The notes under the pieces: model-generated | What the model was told of the DNA's origin: nothing | The model's input: only the letters and a program-made list of their open reading frames with translations | Databases searched by the model: none | Source: a virus | Length of the DNA: 64,000 nucleotides | Reading direction: 5' to 3' (one strand) | IMG/VR virus record: IMGVR_UViG_3300031857_024892 | Location: 1-64,000 of that record | In this document: positions 1 to 64,000 of the stretch, one piece after another | Layout: every line of letters begins with the position of its first letter | Numbering within the stretch: the first letter of the stretch is position 1 | Program-made: the position numbers and the translations under genes

Positions 1-1157
1 TGAAGAAGGTAATTGTAAGAGCACCGCTCCTCAGCGTCTCAGGTTACGGTGAGCATTCTCGACAAATTTTCCAGTGGGCCAAATCTATTGATACGTGGAC
101 AGTTCAGACACAAGTTTTGAACTGGGGCAATACATCATGGATAATCAATCCAGCTGCTGAGAATGGCCTCATCAAAGAGATCATGTCATGCTCGACAAAT
201 CAGCCATCAGGATTTGACATCTCTATCCAGGTGCAGCTCCCAAATGAATGGGATCCCAAGATCGCAAGTTATAACATTGGTGTGACAGCAGCTGTTGAAA
301 CTGATCGATGCAACCCAGCTTGGATCGAAGCAGTCAACAAGATGAACGTTGTCATAGTTCCTTCTGAGCACGTCAAGAAGACACTTGTATCATCTGGTAA
401 TGTGACAACACCCATCCACGTGATCGGTGAGTGGTACATGCCTGAGATTGATAATGCACCTTCATTTGATTTGCCACTTTCAACTAGCTTCAATTTTCTG
501 ATTGTCTCACAAATGACAGCACAGAATAGTTTGGATGATCGAAAGAACATTTTAGACACATTGAAGTGGATGCTTGACGTCTTCAAGGACAGCAAGGACG
601 TCGGCATCGTCTTAAAGACAAACTTTGGGCGTGGCACAAGAATTGATCGGAAGTACACGCAAGATAACATTGAAAAGTTTATCAACCAGAATAGACGCGG
701 CCCATACCCACGTATCCATATTCTGCACGGCAACCTGACGTCGTCTGAGATCGCAGGGCTGTACAGACACCCAACCATTAAGTGCCTAGTTAGCCTGACA
801 AGAGGCGAAGGGTTTGGCTTGCCCCTCCTCGAGGCATCTGCTTCAGGATTACCTGTCATTACGACGAACTGGTCAGGTCACCTTGACTTCATGAAGCTAG
901 GAAAGTTTATCCCAGTTGACTTTACGCTGGTTGACATTCCAGCATCTCGAGTTGATAATAACATCTTTATGGCAGGCACAAAGTGGGCACAGCCTCTTGA
1001 GGCAGATTTCAAGAAGCGGCTATCAAAGTTCAAGGAGAGCTATATCACTCCTCGTCAATGGGCCGAAGAGCTTGCTGTAAAGTGCCAAAAAACCTTTTCA
1101 AGATCTGCAATACTTGATAATTATGCAAAGCTCACAGATGCTTTGGGGATTAGATAA
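1..1157 (+). CDS. Glycosyltransferase, GT4-like (5' end cut by one base)
   Basis: Probable cytoplasmic GT-B glycosyltransferase moving sugar from a nucleotide-sugar donor to an unknown acceptor (modified DNA base, virion protein or host glycan). The frame is open to base 1, which reads TG followed by KKVIVRAPLLSVSGYGEHS, so the ATG very likely starts one base before the window and the protein is about 385 residues. The C-terminal half carries the donor-site signature TRGEGFGLPLLEASASGLP (near residue 267) with the family's E-x7-E spacing. The N-terminal half has NIGVTAAVETDRCNP and VIVPSEHVKK, a pattern I associate with phage members of this family. The stop overlaps the next start (TAATG). 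The fold is fairly sure; the substrate is not. Confidence 0.8.
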   Translation, partial: KKVIVRAPLLSVSGYGEHSRQIFQWAKSIDTWTVQTQVLNWGNTSWIINPAAENGLIKEIMSCSTNQPSGFDISIQVQLPNEWDPKIASYNIGVTAAVETDRCNPAWIEAVNKMNVVIVPSEHVKKTLVSSGNVTTPIHVIGEWYMPEIDNAPSFDLPLSTSFNFLIVSQMTAQNSLDDRKNILDTLKWMLDVFKDSKDVGIVLKTNFGRGTRIDRKYTQDNIEKFINQNRRGPYPRIHILHGNLTSSEIAGLYRHPTIKCLVSLTRGEGFGLPLLEASASGLPVITTNWSGHLDFMKLGKFIPVDFTLVDIPASRVDNNIFMAGTKWAQPLEADFKKRLSKFKESYITPRQWAEELAVKCQKTFSRSAILDNYAKLTDALGIR

Positions 1158-1468
1158 TGCTTGTTGCGTTTCTGATCATAACGTGTCTAATCTTGTCAAC
1201 CTTGCTAGGCATTTCTGCTTACTATAATTACAAGTTTGGCAAGATAATCATTAATGTTGAAGACACGATTGAAAGCTCGCTTGATGAGCTTGATGTTGTC
1301 TACGGAAGGATCTCTAAGATTTTAGAGATCCCTGTTTTTTTCGACTCTGTTGAGGTTCGACAGGTCATTGCAGACATTGAAGTTGCACAGCAAACTGTTC
1401 TCAAGATTGCAGGTGCTTTAACACAAACGCTAAGGGATAATGATGACACACAAGAAGAAGACAGTTAA
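1157..1468 (+). CDS. Small single-span membrane protein, function unknown
   Basis: 103 residues. Residues 2-24 (LVAFLIITCLILSTLLG and following) form one strongly hydrophobic helix, probably an N-terminal membrane anchor. The rest is a soluble helical segment with acidic and aliphatic heptad-like spacing (EDTIESSLDELDVVYGRI) and the phrase IPVFFDSVEVRQVIADI. It has no lysis-protein features (no holin-like second span, no catalytic motif). The start overlaps the glycosyltransferase stop and its own end overlaps the sigma-factor start by 29 bases, so it is translationally linked to both. I do not recognise a function. Confidence 0.7.
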   Translation: MLVAFLIITCLILSTLLGISAYYNYKFGKIIINVEDTIESSLDELDVVYGRISKILEIPVFFDSVEVRQVIADIEVAQQTVLKIAGALTQTLRDNDDTQEEDS

Positions 1469-2171
1469 ATCATCGTCCCCGGGCGGTATGAAGCTTTACT
1501 TCCATGCGGGCACTCATGATGCTATTGTGAGATTTCAAAGTGAGACATGTGATGATGAGAGAGAGGCTATCTACGTTCAAGAGATACTCCCAGCATTCGA
1601 TAAACTTGTAGAAAATCTGATTTTTATACAGGGCTTCAATGTGACGCATGGTAACTTTGATGATCTTAAGAACGATTGCATCACATTCTTATTTGAGACG
1701 CTGAAGAAATTTGACGCTACGCGGGGCACAAAGGCGTTCAGCTATTTCAACGTCGTCGCCAAAAACTGGCTCATTGTCAAGAGTCGACAGCGTGCGAAGG
1801 CTGCCAAGAGGATGTGCAGCATCGATGACAAGGATGCAATCAGCGAGATCGATCTGATTGATCTTGAGAATTACTCAGTCGATCAGAACCAAGATGCCAA
1901 TTTGATTAAAGAGGACACGACTACTAACATCTTTGTCCTACTTGAAGACATCCGGTCAGATATGACGTGTGAGAATGAGATCAAGTGCATTGAAGCAATT
2001 AAGAAGATCTTTAATGAGATCGATGACGTGGAGATCCTCAACAAACGGGCAATCTTTGTCTACGTTAGAGATATCACAGGTTTGACACCAAAGCAGCTCT
2101 CAATCTCAATGTCAAGCATCAGAAAGCGTTATAAAGATCTGATGGTAACCGGCGAATATGATATTTTCTAG
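1440..2171 (+). CDS. gp55: Late-transcription sigma factor, T4 gp55-like
   Basis: 243 residues; T4 gp55 is 185. It would replace the host sigma factor on RNA polymerase and direct it to short -10-like late promoters. The recognisable part is the sigma region 2-like segment at residues 88-118: LKKFDATRGTKAFSYFNVVA followed by KNWLIVKSRQRAK, the aromatic and basic helix that in this family binds the beta' coiled coil and promoter DNA. A C-terminal part (about 200-240, TGLTPKQLSISMSSIRKRY) looks like a helix-turn-helix. The start could be either of two adjacent ATGs at 1440 and 1443; AAGGGA lies just upstream. Its likely target sites are the GATANTTA octamers described elsewhere in this annotation (inference). 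Confidence 0.75.
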   Translation: MMTHKKKTVKSSSPGGMKLYFHAGTHDAIVRFQSETCDDEREAIYVQEILPAFDKLVENLIFIQGFNVTHGNFDDLKNDCITFLFETLKKFDATRGTKAFSYFNVVAKNWLIVKSRQRAKAAKRMCSIDDKDAISEIDLIDLENYSVDQNQDANLIKEDTTTNIFVLLEDIRSDMTCENEIKCIEAIKKIFNEIDDVEILNKRAIFVYVRDITGLTPKQLSISMSSIRKRYKDLMVTGEYDIF

Positions 2172-2180
2172 GAGCTTGCA

Positions 2181-2540
2181 ATGTCATCGATAGACAAGTC
2201 ACTTGACACGCTTAATGATAAAGAGAAGAAGATCAAGCAATTCTCAGATATTCTTGATAGTTTGACATCAACGGAAGATAAGAAGAAGATGCTTTGGAAG
2301 GAAGTGTACGAGAATGCTGTCAATGACCGTGAGAATGCTGGCATCCTGTTTACTGACACGCTGATGCAGATCAAGGGCAATGCAGCAAATCACAACATCT
2401 TGGGCCCAGTAGTTGTCAAATACATCGAGCGCATGTCACGTGCTAACGATCAAATCCTTAAACTTGCTGAGCTTATCGCGCAGGAAGAGAGCAAGGAGAT
2501 GAGTATGGATGCTATCTATGATAAGATCGGTGAGAGCTGA
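2181..2540 (+). CDS. Small helical protein, possible terminase small subunit (gp16-like)
   Basis: 119 residues, almost entirely helical and charged. Residues 87-103 (RMSRANDQILKLAELIA) resemble the T4 gp16 oligomerisation helix, which has the spacing M-x3-N-x2-ILKL, and the preceding NAANHNILGPVVVKYIE sits where gp16 has its short PRHMEVF segment. This suggests the ring-forming DNA-recognition subunit of the packaging motor. I judged this from recalled motif spacing, not an alignment. An alternative by position next to the sigma factor is a late-transcription coactivator like gp33 (112 residues in T4). AGGAG lies just before the ATG. The gene is about 31.6 kb from the large terminase. The stop overlaps the next start (TGATG). 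Confidence 0.45.
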   Translation: MSSIDKSLDTLNDKEKKIKQFSDILDSLTSTEDKKKMLWKEVYENAVNDRENAGILFTDTLMQIKGNAANHNILGPVVVKYIERMSRANDQILKLAELIAQEESKEMSMDAIYDKIGES

Positions 2541-3901
2541 TGTCTCTTTTAACTAGAGCAGCGGGACCATTTGTCATCCCAAGTATTGACCGTGGTGATA
2601 GGCAGACAAATGCTCAAAACACAGCAACAAGCGGTACTGGATTTATCACGGCAAAGGTGATAGATTTTATATCAGATCCAAAGGCTTTGAGTGAGGAAAG
2701 AGTTGACCTCATTAAATCGTCTATTGTCAACAGCGCACATGTCAATGCAATGCCTATCAACTCTATCTGGTGTCAGATAATTGAGGCAAATCGTCTTGAC
2801 CAACACATTGCATACCCATTTTTCCCGGCACATCTTTGCTTTCCTATAAAGCCTGCTGAGCAAGTTTGGATTTTCTACTCAGCAGTAGATCAAACATACT
2901 ACTGGATGTGCCGCAAGCCGGGTGACTATATTTCCGAAGATGTAAACTACACGCACATCGATCGAATTGTTAATCAGCCAATCACAGCTGGTGGTGCAGG
3001 TATCGAACCGCAAATTGGTGCTAGAAGTGCCTTTAATGGAACAACTCAAAATGCAGCTAGCTTCCCACAAGGCAAGACAGACAGTGTGTATGAGAAGACG
3101 TCAGGTGCATTTCTCAATGATGATCAAATCATCGCACAGTCGGAAGAGTACCAGGAAAAATTTATCCAAGAAGCAGTTCCAAGGTTGGTTAGGCAGCCAG
3201 GCGACTTTGTTGTCCAAGGCTCCAATAACGCATCAGTTTTGCTTGGATCGTCTACAAATTCACCTGGCCAAGGAATTGTTGACATTGTTGCAGGACACAA
3301 GATAGAGACAATACCTGTCAGAAACACGCGCGGCAACCAAGAAATTGACAAGACGCAGGCGGCAATCACCGACAGTGCTACTGACTTCATACTTGACAAG
3401 TCAAGATTATACCTTGCGATGAATGATAACCCAGACAGCAATTTCTTCATCAACATTGAAGGCATCAATGGGAGTGGTGAGGGTGCTAGCGCTGTTATCA
3501 AGAGCGATCAAGTAAGATTAGTTGCAAGAAACGATGTCAAGATAAAGGCAGAGAATTCCAATGCTGCTGTCGTCATTAGATCGAATGGTGATATAGTTGT
3601 TGTTCCAGGAAGCGAAGGGCAAGTTTATCTGGCAGGGACATCATCAGATCAGCCCTACCTCAGATATGATCAATTTTCTGATATTATTAAAAGAATTTTA
3701 GATATAACAGCTGTTTTACAGTCAAACATACCAATAGTTTCTGCCGCAGCTGCGGCAGCAGCAGCACCTCCCACGGCATCTACGTCATCAACTGCAGCCG
3801 ATACAGCCGCAAAAGCAATGGAGGTTCCAATTGATGCTTATACAATACAAATCAATGATGCGTTGGAAAGCATAAAATCAAGTATAATTCTGGGATCTTA
3901 G
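2540..3901 (+). CDS. gp5: Baseplate hub spike protein, T4 gp5-like, without lysozyme domain
   Basis: 453 residues. The central spike of the baseplate, bound to the hub and pushed through the outer membrane on contraction. An N-terminal OB-fold-like part (about 35-150) contains NSIWCQIIEANRLDQHIAYP and KPAEQVWIFYSAVDQTYYWM. A later segment (about 315-385) of short valine/isoleucine repeats (VIKSDQVRLVARNDVKIKAE, VVIRSNGDIVVVPGSEGQVYL) fits the trimeric beta-helix of gp5/VgrG proteins. There is no T4-lysozyme-type catalytic segment between them. The C-terminus has an alanine run (SAAAAAAAAPPTAS, near 405-420) and a last amphipathic helix. gp25-like and gp6-like genes follow, as expected for a hub/wedge operon. 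Confidence 0.8.
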   Translation: MSLLTRAAGPFVIPSIDRGDRQTNAQNTATSGTGFITAKVIDFISDPKALSEERVDLIKSSIVNSAHVNAMPINSIWCQIIEANRLDQHIAYPFFPAHLCFPIKPAEQVWIFYSAVDQTYYWMCRKPGDYISEDVNYTHIDRIVNQPITAGGAGIEPQIGARSAFNGTTQNAASFPQGKTDSVYEKTSGAFLNDDQIIAQSEEYQEKFIQEAVPRLVRQPGDFVVQGSNNASVLLGSSTNSPGQGIVDIVAGHKIETIPVRNTRGNQEIDKTQAAITDSATDFILDKSRLYLAMNDNPDSNFFINIEGINGSGEGASAVIKSDQVRLVARNDVKIKAENSNAAVVIRSNGDIVVVPGSEGQVYLAGTSSDQPYLRYDQFSDIIKRILDITAVLQSNIPIVSAAAAAAAAPPTASTSSTAADTAAKAMEVPIDAYTIQINDALESIKSSIILGS

Positions 3902-3924
3902 CAGTCGAATACTTATAAACTGAG

Positions 3925-4395
3925 ATGGCAGAGCGCAGCTTTAAAAATATCGGGACGACGGTCACGCAGCTTAGAACAGCTACGCCCACTGTTCCTGTAT
4001 TTCCAATTGGCATCAAGACACCGATGTCGCTCGGTGGCAATGGTAATCCATACCAGATGCACACGTCTGTTGCTGAACAAGTTCAGGACAACTTGCGTAA
4101 CATGATCATGACAAACTGGGGTGAGCGTCTAGGCCTGTACGACTACGGTGGCAATCTTAGGCTAATTTTGGCAGATTATTCGACTAACTCGGACATTGAG
4201 ACGACAGTCATGCAGTCAATCATGCGAACGGTTGAAAAGTACATGCCGTTCGTCACACTTGACACATTTGACATGCAGAACCTCCCGTCGACAAGAAACG
4301 GGCAGGCAAAATTCCAAATCATAGTAAATTACAGCGTCCCAAAGATCGGCGCGAATAACCAGAAAGTTAAGATCATACTAGAGGTGATGGGATAA
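3925..4395 (+). CDS. gp25: Baseplate wedge protein, T4 gp25-like
   Basis: 156 residues (T4 gp25 is 132). This is the small wedge protein that nucleates sheath assembly on the baseplate, related to P2 gpW and type VI secretion TssE. The family core is clear: GNPYQMHTSVAEQVQDNLRN, then MTNWGERLGLYDYGGNLRLI with the conserved GER and YG-L, then the helix and strand TVMQSIMRTVEKYMPFVTL. It lies between the spike and the gp6-like gene, the same order as in many contractile phages. The end overlaps the next start (TAATG). No strong ribosome-binding site is visible; TTATAAACTGAG precedes the ATG. Confidence 0.85.
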   Translation: MAERSFKNIGTTVTQLRTATPTVPVFPIGIKTPMSLGGNGNPYQMHTSVAEQVQDNLRNMIMTNWGERLGLYDYGGNLRLILADYSTNSDIETTVMQSIMRTVEKYMPFVTLDTFDMQNLPSTRNGQAKFQIIVNYSVPKIGANNQKVKIILEVMG

Positions 4396-6239
4396 TGGCA
4401 ACAATTCAGCAAAAACTCCGCCAACAGCGCCAGAGATCTTACCTTGGCAAAGATTTTGATGCTCTTAGGGATAATCTTGCAACCTACGCAAAGAGCTACT
4501 ACTCTGACCAGATTAAAGATGTGTCAGAGAGCTCTGTTGCGGGCATGTTTATTGACATGGCTGCGTACACGGGTGATGTCCTGTCATACTACCTTGACTA
4601 CCAGTTCAATGAGTTAGATCTCTCATCAGCAACTGATGTAAATAACGTCGAGAGGCTGATTAGAAGAGCGGGCGTCAAGATCGGTGGTGCACCACCTGCC
4701 ATCGTCAATGTTAATTTTTATGCAGTAATTCCAGCTCAAGTTGTCAATGGCAACTATCAACCTAATACACAATATCTCCCAATTATTCAGGCAGGAACTC
4801 AAGTTACTTCAAACTCTGGGATCGTGTTTGAGTTGACAGAAGATGTTGATTTTGGCGTCGTTGATAGCAATGGAAATCTTACTACAGAATACAAGATATT
4901 CTCACAGGATGCTGTAGGAAATCCTACAAGATTTGTCATGAAGGGCGTGGGTATCTGCTCATCAGGACGCATTGCAACAGAAACTTTCACCATTGATGAC
5001 AGCTTTGTTCCTTTTAGAACAATAACTCTTGCCAATCAGAATGTGTCTGAGATTATTGGTGTAACTGACAGCGATGGTAACCAATACTATGAAGTCGAAT
5101 CGCTTACACACGACGTCGTCTACAAGGCAATGACAAACACCAAGTACGATGCAGATGTCGTAGAAGATGCACTGTCAGTTATACCTGCGCCGCGCCGCTT
5201 CACATCAAGCGGCAGCCGTGTGACAGGTAGAACAACTTTGACTTTCGGATCGGGTGATGCACAGTCACTCGATGATGATGTCATACCCGATCCATCAGAG
5301 CTGGCACTACCTCTGTACGGATCGAAGAAGACGTTCAACAAAGTTTCAATTGATCCTAATACGCTACTCCAGACAAGGAGCTTGGGTATCTCACCTACAA
5401 GCACAACACTTACAGTGTCTTATCGTTACGGCGGTGGATTGAACAATAATGTGGGTGCAGGAACAATCAACAGCATTTCTCGTCTTGTGCATCGCTTTCC
5501 ACCTTCGACACCCACAAGCATTGCTTCCACAATTCGAGCAACTTTTGAAGTTGACAACACAGAGACAGCTGTGGGTGGTGAGGATGCTCTAACGCTTGAG
5601 GATCTGAGATCTATCGCGCTTGGTTACGCAAATTCACAGAATAGAATTGTGACTAAGCAAGATGCTGCAGCACGCATCTATACCATGCCGTCTAATTTTG
5701 GCAGAGTTTATCGTGCAGGTTTCCGTCCAAACCCAGTTAATCCTCTATCAACTTTAATGTACGTTGTTAGTCGAAACTCCAGTGGTCAACTTGTGCTATC
5801 AAGCGACACTCTCAAGATTAATTTGAGCAAGTACCTCAACGAGTTTAGATTGATCTCTGACGCAATAGACATTGTTGATGCAGCAATTGTGAACATAAGA
5901 GTGAAGTACACAGTGACACTTAACTCGTCTGCTGTGAAGAATACGACACTCCAGAAGATCAATCAGACACTTAAAGATTACTTCAACATTAAGAATTTCC
6001 AAATTGATCAAGGAATTCTAACATCTGATATTATGAACATACTTCTGAATACAGACGGTGTCACAACAGTGTCCAATCTTACTTTTGAAAGTGTGAACGG
6101 CGTCGTCAACGGAACAGCATACAGCGACGTTGTCTTTAATGTCACCCAGAACACTTTAAACGGTGTAATAGTTCCACCACCAGGTGGAATATTTGAAGTT
6201 AGATATCCAGATTTTGATATTATTGGTAATGTTAGCTAG
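4395..6239 (+). CDS. gp6: Baseplate wedge protein, T4 gp6-like
   Basis: 614 residues (T4 gp6 is 660). Forms the iris-like inner ring of the wedge with gp25 and gp7 and is related to P2 gpJ and TssF/G-type baseplate proteins. The N-terminus has the family pattern LGKDFDALRDNLATYAKSYY, then SVAGMFIDMAAYTGDVLSYY and LDYQFNELDLSSATDVNNVE. The middle is beta-rich. The C-terminal dimerisation part includes LTLEDLRSIALGYANSQNRI and VTKQDAAARIYTMPSNFGRV, typical of gp6/gpJ proteins. Start and upstream stop overlap (TAATG), so it is coupled to gp25. Confidence 0.85.
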   Translation: MATIQQKLRQQRQRSYLGKDFDALRDNLATYAKSYYSDQIKDVSESSVAGMFIDMAAYTGDVLSYYLDYQFNELDLSSATDVNNVERLIRRAGVKIGGAPPAIVNVNFYAVIPAQVVNGNYQPNTQYLPIIQAGTQVTSNSGIVFELTEDVDFGVVDSNGNLTTEYKIFSQDAVGNPTRFVMKGVGICSSGRIATETFTIDDSFVPFRTITLANQNVSEIIGVTDSDGNQYYEVESLTHDVVYKAMTNTKYDADVVEDALSVIPAPRRFTSSGSRVTGRTTLTFGSGDAQSLDDDVIPDPSELALPLYGSKKTFNKVSIDPNTLLQTRSLGISPTSTTLTVSYRYGGGLNNNVGAGTINSISRLVHRFPPSTPTSIASTIRATFEVDNTETAVGGEDALTLEDLRSIALGYANSQNRIVTKQDAAARIYTMPSNFGRVYRAGFRPNPVNPLSTLMYVVSRNSSGQLVLSSDTLKINLSKYLNEFRLISDAIDIVDAAIVNIRVKYTVTLNSSAVKNTTLQKINQTLKDYFNIKNFQIDQGILTSDIMNILLNTDGVTTVSNLTFESVNGVVNGTAYSDVVFNVTQNTLNGVIVPPPGGIFEVRYPDFDIIGNVS

Positions 6240-6247
6240 GAGATGAA

Positions 6248-7759
6248 ATGTATTTAGCACTATCAGCAAGTAAGGATACATACATTACCAATAAAATTAT
6301 TGGGTCATCTTTCCGAGCCACAGATGCAAATCTGGGTCAAGCAGGCACGCTTGACTTGTTCAAACTGTACGATGAGAACAGGATCGTCGGAGAGACAAAT
6401 CCAATTGAGCTCTCCAGAATTCTTATAAAGTTTGATTACTCCCCTCTCACAGCACTCCTTGCTACCAAGCTGAACACAAATGACGCTTCATTCAAATGTG
6501 AGTTAGTTCTAAAGGATGTCTATGGTGGCCAACCAACGCCCACTAACTTTAAACTAATTGTTTTCCCACTATCAAGAAGCTTTGATGAGGGCGTGGGCAG
6601 AGACGTTGTCGGTTATAGGGACATTGATGTCTGCAATTTTTTGACTGCATCTGTCTCAACAGGACAAGTTGAGAAGTGGTATGTGACAGGTGCTAATAAG
6701 CAAGGGCTGCTAGGATCTTCTGACATCGACATCATCTCAAGTGGCAACTTAAATGACGGAAATGGTGTTGTCAATCTTTGGAAAGAGCAGATCTTTGCGT
6801 CGGGCGAAGAAGATCTTAGAGTTGATATAACAGACATTGTATCAGGAACGCTTGCAGGCCTCATTCCTGATCATGGTTTTAGAATATCCTTCTCAGGATC
6901 GCAAGAGACAGATGAATTCACGAGATTTGTGAAGAGATTTACGTCTAGAAATGCCACAAATGTAGGCAAGCGACCCGGAATTGTTGTCACCTACAATGAT
7001 CTCGTCCGCGACAACCACAATAACTTCTTTTTCAATGAGACAGGCACGCTTCTCCTGTCAAACAACGTTAGAGGAATTCCTAGAAACATCCTGTCTGGAA
7101 CACTTCTCACTCCCATAACAGGCACAAATTGCATGATCTTGACACTAGCGACAGGATCTTTTACTAAGCAATTCAATGTCTCACAGCTAAGCTATGGTCA
7201 GAACTTTATCACAGGTGTCTACACATCTGACGCTATCCTAAACAGCTTCGAGAATACAACTGTCTACAATCACCTAATGAGCTCAGGATCGGTTGACTTC
7301 ACAGAGATATGGGGATCCAATGACGGCAAGGTAGGTTATTTAACAGGATCACTCACTGTCTATCGTCCCGATACAGAGCAGTATCATGTTGACCTTGAAC
7401 GTCTTACAATTAGCATGACAAATATGCGGACGTCATACCAGCAAAATGAGCAGTACAGATTTAGGATCTTTATAGAGGACATCACAAGGCAGTTTATAGC
7501 TAAGAAGCTGCCTTACGAGAACAAGGGAATATTTGTTGAGGACATCTACTACCAAGTTCGTGACACCGATTTGAATGAGGTAATTGTGCCATTCCACGAT
7601 CCAGGAACAGCTGTGTCAAATGACACGTCAAGCCACTACTTTGACTTCAATATGACATCTCTTCCGCGCGGGCGCACATACACTTTTGACTTTAAGATCT
7701 TGAGAGAGGGCTCAGAAGTTGTGTTCAAAGACGTTGCAGCAAAATTTAGGGTGGATTAA
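6248..7759 (+). CDS. Beta-rich baseplate or fibre protein, DNRLRE-like N-terminus
   Basis: 503 residues. The N-terminal 240 residues look like a DNRLRE-type beta sandwich: SKDTYITNKIIGSSF, then ELSRILIKFDYSPL, then FPLSRSFDEGVGRDVVGYRD. This fold is common in surface-exposed carbohydrate-binding or adhesive proteins. The second half is less typical beta-rich sequence with a glycine/serine-rich linker and ends in LPRGRTYTFDFKILREGSE. AGGAG lies 5 bases before the ATG. Coming directly after gp6, where T4 has gp7 and gp8, it is probably a peripheral baseplate component. The exact T4 equivalent cannot be told from the sequence. Confidence 0.6.
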   Translation: MYLALSASKDTYITNKIIGSSFRATDANLGQAGTLDLFKLYDENRIVGETNPIELSRILIKFDYSPLTALLATKLNTNDASFKCELVLKDVYGGQPTPTNFKLIVFPLSRSFDEGVGRDVVGYRDIDVCNFLTASVSTGQVEKWYVTGANKQGLLGSSDIDIISSGNLNDGNGVVNLWKEQIFASGEEDLRVDITDIVSGTLAGLIPDHGFRISFSGSQETDEFTRFVKRFTSRNATNVGKRPGIVVTYNDLVRDNHNNFFFNETGTLLLSNNVRGIPRNILSGTLLTPITGTNCMILTLATGSFTKQFNVSQLSYGQNFITGVYTSDAILNSFENTTVYNHLMSSGSVDFTEIWGSNDGKVGYLTGSLTVYRPDTEQYHVDLERLTISMTNMRTSYQQNEQYRFRIFIEDITRQFIAKKLPYENKGIFVEDIYYQVRDTDLNEVIVPFHDPGTAVSNDTSSHYFDFNMTSLPRGRTYTFDFKILREGSEVVFKDVAAKFRVD

Positions 7760-7761
7760 TC

Positions 7762-10700
7762 ATGGCAGCAAGCGTTGTTAGAACCAATCGCCCCACAGTT
7801 TTTACTTCAAATTTGAAGCTTGCGTCCCTGTCTAATCGATACGATGACGTCACAATCAGCAACCAAGAAGCTTCAAATATTGGCAATACGGGTTCCTTTA
7901 GATACGACCAGATTGGAGCTGCATTAAAGTCGACACAAGAACTCAACATCGATTACACACAGCTTGAAAATCACACTTTCTTCAATTCAGCAGTTGCAAA
8001 AGTTAACGTTGCATTTGATAGGATAATCAATAACTACCCATTTGACGGTAGCATCCAAGAGATACAAGATTTTGAAGACAGCTTGACCGGTTATGAGAGG
8101 TACATTCTCTCTCAGTTCACCAAGAGTAGAAACTTCTTACTGTTTGATGGCACATCACACATTGCAGTCACTGATGCAGCAGGTATCAATTTTCCAACTG
8201 TATCAAAGAATGACACAGGCTTAGGAGTTCTTGATCCAAGGACAAATAGCTTCTCATTTGAGTTATTTTGCTATCCTGCAGCACAGTCAAATGATAATCA
8301 GATCATCTTGCAGAAGAGAAAAGATGCGACAACAGCAATTACACTTGCGCTGTCCCAATCAGCATCAACGACGACATGTGATGCTCTCTTTATTGTCTCG
8401 ATGGGAAGCATGTATGTGACAGCGTCAGCAGCTGTCAACAAGGGTGAGTTCAATCACCTCTACTTTGAGTACAGCGCACTTGCATCATCATCATCGCTTA
8501 CCATCTATCGAGATCTTGAACTTGCATCACCCGAGTCAGATTTTGTCGTATTTGACGACTTAAATTTTAGCTCTGCAGATCTTTTAATTGGAACAGGATC
8601 GTCACATACAGCGGGTGCATACACATTCATCCCACAGCAGCATCTGTCGGGTGCTATAGATGAATTAAGATTTTTCCATGATACAAGGTCGCTGGCAGAT
8701 CTTGAATACAATTGGAAGAAAGAGATTTATGCAACTGCACCCTTGAAACTGTATTTCAAGTTCAATGAGCCGACAGGATCTTACGCAGCAAGCGATGTTG
8801 TCCTCGACTACTCAGGCAATTCTCTGCATTCTTACATCACAAACTACAGTGATGCACTGCGTGCTGGAGCAAGTATTGCAAACCCGATGGTCGCTGAAGA
8901 TCCTGATCGCTGCCCTGTTCTGTTCGCAGATTATCCGGCAACGCTGGCTTACAATCAAACTTTACTGGAAGATGCCCGCGACTTTGATGCAGTTAATCCT
9001 AACTTGATCACAAAGATCATACCTGCACACTACCTTAGAGAGGGCTTGGTAAGTCAAGGATTTGCTGATGAAGATGGAACAATCGGCAATGACTTTACGG
9101 GAACATCAATCCCAGGAACAGGTGAGATAGGTTCACCCCAGATTATCACGGCAATGCTTCTCGTCTACGCAAAATTCTTTGACGAGCTAAAGATGTTCGT
9201 GGATCATTTCTCAAATCTTGTCCACGTTGATTATGACCAAGACGTGTCTGTCAGCGACAAGTTTCTGCCATTCCTTGCAAACTATTATGGGTTTGAGGTG
9301 CCTTCCTTCTTTAAGACAGCTCTTGGTGAGCAGTTCTACGATGGTAGAAACATCACCCAGAATGATGAGAAATTGGCACAAAATCTTGACTACGTGAGAA
9401 AGCAGCTTTGGCGTCGTCTGTTGATAAACATGTCAAGCATCATGCGTGAAAAAGGAACGAATGCATCTGTTCGATCACTCTTCAACGCAGCAGGCATCAT
9501 ACCTGAGAATTTCTTCACTATTAGAGAGTTTGGTGGCCCAAAGAAGAACTTTCTTACAGGACGTAGAGAGAATAAGACAGAAATTGCCACAATGCTCGAC
9601 TTCTCCGGTAGCTTAAATCTAACACCAGGCACACTCAACTCTCAAGGATTTTCTTCCGTAAAGCCTCACATTATAGGCTCCTTCCTCTCGGGATCGCGTG
9701 TCGAGCCAGGATATCCTACAGTTGCTGGAACTCCATCAGACGGTTTGTTCACGTCAGGATCATTTACATTTGAAGGCATCTACAAGTACCTGGATCGTCA
9801 AGTTCACTTTGCGTCAGAGAGCTTGATGCGTCTTCATGTTACAGGAACGTCGGCACCGTCTGACGCACATGGTACGCTATTCAACATCATTGCGTCGTCA
9901 GGAAGTGAAGAAGGTGACTATTCACTGACACTTTACGGTCGACCGCTGCAGGGTATTTCAACAAATGTCATCACGCTGCAGCTAACAGGTGTCAACGTCT
10001 TTGATGGTGACAAGTGGAACATCGCATTTGGCCGCCAGCGCAGCGATCAGATAGGACACGCATCGTCATCCTACTTCCTGCGTGTTGGCAAAAATATCGA
10101 CACTGAGACAATTGTTACATTCCAGACATCATCTTACTTTTATGATGAAGACACATTTGGCACGACCAACGTCCTCCAAAATGTCAGCAGCAATTACAAT
10201 GCATCAGGAGCATTTGTCGTCATCGGATCGCAGAGCCTGGCATCAGGTGCATCATTCTTGAACAGCTACACAGCAGATGCCAAGGTCACTAATTTTACCG
10301 GGCGAGTTGCACAGCTCAGAACATGGTCAAAGGCACTAACAGACACAGAGTTTAGTGAGCACATTCGCAACTTCAAGTCACTCGGTGTTGATGACCCTAA
10401 GATCAATTTCTCATTTGATACAGAGACAACAGGCACATTTGAGCGTCTTCGTGTTGACACAAGCACAGATCAATTTACGACAGGCGCTGATGGAAGTGGA
10501 CAAATTCAAATCTTTGACTTTAGCCAGAACAATTTGTTCATGTCGGGCCTTGGATTTGAGGTAAACGCAAGAGTTATCAAGCCAGAGACATTCTACTACT
10601 CTCATTTAGCACCTAACTTTGACCAGAGTACGACGACCAATAAAGTGCGCGTGAGGAGTTTGCAGCGTCCTGAGGAATATGACATCAACACGGCACGCCT

Positions 10701-11157
10701 CGCACCTGTCTACGACGTCATTAGAAGCGAGGAACCAGAAGATGATCGCCGTTTCCTCATCGAGTACTCAGTTGTTAAAGCGCTTAACGAGGATATCATC
10801 CGCCTCCTGGCAGATCTTGATTTCTTCAACAACGGTTTGGGAAAACCATCTTACCTCTACGATGAATACTACCCAGACATTGAACAGCTTCGGAAGATCT
10901 ACTTCAATCGTCTAACTGACAAGCTCAACTATAAAGTGTTCTTCGATCTCTTCAAGTGGTTCGACACGTCCTACACAGATCTTGTCAGCTCTTTGATGCC
11001 CAAGAAGACACAATTTCTCGGGATCAACTACACAATCGAGTCGCACATGCTTGAGCGTCATAGGATGCGCTACCTCTACGACCAGCAGTACACACTGGGC
11101 ACCGTCGCTGTCCAGAATGAGACAGGTGTGGGCTTTGAAACTGGCATCATCACATAG
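7762..11157 (+). CDS. Large baseplate-associated protein with two LamG-like domains
   Basis: 1131 residues. Two concanavalin A/LamG-like jelly rolls are visible, at about 150-330 (NSFSFELFCYPAAQS, GEFNHLYFEYSA, HLSGAIDELRFFHDTRSLAD) and about 645-890 (SGSFTFEGIYKY, RVAQLRTWSKALTDTEFSEH). Between them, about 460-600, is a helical block (DKFLPFLANYYGFEVPSFF, DYVRKQLWRRLLINMSSIMR) that resembles the wedge-binding part of P2 gpI-type proteins. The C-terminal 200 residues are helical (YDEYYPDIEQLRKIYFNRLT). Size and place after gp6 match T4 gp7 (1032 residues); that equivalence is inference. LamG domains commonly bind glycans. AGGGTGG lies near the start, and only two bases separate it from the previous stop. 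Confidence 0.6.
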   Translation: MAASVVRTNRPTVFTSNLKLASLSNRYDDVTISNQEASNIGNTGSFRYDQIGAALKSTQELNIDYTQLENHTFFNSAVAKVNVAFDRIINNYPFDGSIQEIQDFEDSLTGYERYILSQFTKSRNFLLFDGTSHIAVTDAAGINFPTVSKNDTGLGVLDPRTNSFSFELFCYPAAQSNDNQIILQKRKDATTAITLALSQSASTTTCDALFIVSMGSMYVTASAAVNKGEFNHLYFEYSALASSSSLTIYRDLELASPESDFVVFDDLNFSSADLLIGTGSSHTAGAYTFIPQQHLSGAIDELRFFHDTRSLADLEYNWKKEIYATAPLKLYFKFNEPTGSYAASDVVLDYSGNSLHSYITNYSDALRAGASIANPMVAEDPDRCPVLFADYPATLAYNQTLLEDARDFDAVNPNLITKIIPAHYLREGLVSQGFADEDGTIGNDFTGTSIPGTGEIGSPQIITAMLLVYAKFFDELKMFVDHFSNLVHVDYDQDVSVSDKFLPFLANYYGFEVPSFFKTALGEQFYDGRNITQNDEKLAQNLDYVRKQLWRRLLINMSSIMREKGTNASVRSLFNAAGIIPENFFTIREFGGPKKNFLTGRRENKTEIATMLDFSGSLNLTPGTLNSQGFSSVKPHIIGSFLSGSRVEPGYPTVAGTPSDGLFTSGSFTFEGIYKYLDRQVHFASESLMRLHVTGTSAPSDAHGTLFNIIASSGSEEGDYSLTLYGRPLQGISTNVITLQLTGVNVFDGDKWNIAFGRQRSDQIGHASSSYFLRVGKNIDTETIVTFQTSSYFYDEDTFGTTNVLQNVSSNYNASGAFVVIGSQSLASGASFLNSYTADAKVTNFTGRVAQLRTWSKALTDTEFSEHIRNFKSLGVDDPKINFSFDTETTGTFERLRVDTSTDQFTTGADGSGQIQIFDFSQNNLFMSGLGFEVNARVIKPETFYYSHLAPNFDQSTTTNKVRVRSLQRPEEYDINTARLAPVYDVIRSEEPEDDRRFLIEYSVVKALNEDIIRLLADLDFFNNGLGKPSYLYDEYYPDIEQLRKIYFNRLTDKLNYKVFFDLFKWFDTSYTDLVSSLMPKKTQFLGINYTIESHMLERHRMRYLYDQQYTLGTVAVQNETGVGFETGIIT

Positions 11158-11165
11158 TTATTACC

Positions 11166-11894
11166 ATGTCATACACACCATTTAACGAGAGCCTTCACGT
11201 CATTAGAGGCAATTCCAACCAGGATGGCATAGACATAACTCCTGTAAGCCAGCTGCTCCAGGGCAATGAGATCAGAGATCCACTACGCCTGAGAAAAGGC
11301 TTGCTGCCTTACATGGGAATGCGGTCGATCAGAGTCGATGAGCAAGGGCTGATAGATAAATCAATAGAGATCAACGATCTTGGGCAGGATGTCAAAGCAT
11401 CAACAACCGCGTATGTGGATACCACAGAACGCTGGACACCCGCACAGATCATCCAGGGAGATCTGGCAGAGAGCTTTCTCAGTGAGCTTGCCACACGGCA
11501 AGTGATTGATGAGAAAAATGATGGTCAAATCAGCATTTTTGATCCCAGTGGTATTGAAGTTCCCTTCTCTTCACGTGGTTTCAAGGGAAGCCTCAACGGA
11601 GAGAACGAGTATATAGGCACACAATTGCTAGATAGCAAATACCAGCTGCTCGACGGGCTAGATGATTTTCTAGACGGTCAAGAGGAGATTTTAGGAATAA
11701 CAGTTCCTGCAATCTTGTCCATGAATGACCAGCTTCTAAAGCCCTTCGAAGATCTAAGGCACGACGACACGGATCGATTTGGTATCAATATTTTAAACCA
11801 GAATGTAAATCTGTATGATCGATATGCGGCAGGAGGTTTTGTGTATGCAGGCAATGACCGCGACTCAATCGCCTTCGGCGGGCTTAAAGGCTGA
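11166..11894 (+). CDS. Structural protein of unknown function
   Basis: 242 residues, no recognised domain. It begins MSYTPFNESLHVIRGNSNQD and contains PLRLRKGLLPYMGMRSIRVD, SSRGFKGSLNGENEYIGTQL and a C-terminal LYDRYAAGGFVYAGNDRDS. The charge is near neutral and there is no signal peptide or membrane span. It lies in the middle of the baseplate/fibre gene run, 8 bases after the large LamG protein and 2 bases before the next gene, so it is almost certainly made with them. A connector between a wedge protein and a fibre is a reasonable guess only. Confidence 0.55.
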   Translation: MSYTPFNESLHVIRGNSNQDGIDITPVSQLLQGNEIRDPLRLRKGLLPYMGMRSIRVDEQGLIDKSIEINDLGQDVKASTTAYVDTTERWTPAQIIQGDLAESFLSELATRQVIDEKNDGQISIFDPSGIEVPFSSRGFKGSLNGENEYIGTQLLDSKYQLLDGLDDFLDGQEEILGITVPAILSMNDQLLKPFEDLRHDDTDRFGINILNQNVNLYDRYAAGGFVYAGNDRDSIAFGGLKG

Positions 11895-11896
11895 CA

Positions 11897-14233
11897 ATGT
11901 CAACTAAATTTCTTAGAAAAACTGTAAGGCGCATTATAAGAGACAACGACCAGTTCCAAGATGCGTATCCCAAGCTGATCAGATCATCAGATCCGCTTGA
12001 TAACGGTATCGACAGTAACTTAAAGTTTTTAGATAATAGGACAATCGTATTCTCAACAAACAATACGACATTTCCTGCGATGGTTCCCGCTGGATCAACA
12101 ACGCTACCTTCTAGTTCAATCAGCGCAAATGTTGTTATTGACGCCGCCGCTGTTGAACAGAGTGTGCAGCTACCAGGCAGCGTGGAGGGGCTTGAGCCTT
12201 TCAATGAGAGCCTTTTCAGTATTCCAGGAACAAGTGAATATACAACAACGTCTTCTCTAGCATACGGCTTCACGTCTGCAGCACGTAACAAGATTGCAAT
12301 ACCGATTGATATTACACCCACCCAAGAAAAGCTTCTCTGTCGCCTGAGATCGGGAGAAGTAAATACAAATCCTAACAGTGAGTTTTACGGCAAGCCAAGC
12401 ACAGGATTTTGCTATTTTAATTTTGATTTAAAGCGTTGGGAAGATATTGGCTTTGGATATGCACCCACTTACGTCGGACATATGGGTAAGTTTACAGGTC
12501 ACCTCTATTTTATGGCACAGTTCCAGGGAACATCAAACCTTGCCCATATAACCAATGCATACGGATCCAGTCAAAATGCAATGACTGCTGTAGGATACAA
12601 AAATATTGGTTCACCTACAATGTTCTTTGACGCGCCAAACGCTAGAAGGTATTACGCAACGGGTAGTCAGGCATTGTCTCTGTCAAACTACATTGATCAA
12701 CCGTTCATGCTCGAAAGAGTTGATGTAACTTTGCCATTTGTCGCAAGAAGAAAACATCCAGGACAACCATTCACATCAAATATAAAAGATGGTGCTTATC
12801 GAGATGTTGATAACCTTGTATTTTTTCTCTATAGACAGACACAGCCTCCAAGTGATCATCCAGACGGAGCTCAAATCGCAAGCCAGCGTTTTCTCATCAC
12901 AAATGGGTCACTTACATTCTATAATAGTAAAGTTAATGAAGCAGTCAGCTTTACAACACATAATCCAGAATTTAGCTATGACTATAATATTCCACTAACG
13001 TCTATAGTTGCAAGTACTTTTACAGGTTCAGTTACATTCTCAATTTACCCGAAAGACTATCCAACACAGTTTGGAGGCGTTTCGTCATTCTCATCAGACT
13101 CGGGTTACAGCGCTACAACTTATCTTGTTGAAACTATGAATTTTTGGCCAGGTAGCGTGCAGAATATTGTAACAGCATCTACCGTAGCTGATGTTGATAA
13201 TGCCGGGTTTTATGTCTACAGAACTAGCAACGCACCTGTAGCAGGAGATGATTACGCAGACACAAGATTTAAAGGTTTTGTCTCAACAGACACACGCTTA
13301 CTGAAAAGAGTCGAGGGATCTTTAATACCATCAAGTGGCATTATAAGCAATGACCTACCACAGACAGGCAGCTCACCTTACCTTCTCCTTCCTACAGATC
13401 AGTTAATATTTGGAATTGAGTCAGATGTCTGCACAGTTCTGCCTACAGGCTCTCTGGTATCTCCAGCTGGTTATGACGAATCGTTTTTAAGCCAAACAGG
13501 ATCATTCTTCAAGCTTCTTGCAGAGAAAGCGCAAGTTACGCTATTCGGATCACTCATACAGAGCGGCATCTCTAAGACACACAACAGCCTTAACCAAAAT
13601 TTAATCTCACCTGCAGTGCACGAGATCATTGCAAATCTACAAGATGATAGCGACCAGTTTGACGTGGCCGAGAAGAAAACTTTCTATGGTAATTACATTG
13701 ATAACTACGTGGAAGGTTCGATATTAGATGGCACACGTCGTGTTTATGCTAGCTTGACAAATGACCCACCATTTCTATCGGGATCATTTACACGTCAAGT
13801 TATGTTAGTAGATGAAGAGAAGTCTTATTACCGAGTAGGACCAAGAACAGTAACACTTGGAATTCCACCTTACGCGTTTTCTTTTGTTGTTCCTTACAGC
13901 GGCCTCACGAAACCAAAGAATTATTTTAGATACGATCGATACGGTAATTTTAGAGACATGATTGAGCAGGCACAAGATTACAGAATATTCAACAAAACCA
14001 TCTACAAAAAAAGTGGAGGATTTGAAGAACAAGGGCCCGCATACGCCAAATTCGTCTTGTCATCATCTGATATACCTGTGTCAGCATCACTGACACAATG
14101 TAACAATCTTAGCCCATACATGACAGGAACATTTCCATTTGCTGATGATGTTGGAACATCAACTTCACGCGGCCCGTACACAACAACGCAGAATAATCCC
14201 TTCATTCCGATCACCAACATTTTCAAGACATGA
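11897..14233 (+). CDS. Large beta-rich structural protein, unknown function
   Basis: 778 residues. The N-terminus is a short basic helix (FLRKTVRRIIRDNDQFQD); the rest is beta-rich with many TGS/SGS turns, such as TFTGSVTFSIYPKDYPTQF, and aromatic patches, as in fibres and receptor-binding proteins. No enzyme motif is seen. Much of 12350-13400 is more AT-rich in third positions than the neighbouring genes, which could reflect recent exchange. It ends GPYTTTQNNPFIPITNIFKT. It starts 2 bases after the upstream stop and is followed by a 24-base gap with TTATAATTAGAATA before the next ATG. Confidence 0.55.
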   Translation: MSTKFLRKTVRRIIRDNDQFQDAYPKLIRSSDPLDNGIDSNLKFLDNRTIVFSTNNTTFPAMVPAGSTTLPSSSISANVVIDAAAVEQSVQLPGSVEGLEPFNESLFSIPGTSEYTTTSSLAYGFTSAARNKIAIPIDITPTQEKLLCRLRSGEVNTNPNSEFYGKPSTGFCYFNFDLKRWEDIGFGYAPTYVGHMGKFTGHLYFMAQFQGTSNLAHITNAYGSSQNAMTAVGYKNIGSPTMFFDAPNARRYYATGSQALSLSNYIDQPFMLERVDVTLPFVARRKHPGQPFTSNIKDGAYRDVDNLVFFLYRQTQPPSDHPDGAQIASQRFLITNGSLTFYNSKVNEAVSFTTHNPEFSYDYNIPLTSIVASTFTGSVTFSIYPKDYPTQFGGVSSFSSDSGYSATTYLVETMNFWPGSVQNIVTASTVADVDNAGFYVYRTSNAPVAGDDYADTRFKGFVSTDTRLLKRVEGSLIPSSGIISNDLPQTGSSPYLLLPTDQLIFGIESDVCTVLPTGSLVSPAGYDESFLSQTGSFFKLLAEKAQVTLFGSLIQSGISKTHNSLNQNLISPAVHEIIANLQDDSDQFDVAEKKTFYGNYIDNYVEGSILDGTRRVYASLTNDPPFLSGSFTRQVMLVDEEKSYYRVGPRTVTLGIPPYAFSFVVPYSGLTKPKNYFRYDRYGNFRDMIEQAQDYRIFNKTIYKKSGGFEEQGPAYAKFVLSSSDIPVSASLTQCNNLSPYMTGTFPFADDVGTSTSRGPYTTTQNNPFIPITNIFKT

Positions 14234-14257
14234 TGACACTGTTATAATTAGAATAGC

Positions 14258-15271
14258 ATGTCTGGTATTCTCGATTCAAAAACACGCATCATGGACGTCG
14301 TTCTCACTGTTGAGGGCCGTCGCCAGCTCGCTGCAGGAAAATTTGTCCCACAGTTCGCATCTTTTACAGATCGACACGTTTTCTACGCAAAAGATGCTGT
14401 GAGTGGTTCAGATGATGCATCTTCATACATCTACTTTGAAGCAGGCAATCGTGTCCAGGATCAGATCGTCATCGAGAACGACGACAGTGGCTTGTTGGTT
14501 CCTTATGACGGCAGTACGACAAGAGTTTCGTCTGATGGCCGAGTTTATTCCGCATCTATCGATACACTGGCATCACCAGGCGGAGCGGGAACTTACAATC
14601 GCGTTAACTATGCACCTGTGACGAGCTCATTTGCATCCATGTTTGAGCTGGTCAGCGGATCCATCCTTGACAGTCTGACTGAGCAGCAACTCATACAGAC
14701 GTCACTACCCTACGAGATCTACAGTCAATTCAAGCTGACGACAGGATCTATCACTTTCCGAAGAAACAACTTTGTCCCATTTCGTGGAACGCAGCCTGTA
14801 GGTCAGATTGGATCACTTGATCCTTTCATGATTGACCGTCAACTCTCTCATCTAGATAATTTTCAGTTTTTAGCACCTGTCTACGTAGATGATACTGACA
14901 TCCAGCAAAATTTGGGTACGTACCTGCCAATCTCTGAAGTAGAACCACTAACTTATGATGAGCTAATGCGCAATCTTGTCGGATCAGATCCTCAAGTTTC
15001 TCTCAAGGAGAAGATAACTGTTGACTTTGCTGAGACATCTCTTGCGAGTAACGTCTTCATGCAGATCTTTGAAGGCTCAACAACAGACAGCACAGGTGTT
15101 GAGATGCTCAAGAAACTTGACTGCATTGACTTTGGTGAGTTTAAAGATGAGAATGACAGGCAGCGCCCGTTCAAGCGCGTATTTTTCGTCGGCAAGGTTT
15201 ATGCTGCTGACAGCGAGGATAACTTTCAGGCACCTGCCTTCGTCAATCTCTTTACAATCGTGGCGGAGTAA
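14258..15271 (+). CDS. Structural protein with 'VLTxxGRxxLA' N-terminal module
   Basis: 337 residues. The first 45 residues (DSKTRIMDVVLTVEGRRQLA, then FVPQFASFTDRHVFYAKD) match in pattern the start of the protein at 23233 (VDAVLTDLGRQFLA, then FNIVKFALADNEVDY). This looks like a shared docking module. The remainder is mixed alpha/beta with no known motif; the C-terminal part has KKLDCIDFGEFKDENDRQRP and FKRVFFVGKVYAADSEDNFQ. It is likely a baseplate or fibre component. Its stop is immediately followed by the next ATG (TAAATG), so expression is coupled. Confidence 0.55.
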   Translation: MSGILDSKTRIMDVVLTVEGRRQLAAGKFVPQFASFTDRHVFYAKDAVSGSDDASSYIYFEAGNRVQDQIVIENDDSGLLVPYDGSTTRVSSDGRVYSASIDTLASPGGAGTYNRVNYAPVTSSFASMFELVSGSILDSLTEQQLIQTSLPYEIYSQFKLTTGSITFRRNNFVPFRGTQPVGQIGSLDPFMIDRQLSHLDNFQFLAPVYVDDTDIQQNLGTYLPISEVEPLTYDELMRNLVGSDPQVSLKEKITVDFAETSLASNVFMQIFEGSTTDSTGVEMLKKLDCIDFGEFKDENDRQRPFKRVFFVGKVYAADSEDNFQAPAFVNLFTIVAE

Positions 15272-17689
15272 ATGAACACAGTCAACAGCGATCTGATCAC
15301 GATCATCAAAGATCTCCCACAGTCAAGCATTGACCTCAAAACTGTGACCGTTGACGATAGACAGTTCTATGAGTACACAGTCAGCTTCTTGGTCGACCAG
15401 ATTGCAGCTTATGCTGCAAATGTTAGGACGATGCGTGTTGATATTGCTTACAAGCGTGTGGGCAAGACATTCGCGCTTCTTGGTGGAAGAACTTTCGCAA
15501 CAACGAGCGATATCAACAACCAGATCCTCGGCGGTAAAAGGATCCGAAGAGATTTCGTCAATGATCGTGATAAAGAACAGCTAGATAACACCATCACGAC
15601 CCGACGAGCAGACATTTTCTCACGCTCAAGGAAAGTGAGTCGTTTTCGTCTGCAAGGTTCAAGATTTGTTGATCTTGCAGTCATTGAGAGCACATTTGAG
15701 CCCGTTGCAGGCTTGCCCTCTAGTCAAGTATCAAAGATCATCGCATCTGATCTTATCAAGAACACACCTCCCGAGGCTACGTCGTCCAGCGGCGTCAACG
15801 TGTACTCAAATCTAACTTTGTCAGGCAGAGATCCTGCAAAGCAGATTGTGGGTGCAAGCCTAGTTGAAGATGCTGAGATTGCTCGCAAGGGAATGGGTGC
15901 AGCACAACAGCAGCAGCGCACCATCGGGGGTGCGTTCACAACAACAGCACTCCAGGGCAACAGGAACAACCTCCTTCCTGCAACTTTAACAGCACAGAAG
16001 CGTCAGAAAGTATCAACAGACGTGCTGCTACCGCACACATTTCGAATCCCAGCATCTTTGACACCGCCCAGCGGTAAATTTACCATCATATGCACGATCA
16101 GGAAGGCAAATGGTGACCTTGTCCAGAAGATTGACTTTACAATTAATCATGCGCGCCAGCTCATCAAAAATAGCGTACCAAGTCAGCTTCCAGCGATCGG
16201 CGTCCAATTTGTGTCTAAGACGACTGCACAAGTCAATGTCTTCAACAAAGATCCTCGAGTGACTGGGATTAGGATCTACAATCGAGACGTTCCCACCTAT
16301 CAGTCTGTGGCCCAGCAAGCACCATTCAAGGTCGTTGGAACACTTCCAGCAGATTGGCGCCAGCAGGCAATCACGAGAAAGTTACCGATCAAGTCAACAA
16401 CAAATAAGATCATTCGTGCTGTGCCTGTGCTTACATCTGGCATTGTGCTAGGCAATTTTGAGAGTAAAACGCTGTCTGTGAGAGATGAACTTGTCGCGGG
16501 TACAGTTGTCGCAACTGCGAACAAAGGAAATGTGACCATTGAGCTGTTCGGTGCTCCTGCAAATTACAAGTACGTCCAGTTTGTGCGTCGATCTATCGAC
16601 AAGAAACAGAAGCAATGGGATAACATACAGACACCACTAAAGATAGGTGCCGGGATCGCTACAATTGAAGATTTGACAGTCAACACTGAGCGCACATATG
16701 AGTATGCTGCCTTCCTGCAGGACACTTACGGTAATATTAAGCGTGCAAGAACAACATCCGTGGTTAGAGTTACTGACTACACATCAGGCACGGAAATTAG
16801 TGTTACGCAGAAGAGTGTAAATGTCAGCGGTGCGAGCACCACAACAACATTCAATGTGTCTGTTACACTTACTAAGGATAGTGATACAACAGCAATCCTA
16901 AACGCGACGAAAGAGCAGGGAATTGATAACTACTTTGAAGAAGAGACGTTAAAGTTGTCGGGCGATCTGTCTTCCATCACAAAGGTGAATGTTAGAAGGG
17001 TATCGCTCGACACAGGTGAGATCAAAGATCTGGGTGTTGTGACACCTGGAGATTTTACTGATACAGCGACTGAGAATGTCGTCTACATCTTTGAGGGCCT
17101 CCTACGAGGCCAAGCTGATCTTTTTGAAGAGATAGGTGCAGATAAGACGTCACCCCGTGTTTTCAATCCGAGAGATGCTCTCCAGCGAAGTCAAATTGTG
17201 TCGTCAAACTTGACGTCAAAACCACAACTTTCAAAAGTTAACTTCACACAGAAGTTCCTGTCCAAGAAGGCTACGCTGCGGGGAACTTTGTCGTATGGCA
17301 ACACAAAAGTTACCGATGTCGACACATCAGGTTTCTTGCAAGGGCGTCTAGGTATCACGGATATATTTGCTGTAAATCAAACAGCTGGATCGACAAATAT
17401 CAATAACTTTGAACTCGTCACAGTTGATGAAGGCCGCCGCCTCATATCATTTGATGTAACCAGCACAACCGCACAAAAAGTCATCGACTTCTTTATCATC
17501 TCAACGATCAAGGGCGGCGTGAGATCTATCGTTGGAACGTGTCACTACGTTGACGATAGTGTGCGACAAAATTTCCTTGATGACAAGACGAGGTTGAGGA
17601 CGGGGCAGATTGCATATGTCGTCACTCCTGTCAAGTACGATGGAACAACGCTAAATGAGACAACAACGCGTCAATTCGAGGTGGTGTGA
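15272..17689 (+). CDS. Large structural protein with FN3-like region
   Basis: 805 residues. The N-terminal 100 residues are mixed alpha/beta. Residues about 415-510 look like a fibronectin type III fold: NVTIELFGAPANYKYVQFVR, TPLKIGAGIATIEDLTVNTE, RTYEYAAFLQDTYGNIKRAR. The segment around 180-260 is rich in Gln, Ala and Thr and may be flexible. FN3 and related Ig-like domains are frequent in tail and baseplate proteins and are thought to hold weakly to cell surfaces. No catalytic motif is seen. It begins right after the previous stop, and its own stop overlaps the next ATG (TGATG). Confidence 0.55.
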   Translation: MNTVNSDLITIIKDLPQSSIDLKTVTVDDRQFYEYTVSFLVDQIAAYAANVRTMRVDIAYKRVGKTFALLGGRTFATTSDINNQILGGKRIRRDFVNDRDKEQLDNTITTRRADIFSRSRKVSRFRLQGSRFVDLAVIESTFEPVAGLPSSQVSKIIASDLIKNTPPEATSSSGVNVYSNLTLSGRDPAKQIVGASLVEDAEIARKGMGAAQQQQRTIGGAFTTTALQGNRNNLLPATLTAQKRQKVSTDVLLPHTFRIPASLTPPSGKFTIICTIRKANGDLVQKIDFTINHARQLIKNSVPSQLPAIGVQFVSKTTAQVNVFNKDPRVTGIRIYNRDVPTYQSVAQQAPFKVVGTLPADWRQQAITRKLPIKSTTNKIIRAVPVLTSGIVLGNFESKTLSVRDELVAGTVVATANKGNVTIELFGAPANYKYVQFVRRSIDKKQKQWDNIQTPLKIGAGIATIEDLTVNTERTYEYAAFLQDTYGNIKRARTTSVVRVTDYTSGTEISVTQKSVNVSGASTTTTFNVSVTLTKDSDTTAILNATKEQGIDNYFEEETLKLSGDLSSITKVNVRRVSLDTGEIKDLGVVTPGDFTDTATENVVYIFEGLLRGQADLFEEIGADKTSPRVFNPRDALQRSQIVSSNLTSKPQLSKVNFTQKFLSKKATLRGTLSYGNTKVTDVDTSGFLQGRLGITDIFAVNQTAGSTNINNFELVTVDEGRRLISFDVTSTTAQKVIDFFIISTIKGGVRSIVGTCHYVDDSVRQNFLDDKTRLRTGQIAYVVTPVKYDGTTLNETTTRQFEVV

Positions 17690-20600
17690 TGCCTTATGAT
17701 TATAGAAGTACATTATCTAACTTGCAGGTTCAAGCACAGCGCAATAGAACAGCAGATACTGCAACTAATGCATTTTCTGATGCACAATCAGCAAGAGAAG
17801 AAGCAGGCAGCAGAGGAACAACAGCTGAAGACATTACAGCACGATTAGCGCAGCGAGGGCCGAGTTTTGGGTCGCCCGGACCGACAATAAATGATAGAGG
17901 AACAGCCGCAGGCGCGCTTGCATCTCGATTGGGCCAGCGAGGGCCGAGTTTTGGGTCAAGGTCAACAACAGGCGCAGTGCGAGGCAGCGTGCAGCAGCGC
18001 CAGAACTATGGAAGCATGCTACAACAAATGCTTGAAGACGATCAAGATTATAACTTGCTAGATGCTTCATCGCGTGATGTTTACCTCACCGCCTCACATG
18101 GATTGACGTCACAGTATCCAGCAATTCTATTGACGACACCTAGAACGGCTAAAGTTGTAGATGTAGGCTCTGGATTGACAACAACACCGTTCATTATTGA
18201 TCTCAATAATGAAGTCAAGAAGACAGTTGAGAGTGACGTCAAAGCAGCACTTGATCAAAACACGGCATTACTGCAGCTTACAACTACCCAATATGATCAG
18301 AATGTGCAGATTGCAAGGCAATATTCAGATCTATGCTTACAAACTGCAATTTCGAAAGATAAGCTGATCAGGCTTCTAAATATTGCAAATGTTGACACAA
18401 ATCAGAATTCTTACTTTAGATCGTTTAATTTAATTGGAGAACGTTACGACTATCTAAGAAGTGTAAGCAGCATTACAGATTATTTGAAGAACATAAATGA
18501 AGATTACAACATCAATGTGTTTGAAGTTGGTACAAATACACAATCAATTGCTCAAATACTGAAGACAGTATATTTTTATTTCTTATTTGGCGAGCTGTCT
18601 TTCACTGAAAATTATTCTTTAAACGGACCCTATGCAGCTGCTAAAGAAGGAATAGTAGATGGGTACTTGAGTGAATTTTATGTTAATCAGATTAGAAATC
18701 TTAGAAAAATTGTACCTGAAATCGTGTCAATTGATGACACAAACGTTAGATCAGTTCAGCTGTATGATAATGGCAGCCCAATATTTGGATTTGAACCATT
18801 CAAGAATGCAGACAAAATTACAAGCCTTGTTCGCCTAATTCAGAGAGATTTAACAATTCATGGTTTAAGAAACGAGCAATTTGAAATAACGGGAAGTACA
18901 ACAGATGTTACAGCTCTAGATGTACTGGGAAATTACACATCGCTGTACACACAGATCAAGGATTATGAGCGCGCAACTTCTGAAGATCGTGATGTTGTGT
19001 CAATTGGATATAGAAATATTAATGAGATCTTAGAGACATCTGATGCCGTAGTAGGTTTTCGGTCAGAAACAAGAGCCTCGTCATCACAGAGATTTCGTGA
19101 TGCTCTCGTTACCGTCGACTCGGGTGGAATTGGATATGGTAAATTTGATGTTGTCAAAGGTATTGATTACTTAATCTACGACGATCTTTCAAGATCAAAC
19201 TCATCACTAGAATTTTCTAATCTCTTGAATTCATCAGAACAGTATGATCTTTACGCAAGACAGATCAACGATCTTGTTTTTAACACGATAGTGCAGAACC
19301 AGAGCGCAATTGTTGACAAGATAAAAGATTACTTTTTAAGTTTTATACGAGGATCAGAGATCAATACAGATGAAATAAGCAGCAGTGGAAGTGCATTCAG
19401 AATTGCATGCTTTGTCATGGCTGCAAATGATGATAAAACTATGACGCGCCTTTTTAGACTGATATGTGCACTTGATAAGAAGATAAATGATGATGATTTA
19501 AATCAAGAAGAAATAAGCGCTGCGCGCCTAAAATTGGCTGATGATATTTTTAGTAAAAGAAATGCTGAAACTGGTGACGGAAATGTCACAATTCTAGGTG
19601 CACAAGCAGAGCGTGTCATACAAAGCGTAAATTACTCAACAGTGTTCTCTTACATGCAAGATGATGACTCGTCATTTCAAACATTTCACAATGTTGTTAG
19701 AGAAACAGAAAGAGTTTTGATTGATGACATAGGAAACTTTCAAAGGTTTTTTGATGCAAGGACATCTTTTGGTTTGACACTTACTAGAGATGCACGTGCA
19801 TTTGTCATTTTAAATCTCTTCTTAAGCATCTTTAGAGAGATGAATATAACTGTTGATTACTCACCCACTGATCAAAAAATGACTGTCAAGTACTATCCAG
19901 ATCAATTTAAAGCACTAAAACTTTCTATAGAGAATGCCGAACTATCACCTTCTGATTTAGATACAACTATCAATCAATATCTGGCAAATTCAACCGATTT
20001 TGTCAATAGCAATAGAGTTCAAAAATTCAAGGATAGTGTCCGGTACTTACAGAGCACCTACTTCAATTCAATAGTTCAAAAGATCAACCAGCAAAATCAA
20101 GTTTGTCTCGATCTAGTAAATCTTTTGGTCAATCATGCGCAACAGATCAAAAATCAGGCTCAAGATTTCAAGACAAAAGTTGAAAATGTCGCGCGCCTGC
20201 AACGATCTAATCAGCTCCAGAGCACTGAGTCGCTTCTCAACGCTATTCAATCAGAGCAAGCTTTTCTTAAGAGAAATATTGTTGATCGATACACAAACCT
20301 CTTACGAGGTGCAGCTTATCTTCCAACTGCGATAGATCACAATGTGGGTCAAGCATTGAATACAAAGACAGCGGTCGCAACTCATCCAGATTTGAACGAC
20401 CCAATTAGCGACATAGTGACTAGACAGTTCCTAGTAGCTGTTGGGTTGCCAACGGGCCTAATGGAGACACTAAGATATCAAAATACTGTGTCAACATCAG
20501 AGCACCTTTATAGCATTGATCTAGTATTTAAGAACATCCAGGTTACACAGGATGAAGAAGATACACGTACACTTGAGTCGTTTGTGACAAAAGGGTACAC

Positions 20601-21366
20601 ATTTTCAACACGTGTCTTTATTAATGAGGGCGCGCAGCAAACAGGTGGAGCTGACACTAGAGCAAGTGAACTAAAAAATTACAGTCAGATTTATGGTGCT
20701 ACAAAGTACAAAATTATTGATGATGCAGGAAACTATCGTGATATCTCAATTACTGACCTTGAGAGCATCCTGGGAGATAGTAAAATTGTCAATAACCATC
20801 TCATGAGCCATTATGCAAAGCTATTGTTGAAGACGACGGCAGGTATAACACTTGATGAGGAGGTTTTTGATCTCATCCCACAAGGTAGACGCTACCCAGA
20901 TGCTGCACAGGATGCTAATTACACGACAATAGTTGATCGAATTGCAGTCAACTATCCAGATACACCGGAAGGCCAGCTCAACAAGGAGCGTGTACTTCGC
21001 GATCTATCGAGGTCAATACAGCTTGCACCCGATCAGCACAAGACATCAATGATGGTGTCAAAGACGTTTGAAAGGATACATGTGATACCTGTCGACGTCA
21101 GTGAAGTTATTGAGCAACTCCAGATCAGCAGAGAAGACATTGCATTTTTAGATGTCGTTGCCAAGGTTCGTCTTGAAGCAAGTCAGCCACCCGTCTCATT
21201 TGAGGCAGCAACAACACGTAGAAGCTACTCAAATGCGCTCCAGAATGCTTTGACAACATTTGTGGAAACAGATGTTAGGTCACAAGGCATTGATAGTGTA
21301 GGAATAAATGCTGTCGTAGAGACAAGCAATCGATTTGGTGGACGCCTAGGAGGTAATAACAGATGA
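17689..21366 (+). CDS. Very large structural protein, unknown function
   Basis: 1225 residues from the ATG at 17689 (a GTG just before it at 17686 is possible). The first 120 residues are low-complexity and carry two copies of a QRGPSFGS motif 28 codons apart. The rest is helical with Asn/Asp-rich stretches, for example YLKNINEDYNINVFEVG and FLSIFREMNITVDYSPTDQK. The C-terminal 300 residues return to more balanced codon use. Codons at about 18400-20300 are strongly A/T-ending, unlike both ends of the gene. No domain is recognised. It sits between FN3-like proteins in the baseplate/fibre block. The end overlaps the next start (ATGA). Confidence 0.55.
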   Translation: MPYDYRSTLSNLQVQAQRNRTADTATNAFSDAQSAREEAGSRGTTAEDITARLAQRGPSFGSPGPTINDRGTAAGALASRLGQRGPSFGSRSTTGAVRGSVQQRQNYGSMLQQMLEDDQDYNLLDASSRDVYLTASHGLTSQYPAILLTTPRTAKVVDVGSGLTTTPFIIDLNNEVKKTVESDVKAALDQNTALLQLTTTQYDQNVQIARQYSDLCLQTAISKDKLIRLLNIANVDTNQNSYFRSFNLIGERYDYLRSVSSITDYLKNINEDYNINVFEVGTNTQSIAQILKTVYFYFLFGELSFTENYSLNGPYAAAKEGIVDGYLSEFYVNQIRNLRKIVPEIVSIDDTNVRSVQLYDNGSPIFGFEPFKNADKITSLVRLIQRDLTIHGLRNEQFEITGSTTDVTALDVLGNYTSLYTQIKDYERATSEDRDVVSIGYRNINEILETSDAVVGFRSETRASSSQRFRDALVTVDSGGIGYGKFDVVKGIDYLIYDDLSRSNSSLEFSNLLNSSEQYDLYARQINDLVFNTIVQNQSAIVDKIKDYFLSFIRGSEINTDEISSSGSAFRIACFVMAANDDKTMTRLFRLICALDKKINDDDLNQEEISAARLKLADDIFSKRNAETGDGNVTILGAQAERVIQSVNYSTVFSYMQDDDSSFQTFHNVVRETERVLIDDIGNFQRFFDARTSFGLTLTRDARAFVILNLFLSIFREMNITVDYSPTDQKMTVKYYPDQFKALKLSIENAELSPSDLDTTINQYLANSTDFVNSNRVQKFKDSVRYLQSTYFNSIVQKINQQNQVCLDLVNLLVNHAQQIKNQAQDFKTKVENVARLQRSNQLQSTESLLNAIQSEQAFLKRNIVDRYTNLLRGAAYLPTAIDHNVGQALNTKTAVATHPDLNDPISDIVTRQFLVAVGLPTGLMETLRYQNTVSTSEHLYSIDLVFKNIQVTQDEEDTRTLESFVTKGYTFSTRVFINEGAQQTGGADTRASELKNYSQIYGATKYKIIDDAGNYRDISITDLESILGDSKIVNNHLMSHYAKLLLKTTAGITLDEEVFDLIPQGRRYPDAAQDANYTTIVDRIAVNYPDTPEGQLNKERVLRDLSRSIQLAPDQHKTSMMVSKTFERIHVIPVDVSEVIEQLQISREDIAFLDVVAKVRLEASQPPVSFEAATTRRSYSNALQNALTTFVETDVRSQGIDSVGINAVVETSNRFGGRLGGNNR
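17851..17957 (+). repeat. Two perfect 23-bp direct repeats, 84 bp apart
   Basis: The 23 bases at 17851-17873 recur identically at 17935-17957. The spacing is 84 bp, so both copies are read in the same frame and encode QRGPSFGS. The flanking codons (ARLAQRG and SRLGQRG) show that a somewhat longer unit was duplicated and then drifted. It lies in the flexible N-terminal region of the gene at 17689. Confidence 0.9.
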
Positions 21367-23183
21367 CCGAGACAGTCATATCAAAACCTGCTTTGTTAGT
21401 TGATCTTCCCGAAGTCAGCAGCATAGAAGCAAAGTTCGTCTACAACTTTTTTACGTCCGATGAGCGTACTAACGAGACGTCTAATGTGTACGGTAGCGTC
21501 GGTTTTACATCGACCGACGTTGATCTAACAACATCAACGTATACAGATAATATCGGTACATCGAACATACAAAATGAAACACTCAGAGCGTTTTATGGAC
21601 GCAACGCTGTCTATCCCAGATTTAACAGAATAACCATCACAAAGCCTCCTGTCGCAATTGATAGAAACTTATCAATTAGTAGAACAGATATAAAGGGAAA
21701 TGTTGCTCGAGAAGCTGCGCTTAATGTGTTTGGAAGAGTAGGTGTCAGCATTATTGACACAACGCTGGACAAGACAATTTACCGTATCCTGTCAGGGTCA
21801 ATCACTGCTCTCCAAGATCAAGAAACTAGCAGCGCATCAAGAAGAATTCTTGATGCCGTCGTGAATAGCATACAGCCCGACGGATACAGATACGCAGTGT
21901 CTGATATGCGTCAAATCAAAGTTAGTGCTGTTGAAGAGACACTACGTGGGCTTGAGTTTGGCTTTTCTTTTCTACCTACTGTTGCAGGAACAGTTGCAGA
22001 TGCCAGCCTAAGCTCACCGAAGAATGTTTATGCAGATGAGATCTCTAGTACACAAACGGAATTGAATGAAGTGGAAGATCAATCTGTTGCTGGGAGCAGG
22101 CCATACGTTCTCAGAACATCTGACTATGAAGCAGATTTTAATTTTATTGATGATGCTGTCATTGTCTCACCGACACTCAAGAATAATTTAATCGGCTACA
22201 TCATTCAAAAGTTTGGCACACGTGACGATGGAACAGTCGACATCTTTAGTGAGAAGCTTGATCTCAATCCAAATACAACTTCGTTCATCGATCCTGAGAT
22301 CGCATACGGAAGAAGTTACAAGTACAGAGTGATCTCTCTGTATGCATGTCAGTTTCAGATGAACCAGCAAGTGACAACAGCATTTGGAACCGAAGAAGAT
22401 AAAGTTGTGACCAGGTATGCCCTGTTTGCATCAAGAGGATCAGATGCATCCGTCGTCTGCGAAGAGTACATTGCACCTCCTCCACCCGTTGATCTCGCAT
22501 TTAGATATCGAGCTGACAATACAGGCTTAAACATTACGTGGAATTTTCCCATCAACTTGCAAGCTGACATTAAGAAAATTCAAGTTTTTCGGAGAAGCTC
22601 GACTTCTGAGCCATTTCAGTTACTTAGAATGTACGATTTTGACGACTCAGTTGTCAAGACACCAGATCCAGAGCGTGTACCAGAACGCCTGATAACACGT
22701 AGCTTGCTACCCACTACGCTGCACAGAGACACAGAGTTCACTAAGAACAGTAGGTTCATCTATGCAGTGTGTGCCATCGACGCGCACGGCTACACGTCTA
22801 ACTACTCAGTGCAGCTTGAAGCATCTTACGATAGATACCGCAATAGGATTAACACGCGTGTCATCTCTAGATCCGATGCGCCTAAGCCATACCCTAACAT
22901 TTTTCTTAACCGTGACACATTTGTCGATACCATGAAGATGTCAGGCTACACACGCCTCAACATTTATTTTGATCCTGAGTACATCAGCATCACAGATGCA
23001 ACTGGCGATGATCAAGAGCACGTTGTCTTCAACAATAATCGCGGCGATGATAACAGTTATAAACTACTTGTTGTTAATACTGACTTCCAGCAGAGCCAAA
23101 CGCTTGATATTAAGATCAACGATAGTTATGTTGAACCTCCAGTTATCACGCCTTCGACAGCCCGTGTCTTTAGGCCCACGTAA
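21363..23183 (+). CDS. Structural protein with FN3-like domain
   Basis: 606 residues. Residues about 370-490 form a probable FN3-like domain that follows a proline-rich hinge (APPPPVDLAFRYR): NTGLNITWNFPINLQADIKK, IQVFRRSSTSEPFQLLRMYD, RFIYAVCAIDAHGYTSNYS. Another beta domain precedes it (SFIDPEIAYGRSYKYRVISL). No enzyme motif is present. The start overlaps the previous stop (ATGA). After it comes a 49-base AT-rich gap containing two ATATTTA elements, the longest gap in this part of the operon. Confidence 0.55.
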   Translation: MTETVISKPALLVDLPEVSSIEAKFVYNFFTSDERTNETSNVYGSVGFTSTDVDLTTSTYTDNIGTSNIQNETLRAFYGRNAVYPRFNRITITKPPVAIDRNLSISRTDIKGNVAREAALNVFGRVGVSIIDTTLDKTIYRILSGSITALQDQETSSASRRILDAVVNSIQPDGYRYAVSDMRQIKVSAVEETLRGLEFGFSFLPTVAGTVADASLSSPKNVYADEISSTQTELNEVEDQSVAGSRPYVLRTSDYEADFNFIDDAVIVSPTLKNNLIGYIIQKFGTRDDGTVDIFSEKLDLNPNTTSFIDPEIAYGRSYKYRVISLYACQFQMNQQVTTAFGTEEDKVVTRYALFASRGSDASVVCEEYIAPPPPVDLAFRYRADNTGLNITWNFPINLQADIKKIQVFRRSSTSEPFQLLRMYDFDDSVVKTPDPERVPERLITRSLLPTTLHRDTEFTKNSRFIYAVCAIDAHGYTSNYSVQLEASYDRYRNRINTRVISRSDAPKPYPNIFLNRDTFVDTMKMSGYTRLNIYFDPEYISITDATGDDQEHVVFNNNRGDDNSYKLLVVNTDFQQSQTLDIKINDSYVEPPVITPSTARVFRPT

Positions 23184-23232
23184 TATTTAACTTATAACTT
23201 CAAGCAAAGAATATTTAGAAACAGGTGTACAA

Positions 23233-23937
23233 ATGGGTTTTCTCAATCAAACAACAAACAACATCATCGTTGACGCAGTTTTAACTGACCTGGGTCGACA
23301 GTTTCTCGCGAGAAATGATGGTAGTTTCAACATCGTTAAGTTCGCACTAGCTGACAATGAAGTTGACTACACGGTCATACAGCAGTACGGTCGTCTTGTT
23401 GGAAAAGACAAGATCGAGAAGAACACACCAGTGTTTGAAGCTTCAACTAATGCAAACATTGCGCTCAAGTACAAGCTGGTAAGCATCTCAAATCCTGCCT
23501 TGACATTGCTCCCATCCCTCACACTTGATTACGGATCAGCGATCGTTAATTCTAATGTCGTGTCGATCTCACGCCTCACACAGAACCCATCCCTCACGAT
23601 CACTGTTAAGCAGTCGATCACGCAAGGTAACTTTGTCTCACCTGAGCTCATTGATAATGCATTTGAAGTTCGAGTCAACGACCTTTTCCTAGGCCTCCAG
23701 AACCTCGTGCCCGACTCAGTTGATGCAAGCAACAATGCAACCTACCTTGTTGACAGGTCGTCAGCACTGTCAAGCGCAAGTGAAGCATCCGGACAGTTCA
23801 CGCTGCGCCTCAAGACATTCTCTCAGACACTGTTCGACACATACAAGTCAAGTGGCCTCAATGTTGTTAGAACATACGTTCGTATTACAGGCATCAACTC
23901 TGGTGCCGTCAAAGAATTTGAAGTAAGGATCAGCTAG
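23233..23937 (+). CDS. Structural protein with 'VLTxxGRxxLA' N-terminal module
   Basis: 234 residues. The N-terminus GFLNQTTNNIIVDAVLTDLG, then RQFLARNDGSFNIVKFALAD, matches the module at the start of the protein at 14258. The rest is beta-rich, with VVSISRLTQNPSLTITVKQ and a C-terminal NVVRTYVRITGINSGAVKEF. It is small and compact with no membrane segment and is probably a baseplate or fibre-attachment protein. An ATATTTA element ends 15 bases before the ATG, and GAAACAGG lies near the start. Confidence 0.55.
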   Translation: MGFLNQTTNNIIVDAVLTDLGRQFLARNDGSFNIVKFALADNEVDYTVIQQYGRLVGKDKIEKNTPVFEASTNANIALKYKLVSISNPALTLLPSLTLDYGSAIVNSNVVSISRLTQNPSLTITVKQSITQGNFVSPELIDNAFEVRVNDLFLGLQNLVPDSVDASNNATYLVDRSSALSSASEASGQFTLRLKTFSQTLFDTYKSSGLNVVRTYVRITGINSGAVKEFEVRIS

Positions 23938-23945
23938 GATAAAAA

Positions 23946-25139
23946 ATGCCCACATTTAAAGAGATAACTGCTGCAGATATCAAGACTAGCAGATCAGCGC
24001 TCAACCAGCTGGTCGACGTCATCCAGAACGACATCTCGAGCTCAGATACGCGCAAGAAGTATCAAGTGTTCGTCACAGGCGGTATAGGGCCTGGCGTCAC
24101 ATCGTCGCTGTTTCAGACAGTTTTCGACCAGGATTACACTCTTCAGACGGCAAATGAGGTGCTTGACCTAACAGTAGGCCTCTTCTCAGGTAGCTCAACA
24201 GTTGCTGGTAGCACAACTGGCGTCGATTCGGCAGGCAAGCTTCTTTTCCCATCACAGTCATTGATGATGAGAGAGAAGATCAACGTCTACCGACAGTTCG
24301 CACAGACACTGCTCGGTGATGCAGATGCTCAATTCTCGGCACCGTTCAGCAATCCTGCAACAACTGACTACATTGACGAGGCAATATTCGTCAACATCAA
24401 GCGCCTATTCGCACGTGACCGCGTCAAACCACAGACATTTGCGATGCAGTTCTACACGACTGGCGTCGTTGATAGTACAACGTCAGGTCAGCCTGCCTAT
24501 TCAAATATTGATAGAACATCAACGTCAGGATCAGCCATTTTGACAGATGCAGGACAAGGGACGCAGTTTGGTTTCGGTGGCCAAGTTGGCGATATTGCAT
24601 TCTCCACGCTGTCATCTAATGTCGTAGGTAATCTCTTCTACGATCAAGGCATCATAGTTCTAGACGCCAAGAAGGTTCTATCAGGGACGCAACATGTGTC
24701 GGGAACAATTGACGCTATGTCATCAGGCGGTACAGCAGTAATTGGAAGTGCAAGTGGAAATCCAAATGCCAAATTTATCCCTGATTTCTTTGTATCAGGA
24801 TCGATCGATGACATCGTTGACCATCTTGCATCCTGCAGATTTAGCTCTGGCTCTCTCACAGCGCTGACGTTCCAGAATGTCACCAACATCAATTCAACCT
24901 TGGTGTTCTGTCGTGCCACGTCGGATGAGTTCAACTACTCGTCAAATCCCACTTTCACTGACGCAGACGGTAATATCATTGTCATCGATGATCCTACGTC
25001 TGATCGAACATTCAGCTACATCACAACGGTGGGTCTCTACGATGCAAACGATAACTTGCTGGCAGTTGCCAAGATGAGTCGTCCAATCGAGAAGAATGAT
25101 GAGAAGGATTTGACATTTAGAGTAAGATTAGATTTTTAA
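23946..25139 (+). CDS. Structural protein sharing a C-terminal module with the protein at 26127
   Basis: 397 residues. The N-terminal 120 residues are helical (TFKEITAADIKTSRSALNQL). The C-terminal third has the sequence pattern VGNLFYDQG, EFNYSSNPTF, FSYITTVGLYDANDNLLAVA and LTFRVRLDF. The same order of motifs closes the 800-residue protein encoded at 26127, so the two proteins probably dock at the same kind of site or share a trimerisation or fold module. The middle is Ser/Thr/Gly-rich. Function is unknown beyond a virion component. The homing-endonuclease-like gene lies directly downstream. Confidence 0.6.
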   Translation: MPTFKEITAADIKTSRSALNQLVDVIQNDISSSDTRKKYQVFVTGGIGPGVTSSLFQTVFDQDYTLQTANEVLDLTVGLFSGSSTVAGSTTGVDSAGKLLFPSQSLMMREKINVYRQFAQTLLGDADAQFSAPFSNPATTDYIDEAIFVNIKRLFARDRVKPQTFAMQFYTTGVVDSTTSGQPAYSNIDRTSTSGSAILTDAGQGTQFGFGGQVGDIAFSTLSSNVVGNLFYDQGIIVLDAKKVLSGTQHVSGTIDAMSSGGTAVIGSASGNPNAKFIPDFFVSGSIDDIVDHLASCRFSSGSLTALTFQNVTNINSTLVFCRATSDEFNYSSNPTFTDADGNIIVIDDPTSDRTFSYITTVGLYDANDNLLAVAKMSRPIEKNDEKDLTFRVRLDF

Positions 25140-25167
25140 ATCTTTTTTGTCGTTCTTCTCTTTTAAA

Positions 25168-25198
25168 GTGCGCGTTATATTTAATCTATAGAGCGCAT
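25168..25198 (+). promoter_or_regulatory. Hairpin with promoter-like TATATTTA in its loop, before the endonuclease gene
   Basis: GTGCGC at 25168-25173 can pair with GCGCAT at 25193-25198 (five Watson-Crick pairs plus a G-T). The 19-base loop holds TATATTTA (25176-25183), similar to the phage's candidate late promoter, and the only purine-rich ribosome-binding candidate (AGAG) adjoins the right arm, just before the ATG at 25200. Long transcripts could therefore mask the start region while transcripts beginning inside the loop would not. The stem is short, so this is tentative. Confidence 0.35.
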
Positions 25199-25199
25199 C

Positions 25200-26102
25200 A
25201 TGACGAAATTTGCACCAGTTCAAGTCACCTGCCAGTTCTGCCAAAAGATCTGGCAGGTTCCCTATAGATCGAGAAGCTCAAAATATTGCTCAAAAGCTTG
25301 CTCCAACTCCGGAACAAAACGCCAACGCGTCACGAAGACGTGCGAGCACTGCGGCACGGAATTTGATGTCATAAAGTTTAGAGCAGAAGATGCTAGATTT
25401 TGCACACAGAAATGTGCTTACGATCATCTTTATCAGAGACCTGATGGGCCTATAATCATTTCTTGCGAAGGCTGCGGAAGCAATTTTGAGACGACGTTTA
25501 TCAATAGAGCTCGACGATTTTGCTCTAAATCATGCGCAAATTTAGGTGAAAGAAATGCATTCTATCATTGTAGAGGTGCAGCAAATCACAGGTTTGGAAA
25601 ACCTGCTTGGAACAGCGGATTGACAGCTTATACAGACGATCGTGTCAAAAGAAATTCTGAAAAAGTATCAGATGCCATCTCTCAAAAGATTGTCGACGGT
25701 CTTTGGACACATACGGGCTTTAAGACAGAGTGGTACGTATCTAAGAAAGCAGGCAGAATTTTTCTGCGGTCATCTTACGAAAGTGTTTTTGCAAGGCAAC
25801 TTGATAATGACAACGATGTAGTAACATTTACATCCGAACCATTAAAGATACCCTACACACATGATGAAAGACGAAAGAACTACATTCCAGATTTCTTAGT
25901 AGAATATCGCGATGGTAAAAAAGAGATTATTGAAGTGAAACCTTGCACTCTGGTTTCATCTGATGAAGTGTCTGTAAAGACAAGTGCAGCAATAAAATTT
26001 TGCAATGACCTGGGAATTAGCTACAGGATCGTAACCGAAGCCGATTTAGGATTGACGCACGCTCGAGGCGATGAATTTAAGGATAATAAAACATGTTTAT
26101 AG
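25200..26102 (+). CDS. Free-standing homing-endonuclease-like protein: three zinc ribbons plus PD-(D/E)XK nuclease
   Basis: 300 residues. Three C-x2-C...C-x3-C zinc modules come first (C11/C14/C30/C34, C48/C51/C68/C72, C89/C92/C108/C112), then a NUMOD3-like DNA-binding patch (HRFGKPAWNSGLTAYTDDRV, about 130-149). The C-terminal nuclease reads SSYESVFARQLDND (E194), YIPDFLVEY (D231) and EIIEVKP (E245, K247), which is the PD-(D/E)XK pattern seen in TnsA-like and related nucleases. This architecture fits a mobile homing nuclease that cuts a phage genome lacking it and spreads by recombination. It is the only gene of this kind in the structural block, has its own leader, and sits between two genes that share a C-terminal module. 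Confidence 0.75.
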   Translation: MTKFAPVQVTCQFCQKIWQVPYRSRSSKYCSKACSNSGTKRQRVTKTCEHCGTEFDVIKFRAEDARFCTQKCAYDHLYQRPDGPIIISCEGCGSNFETTFINRARRFCSKSCANLGERNAFYHCRGAANHRFGKPAWNSGLTAYTDDRVKRNSEKVSDAISQKIVDGLWTHTGFKTEWYVSKKAGRIFLRSSYESVFARQLDNDNDVVTFTSEPLKIPYTHDERRKNYIPDFLVEYRDGKKEIIEVKPCTLVSSDEVSVKTSAAIKFCNDLGISYRIVTEADLGLTHARGDEFKDNKTCL

Positions 26103-26126
26103 TTATAAAGGTAAAAAGAGGGGTAC

Positions 26127-28529
26127 ATGTCATTCATCAAGCTGCAGCCTGAGAACTTCGACACGTTCTCTCTCACACTGCGGCCACGCGCTGAGTTTGT
26201 GTCGTCTTCAAGCGGGATCACAGGATCAGTTCGGTTGATAGAACGGCCGAGTGCCTATCTTAAGGAAGAAATTGCCATAGGCACTAGAGGAACGACGACG
26301 TTTGTAGAAGATCCTACAGGACCTGCATACATCGAGTCACTGAGGCAGGACATAATTGCTAACACTACAGATCGTCCTGCTCTGCTAGATGAGTACATTC
26401 GTCTTGTAAATCTCCTAGCTGAGAGTAGGAAAAATGACATCGTCATCCCGGTGCAGCGTATAACACAGTCGATCGAATTTGATCGCAACTCATTCACTAA
26501 AAGCATCATCAAGAATGTCATGATGCCACAGTACCGATCTGTCTACGCAGATTGTGACTACTCTTATAAGAACTACCACACGATCAACTTCTTCACAGCA
26601 TCGACGGTGCCTAGTGATAGCGCAATCATCTATCCAAACATTGATGACCAATACACACTGACAGATGCTTTTAGCTTTGATTTTTACATCAATCCGAGGT
26701 ATTTAGCAGACGCAGGTATTAGCTTTAATGCAGGTGCTATCCTGCACATGTCGTCATCAATTTGTGTGTCACTACACACAGGATCACACAAGAATGCAGA
26801 CGGTCAAGTTGATCAATTTCGTCTTGCAGTAGGCTTTCAGCACAGTGCGAATGTGCCACTTAACAGTATTGATGTTACGCAGGCAAATGGTTCAAGATCA
26901 TATCCGCAAGATTTAATCTACGTCAGCGATGATAATCTCTTAAAGCATAACAACTGGCATCATGTTTCAATTCGTTGGGGCGCATCATACAACAACGGAT
27001 CAGGATCTTTCACAATTGATGCTACGACATCTTCTTTCTACTACCCAAGCAGCTCAATTACAGACACAGCAAATGTAGAAACATTGATCTTGGGAAATCA
27101 GTATGTTGGAAGTGATACGACGGCAAAGTTCTTCAACAGCGTAGTTGCTAACACAACAACAGGTGAAGGTGTAACGCAACTCGACGGAGGCACAAGCGAC
27201 CCAGCAGGTTTCACGTTTTCAAGCCCACTCAATGCCGAAATACATGAAGTTAAAATTTTCAATAGAGTTTTGACAGATACAGAAGTTAGTTACTACAGAA
27301 CAAATGGCGCCACCGCCAGTACTTCTGGATTGATTTTTTACTTGCCTCCCTTTTTTACAAACTACGCTGTAAAACAGCAGGAAGATTTTGTCACACCAAT
27401 AGGTAAATTAAGTGAGATAGCAGGTAAGCCCGCCGCAAAGTTAAATGTTACGCCTTTCAACATACCACTTGCTTTTGCTTGTCAAGTTTTTTCTCCTAAT
27501 CTTCAAAATTTTCTATTTGATCAAGTTTCAAGTTCACCAGCTCAATTTGCATCAAGTGGGTTAAACTACGCACCGCGCCTTTATCGCCTAACAGGATCGC
27601 TCAATACAACCGTTGTTGACACATTTGCTGTCGATCACTTGCTCAAAGATCCTGCTTTTGCTAAGCGTGCGTACACAATTTTGCCATGTGACAATGGCTT
27701 CATCTCGCCGTCTATAAGCTTGATAACAGACACAGCAGAAGGTTTATATAGACAATTTTCACTTGGAATAGATGAAGTAAAAGACAGCATATCACTGTCT
27801 AACATAGACACAACACTTGAACCTACATCGCAGGGAACGGGATCGATAGCAAGGTCAGGAATTGAAAATTATTTAACTCCAACAAACTTCAATTTTGACA
27901 CGAGCTACTACAGCCTCTTCTCGCGCGGTTATCAAGGGACAGTCACATCACTCTTTTCTTTTAACACAACGTCATCATTTGCTGATAGATCAAGCAACCT
28001 GTCGACGATCTATCAAGTTAGCAATCTCTATTACGGTAATCAGATATTCCCGCAGTCATTTACATTATCATCTACAGCACTGACAGGCTCGGGTGATAAG
28101 ATTAACATCACGCTTAAGGATAACGGCTTTGGGGGTCTCTACCGCGCAGATGCAGTCACACCTCCGCCCACTTGGGCGACTGTAGGTAACCTCTTCTACG
28201 ATGAGGGTCTTGCGATCATCAAGTCACCTCACCTCTACTACTTCGGTAAGGACAATTTCTCTGTCTCGTTCAATGGGTCGCAGAATATCCACACATATAC
28301 TATCGATGTTATTTGTCCAGCTGGAGAGATCAACTCATCATCTAATCCGAGTTACCTATCATTCCCACCTACAAATGAACAGAATGAAACGGCAGATAAC
28401 TTCGTGTACATCACGGGCATCAATATTCACGACGACAACTTTAACGTTATTATGAGAGCGAACCTGGCACAACCAGTGCTCAAGAGGCCCGATGAAGAGT
28501 TTCTCTTTAGAATTAAGTACGACATGTGA
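26127..28529 (+). CDS. Large structural protein with LamG-like domain and shared C-terminal module
   Basis: 800 residues. The N-terminus is SFIKLQPENFDTFSLTLRPR. About 175-395 is a concanavalin A/LamG-like fold (DAFSFDFYINPRYLAD, NNWHHVSIRWGASYNNGSGS, NAEIHEVKIFNRVLTDTEVS). The last 125 residues contain VGNLFYDEGLAIIKSPHLYY, EINSSSNPSYLSF, FVYITGINIHDDNFNV and FLFRIKYDM, the module also found at the end of the protein at 23946. It is a likely fibre or peripheral baseplate protein with glycan-binding potential. The end overlaps the start of the RuvC-like gene by 38 bases. GAGGGG precedes the ATG. Confidence 0.6.
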   Translation: MSFIKLQPENFDTFSLTLRPRAEFVSSSSGITGSVRLIERPSAYLKEEIAIGTRGTTTFVEDPTGPAYIESLRQDIIANTTDRPALLDEYIRLVNLLAESRKNDIVIPVQRITQSIEFDRNSFTKSIIKNVMMPQYRSVYADCDYSYKNYHTINFFTASTVPSDSAIIYPNIDDQYTLTDAFSFDFYINPRYLADAGISFNAGAILHMSSSICVSLHTGSHKNADGQVDQFRLAVGFQHSANVPLNSIDVTQANGSRSYPQDLIYVSDDNLLKHNNWHHVSIRWGASYNNGSGSFTIDATTSSFYYPSSSITDTANVETLILGNQYVGSDTTAKFFNSVVANTTTGEGVTQLDGGTSDPAGFTFSSPLNAEIHEVKIFNRVLTDTEVSYYRTNGATASTSGLIFYLPPFFTNYAVKQQEDFVTPIGKLSEIAGKPAAKLNVTPFNIPLAFACQVFSPNLQNFLFDQVSSSPAQFASSGLNYAPRLYRLTGSLNTTVVDTFAVDHLLKDPAFAKRAYTILPCDNGFISPSISLITDTAEGLYRQFSLGIDEVKDSISLSNIDTTLEPTSQGTGSIARSGIENYLTPTNFNFDTSYYSLFSRGYQGTVTSLFSFNTTSSFADRSSNLSTIYQVSNLYYGNQIFPQSFTLSSTALTGSGDKINITLKDNGFGGLYRADAVTPPPTWATVGNLFYDEGLAIIKSPHLYYFGKDNFSVSFNGSQNIHTYTIDVICPAGEINSSSNPSYLSFPPTNEQNETADNFVYITGINIHDDNFNVIMRANLAQPVLKRPDEEFLFRIKYDM

Positions 28530-29052
28530 TACGATCCTCGGCCTCGACATCTCGACGTCATGCACAGGCTACGCGATTGTGACGACAGATGTGGGCAGAG
28601 TAGTTGAGGTAGGAAATTTTAAGCTTGACAAGCTTGATGACTTCTTCGATAAGTGTGATGCTTATAGGACCGCACTCTCGGCAGTTTTTGCAAGGCATGT
28701 GGGCATCAAGAAGATCTGCATCGAGGAGAACTTGCAAGCATTCCGGCCAGGCATGTCATCTGCTAAGACGATCAATACACTCGCTCGTTTTAATGGCGCA
28801 GCGTCTCTGATCTCTTACGAAGTTTGCAAGACAAAACCCGTCTTTCTCAATGCCACGTCAGCAAGGTCGAAGCTGGGTATCAAGCTTGACCGAAAGTCAG
28901 AAGTGTCCACGAAGCAGCAGATCTTCGAGTTCGTCAAACCTCAAATTGACATTGAGTGGCCCACCACAAAGACGGGTGGCGTCCAGACATCGTGCTATGA
29001 TATGTCAGATGCATATGTGCTGGCTCGAGCAGGCTGGTTGAACAAAGAGTAG
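28492..29052 (+). CDS. RuvC-like Holliday-junction nuclease (RNase H fold)
   Basis: 186 residues. Motif one is TILGLDISTSCTGYAIV with D19, motif two is KKICIEENLQAFRPG with E78/E79, and the C-terminal acidic pair lies in CYDMSDAYVLARAG (D170, D173). This is the RuvC order of acidic residues for two-metal cleavage of branched DNA. In a T4-like phage it could resolve recombination intermediates before packaging, the job of endonuclease VII (gp49) in T4. The start lies 38 bases inside the upstream structural gene; no later in-frame ATG, GTG or TTG precedes motif one. It opens the recombination/replication block. Confidence 0.8.
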   Translation: MKSFSLELSTTCDTILGLDISTSCTGYAIVTTDVGRVVEVGNFKLDKLDDFFDKCDAYRTALSAVFARHVGIKKICIEENLQAFRPGMSSAKTINTLARFNGAASLISYEVCKTKPVFLNATSARSKLGIKLDRKSEVSTKQQIFEFVKPQIDIEWPTTKTGGVQTSCYDMSDAYVLARAGWLNKE

Positions 29053-29072
29053 ACGTATCTTACTATTAAGAT

Positions 29073-30035
29073 ATGACGACTGTCACTTCGACCGAGAAGA
29101 TAAGATTTCTGCGCGGCATATTTCGTGACATCCAAGTTTCACGAGACGGCAACGATTGTGCTGTTCCGTGCCCAAACTGTAAGACACCTGACAAGAAGAA
29201 GCTGTCGATCAACGTTGAGACGTGGAAGTACCACTGCTGGGTATGTGGTGTCAAAGGTGGAAATCTTCGATCGCTCTTTAAGCAGTACTACTCACCCGAA
29301 GTTGTTGTCGCTTTTAGAGAGCATTTCGGCATTAGTGACGATGACGCATCTGAGGTTCCTGTTGTAGAGGTTGTGACACTGCCTGACGGTTTGCAACCTG
29401 TTGCACTCGTGGCAAACTCTAAGAACCCTAATTTCAGAGCGACATACAACTATCTGATGCGGCGCGGCCTAACTGAGCGCGACCTGTGGTATTGGAAGAT
29501 GTGTGTCAGCAGTGAGAATAGCTTTACAAGACGCGTCATCATACCCTCATTTGACTCTGATGGTGATCTTAACTACTACGTCTCACGTTCGATTGATAAG
29601 GACACAAAACCTCGCTATGTCAATTCAAAAGCAAACAAGACAGAGATCATCTTCAACGATTTAATGGTTGATTGGTCAAAGCCCGTCGTGATCGTCGAGG
29701 GCGTCTTTGATGCGATCAACGTTGGTCAGAATGCAATCCCAATACTTGGATCGTACCTACCGCAATCAGCAGCACTTTTTGCCAAGATTGTGGCAAACAA
29801 TATTCCGGTGACGTTGGCACTCGACCCCGACGTTGAGGATAAGATGCATAAGATTGCAGGTGATCTGTACAAGTTCGGCGTCGAGGTCCGTCAAGCAGAC
29901 ATCACAGGTTTTAAAGACATCGGTGAGATGCCGCGTGACGTTGCTAAGCAGTGTATAGCAGATGCAAAAGCGTGGCATCCAAAGATCAGCATGCTGCACA
30001 AAATTAGCAAGATATCAAGTGGATCTATTCTATAG
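29073..30035 (+). CDS. gp61: DNA primase, T4 gp61/DnaG-like
   Basis: 320 residues (T4 gp61 is 342). Makes RNA primers for lagging-strand synthesis with the replicative helicase. The N-terminal zinc-binding domain has VPCPNC (C33, C36) and YHCWVCGVKGGNL (C55, C58). The catalytic TOPRIM fold has KPVVIVEGVFDAI (E209) and TLALDPDVEDK (D251, D253). The linking segment RRGLTERDLWYWKM and RRVIIPSFDSDGDLNYYVSR is typical of phage primases. No helicase (gp41) is seen nearby. The ATG follows a short gap of 20 bases. Confidence 0.85.
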   Translation: MTTVTSTEKIRFLRGIFRDIQVSRDGNDCAVPCPNCKTPDKKKLSINVETWKYHCWVCGVKGGNLRSLFKQYYSPEVVVAFREHFGISDDDASEVPVVEVVTLPDGLQPVALVANSKNPNFRATYNYLMRRGLTERDLWYWKMCVSSENSFTRRVIIPSFDSDGDLNYYVSRSIDKDTKPRYVNSKANKTEIIFNDLMVDWSKPVVIVEGVFDAINVGQNAIPILGSYLPQSAALFAKIVANNIPVTLALDPDVEDKMHKIAGDLYKFGVEVRQADITGFKDIGEMPRDVAKQCIADAKAWHPKISMLHKISKISSGSIL

Positions 30036-30050
30036 CAGATATTTAACTGC

Positions 30051-30410
30051 ATGCCTAGTAATCTAAAACTTCGTCGATTCATTCTCAAAGAGATGGCCGA
30101 TGTGCTCGCAGATGATGCACTCTTCACAAAGCAGACCCCACAAGACGACTCGCCCGTTGGTGACGTAGGCGACGAGACAGTAGATGAAGGCGGCGACTGC
30201 GGTTGCGGTTGCGGTGGAGCACCGGGAGGCTGCGGCGGCAAGAAGAGCGGAACAATCACAGCAACTGCGCTCTTCAAGAGAAGCCTCTATGAGATCATCG
30301 AAGATGCGATTGGTGTGTACGACCAGTACGATGATGCCGACCAGATAAGCGACGAGATGATTGCTGAGATCGAGCACTTCAGCAACAAGCTCAAAGCCTT
30401 TAGGAACTAA
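30051..30410 (+). CDS. Small cysteine/glycine-rich protein, function unknown
   Basis: 119 residues. The N-terminus LKLRRFILKEMADVLADDA carries the short basic-aliphatic helix seen in several small proteins of this phage. A glycine-rich loop has four cysteines within twelve residues (C50, C52, C54, C61; DCGCGCGGAPGGCGGKK), which could bind a metal or an iron-sulfur cluster. The C-terminal 50 residues form an acidic amphipathic helix (QISDEMIAEIEHFSNKLKAF). It sits between primase and the Mre11-Rad50 gene. GATATTTA ends only 4 bases before the ATG, too close to serve as a late promoter for this start. I do not recognise a function. Confidence 0.6.
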   Translation: MPSNLKLRRFILKEMADVLADDALFTKQTPQDDSPVGDVGDETVDEGGDCGCGCGGAPGGCGGKKSGTITATALFKRSLYEIIEDAIGVYDQYDDADQISDEMIAEIEHFSNKLKAFRN

Positions 30411-30448
30411 AATATAAATCTAGCTTTTCTTGTCTAAGATTAGAACAT

Positions 30449-33400
30449 ATGAAAGCGTTCCATATCTCAGACATCCATTTTAGAGGCCTGTCTCGACATG
30501 ACGAGTATAGGAAGTGTTTCACTAGATTGTTCGACATCGCTCGAAAGGAGAAGCCTGATGTCTTCTTCGTCGGTGGCGACATCGTTCACTCCAAGACACA
30601 GGGCATCACACCAGAGCTGATTGATATTCTGACTTGGTGCTTTGAGACGATGGCAGAGATCGCGCCTGTCCACATGATCCTGGGTAATCATGACGGTCTC
30701 ATCCACAACAAGAGCCGACAAGATGCGATCACACCCATCATCAACGCGCTGGGAAACAAGCGCATCTACTTGTACAAGAAGTCGGGTGTCTATCCGACGG
30801 GCCTGCCTGGCATCAACTGGTGCGTCTTTTCGTGCTTTGACGAGGAGGGGTGGGACGATGTCAAGCCTGTCAAGGGTGAGATCAACATCGCTTGCTTCCA
30901 CGGTGCCGTTCGTGGGTCATCGACTGACTCCGACTGGAAGATCAACGGTGAAGTGACAGCAAGCTTCTTTGATGAGTTTGACTACACATTCCTGGGTGAC
31001 ATTCACAAGCGTCAAAATGTCACAGGCAACGGTGTCATCTCCTATCCTGGGTCGTTCATCCAGCAGGATTACGGTGAGGATGTCATCAAGGGCTGCCTGC
31101 TGTGGGATATTAAGTCATCAGTTGATTACAGCTGTAAGTTCATCCACATCATCAACGACTCACCATTTGTAACGATCGGTTACCGCGGTGATCTTGATGA
31201 AACTTACCAGATGATCGATAGCGCTCCTACGGGTGCACGTGTCCGCATTGGCTCCGATGTTCCGGTGCCACCTACAACGCTGCACCTCATTGAATCGAAG
31301 CTGCAAGCTGAGAAGTCACCTAAAGAGATTGTCTATAAGATCGCAGATCTAGACGCTGGCAAAAGCCTGGCAAAGACAAGCGGAACACCCGTCACAGATC
31401 TCAGGCAGCCTAGCACAATCAAAGAGTTGATCCGTGACTTCTACAGCGACTCAGCGTTGCCAAAAGACAAGTTTGAGCGTGTTGATGCAATCGTCGACAG
31501 GTACATGAAGTCACTTGATTTGGGTGGTGATGAGGATCGAAACTACAGCTGGTCACTTGACAAGCTGGCTTTTAGGAACACGTTTGCATTCCGCGGTGAT
31601 AACGAGATTGACTTTACCAAGTCATCTGGCATCACAGGCATCTTTGGCAAGAACCGTGCTGGAAAGTCATCCATCATTGGCAGCCTTGTCTACTGTCTCT
31701 TCAACACCTCAGATAGAGGATCTCTCAAGAACCTCCACATCATCAATGACAAGGAGGACACATGTGATGCTGAAGCAGACATTACAGTCAAGGGTGACAA
31801 GTACAAGATTTCTCGCAGAACTAAGAAGACAGTCAATAAGAAGGGTGACGTCAACGTCAACACGACGCTAGGCATCACTAAACTCGACACTGATATGCAG
31901 CTAAGTGACGTCTCAGATGAACAGCGTCGTGAGACAGAGAAGGTGCTGCGACAGCTAATTGGAACTGCAGATGACTTCTTCATGACATCGCTTGCAGCTC
32001 AAGGAAACCTCAATAAGTTCTTTGAGGAGAAGTCGACAGCCCGCAAGCAGATCATTGGAAAGTTTCTTAATCTTGACATCTTTGACTCACTTTATGAGCG
32101 GTCACGAGAGGATCTTGTACCTCTCCGTGCCTCGTTTAGAGGTCGCCGAGACAAGCAGCAGATTGATGCAAAAATTTCTGATGCTGTAAAGATGCTTGCA
32201 GTTGAGAGAGAGAAAACTTCTGAACTTGACAATGCACACAGTGATCTTACTAGGAAGTTAGCAGATCTACGTGTCATTATCAATGGTGATACATCAGTCG
32301 AGGCAGCTGTCAAGCTGCGTGAACTCGAGCAGCGCAGGGATCGTCTTGCTGAGAAGCATAAGGAGTATACATCTCAAATTGAGGATGCCTCCGCACTGCG
32401 CGCTAAGCATACAGTTCGCCTTGAGAAGTTCAGTGCACTGAAGGAAAAGTTTCCTATTGATGAGCTTCGACAGAAAGTTCAATCACAAAGGTCGCTAGAG
32501 ACAAAGCTCGAAGCTGCAAATAGAGAGCTACAACAGCACCTTAAATCTCTAGGAAGGCTGAATGAAGATGTTGGAATTCTATCGACTGTTCCATGCGGCG
32601 ACGAATTTCCAACGTGTCCATTCATCAAGAAGGCGTTTGAGAGCAAGTCAAAGATTGGCCAGGAGCAGCTAGAAGTTGAAGAGCAGCGGAAGTACATCAA
32701 GCAGCTTCAAGCTGATATTAACGAAATAGCCGAGCAAAATCTTGACGAAAAGGTCAAGAAATACGACGTAATGCTCCAGGAAGAGCGAACACTCCAGTTT
32801 GATGTTAGCAAGCTTGATATGAAGATCGAGCATGCAGAGGCATCACTTAAAACTGTCAATGTAGATCTTGCTACATGTAATCTTGAGATCGATCGTCTAA
32901 GTGCGGTAGTCAACGACTCAGACAGCCTATGCGGTGTCTATGACAGCATCAAGGAAGTAGAAGAAGAGCTTGAGAAGACACGTAAATTGCAGCTCACAAA
33001 TGCAAAGAACGTCGGTGCTCATGAGACATCGATCACAACGCTCCAGAGTGAGAAGGAGACGCTTGAGCGAGATCTTGCTGACCTCGAGATCTTTGAGTTG
33101 TTCAACGTCGCCATGTCAAAGAAGGGCCTCCCTTCTCGCCTAATCTCTAAACTACTTCCTCTTGTCAATGCTGAGATCCAGAACATTCTACTCGGTGTCT
33201 GCAATTTCACAGTCGAGCTTGAGGTTGATGAGGAGTCGAACTCACTTGAAGTTTACATTAACTACGGTGACAAGCGACGGATAATTGAGCTAGGATCGGG
33301 AATGGAAAAGATGATCTCTGCAATTGCGACAAGAGTTGCTCTCATTAATATGTCATCTTTGCCTAAATCCAACATCTTCATCATTGACGAAGGGTTTGGC

Positions 33401-33568
33401 GCACTTGATGACACCAATCTTGAAGCATGCTCGCGCCTGCTGCGGTCGCTGAAGAAGCACTTCAACCAGATCCTCATCATCTCACACGTAGATGCAATCA
33501 AGGATGCAGTTGACAACTTTGTTGAGATCAACTGGATCGACGGAGGCGCAAGTGTCAGATACTCCTGA
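30449..33568 (+). CDS. gp47-gp46: Fused Mre11/Rad50-type recombination nuclease-ATPase (gp47+gp46)
   Basis: 1039 residues in one uninterrupted frame. Residues 1-340 are a calcineurin-like nuclease (gp47/SbcD/Mre11) with DIHFRG (D8, H10), GGDIVHSK (D44), GNHDGL (N80-D82), CFHGAV and GDIHKRQ. After a linker, residues about 380-1039 are an SMC-type ATPase (gp46/SbcC/Rad50): Walker A GKNRAGKS (400-407), a long coiled coil with a cysteine pair (C716, C723) at its apex, signature LGSGMEKMISAIATRVALI near 948, Walker B IFIIDEGFGALD near 976, then ISHVDAI. It would process double-strand ends for recombination-dependent replication. In T4 these are two genes (339 and 560 residues). A GTG-initiated gene overlaps the end. 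Confidence 0.92.
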   Translation: MKAFHISDIHFRGLSRHDEYRKCFTRLFDIARKEKPDVFFVGGDIVHSKTQGITPELIDILTWCFETMAEIAPVHMILGNHDGLIHNKSRQDAITPIINALGNKRIYLYKKSGVYPTGLPGINWCVFSCFDEEGWDDVKPVKGEINIACFHGAVRGSSTDSDWKINGEVTASFFDEFDYTFLGDIHKRQNVTGNGVISYPGSFIQQDYGEDVIKGCLLWDIKSSVDYSCKFIHIINDSPFVTIGYRGDLDETYQMIDSAPTGARVRIGSDVPVPPTTLHLIESKLQAEKSPKEIVYKIADLDAGKSLAKTSGTPVTDLRQPSTIKELIRDFYSDSALPKDKFERVDAIVDRYMKSLDLGGDEDRNYSWSLDKLAFRNTFAFRGDNEIDFTKSSGITGIFGKNRAGKSSIIGSLVYCLFNTSDRGSLKNLHIINDKEDTCDAEADITVKGDKYKISRRTKKTVNKKGDVNVNTTLGITKLDTDMQLSDVSDEQRRETEKVLRQLIGTADDFFMTSLAAQGNLNKFFEEKSTARKQIIGKFLNLDIFDSLYERSREDLVPLRASFRGRRDKQQIDAKISDAVKMLAVEREKTSELDNAHSDLTRKLADLRVIINGDTSVEAAVKLRELEQRRDRLAEKHKEYTSQIEDASALRAKHTVRLEKFSALKEKFPIDELRQKVQSQRSLETKLEAANRELQQHLKSLGRLNEDVGILSTVPCGDEFPTCPFIKKAFESKSKIGQEQLEVEEQRKYIKQLQADINEIAEQNLDEKVKKYDVMLQEERTLQFDVSKLDMKIEHAEASLKTVNVDLATCNLEIDRLSAVVNDSDSLCGVYDSIKEVEEELEKTRKLQLTNAKNVGAHETSITTLQSEKETLERDLADLEIFELFNVAMSKKGLPSRLISKLLPLVNAEIQNILLGVCNFTVELEVDEESNSLEVYINYGDKRRIIELGSGMEKMISAIATRVALINMSSLPKSNIFIIDEGFGALDDTNLEACSRLLRSLKKHFNQILIISHVDAIKDAVDNFVEINWIDGGASVRYS

Positions 33569-33794
33569 TGTCACTCCGTTATTCTGTCTTGTCTGTGAGA
33601 CAGTGATGGTTGGGCAAGATGATGTTGACTACCACAGGCTGTTTCAGTGCTGCACGGAGTGTGGCATGAAGTGGGCCGAGACGAACCGCTCACAATGGTT
33701 GATGGGATGGCGTCCTAACAGAGATGAAGTGGATGCTGAAATTATTAATAGAAGATCGCACATACTTAACGAAATAGATATACTAAGAGGATAG
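33552..33794 (+). CDS. Small zinc-ribbon protein
   Basis: 80 residues from a GTG start at 33552, chosen because GGAGG lies 5 bases upstream; an ATG further up would start inside the ATPase tail without a ribosome-binding site. The protein has two cysteine knuckles, LFCLVCETVMV and FQCCTECGMKWAE, giving a probable four-cysteine zinc ribbon, followed by a charged helix (RDEVDAEIINRRSHILNEID). Such small ribbons in phages often act in DNA or polymerase binding, but nothing here fixes the role. It overlaps the Mre11-Rad50 gene by 17 bases, so it is probably translated with it. Confidence 0.65.
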   Translation: MSDTPDVTPLFCLVCETVMVGQDDVDYHRLFQCCTECGMKWAETNRSQWLMGWRPNRDEVDAEIINRRSHILNEIDILRG

Positions 33795-33798
33795 TCGC

Positions 33799-34182
33799 AT
33801 GCTTTCAATGCAACAAGTAAATACACTCGGGCAGCTTATCGACACAACTTTCGGTAAAAGCTCAACAACAAATGCACCGACGGTGTCAATAAAGATGACG
33901 CTCCAAGGCAACTCTCTCATCGTTAAGTACACAACGCTGGTTCACTTTGCTTCCGAGCAATCCATGAGAGAGCAGTCAAAAGAGCTGGAGCGCGCTGCAG
34001 TTCAGCTTACTAAGAAGTCGATTGATCAAGTTGAGAAAGATTTCAAGAGAATTGAAGGTAAGACACTCAATCTCAAGAAGAAGACGTCTGACAACGGCAT
34101 CGAGCTGATCAGTATGTCACCTTACAATCCACGTAAAGTTGCATACTATAGATTTAATACGACATATGAAATCGATGTATGA
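33799..34182 (+). CDS. Conserved-looking hypothetical protein before the large terminase
   Basis: 127 residues, mixed alpha/beta. It contains VSIKMTLQGNSLIVKYTTLV, a long helix (REQSKELERAAVQLTKKSID) and a C-terminal strand segment (PRKVAYYRFNTTYEIDV). There is no membrane span, cysteine cluster or catalytic motif. AGAGGA lies 6 to 10 bases before the ATG at 33799 (a second ATG is at 33808). The end overlaps the terminase start (ATGA), so it belongs to the packaging transcript. I cannot name a homologue; a virion or packaging accessory protein is possible. Confidence 0.55.
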   Translation: MLSMQQVNTLGQLIDTTFGKSSTTNAPTVSIKMTLQGNSLIVKYTTLVHFASEQSMREQSKELERAAVQLTKKSIDQVEKDFKRIEGKTLNLKKKTSDNGIELISMSPYNPRKVAYYRFNTTYEIDV

Positions 34183-35774
34183 ACACGAGCAACAAGTCAA
34201 GACAAGTATCTGAGATTATACGCTGTGGCAAAGATCCGGCGTATTTTTTCAATAACTACGTAAAGATCCAGCATCCAACTAAGGGAACGATCCCATTTAA
34301 GACGTTCCCATTTCAAGATGACTGCGTCAATGACTTCATAGAAAATCGATTTACAGTCATTGTCAAGAGCAGGCAGCTTGGCTTGTCAACTCTTGTTGCT
34401 GCATATTCTGTTTGGCTTGCGCTCTTCCAGAAAGACAAGAATATCCTCATCATCGCAACTAAGCTGGGTGTTGCCCAGAACTTCATTAAGAAAGTGAAGA
34501 CAATGGTGAGTAACCTTCCGCCGTGGATGGTGCTCCCGCAGATCACTCTCAACAACCGGCAGATGATCGAATTTAGTCATGGATCTTCGATCAAGGCTGT
34601 TCCCACATCAGAAGACGCAGGTCGTTCTGAGTCGTTGTCGCTGCTGATCATCGACGAGGCAGCATTCGTTAGAAACTTTGATGAGCTATGGACAGGCTTA
34701 TATCCAACGATCTCAACTGGTGGTCGTGCTATTGTGCTTTCAACACCTAACGGTGTGGGTGGACAATACTACAAGCTTTTCACTGAGGCTGAGTCGGGCT
34801 TAAACGAATTTAAGGCCATCAGGCTGAACTGGGACGTTCATCCTGAACGTGATCAGGCGTGGTTCGAGAAAGAGACAAGAAATCTATCCGCTAAAGAGAT
34901 CGCTCAGGAGTACTTGTGTGACTTCGCTGCGTCAGGTGAGACGTTCCTCAATGACGACGACATCAAGTGGATTAGCAAGATTATACGACCTCCAATTGAT
35001 CGCGGCGGGCCAGATAGAAATGTCTGGATCTGGAAACACGCGCTGTCAGAGCACAAGTACATCGTCTCTGCTGACGTTGCAAGAGGCGATGGGAAAGATT
35101 ACTCAACTTTTCACGTCATCGATTGCACTGAAGGTGAAGTAGTCGCTGAGTACAAGGGTAAGATTGCACCAGATAAGTTTGGTGAACTCTTAAATGAGTA
35201 TGGTTTGCTGTACAATAAGGCGCTAATGTGCCCTGAGAATAACTCATTTGGATATGCAACCATAGTCAAGCTTAAAGATCTAGGCTACCCAAAGATGTAC
35301 TATAACAAGAACAAGTCTGTCTACATCGGCGACTATGTTCCACCTGCTGAGACAGAGCTGGCAGGTTTTACAACGAGCGGCAAGTCAAGAAACCAGATCC
35401 TCACAAAGCTCGAAGAGGTCATCAGAAACAAACAGCTTCTAATATACTCGTCTCGTTTCTATGAAGAGTTGAAGACATTTGTCTGGAATGAGAACAAAGC
35501 ACAGGCAATGAAGGGAGAGAACGACGATCTTATTCTCTCGCTCGCCATCGGAACTTGGCTCTATGATGCATCAAATGACTATGGTAAGGACTCAGATAAG
35601 TTAAACAATGCAATGCTTGCCGCGATGGGTTTTAAGAACAAGCAATTTAATGGTGCCTCAAACGACGTAATATCAAACAAACACCAACAAGAGACAAACC
35701 GAGATCGCGTGCTGCGCGGACACTCGCGGCCGATGGGGATACCTCCTGAGTTCGCGTGGGTGTATAAGAACTAG
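34179..35774 (+). CDS. gp17: Terminase large subunit, T4 gp17-like
   Basis: 531 residues (T4 gp17 is 610). The DNA-packaging motor and headful nuclease. The ATPase domain has an unusual Walker A (KSRQLGLST, residues 63-71) with lysine at the front and none at the usual place, Walker B LSLLIIDEAAF (D159, E160) and motif III STPNG (188-192). The nuclease domain shows YIVSADVARGDGKDYSTF (D299, D307), CPENNSFGYATI and ENDDLILSLAIGTW, matching the RNase H-like packaging nuclease. It lies directly upstream of the portal, its docking partner, as in T4-like genomes. Confidence 0.92.
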   Translation: MNTSNKSRQVSEIIRCGKDPAYFFNNYVKIQHPTKGTIPFKTFPFQDDCVNDFIENRFTVIVKSRQLGLSTLVAAYSVWLALFQKDKNILIIATKLGVAQNFIKKVKTMVSNLPPWMVLPQITLNNRQMIEFSHGSSIKAVPTSEDAGRSESLSLLIIDEAAFVRNFDELWTGLYPTISTGGRAIVLSTPNGVGGQYYKLFTEAESGLNEFKAIRLNWDVHPERDQAWFEKETRNLSAKEIAQEYLCDFAASGETFLNDDDIKWISKIIRPPIDRGGPDRNVWIWKHALSEHKYIVSADVARGDGKDYSTFHVIDCTEGEVVAEYKGKIAPDKFGELLNEYGLLYNKALMCPENNSFGYATIVKLKDLGYPKMYYNKNKSVYIGDYVPPAETELAGFTTSGKSRNQILTKLEEVIRNKQLLIYSSRFYEELKTFVWNENKAQAMKGENDDLILSLAIGTWLYDASNDYGKDSDKLNNAMLAAMGFKNKQFNGASNDVISNKHQQETNRDRVLRGHSRPMGIPPEFAWVYKN

Positions 35775-35782
35775 GAGAATAA

Positions 35783-37828
35783 ATGGCGCAAGATAGTAAC
35801 CTCTTTAATAGGCTCACTAAGCTCTTCAGGAGCGGCCCAGTCATTAAGAGAAGAGTGAGAGAAGTCACTCCTTCAACAAAGTCAACCTCAGCATTTGAGC
35901 AGTTTAGAAAAGCTCAGAGCTACGTCTACAGCTCAGCGATGAGTGCATACGGTTCTTATGACCGTATGGCAAGGTACTCTGACTTCCAAGAGATGGAGTA
36001 CACACCAGAGATTGCATCGGCACTTGACATCTACTCTGAGGAGACAATCTCACCCGATGAGAAGGGCAATGTCCTCCACATCCACTCAGAAAATCCTGTC
36101 GTCCACAAGCTGCTTAATGAGCTCTTCTACGACACGCTCAATGTCAACTTCAACTTGACAGCTTGGGCACGCAACATGTGCAAGTACGGTGACTTCTTCC
36201 TCTTCAACGACGTTTCACCTGATCAAGGTGTCATCAACGTCTACCCAATTCCAGTCAATGAGATTGAGCGCGAAGAAGGGTATGATAAGGACGACCCAAT
36301 GGCCGTGCGCTTCCGATGGTTGACGCAGGGAAATCAAGTTCTTGAGAACTGGCAGGTGTCACACTTTAGAATTCTAGGTAATGATGCATTCTTGCCTTAC
36401 GGCTCATCAGTTCTTGAAGCAGCACGTCGTATCTGGCGTCAGCTGATCCTCGTCGAGGACGCGATGCTTGTCTACCGCGTTGTCCGTGCACCAGATCGTC
36501 GCGTATTCTACATTGACGTGGGTAACGTACCACCTGAAGACATCGCAAATTACATGGAGCAGGCTCAAGCACAGCTCAAGAAGAGCCAAGTTGTTGATAA
36601 GCAGACAGGACGCGTCGACCTGAGATACAATCCACTGTCAGTAGACGAGGATTACTTCATTCCTGTGCGCGGCGGTCAATCGGGCACAAAGATTGAGCCA
36701 CTCGCTGGTGGCGCAAATGCAGCAGCAATTGAGGACGTGCAGTACATCCAGAAGAAGATGTTCGCTGCGTTGAAGATCCCAAAGGCCTATCTCGGCTACG
36801 ATGAAGGCTTGGGTGCAAAGGCGACACTGTCACAGGAAGACATCAGGTTTTCTCGCACAATTGCTCGCATCCAGCGCACAATCGTGTCCGAGCTCAATAA
36901 GATCGCCATCATCCACTTGCATTCCAACGGATTTGACGGACCTGACCTCCTTGACTTTGACCTTAAGCTGACAAATCCTTCAACGATTGCACAGCAGCAG
37001 AAGCTTGAGCTCTACAACACCAAGTTCCAGATTGCAGGATCTGCCAACGGCATTCCTAACCTTGTCGACAAGCGCTGGGTTCGTAAGAAGATCTTCCAGA
37101 TGACTGATGAAGAGATTGACGCCATTGAGAAGGGTATCATCAAGGACAAGGAGATGGAGCTCAAGGTCGAAGCAGTCAAGCTGCCTGAAGACAAATCTAC
37201 AGCTCCTGACATGTCATCAATGGCTGCAGGTATTCCAACAAGCCCATTCGCATCTGAGCCTGAAGCGCCTGCTGCAGAGCCAACGCCACCCGCCGGTGGT
37301 GAGACACCTCCAGCAGCACCTACAGCGCCTGGTCCTGAGACGGCTTCTTCAAATACAAACAAGCGCGGCTTAGGAATTCTAGCAGAGCCAGATTTTGACC
37401 TGTCTAACTTGTCAATCAACGATGAAAGTGCTCCCATCAAGGCGCAGAACACAGTTGACGCGATAGGACGCAAGCTGCTCGGTGAGAGGATCGAGGGAAA
37501 GACAAAGGCAGATCGTGATCGCTACAATGCAAAGAGGAAGCGCCGCGGCCACCTGCACAACATGTCTGATCACAATGCAATGGTCAGTCACGACAAGAGT
37601 GATCAAACTGACTCGATTGCACACCCATTTGGTGCAAAGAACGATCTAATCAATCCATTTAAGGATGTTCTTAAGGAGATTGATGACGACGTCGACCCAG
37701 ATGATGACTACACCTTCAACGATACAAGAATGTCAGAGATACACAGTGTTTTAGGTTCAATGCGACGTAAGAATATATTTAATAGGCAGATCTCTGCGTC
37801 TAGCAATACGACAGAGGAGGACGAATGA
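35783..37828 (+). CDS. gp20: Portal protein, T4 gp20-like
   Basis: 681 residues (T4 gp20 is 524). Forms the dodecameric channel at the head vertex, nucleates head assembly, holds the terminase and later joins the neck. Family segments include YTPEIASALDIYSEETISPD, NMCKYGDFFLFNDV, YGSSVLEAARRIWRQLILVE, DAMLVYRVVRAPDRRVFYID and KIPKAYLGYDEGLGAKATLS. The last 200 residues are an extra region: a Pro/Ala linker (EAPAAEPTPPAGGETPPAAP, about 490-520) and a basic then acidic tail not present at this length in T4. GGAG lies 6 bases before the ATG. The stop overlaps the next start. Confidence 0.93.
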   Translation: MAQDSNLFNRLTKLFRSGPVIKRRVREVTPSTKSTSAFEQFRKAQSYVYSSAMSAYGSYDRMARYSDFQEMEYTPEIASALDIYSEETISPDEKGNVLHIHSENPVVHKLLNELFYDTLNVNFNLTAWARNMCKYGDFFLFNDVSPDQGVINVYPIPVNEIEREEGYDKDDPMAVRFRWLTQGNQVLENWQVSHFRILGNDAFLPYGSSVLEAARRIWRQLILVEDAMLVYRVVRAPDRRVFYIDVGNVPPEDIANYMEQAQAQLKKSQVVDKQTGRVDLRYNPLSVDEDYFIPVRGGQSGTKIEPLAGGANAAAIEDVQYIQKKMFAALKIPKAYLGYDEGLGAKATLSQEDIRFSRTIARIQRTIVSELNKIAIIHLHSNGFDGPDLLDFDLKLTNPSTIAQQQKLELYNTKFQIAGSANGIPNLVDKRWVRKKIFQMTDEEIDAIEKGIIKDKEMELKVEAVKLPEDKSTAPDMSSMAAGIPTSPFASEPEAPAAEPTPPAGGETPPAAPTAPGPETASSNTNKRGLGILAEPDFDLSNLSINDESAPIKAQNTVDAIGRKLLGERIEGKTKADRDRYNAKRKRRGHLHNMSDHNAMVSHDKSDQTDSIAHPFGAKNDLINPFKDVLKEIDDDVDPDDDYTFNDTRMSEIHSVLGSMRRKNIFNRQISASSNTTEEDE

Positions 37829-38688
37829 ACATCCAGCACAACAAGAAGCGAAATGTCGGTATCATCTATGAGCTGCTACTGCGCTCAGTATCAGCAGCAA
37901 TAGTTGAGAACGATAAGACGAGAGCACAAAGAGCTCTTGACATCATTGAGAAGTACTATGATAAGTCAACTGAGCTCTACAAGGAATACAGGCTCTTCAA
38001 CGCGCTTGTCAAGTCAACTGTGAGTGACACACCTGTAGCTGCTGCCGTCCTTGCTGAAGCCAAATCAGCAGCTCGCAGAGCAGATATGCGCAAACTTGAT
38101 CACGAGAAGTCGCTCCTGATCAGAGAGATCAATCACAACTTAAGAGATGACGATTTTTATCAAAGAAGAATACCTGACTATCGTTTCTACGCAACTGTGC
38201 AAAATCTCCTGAACGAGTGGTGCGCAGGTGATCGCTCTGATCTAACGAAGATGGTGATGCTCGAGGGACAAGTTGTCCACTGGCTTCTCGCTGAGAAGAA
38301 AGAGCTTCCTGTTGATCTCGATGCACCTACACCTGAAGTTGATAATCTTGTCGTCAAGCTCATGAACGAGAAGTTCAATGAGAAATATGCAGGCAAGCTC
38401 AATGTGGATCAGACAAAGCTGATCCAAGATTACATCTTCAGCATTGAGAACGGTCAGGAGGAGAAGTTCCTTGGTCGTCTCAATTCTCTCAGAGAGACAG
38501 CACTCACTAGAGTGCGCCAGCTAAAGACAGCAACTAAAAATCAAACTCTGCAAGAGAGGATACCCCTTGTGGAGACAGCTTTACGCAACTTAAATTTCAC
38601 ATCACTCAATGATGAGACAATCTCACGCTTTATGACAGTGTCTCAATTAGTGACAGAACTGAGCGAGGAGGAAGACGATGGCCAGTGA
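37825..38688 (+). CDS. Head-cluster protein of unknown function
   Basis: 287 residues, almost all helical and highly charged: NVGIIYELLLRSVSAAIVEN, KTRAQRALDIIEKYYDKSTE, EEKFLGRLNSLRETALTRVR and an acidic C-terminus (VTELSEEEDDGQ). It lies between portal and prohead protease, where T4 has the core proteins gp67 and gp68, and overlaps both neighbours (ATGA upstream, 11 bases downstream). A prohead core or scaffold accessory role fits the position and helical, charged character, but no T4 homologue is recognised. It is longer than gp67 (80) or gp68 (141). Confidence 0.6.
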   Translation: MNIQHNKKRNVGIIYELLLRSVSAAIVENDKTRAQRALDIIEKYYDKSTELYKEYRLFNALVKSTVSDTPVAAAVLAEAKSAARRADMRKLDHEKSLLIREINHNLRDDDFYQRRIPDYRFYATVQNLLNEWCAGDRSDLTKMVMLEGQVVHWLLAEKKELPVDLDAPTPEVDNLVVKLMNEKFNEKYAGKLNVDQTKLIQDYIFSIENGQEEKFLGRLNSLRETALTRVRQLKTATKNQTLQERIPLVETALRNLNFTSLNDETISRFMTVSQLVTELSEEEDDGQ

Positions 38689-39289
38689 TAACATGGTTCT
38701 TTTAAAGGAGTGGTTGCCACTTAAGTACTCACCCGATATTGTTCGTGAGTCAAAGCAGCTTAACGGTGGCAAAGTAATGCTCCGCGGTGTTATCCAGCGT
38801 GCTGATACACTGAACCAGAACGGTCGTATTTATCCACGCGCCATCCTTGAGCGTGAGATTGATAACTACCAGAAGTTCATTCGTGAGAATAGAGCGCTGG
38901 GTGAGTGCGATCATCCTGACACGTCTGTCGTAGAATTGAAGAATGTGTCACACATTGTGCGCGAAGCCAAGATGGACGGCGACACTGTGACGGGAGTCGT
39001 GGAGCTACTTGACACACCTAGCGGTAAGATCCTCCAGAGCCTCGTTGAGGCAGGCATCACACTGGGCATATCATCTAGAGGTGTTGGATCAACACGTAAT
39101 CAAAGCGGAGCTGTTGTAGTTCAAGATGACTTCCAGCTGATCTGCTTCGACATCGTCTCAGAGCCTTCAACACCGGGCGCATTCATGATGAATGAGAGCA
39201 AGGTGATATCAGGCAGAGAGTTGAAGAAAACTTTTACGAAATCCGACAGAGTTAATAGGATCTTCACAGACATCTTAGCATGGAAGTAG
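38678..39289 (+). CDS. gp21: Prohead core protease, T4 gp21-like
   Basis: 203 residues (T4 gp21 is 212). A serine protease of the herpesvirus-assemblin-like class that cuts scaffold and capsid proteins after short (L/I)xE sites during head maturation. Family landmarks: LRGVIQRADTLNQNGRIYPR, ALGECDHPD with the probable catalytic H79, VTGVVELLDTPSGKILQSL, and LGISSRGVGS with the catalytic serine at 132 or 133, then QLICFDIVSEPSTPGA. It is followed by two small proteins whose N-termini contain possible cleavage sites. The start overlaps the previous gene by 11 bases. Confidence 0.92.
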   Translation: MASDNMVLLKEWLPLKYSPDIVRESKQLNGGKVMLRGVIQRADTLNQNGRIYPRAILEREIDNYQKFIRENRALGECDHPDTSVVELKNVSHIVREAKMDGDTVTGVVELLDTPSGKILQSLVEAGITLGISSRGVGSTRNQSGAVVVQDDFQLICFDIVSEPSTPGAFMMNESKVISGRELKKTFTKSDRVNRIFTDILAWK

Positions 39290-39290
39290 T

Positions 39291-39815
39291 ATGAAGTTAT
39301 CCAAAGAAGATCTGAAGGGCATCGTAAAGGAGTGTCTCGTAGAGATACTAAGTGAGGGCCTCGGTGGCGGTGGTAGCCTTGTTGAAAGTCGCCAAGTTCA
39401 ACGTCAAGCGCCAGCTGCTCAAGCACCTGCACGCAATTTAAGCGGCAGAGCAGGAGCAGCACCGCAGCAACAACCGCGGCAGTCTGTCTATGACAAGCTT
39501 GCATTTGCACCCACACGTGATCAAGTGCAGAGAGCTGCGCCCGCTGCCAAGAAGATCAATCCACTCAGCATGGTCAAAGACATTACGTCTGATCCCATCA
39601 TGGCGGGCATCCTGGCAGAAACTGCTTCGTCAGGTCAGCACATGCATATGGGCGAGAGTAATAATAGAAACGCACAACCTTCACATGAAGAGCAAGTGAT
39701 GTCAGCAGGTGATGCTGCAGCAAGAAAGATGATGATGTCAGATCCTACTGACTTGTTCGGTGAGAGTGCATCAATGTGGTCAGCATTGGCATTCTCAGAG
39801 AAAATAAGAAAGTAG
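39291..39815 (+). CDS. Head-cluster protein with 'LKxIVxExL' N-terminal motif
   Basis: 174 residues. It begins MKLSKEDLKGIVKECLVEIL, a short amphipathic helix of the kind found on four small proteins here. A Gln/Ala/Pro/Arg-rich flexible region follows (QVQRQAPAAQAPARNLSGRA, about 40-75), then IMAGILAETASSGQHMHMGE and a C-terminal helix with MMMSDPTDLFGESASMW. Placed between protease and scaffold, it is a candidate internal head or core protein that may be cleaved by the protease. Only one base separates it from the protease stop. Confidence 0.6.
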   Translation: MKLSKEDLKGIVKECLVEILSEGLGGGGSLVESRQVQRQAPAAQAPARNLSGRAGAAPQQQPRQSVYDKLAFAPTRDQVQRAAPAAKKINPLSMVKDITSDPIMAGILAETASSGQHMHMGESNNRNAQPSHEEQVMSAGDAAARKMMMSDPTDLFGESASMWSALAFSEKIRK

Positions 39816-39834
39816 TAAATTTGCAAAGTTCGTG

Positions 39835-39842
39835 ATAATTAA
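39835..39842 (+). promoter_or_regulatory. Candidate late promoter, GATAATTA
   Basis: The octamer GATAATTA ends 23 bases before the ATG at 39866, in a 50-base AT-rich gap. It belongs to a set of six GATANTTA octamers at 18-23 bases from start codons in the head, neck and tail region. It resembles the T4 late promoter TATAAATA (6 of 8 positions). Confidence 0.45.
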
Positions 39843-39865
39843 TTTATGTTCCACAGGAGTTTACA

Positions 39866-40156
39866 ATGAAGAAGCTTACACCCCAGATGCTTAGAAGAAT
39901 GGTCCTCGAGGAGAAGAAGAAGGTCGAGGCTGCTCACGCTAAGGAGAATGCAAAGGCCCGCAAGGCCTACCACCTCGATGAGGAAGAAGTGCAGTGGTCA
40001 GCAAAGAAGCCCCCACACGCCGAGGAGATAGGCCCACAGGACGATATGCACGCCGCTAAGATGCTCAAGGAGGAGGAGATGCGTCTCCGCCGCCGCCTCC
40101 AGGCAATCATGGAGCGTCGTCTTGCTCTCAAGCGTCGTATCATGGAGAGCCTCTAA
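39866..40156 (+). CDS. Small charged head/core protein, probably abundant
   Basis: 96 residues, very rich in Lys, Arg and Glu: MKKLTPQMLRRMVLEEKKKV, then MLKEEEMRLRRRLQAIMERR and LALKRRIMESL. The first 20 residues contain the basic-aliphatic motif shared by several small proteins and a possible protease site (VLE or LEE). Codons are overwhelmingly C- or G-ending, as in the major capsid gene, which suggests high expression. Charged helical internal proteins encoded beside the protease and scaffold are typical of T4-like prohead cores. A candidate late promoter lies 23 bases upstream, and AGGAG precedes the ATG. Confidence 0.65.
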   Translation: MKKLTPQMLRRMVLEEKKKVEAAHAKENAKARKAYHLDEEEVQWSAKKPPHAEEIGPQDDMHAAKMLKEEEMRLRRRLQAIMERRLALKRRIMESL

Positions 40157-40199
40157 TCTCTCTGTTCAGTTTGTGATCTACTAAGGAGGGAGAGACAAG

Positions 40200-40781
40200 A
40201 TGGCAGTTAACTATACAACAGTTGTGTCGCCAGATGATGGCGCAAAGACAGGTGGCCTTGGAAATCGTAACCAGGTCAACCTGAAGTCGTGCTTTCCCTC
40301 TTCACCCATCTACAGCAATGTGTACACACCCACTGCTGCTGAGAATGCAGGTATCTCTGCATTGAATGGCAACGGTGGGCCCGGTGATAGCATACCCAGC
40401 ATCGGTATTGCTGACGGTGTGCTTGATGACGGTGGGTACATGTTCAACCAGGTTGACTTGCGTTTTGCTGGCCGTAGATCATCAGGTGTAGATGATGCTT
40501 ACGCTGCTCCTAATCTCTCTGAGGTTGTGACAGGCGGCGAAGGCCTCCCAGCATCACCTTACATTCCCAATCTTACGTCGCCTGGCGAAGGTAACGGGAC
40601 CGATCCGTTTGCACAGCCAGAGTTCACAGGCGATCTACCTTACGGTGGTGATCCTGGACAGGCAGCAGCAACCCAGTTCGGTCGTGGTGAAGGTGTAGCA
40701 GCCAATCCTGTGACTGCTACAGCAGAAGTTGCACGAGCCACAATCGGCAAGTTCATGCTGGGAACTTCTAAGATTACTTGA
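40200..40781 (+). CDS. Gly/Pro-rich head-cluster protein, function unknown
   Basis: 193 residues, low in helix-formers and rich in Gly, Pro, Asn and Ala (NGGPGDSIPSIGIADGVLDD, PYIPNLTSPGEGNGTDPFAQ). It begins AVNYTTVVSPDDGAKTGG and ends ATIGKFMLGTSKIT. A full-strength ribosome-binding site (AAGGAGGG) lies about 9 bases before the ATG, one of the best in the window, implying strong translation. The gap before it could fold weakly (TCTCTC with GAGAGA at 40157-40195). It sits between core proteins and scaffold, so it is probably a virion head component. No T4 counterpart is recognised. Confidence 0.6.
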   Translation: MAVNYTTVVSPDDGAKTGGLGNRNQVNLKSCFPSSPIYSNVYTPTAAENAGISALNGNGGPGDSIPSIGIADGVLDDGGYMFNQVDLRFAGRRSSGVDDAYAAPNLSEVVTGGEGLPASPYIPNLTSPGEGNGTDPFAQPEFTGDLPYGGDPGQAAATQFGRGEGVAANPVTATAEVARATIGKFMLGTSKIT

Positions 40782-40783
40782 GC

Positions 40784-41344
40784 ATGAGAGACGCACCTCC
40801 GACTACACATCGCTTTTGGTTTAAAGGCGATGCAAATGCAGGTGCAGGATACGGTACACTAAAGAAAAAGTTCTCCGGTGGCGATTATACCACTGTGGGA
40901 ACTTTTCCTTATATCGAAGACGATGACACTTTTGAAGATGAAGATCTTGACGATCTAATGCACACGCAAGATTTCATCAACAAGACAGGCTATACAGGCG
41001 TTGCTAAGCCTAGAGCACACATTAGAAAGGATAACGCATCTTTCACAAAGATGCGGTGGAGCACGCCGCTTGAAGAAGCGTCGATCATGAAAGGTATCAC
41101 ACCCTTTCCTGCGTCAATGCTCTACAAGAACTTCACAGGTCCTGCCGTGGGTGGTGCATCTACCAATCAATCTTTTACAAATGCTCCTGGGCGACTTATA
41201 GGTAATCAGTACGGCTCAACACGCGCAAGCCCGCTTGCTGATGACGAACTTATCACAATCGACAGATTAAATGATCTTATGGATCCAGACACTCGCAATC
41301 TTGTTAAGCAGCGCTTAAAAATAAAGATATTGCAGGATGTTTGA
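40784..41344 (+). CDS. Head-cluster protein, function unknown
   Basis: 187 residues from ATG 40784; a TTG at 40778 that overlaps the previous stop would add two residues. The N-terminus reads RDAPPTTHRFWFKGDANAGA, followed by an acidic patch (EDDDTFEDEDLDDLMHTQ) and a basic Gly/Asn-rich region. The C-terminus is a helix (LNDLMDPDTRNLVKQRLKIK). There is no enzyme motif or membrane span. It is translated right after the Gly/Pro-rich protein and lies just upstream of the scaffold gene. Virion head or assembly factor by position only. Confidence 0.55.
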   Translation: MRDAPPTTHRFWFKGDANAGAGYGTLKKKFSGGDYTTVGTFPYIEDDDTFEDEDLDDLMHTQDFINKTGYTGVAKPRAHIRKDNASFTKMRWSTPLEEASIMKGITPFPASMLYKNFTGPAVGGASTNQSFTNAPGRLIGNQYGSTRASPLADDELITIDRLNDLMDPDTRNLVKQRLKIKILQDV

Positions 41345-41383
41345 CAAAGAACCTAATATGTATTGAAAGCAGGGAAACAGTTA

Positions 41384-42844
41384 ATGTCAAAGACACTATA
41401 TGATGAAGCAATCGCCGATGCCAAGCGACTTCGCGAAGTTGCTGAGCTGAATGCCAAGAATGCAATCGTAGAAGCAGTCACGCCGCGCATTAGAGAGTTC
41501 ATCGACAGCCAGCTCGTAGGCGACCCAACAAAGGCCGTCACAGCTGAGAAGTTTCTTGTTGATGCTCTGAACGAAGGTGCAACGGATGACAGTGGAGAGG
41601 ACGATGTCGTCCTTGACGAAGCTGCTCTTAAGTCACTTGTCTCGCTATTCACACCTAAGCAGACGACGCAAGCAAAGGACAGCTTCCAGGAAGCATTTGA
41701 CCAGCTTAGCGAAGATGAAAAGAAGAAACTTTTGAACCTGATCAGCGAAGAGAAAACTGACGCCGATCTGGACGAGAATGAAGAAGAAAGCGCGCCAGCG
41801 CAGGAGAAGAAAATGGACGAATCACTCTATGAGATTGATCTGAATGAGCTCAAGAAGGAGCTTGCTGCAGTTGCTTCTCCTGGTAAGCCCGCAGCTGGTG
41901 TTAAGCCCTCAAAGGCACCAATGCCTGCTAGAGCAGGCGGCATGAAGAAGTCACCTGCACCCGCCATGGAAGACATGTTCGAGCTTGATGAAGAGCTATA
42001 CGAGATGGACATGGACAGCGACCTTGATGAGGAATATATGGACGAGCTCAATGAGGCCAAGCTTGAGGTTGACCTCGGTGATCTCGAGCTCCCAGAAGAT
42101 TTCATGCCCTCCGTTCGGGTTGTCCCCGAGGAAGAGGAAGAGGACATGCTCGCAGCTGATGACAGCGACATGGGTGACATGGTTCCCGATGCCGAAGAAG
42201 CACCTGCTGATGAGGCTCCTCCCGCTCCCGTCGCTGAGACATTCTACGTCGACGAGAATATGCTCCGTCGTGAGCTCTTCCGCCTCCGCGAGGCTCGCAA
42301 GCAGAAGGAGGACAAGCTCCTCAACAAGAAGAGCCTCAAGAGCGCTTCACACGTCAAGGCCGCTGCTAAGGCATTCGGCGACGGTGAGCTCGAGGAAGTT
42401 GACGAAGTTGAGATCAACGCACTCGACAACGCCAAGAAGCACAAGCTTAAGAAATTGAAAGAGGCACGCGATAATCGTGCTCTCGTAACCCAGCTCAATG
42501 AATACAGAAGCGCTGTTGAAACGCTTCGTGAGCAAATGACTGATATGAACCTCTTCAACGCAAAGCTGCTCTACGTCAACAAGATGCTGCAGTCAAAGGA
42601 TTTGACACCTAAGCAACAGAAGGTCGTCATTGAGGCCATCGACGGCGCTAAGACACTACGCGAAGTGAAGATGCTCTTCAAGAGCCTGACTGAGTCACTG
42701 ACTGGCGGCAATGGTGCCACACTCAATGAGACAGCAACCAGGTTCAACGCCGGGGGTTCTTCCCGCGCGACCTCATCAGCTGCCGCCCGCACAGGCGAGA
42801 CAGCAGAAGTCGACCGCTGGGCGATGCTCGCCGGTCTCAAGTAA
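41384..42844 (+). CDS. gp22: Prohead core scaffold, T4 gp22-like
   Basis: 486 residues from ATG 41384 (AGGGAA upstream); a TTG at 41363 would add seven. This is the main scaffold that shapes the prohead and is then degraded by the gp21-like protease (T4 gp22 is 269). It is highly charged with long acidic stretches (DLDENEEESAPAQEKKMDES and ELDEELYEMDMDSDLDEEYM) and coiled-coil segments. The conserved C-terminal end is LYVNKMLQSKDLTPKQQKVV, then AIDGAKTLREVKMLFKSLTE, characteristic of gp22 in marine T4-like phages. It is followed directly by the capsid gene. The acidic middle makes it nearly twice the T4 length. Confidence 0.88.
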   Translation: MSKTLYDEAIADAKRLREVAELNAKNAIVEAVTPRIREFIDSQLVGDPTKAVTAEKFLVDALNEGATDDSGEDDVVLDEAALKSLVSLFTPKQTTQAKDSFQEAFDQLSEDEKKKLLNLISEEKTDADLDENEEESAPAQEKKMDESLYEIDLNELKKELAAVASPGKPAAGVKPSKAPMPARAGGMKKSPAPAMEDMFELDEELYEMDMDSDLDEEYMDELNEAKLEVDLGDLELPEDFMPSVRVVPEEEEEDMLAADDSDMGDMVPDAEEAPADEAPPAPVAETFYVDENMLRRELFRLREARKQKEDKLLNKKSLKSASHVKAAAKAFGDGELEEVDEVEINALDNAKKHKLKKLKEARDNRALVTQLNEYRSAVETLREQMTDMNLFNAKLLYVNKMLQSKDLTPKQQKVVIEAIDGAKTLREVKMLFKSLTESLTGGNGATLNETATRFNAGGSSRATSSAAARTGETAEVDRWAMLAGLK

Positions 42845-42873
42845 TTTGTTAAGTATTCAAGGAGTTTAATAAC

Positions 42874-44820
42874 ATGTCAAAGGCATTCTCCCTTAACCAC
42901 CTCACCGAGGGCATTAAGGATCGCAATAACAGCCAGGAAGGCGCACGTCTCGTTGAGAAGTGGAGCCGCACCGGCCTCCTCCGTGGCCTCGAGAACACCA
43001 AGCGCGACAACATGGCTCGCCTCCTCGAGAACCAGGCAGCTCAGGTCCTCCGCGAGGTCAACAGCCTCGGCGCAGGCGGCGGCAGCACCACCTCATCCGG
43101 CGACATCCGTGGCTTTGCCAACATCGCCTTCCCCATCGTCCGTCGCGTGTTCGGCGGTCTCGTGGCCAATGAGCTCGTCTCCATCCAGCCCATGAGCCTT
43201 CCCTCCGGTCTCCTGTTCTACTTGGACTACACCTACGGCACCAACGTAGGCGGTGACACCAACCTCCAGACCGGTGCATCAACAATCGCACAGACCTACA
43301 CAGCTGGTCAGTCCATCTACAACAATCCAGTTGGTAAGGGCATCCGCAGCGGATCTCTCGCAGTTGGCGGCCAGTACGACCTCGTCGGCACATCCTACTC
43401 ACAGGTCCACCAGCGGAATGCAGCTGTCAAGCTCTGGGCATCGGGCGCATTCCACACTGCAGCAGGCGCCAACTCATCAACAATCGTGAATGGTCTGGCA
43501 GTCTTCGCAACTGGAACAGACGGCAAGCTCATCGGCTTCGACCCCCAGCTCACCAATCTGATCGAGTCCAATAGCGGTGCAGGCGGTCCAGGCGCAACTG
43601 TAGGCAACGGCGTCTTCACATTCGCCGTCCTCAAGACAGATGGCTTTACCAATCTTGACGCAACACAGATCAAGGACATCTCACTCTACTCAAACGGCGC
43701 AACTGTAACAGTTCCTAACATGGGTCTTGGCACAATCGGCGACACTGTCCAGGGCGGAGCAAACCTCCTCAACGTTCGTCGTCTCAACCAGCTCGGCACC
43801 TTCAGCGGAGGCGTCTTCACACCCAATCCTCTTGTCGATCTGGGTGCAAGCAATGCTGCAATCCTCACAGTTGTGTCTGGCGTCTTCACACCAGCTGCTT
43901 CCGTACCAACAGGCCCATTCCTCACCGCTTCATACGTCATCTCCGACGCATTCAGTGCTGACTCCACTGATGCATCGGCTCTTACCGTTCCAGTCTTCGA
44001 GTCTGACTTCGGCCTCGGCAACGGCCCACAGCCAATCATCCCTGAGATCGACATCAAGATCGAGTCCATCGCCGTCACAGCTACAACCCGTAAGCTGCGC
44101 GCTCGCTGGAGCCCAGAGCTCGCACAGGACCTCAACGACTATCACTCGATGGACGCAGAGGTTGAGCTCACGCAGATCCTCTCCGAGCAGATCGCTCTCG
44201 AGATCGACCGCGAGATCCTCAATGACCTGCTCACCCAGGCCAACGGCGCCAACTACTACTGGTCACGTGCACCAGGACGCTTCCTCAACAAGGTGACAGG
44301 CGCCGAGGTTCTCCAGGGCACCAACGCTCCCGGACCCCAGTTCACTGGTACCGTCCGTGAGTGGTACGAGACCCTCATCGAGACCATCATCGACGTCGCA
44401 AACGAGATCCACCGCAAGACCCTCCGTGGTTCGGCCAACTTCATCGTGGTTTCACCCGATGTCGCCACCGTTCTCGAGGCTTCGGTGCTCTACAAGCCCA
44501 GCTACAGCCTCGACGGCCAGGGCCAGGTCGGCAGCGGCTTCTCGATCGGTGCAACACCCATCGGCAGCCTCAGCAACCGCTTCACAGTCTACAAGGACCC
44601 CTACTTCCCACGTAACAAGATCCTCGTCGGTTACAAGGGCGGCAGCTACCTCGAGACCGGCTACGTCTACGCTCCTTACGTCCCACTGATCGTCACTCCC
44701 ACCATCTTCGCCCCCGAGGACTTCACCCCACGTAAGGGCGTGATGACTCGCTACGGCAAGAAGATGGTCCGCAGCGACTTCTACGGCACCGTAACCTGCC
44801 TCGACATGAACATCATCTGA
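42874..44820 (+). CDS. gp23: Major capsid protein, T4 gp23-like
   Basis: 648 residues (T4 gp23 is 521), the HK97-fold shell protein. The N-terminus has MARLLENQAAQVLREVN, where LLE or a nearby LxE is a plausible protease cleavage site, then DIRGFANIAFPIVRRVFGGL and ELVSIQPMSLPSGLLFYLDY, the usual gp23 landmark. The C-terminal half has IAVTATTRKLRARWSPELAQ, DLNDYHSMDAEVELTQILSE and RKGVMTRYGKKMVRSDFYGT. The region between them (about 130-385) is longer than in T4 and Gly/Ser/Thr-rich, perhaps a surface insertion. Codons are strongly C-ending, a mark of very high expression. AAGGAG precedes the ATG; a strong terminator follows. Confidence 0.95.
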   Translation: MSKAFSLNHLTEGIKDRNNSQEGARLVEKWSRTGLLRGLENTKRDNMARLLENQAAQVLREVNSLGAGGGSTTSSGDIRGFANIAFPIVRRVFGGLVANELVSIQPMSLPSGLLFYLDYTYGTNVGGDTNLQTGASTIAQTYTAGQSIYNNPVGKGIRSGSLAVGGQYDLVGTSYSQVHQRNAAVKLWASGAFHTAAGANSSTIVNGLAVFATGTDGKLIGFDPQLTNLIESNSGAGGPGATVGNGVFTFAVLKTDGFTNLDATQIKDISLYSNGATVTVPNMGLGTIGDTVQGGANLLNVRRLNQLGTFSGGVFTPNPLVDLGASNAAILTVVSGVFTPAASVPTGPFLTASYVISDAFSADSTDASALTVPVFESDFGLGNGPQPIIPEIDIKIESIAVTATTRKLRARWSPELAQDLNDYHSMDAEVELTQILSEQIALEIDREILNDLLTQANGANYYWSRAPGRFLNKVTGAEVLQGTNAPGPQFTGTVREWYETLIETIIDVANEIHRKTLRGSANFIVVSPDVATVLEASVLYKPSYSLDGQGQVGSGFSIGATPIGSLSNRFTVYKDPYFPRNKILVGYKGGSYLETGYVYAPYVPLIVTPTIFAPEDFTPRKGVMTRYGKKMVRSDFYGTVTCLDMNII

Positions 44821-44844
44821 TGTTCTAGCCGTTAGGCAAACAGG

Positions 44845-44875
44845 CGGCCACCCTTCGGGGTGGCCGTTTTGTTTT
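44845..44875 (+). terminator. Intrinsic terminator after the major capsid gene
   Basis: CGGCCACCC (44845-44853) and GGGTGGCCG (44858-44866) form a perfect 9-bp GC-rich stem around a TTCG tetraloop, followed by TTTTGTTTT. This is a textbook Rho-independent terminator and separates the head operon from the neck/tail operon. Confidence 0.93.
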
Positions 44876-44876
44876 G

Positions 44877-44990
44877 GATGCAGCATCAATAAATCATCAG
44901 AGCAGCATCAGATAATGCAGATTGCATGATCAATAAAAATACAATGATCAATACACTAAAATAGACAATTTAACAGAAACAGCAGAGAGT
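44877..44990. other. AT-rich intergenic spacer, nothing recognised
   Basis: About 115 bases between the capsid terminator and the promoter-like octamer at 44991. It is A-rich with several ATCA and ATAAA stretches (for example AATAAATCATCAGAGC). I see no ORF, tRNA or strong hairpin. Together with the flanking elements it makes the longest non-coding stretch in the window (197 bases). Confidence 0.7.
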
Positions 44991-44998
44991 GATATTTA
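44991..44998 (+). promoter_or_regulatory. Candidate late promoter, GATATTTA
   Basis: GATATTTA ends 19 bases before the ATG at 45018, just after the capsid terminator, where a new promoter is needed to restart transcription for the neck and tail genes. A good ribosome-binding site (AGGAGAA) lies between. Member of the GATANTTA set. Confidence 0.5.
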
Positions 44999-45017
44999 GA
45001 GCATAGGAGAAAGATTT

Positions 45018-45317
45018 ATGGGACGTCGTTGGTGGCAGAAAGAAGCCCGTCGGATGCAAAATGAGCAAGTAACAGCACCAGAAGCTGTGTCATCTGTCGA
45101 AGCAGTACCCGATATTACCGATATACACGTTGCTGCAGCCGCAGCAGCAGTTGAACTAACTGAGACGGTCACAACAATCTCTGACGATGATGTTGATCAA
45201 GTTGTATTGACAGCAGAGCAGGAAGCCATAGAAGACGCAAAGGACGCAGAAGTTCCTGCTCCTGTCAAGGTCACAACACAAAATAACTTTATCAACAACA
45301 AGAAAAAGCGCAGATGA
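45018..45317 (+). CDS. Small acidic protein, function unknown
   Basis: 99 residues. A short basic start (GRRWWQKEARRMQNEQ) leads into an Ala/Val/Glu/Asp-rich middle (IHVAAAAAAVELTETVTTIS, DDDVDQVVLTAEQEAIEDAK) and a basic tail (NNKKKRR). The composition is like a flexible or coiled linker; no domain is recognised. It is the first gene after the capsid terminator and overlaps the next start (ATGA). AGGAGAA precedes the ATG. A virion decoration or assembly role is possible but not shown. Confidence 0.55.
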   Translation: MGRRWWQKEARRMQNEQVTAPEAVSSVEAVPDITDIHVAAAAAAVELTETVTTISDDDVDQVVLTAEQEAIEDAKDAEVPAPVKVTTQNNFINNKKKRR

Positions 45318-45502
45318 CTGAAGATCTCATCAGGAAGTTTGTGAGAGCTATCCTGCAAGAGAGGTTAGTTTCACTTCCTGGTGGAAAGTGGGCTGTGTAT
45401 CCCAAGAAAGGTGGCAAAAGATTAGGAACACACGATACTAAGTCAGGTGCTCTGCGACAGCTTGCTGCTATTGAGATCTCAAAGAAGCGTCGAAAAGCTT
45501 GA
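45314..45502 (+). CDS. Small basic protein with 'LGTHDTKxxALxQL' module
   Basis: 62 residues. The N-terminal helix (EDLIRKFVRAILQERL) is of the recurring basic-aliphatic type. The rest (GGKWAVYPKKGGKRLGTHDT, then KSGALRQLAAIEISKKRR) resembles a short module seen in various phage proteins in which a strand with GK-LGTH/F-T is followed by an A-x3-QL helix. Net charge is strongly positive, so DNA or scaffold binding is plausible. It overlaps the previous stop (ATGA). The 3' side is followed by the long hairpin at 45513. Confidence 0.55.
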   Translation: MTEDLIRKFVRAILQERLVSLPGGKWAVYPKKGGKRLGTHDTKSGALRQLAAIEISKKRRKA

Positions 45503-45512
45503 TGCAGGCACA

Positions 45513-45552
45513 ACACGTCTTGCTCGATACTTAGTATAGAGCAAGGGCGTGT
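45513..45552 (+). promoter_or_regulatory. Long hairpin that masks the gp13-like ribosome-binding site and contains a promoter-like octamer
   Basis: ACACG (45513-45517) pairs with CGTGT (45548-45552), CTTGCTC (45519-45525) with GAGCAAG (45539-45545), and ATAC (45527-45530) with GTAT (45534-45537), leaving a TTA loop and small mismatches. About 16 base pairs in all. The right arm includes the only ribosome-binding candidate (AAGGG, 45543-45547) for the ATG at 45556. GATACTTA (45526-45533) is at the tip. There is no following T-run, so it is not a terminator. Confidence 0.65.
45526..45533 (+). promoter_or_regulatory. Candidate late promoter, GATACTTA, inside hairpin
   Basis: GATACTTA ends 22 bases before the ATG at 45556 and is a member of the GATANTTA set. 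It lies at the apex of the hairpin 45513-45552. A transcript beginning about 7 bases downstream would lack the left arm and leave the ribosome-binding site free. Confidence 0.45.
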
Positions 45553-45555
45553 CTG

Positions 45556-46731
45556 ATGTCTACATTCGCAACAACAGCAAATCCGACACCTTTCGGAGTT
45601 TTTGACCTCGAATCTGACTTCATAACAGAAGCAGACAAGATGATTGTGTTCGTCAAGCGTCGTCTTGGCGATGACATCTTATCTGTTGAGCTAACCAAGA
45701 AGCAGATCTGGGCGAACTTTGAGGAAGCATGCTTTGAGTACGGTTCAATTCTTAATCAGTACCAAGCAAAAAGCCAGCTTGTCAACTGGCTTGGCTATGC
45801 TACAGGAACGCTGTCGGGATCAGAACAATTATACCCACGTGAAAGCCTTGAGTTTCTAACACGCTTTGCAGAACCCTACGCATCTGAAGCAGATGTCGGC
45901 GGAGCCTACAATCAAATCTCAGGATCTATACCACTTGAAGTAGGACGTCAGGATTACGACATCTATACAGAGCTTGTAGACAGCACTAACACACCAGTCA
46001 TTAACTCAGCTCTAAACACCATGGGTGGTAAGATGAGGATTAGTGAAGTATTTCACTTTTCACCACAGGCTGCATACCGCTTCTTCGACACGACCTCAGC
46101 TATTAACTACTTGAATAATGCTTTCTCATTTGAATCGTTCACGCCTGAGACGATCTTCTACGTGCTCCCAGTGTTTGAAGACATTCTCAGAGCAGGTCAG
46201 CTTGATCTCTCAAATCGTGTTCGACGCTCAAATTACTCCTACAAGATCATTGGTACTAAGATAAGAATTTATCCTTTACCAACCCAGAATACTTTTCCAA
46301 TGCCACGCCTGTTCATACGCGTAAAGTTCATGCAAGATCCACTAAATCCGGCTTTTAGTGATAGATCGATCTACGGCGTGTCAAACTTGTCAAATATCCC
46401 CTTTGGTAACTTGCAGTTCAATCGTATCAACTCAATTGGCAGGCAGTGGATCCGACAATACACGCTCGCGTTATCGATGGAGACACTCGGGTACATCCGT
46501 AGCAAGATGGGCACACTTCCAGTACCAGGCGGCAACGTCACCTTGAACGGCTCTGACCTCGTCTCAAAGGGTCGAGAAGATAGGAAAGAGTTCATCACAA
46601 AGTTGAAAGAGATGCTCGACACTATGACCTACGACAAACTGATCGAGCAGCAAGCGACCAGGTCAGAAAACTTGAGCAAGCAGTTGAAGTTTATACCACC
46701 GCCTAACGGCAAAGCAATCTTCACGGGGTGA
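45556..46731 (+). CDS. gp13: Neck protein, T4 gp13-like
   Basis: 391 residues (T4 gp13 is 309). Part of the connector that closes the filled head and receives the tail. The N-terminal helix pair DFITEADKMIVFVKRRLGDD, then ILSVELTKKQIWANFEEACF, has the pattern of gp13/head-completion proteins (an 'F-x3-V-x2-LG-x-D-I-V-E' start). The C-terminal half holds the other family-like part, FGNLQFNRINSIGRQWIRQY and ETLGYIRSKMGTLPVPGG. Identification rests on pattern and on gene order gp13-14-15-18-19. Translation may be controlled by the upstream hairpin. Confidence 0.65.
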   Translation: MSTFATTANPTPFGVFDLESDFITEADKMIVFVKRRLGDDILSVELTKKQIWANFEEACFEYGSILNQYQAKSQLVNWLGYATGTLSGSEQLYPRESLEFLTRFAEPYASEADVGGAYNQISGSIPLEVGRQDYDIYTELVDSTNTPVINSALNTMGGKMRISEVFHFSPQAAYRFFDTTSAINYLNNAFSFESFTPETIFYVLPVFEDILRAGQLDLSNRVRRSNYSYKIIGTKIRIYPLPTQNTFPMPRLFIRVKFMQDPLNPAFSDRSIYGVSNLSNIPFGNLQFNRINSIGRQWIRQYTLALSMETLGYIRSKMGTLPVPGGNVTLNGSDLVSKGREDRKEFITKLKEMLDTMTYDKLIEQQATRSENLSKQLKFIPPPNGKAIFTG

Positions 46732-46734
46732 TGA

Positions 46735-47400
46735 ATGGCACGCCTCTTTGTAACAGAGCGAGAGCTTAACTTTATCAACGACATCATGAAAGAAGTTGTC
46801 AAAGATGTCATAGGCCAGAAGATCTACTACTATTCAATCTCAGAGATCAAGTCAAGAGTGCACGACGTCTACGAAGAGGCACCCAACAAGATCTTTGAGA
46901 ACCCAATAGAGATCGATGCACTTGTCAAGTACTCAGGTCAAGAGGTAAAGACGAATCGATTTGGGTCGGAAGAATACTACAACATCGAGTGCTACATCCA
47001 AGAAAGAGATCTGATTGACAAGCAGATAGATGTTAGAGAGGGTGACTTTTTCTCATATGGCGAGACATTCTTTGAAATAATCAAGGCACCTAGATCTGAC
47101 GTCATTTTTGGTCAAATCGAGCACAAAAGTTACGTGACAGTGTCGGGTAAGCAGGCACGTAAAGGACAATTTATCACCAAAGTTTTTGGCCCAACATCAG
47201 AAGCATACTCAGATCCAGATGCCGTACAGACAACCTTTGTTCAGCAACGTGGATTTGAAGAGAACAGGCTTGGAAAGACAGGCGATGTTCGAGATCTACA
47301 GAGGACAGGTGTGTTGGACGCTCCGCTTACCGGACCTGCTGAGGTGTCACCATCCGGCGATCCAGAGAACGTAGGCTCAGCATTCTACGACGAGACATAA
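46735..47400 (+). CDS. gp14: Neck protein, T4 gp14-like
   Basis: 221 residues (T4 gp14 is 256). The shared gp14 look is a beta core with an EGDFFSYGETFFEI strand pair (T4 has EGDLIYFP...LFEI at the same place), preceded by IYEEAPNKIFENPIEID-like sequence (here VYEEAPNKIFENPIEID). The C-terminus is an extended Gln/Arg/Gly-rich tail (QRGFEENRLGKTGDVRDLQR). In T4, gp13 and gp14 together form the collar after packaging. It lies three bases after gp13-like and one base before gp15-like, consistent with the neck operon. Confidence 0.6.
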   Translation: MARLFVTERELNFINDIMKEVVKDVIGQKIYYYSISEIKSRVHDVYEEAPNKIFENPIEIDALVKYSGQEVKTNRFGSEEYYNIECYIQERDLIDKQIDVREGDFFSYGETFFEIIKAPRSDVIFGQIEHKSYVTVSGKQARKGQFITKVFGPTSEAYSDPDAVQTTFVQQRGFEENRLGKTGDVRDLQRTGVLDAPLTGPAEVSPSGDPENVGSAFYDET

Positions 47401-47401
47401 G

Positions 47402-48598
47402 ATGGCAGATAAAATAAAGACAGGATATGAAGGCACCAACGTCCCGGACGATTTTTCTATTCCTCCCGTTGGAATAGAAGATATCGATCGTGCAATTTTT
47501 ACCCTGTTTGACAAGAAGCTGGCATTCGAGACAAAAGTTAATAATCAGACAACACGTGTTCCTGTCATCTTTGCGTCAGGTGAACGTTTTGCTCTGACAC
47601 GCCGTGACAATCCGCTGCGTGACAAGAACAACACACTGATCTTACCACTGATCTCAATAAAGCGCGGTGCTATTGGACACAAGACGCAGGCTGACGTCTT
47701 TGGCACAGCAATTAGCATTAGGCAGACAGGCGACTACTACATAAAGAAGAAGTTAGATGCAGGCGATCGTGACTACCAGAAACTGGTCAACAATCTCAAT
47801 TTGATGAACCAGAAGGATGTTGCGACAAGGAGCCACATCTCTGACACGTCAACAACACCGGGCACACAAGCTGTTGAAGGCACAGTTGCGTCGCGTCGCC
47901 AAGGCCCACCTCTGTCATTTAGAAGCACGTCAAAATATACTCCACTTTCTAATGATCTCACTAACAACATCTATGAGTTTATTACTGTACCTTATCCAAA
48001 GTTTGTAGGCATCACATACAACGTCATTTTTTGGACGCAGTACATGCAACAGATGAACCAGCTGATCGAGTCTCTGATGATGAAGTTTAGTGGCCCATCA
48101 CCCGAGTTTCTACTTGAGACAGACAAGGGTTACACGTTCACAGCATTTGTGCAAAACACATTCTCCAACTCAGACAACTTGGAAGAGTTCACAAATGATG
48201 AGCGTATCATAAAAGTAGGGTTTGACATCAAGGTTCCAGGCTATATCATCGCCCCTGATCACCCAGGACTGCCCTCACCATTCAGAAGATTTGTCAGTGC
48301 ACCCCAGATCAACTTTGAGATATGGGAGCAGAATGCTCAACTTGTCAACGAAGTGCAAGGTAATAAGACAAAAGACAACATCGATAAGTTCACTCTCACA
48401 GATGTAGAAGTTCTCAATAAGAATGGTCAGCAAGTTGAGAACAGAGGGGCTGAGCCGCTTCGTGTCATCGAGAACGTCACTAATCCCTTCTCAGGTCAGC
48501 AGCAGCCTAAATACTTAAAGGTGACGTCAAGAGTTGCAAAAGCAGGTGAAACAATACTTACGGCGCAGAAGATCCGTAAGATAGATACTCTCGACTGA
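47402..48598 (+). CDS. gp15: Tail terminator / sheath stabiliser, T4 gp15-like
   Basis: 398 residues (T4 gp15 is 272). A hexameric ring at the head-proximal end of the tail that locks the sheath and binds the neck. Three stretches line up by eye with T4 gp15: RVPVIFASGERFAL (T4 RVPITYASKEHF), KFVGITYNVIFWTQYMQQMN with QLIESLMMKFSGPSPEFLLE, and ERIIKVGFDIKVPGYIIAP (T4 RRIEWSLTFEVNGWMYPP). The extra length is mainly a Thr/Gln-rich insert at about 145-180 and a C-terminal extension. It lies directly before the sheath genes, as expected. Confidence 0.75.
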   Translation: MADKIKTGYEGTNVPDDFSIPPVGIEDIDRAIFTLFDKKLAFETKVNNQTTRVPVIFASGERFALTRRDNPLRDKNNTLILPLISIKRGAIGHKTQADVFGTAISIRQTGDYYIKKKLDAGDRDYQKLVNNLNLMNQKDVATRSHISDTSTTPGTQAVEGTVASRRQGPPLSFRSTSKYTPLSNDLTNNIYEFITVPYPKFVGITYNVIFWTQYMQQMNQLIESLMMKFSGPSPEFLLETDKGYTFTAFVQNTFSNSDNLEEFTNDERIIKVGFDIKVPGYIIAPDHPGLPSPFRRFVSAPQINFEIWEQNAQLVNEVQGNKTKDNIDKFTLTDVEVLNKNGQQVENRGAEPLRVIENVTNPFSGQQQPKYLKVTSRVAKAGETILTAQKIRKIDTLD

Positions 48599-48617
48599 GC
48601 ATTTAGAAGTTTGACAG

Positions 48618-48625
48618 GATAGTTA
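48618..48625 (+). promoter_or_regulatory. Candidate late promoter, GATAGTTA
   Basis: GATAGTTA ends 23 bases before the ATG at 48649 of the first tail sheath gene. The identical octamer precedes the second sheath gene and the tail tube gene. Confidence 0.5.
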
Positions 48626-48648
48626 TATTCGGCTTTGAAGTCGGAGTA

Positions 48649-51600
48649 ATGATGGCAGAGACAACTTTTAGGTCGCCTGGGTTCTTTGAGCAAGAGATTG
48701 ATTTATCATCTCCCGCAACACCAGGCGTATCGGGCGTTCCAGTCGGTGTGATTGGAACAGCAGAAATCGGCCCTGCGTTCGTCCCAGTGACGGTGGGCAA
48801 TGCAGCACAGCTTCAGCAAGTTTTTGGCGCTCCCCGCGCATCTGACGTAGGCCTACAGGGGGCCAGTCAGTACCTACAGAACGGCACAGCGCTTACATTC
48901 GTCAGAGTGCTTGGATGCGGCGCGAACTCAACAACATCAGATTTTTCAACAACTACAGTACAGGGAACGGTTAAGAACGCGGGCTTCTTCATCAAGGGAA
49001 CGACACCCGCTGTTGGCACAGATGCACGCCACAAAGGTGCGGTTCAATATATCACGGCAAAACACTGGGTGTCAGCATCAGCAGATGTGGGTTACCCAAT
49101 CTTTACAGACAACAACAGCTTCAGCGTCGCATCTGGCGACAACTTTGTCAACTTAGTTCGCGGTATGGTGCTCCTTGCATCGGGCACGCGCCTGCAGGTT
49201 CTTGACTACAATCAAAACTATTCTGTTGCAAACGCAGTTGATGATAACGCGACAATTGACGGCACACTAAGCAGCAATCTCTATAGAAAGTTCAAGCTTG
49301 TCATCTCTAGCTCCTCACCTTCATTCTCTACGGGTGATGGTCAGACGGGCATCAGGATCTTGACAGCATCGCTTGATCCTGCTGATACAGCCTACATTGG
49401 CAACATACTCAACACTGATCCTGCGCGTTTTGAGACAGAAGAGCATCTGCTTTACGCCGACTTCCCCGTCGAGGCTGAGGTTGCAATCACATCGACTGAC
49501 AGTGGTGCGGTCGCAGTCCTGTCGGGATCTGCAAACACGTCAGCTGCGTCAGGTGACACCTCACAAACCTTTAGAGATGCTTTTGGCAGATTTGATACCC
49601 GGTATTCATCTGCGAAGACGACATACTTCATCTCACAGCCTTATGGCTCAAGTGAATATGATCTCTTCTACTTTGAAACTCTGAATGATGGTGCAAACAC
49701 ATCACAGAAGTACAAGGTATCAATCAGCACACTCGCTAAGTCAAGTGATCCTGCAAATCCATACGGAACATTTACAGTTCAGGTTCGTGATTTCTACGAC
49801 ACTGATAAAAATCCTGTCATCCTTGAGCAGTATCCTAACTGCACACTCGATCCTAACGACGATGACTATGTTGCGAAGCGCATCGGTGATCAAAAGTCAT
49901 TCTTTAGTTTTGATGCACTCTCAGCTGAAGAGCGCAAGTCTTACACATCGGGAACAAGAACAAATGTGTCAAGTCGTGTAAGAGTTGTCATGCACCCAGA
50001 CGTCGAAGCAAAGCGTGTACCATCTGATGCTCTGCCATTCGGCTTTAGAGGCTTGCCAGTTGCCAAGACAACAGACACACTCACTGATGGAACGTCTGGT
50101 TTAAGCGGCTTTGGAATAAACACAGCCCGCCGTCTTGCTGGCGTCTTCGGTACAGCAGGCCTTGAGGCACACACAGGATCAATTCTTCCACCCGTTCCTC
50201 TGCGTTTCAAGGTGACAACAAATGCAGTTGATGCTGCAGGTGGTTATGTTGGTAAACCAGGTGCGCTGGAGATCACAGACGCGTCATACTACTGGGGCAT
50301 CAAGTCAGAGGCACTTCCCCTGACATCTAGCGTCTCTAACGCAATCTTGCGTTCTAATGACAGCTCGCTGTTCAATCCTTTGCTCACTTCCTACAGTAAG
50401 TTGCTCGGAATTCAGAAGCTTGATGTCCTGGTCACAGGATCATCAGCGGACGCATTCTCGAATAACAAGTTTACATTGGCTCGAGTCGCACTCAATAATT
50501 CGCTTGGCGGCCGCACACTCGTAAATGCTCTTGCAGATATCACAGGAACAGCAGAGCAACACATGCTGGAGACAGCTTACATACGCAACGGTGTTGTTAA
50601 TCCAACAAACTACACGGTTCAACCTGCAACTGAGGGTAACAGGTTGACATTTGCGTCTCTCTACGCAGTGACTTCATCCATCTACTTCAACAAGTTCACA
50701 AACTACGCAAAGTTCACCAACATCTTCACAGGTGGGTTTGACGGCCTCAATATCCTCGATCCAGACATGAGCAAGATGAACGATCGCTCAACGTCGTCAG
50801 AGACAGGCGGTAAGGCAGTCTCCGTGGTCGATATCGGCCTTAACTCTGCATACACGCCCGGCGCCGGTGTCAACAACGGCATTGTGACAGCTTACAGAAC
50901 AGCTGCAGAGATCCTCACCAACCGGTACGCGTCTAATGTCAGCGTAATTGCTGCACCTGGTATACGTGATGCTGCAGTTACCAACTATGTCTCTACACTT
51001 GTGCAGAACTACGGATTTGCTCTCTACTTGATGGATATCCCAGGTTATGATTACAATGGCGTTAGATTGTTTGACGGTGGATCTGAGCACCCCGATGTCC
51101 AGCAGACAGGAAACAAGTTTACATCACGCAAGCTGAATAACAACTTCGTTGCGGTTTACTTCCCAGACATCACGATGCAAGATCAAGGTGGCTCATCCCG
51201 GAAGATTAAGGTGCCCGCATCAGTCGCAGCACTGGCAGCTATAGGTTATAACGATGCTGTGTCACATCCCTGGTACGCACCTGCAGGTTTCAACCGCGGC
51301 GCGCTCAACTTCGTCACATCAACGGCAGTGCGTCTCAACTCTGCAGATCGTGACTTCCTGTACGACAACAGGATCAACCCAATCACGTCATTCCCAGGAA
51401 CGGGTTATGTCATCTTCGGACAGAAGACACTGCAAGTTGGAAAATCTGCGCTTGATCGTGTCAATGTGCGTCGTCTCGTGAATGAAGTGAAGCGCGTCGT
51501 CAGCAATATTGCTAGCACATTCTTGTTTGAGCAGAACAACTCAGCAACGCGGGCAGCTTTTGTGTCACAGGTCAATCCTGCACTGGCACTTGTCCAGGCA

Positions 51601-64000: not shown

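Follow-up and report, generated by a model that had tools for sequence, protein, structure and literature searches.

Descriptions of the contractile sheath of a phage tail usually show a single protein that repeats all along the tube. What, then, is the role of a second sheath gene placed immediately beside the first? The question is raised by a virus record of 163,948 bases, of which we analysed a stretch of 64,000 nucleotides (positions 1 to 64,000, hereafter the window) that carries two sheath genes, S1 and S2, in tandem. A clade of phages that keeps two diverged sheath genes, and sometimes three or four, would serve as a natural experiment on the need of a symmetric spring for two subunit types, and it would make testable the effect of a heteromeric lattice on the energetics, the tube grip, and the surface display of a tail.

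A tandem pair of gp18-type sheath genes

S1 (48649..51768; 1039 aa) and S2 (51801..54770; 989 aa) are both complete open frames on the plus strand, separated by a spacer of 32 nt, and their products are 30% identical over 1088 columns (BLASTP, E 2e-123). These coordinates and lengths bear out a preliminary description of the locus, which had recognized two tandem, divergent sheath genes of about 1000 residues each. Across the entire 163,948-base record, the only S1-like proteins are S1 and S2 themselves. Directly downstream of S2 lies the tail tube gene (54799..55287, plus strand; phrog_4542), which is the single match to the tube family in the whole 164-kb record, and the tube gene is followed by a gene for a T4-type baseplate protein (55331..56203, plus strand; PF12322, phrog_150). 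On the other side, S1 is preceded by a gene for a gp15-like tail sheath stabilizer (47402..48598, plus strand), recognized by a weak match to PF16724 (23.7 bits against a cut-off of 25). The surrounding T4-like virion genes encode the terminase, portal, protease, and major capsid protein. Two other genes of the window have features of their own: the capsid gene (42874-44820) displays an unusually strong codon bias, with a GC3 of 0.717, the top value among 33 measured genes, and the gene at 25200-26102, flanked by virion genes of unknown function, has matches to both HNH endonuclease and head-closure families.

Both proteins match the tail sheath family phrog_23 (E 6.1e-61 for S1 and 6.1e-49 for S2), and both exceed the cut-off of 26.9 bits for the sheath C-terminal domain PF17482 (28.0 and 36.6 bits, respectively); for PF04984, the Pfam search scored S1 at 29.3 bits, under the cut-off of 31.4, and listed no match for S2. 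A profile of S1 compared with PDB sequences finds T4 gp18 as well as sheaths of other phages and of injection systems. The structures of the two proteins were modelled as single chains with AlphaFold2 (pLDDT 87.2 and pTM 0.87 for S1; 84.6 and 0.84 for S2), with N ends of low confidence (residues 1-25 of S1 and 1-14 of S2). For both models alike, the top Foldseek match is the T4 chain 9mkb (gp18), and VIA comparison with the T4-type sheath 9f4a yields Z 30.9 and rmsd 3.7 over 440 aligned residues for S1, and Z 32.9 and rmsd 4.6 over 452 for S2, these matches spanning chiefly the sheath core. The N-terminal arm, the C-terminal arm, and the acceptor hairpin are present as aligned segments in both proteins, the N end of the window S2 being shorter in the alignment. 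Family membership, predicted fold, arms and hairpin, and the neighbouring tube gene together identify S1 and S2 as contractile tail sheath proteins of the T4 gp18 type.

With gp18, S1 and S2 share the fold, the arms, the C-terminal domain, and the gene neighbourhood. However, T4 has a single sheath gene, the product of which measures 659 aa (the PDB sequence agrees with the length quoted in the preliminary description), whereas here there are two genes with a longer middle. Indeed, the extra length of S1 and S2 lies mainly in the middle region, where they also differ most from each other: the mean identity between S1 and S2 of the same phage (55 pairs) falls from 0.48 in the N core to 0.28 in the middle (residues 116-680) and rises again to 0.53 around the segment ALDRVNVRRL, confirming the initial impression of the same ends and different middles. 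That segment does occur in both proteins, as had been pointed out, but it does not mark the pair, being a general sheath motif that is also found in single-sheath relatives and has a similar form in T4 gp18.

Another claim concerned the octamer GATAGTTA, of which each sheath gene was said to have its own copy. The octamer does stand before S1 (48618..48625) and before S2 (51771..51778), in both cases on the plus strand, but it is not specific to sheath genes, given that it also stands before the tube gene (54773..54780, plus strand) and that a fourth copy in the window occurs at 23121. Four copies alone are not rare, as 7 of 100 shuffles reach that number, and the octamer is one of several variants of a motif, ATANTTA, the fourth base of which is degenerate and which precedes many genes. 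The window (1-64000) contains 21 plus-strand and 5 minus-strand copies of ATANTTA; 15 of the former lie 5-40 nt before a gene start, compared with 0.56 expected for the 47 gene starts of the window. Among relatives, 66 of 74 S1 genes have the motif in the 50 nt before them, compared with 38 of 4603 coding 50-mers; for S2, the counts are 45 of 75 genes and 26 of 4555 coding 50-mers. We call the motif late-promoter-like for what we take to be its resemblance to T4 late promoters, and in this phage group it probably serves as the late promoter. The octamer was therefore rejected as a sheath-specific signal, and it holds no information on sheath zoning.

One duplication and the later expansion of the S2 line

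Other phages have the pair as well. Scans of viral contigs with S1 and S2, in which the best 80 matches were kept per search, produced at least 150 loci, and more distant relatives were added through scans with the S2 alignment and with the fourth sheath of the locus L058, along with one genome scan with the S1 alignment. Among the loci found, with overlapping stretches of one contig counted repeatedly (for instance, L009 and L087), 155 S1 genes have 500 nt or more of sequence beyond them; an S2-type gene comes next within 500 nt in 154 of these, and in the remaining one (L250) an S2-type open frame overlaps the end of S1. Reciprocally, all 149 S2 genes preceded by 500 nt or more of sequence come directly after a sheath gene. 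Every related locus found with room for both genes thus has both, S1 before S2, in a sample that, having been found by S1 and S2 patterns, is biased to close relatives, the single-sheath relatives coming from wider searches. Automatic labels mis-assigned a few single-sheath sequences (for example, L223, L242, and L260) to S1 or S2, the two scores being nearly equal, and the pairing counts use a stricter rule. When 50,697 phage records were searched with S1 and S2, none covered 80% of either protein or reached 60% identity. The S1-S2-tube gene order provides environmental virologists with a simple marker of this uncultured clade. At two loci (L168:5257-8260 and L181:2939-6446), sheath frames are split in two, possibly through assembly or sequencing error, and were retained in that form; in some more distant relatives, a single sheath gene is followed by two adjacent tube-like genes (L196:9512-10655, L213:1231-2526, and L214:1735-2791).

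We built two quick phylogenies, with SH-aLRT support only and some long outside branches. In the first one (163 sequences), the 75 S1 proteins form one clade and the 76 S2 proteins another, each with support of 100, and all 12 outside sheaths fall outside the two clades. In the second one, S1, S2, and the additional copies described below (S3) split, with support of 98, from 30 single-sheath sequences that include those of the phages Mel-JY01, immuto, JSE, B23, and SP-15. Given that each copy forms one clade and that the single-sheath sequences lie outside, one duplication gave rise to S1 and S2 before the clade spread. The trees thus place a single ancient duplication at the origin of a large clade of uncultured phages of the T4 superfamily, with both copies kept ever since. 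The origin of the two genes by duplication, which the preliminary description had suggested and proposed to date by phylogeny, is accordingly placed at the base of the whole phage clade. Both genes bear the imprint of constraint: dN/dS is 0.03-0.07 in comparisons with near relatives in which synonymous sites are unsaturated (3 saturated comparisons gave no ratio), indicating strong purifying selection on S1 and S2 alike. Inactivity of one copy in close relatives, the outcome that had been envisaged as evidence against a functional pair, is not what we find, both genes being present and evidently constrained.

The S2 proteins are the more variable, with a mean column identity of 39% among 60 S2 sequences versus 52% among 60 S1 sequences, and reach lengths of 1508 aa (L255:13239-17762) and 1401 aa (L254:5272-9474), with inserts. 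The two contigs that encode these longest proteins have been binned as Methylococcaceae and Flavobacteriales MAGs and are probably phage contigs in those bins. Additional gene copies are found at several loci. The order S1-S2-S2'-tube-S3, that is, four sheath genes, is present in L058, L245, and L248; these three, together with L246 and L247, apparently represent one phage, because all five match one and the same fourth gene at 99-100%. In this group, S2' and S2 share 80% identity over 932 aa, with an extra N-side insert in S2', and S3 is located beyond the tube gene. Three sheath genes each are found in L249 and L250, and a weaker S3 follows the tube gene in L176 and L206. A single clade nested inside S2, with support of 100, unites the S3 proteins of L246 and L249 with the product of the L250 middle gene, and the C ends of the extra S3 copies are degenerate. 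A Pfam search with 8 long S2, S2', and S3 proteins detected sheath domains in 6 of the 8, with a sub-threshold TPM match in one and nothing in two, and the inserts of such proteins matched no Pfam family. Further growth, by inserts as well as by arrays of three or four genes, is confined to the S2 line.

How two sheath proteins could share one tail

We lean, with modest assurance, towards a heteromeric virion sheath in which S1 and S2 would both be major trunk components on a single tube. Part of the case comes from codon usage. When 31 other genes of the window were ranked by proximity to the codon usage of the capsid and tube genes, S2 came first and S1 fifth. In 20 relatives, each scored against its own capsid gene, S1 is more capsid-like than the gp15-like gene in 17 and S2 in 18, and more capsid-like than the gp13-like gene in 19 and 17, respectively; against the gene at the place of 56418, the count is 11 of 12 for each. 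The sheath genes are in no case above the tube gene (0 of 17) and are not separated from the baseplate hub gene (S1 is higher in 10 of 17 relatives and S2 in 11 of 17), and S1 exceeds S2 in 8 of the 20. Both sheath genes thus resemble abundant virion proteins in codon usage, an indirect hint that S2 is not a six-copy part.

The other part comes from the residues that each copy has kept. As reference we took the 134 columns in which at least 80% of 37 single-sheath sequences agree. S1 and S2 both retain 65 of these, S1 alone retains 7, and S2 alone 4, whereas 12 are lost in both and the rest are intermediate; given those 12, general divergence is also present. The columns kept by S1 alone include R901, R968, N999, N1000, and F1038, and those kept by S2 alone are R788, D790, I945, and Q1017. 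R901, kept in S1 and lost in S2, belongs to the helix R-L-x-x-x-D-R-D-x-L-Y (S1 residues 895-905; 51331..51363, plus strand), which we take to be the tube-side (attachment) helix of known sheaths. The attachment helix in domain I contacts the tube, as stated in an excerpt of a published study that contains no residue numbers mappable to S1 (PMC8894135). N999 and N1000 lie in the acceptor-hairpin region of S1 (residues 985-1017; 51601..51699, plus strand) and are fixed in all 75 S1 proteins, with threonines in their place in S2 (75 of 76 and 76 of 76, respectively). Conversely, S1 has lost R788, found in all 37 single-sheath sequences, and D790, found in 97% of them.

A partly crossed pattern also emerges from the divergence of entire segments among phages, assessed on average with resampled phages and also in 27 disjoint phage pairs, ties being dropped. 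The hairpin region of S2 (TTTTQADINNNTIRGK, residues 935-967; 54603..54701, plus strand) is better conserved than its S1 counterpart, with a mean difference of 0.244 versus 0.378, and is the tighter one in 24 of 26 informative pairs (p 1e-5). By contrast, the tube-side helix is looser in S2 (0.565 versus 0.334; 20 of 24 pairs, p 0.0015). The arms are looser in S2 on average when phages are resampled, yet in only 17 of 27 disjoint pairs for the N arm and 14 of 25 for the C arm; the hairpin and the tube-side helix are therefore the main basis of the crossed pattern.

Several of these features would also suit a zoned sheath, with S1 (or S2) forming the trunk and the other protein restricted to a single special ring, or a small number of them, located at the baseplate or the neck. 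Such zones exist in PVC, judging by the chains in each PDB entry: Pvc2 is present in both sheath and baseplate entries, whereas the baseplate entry 6j0n is the only one with Pvc3 and Pvc4; similarly, Afp4 is found only in entries 6rao and 6rgl. The relaxed tube-side helix of S2, its arms, looser on average, and the degenerate C ends of the extra S3 copies all agree with a specialized ring. Nevertheless, we regard this arrangement, although it is the leading alternative, as rather unlikely: the codon usage of S2 is as capsid-like as that of S1, only S2 has been multiplied, and a trunk made of S1 alone predicts a better conserved hairpin in S1, which is the reverse of what nearly all informative phage pairs display. 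The preliminary description, which is borne out in part, had raised a mixed or two-zone sheath or the use of one copy for a special ring; between these options, the capsid-like codon usage and the conserved residues lost reciprocally by S1 and S2 tip the balance towards two trunk proteins, both abundant, rather than a special ring.

That S1 and S2 serve alternative tails, at different times or in different hosts, with one of them per virion, seems very improbable. Each gene has a separate promoter-like motif, and a phage could in principle switch between them, but S1, S2, and the tube gene all carry the same ATANTTA type, the two genes always stay together, the locus architectures include no inverted or switching arrangement, and a single tube gene serves both. 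We give the least credence of all to dosage or redundancy, whereby interchangeable copies would mix at random; both proteins are complete and have the sheath fold, as this would require, but residues specific to each paralogue are fixed clade-wide, such as the asparagine pair of S1 and the threonines of S2, and there is no sign of gene conversion, the S1 and S2 clades staying apart in 151 sequences.

In the heteromeric sheath that we propose instead, S1 and S2 would polymerize on the single tube as major trunk subunits. S1, with the ancestral tube-side helix, would be the main tube-gripping subunit, and S2 would contribute its own highly conserved acceptor hairpin and tolerate inserts and extra copies. 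How the two would be arranged is a weaker inference. In phage Mu, both arms of the subunits of a ring form a handshake with the hairpin of the adjacent ring (excerpt of PMC11915804), and in pyocin, both arms come from the layer above (excerpt of PMC8195476). Given that both arms enter the hairpin of the next ring in known tails, alternating rings of S1 and S2, with S1 arms paired with S2 hairpins, would best fit the partly reciprocal conservation of residues; such alternation is compatible with the conserved S2 hairpin rather than proved by it, the arms being inconsistent and co-variation non-discriminating. Co-variation between arms and hairpins was tried as an indicator of the handshake partner (partial Mantel, 55 phage pairs) and set aside, the values for own and partner hairpin being almost equal. 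In its fullest form, the proposal describes an obligate copolymer of two proteins in alternating rings, in which S1 would grip the tube and S2 would supply a specialized hairpin and a variable outer surface, and the multiplication of S2 would have given some lineages tails with three or four sheath proteins; this we put forward tentatively, as a possibility open to considerable doubt.

Comparison with known multi-sheath systems

Two-component sheaths as such are already known. Pseudomonas phage PaBG has two sheath paralogues that arose by duplication and are 38% identical, both being named among the virion bands (excerpt of PMC7412058); Alexandravirus genomes are reported to encode two distinct sheath proteins (excerpt of PMC9686651), and a survey mentions that some phages encode two sheath copies (PMC9230969). 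PaBG and the Lupandier/Alexandravirus relatives thus resemble the phages described here in having two sheath paralogues per genome. However, the PaBG genes (gp76 and gp213) are far apart by number, with bands of ~58 kDa, whereas S1 and S2 are adjacent and ~1000 aa long. In the first tree, in which relatives of PaBG are represented by one sheath copy each from the Erwinia phages Yoloswag and pEa_SNUABM_18, these two sheaths fall outside the S1/S2 clade. Several sheath paralogues, three in one machine, are likewise present in AFP (Afp2/3/4) and PVC (Pvc2/3/4), and in AFP, both Afp2 and Afp3 are listed in the sheath PDB entries 6rbn and 6rc8. Unlike S1 and S2, these sheath proteins are only 354-451 aa long, belong to toxin-delivery particles rather than phages, and have positions known from structures.

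What is new here is the tandem pair of ~1000-aa sheath proteins as a fixed trait of a large clade of the T4 superfamily, the growth of only one of the two lines, and the reciprocal loss of conserved core residues; in the open-licence PubMed Central literature on tandem or two-component sheaths, we found no mention of this clade. Microcystis phage Mel-JY01 and Flavobacterium phage immuto, which rank with the nearest named relatives in sheath and capsid comparisons, have one sheath gene each (812 and 709 aa, respectively). A different pair occurs in the uncultured 484-kb phage LR756508 (L154), where two sheath-like frames of 824 aa each are located ~1 kb apart (4446-6935 and 7944-10424), one of them with an N end other than the usual SPG. 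Neither groups with S1 or S2, which makes a separate event likely, although both branches are long.
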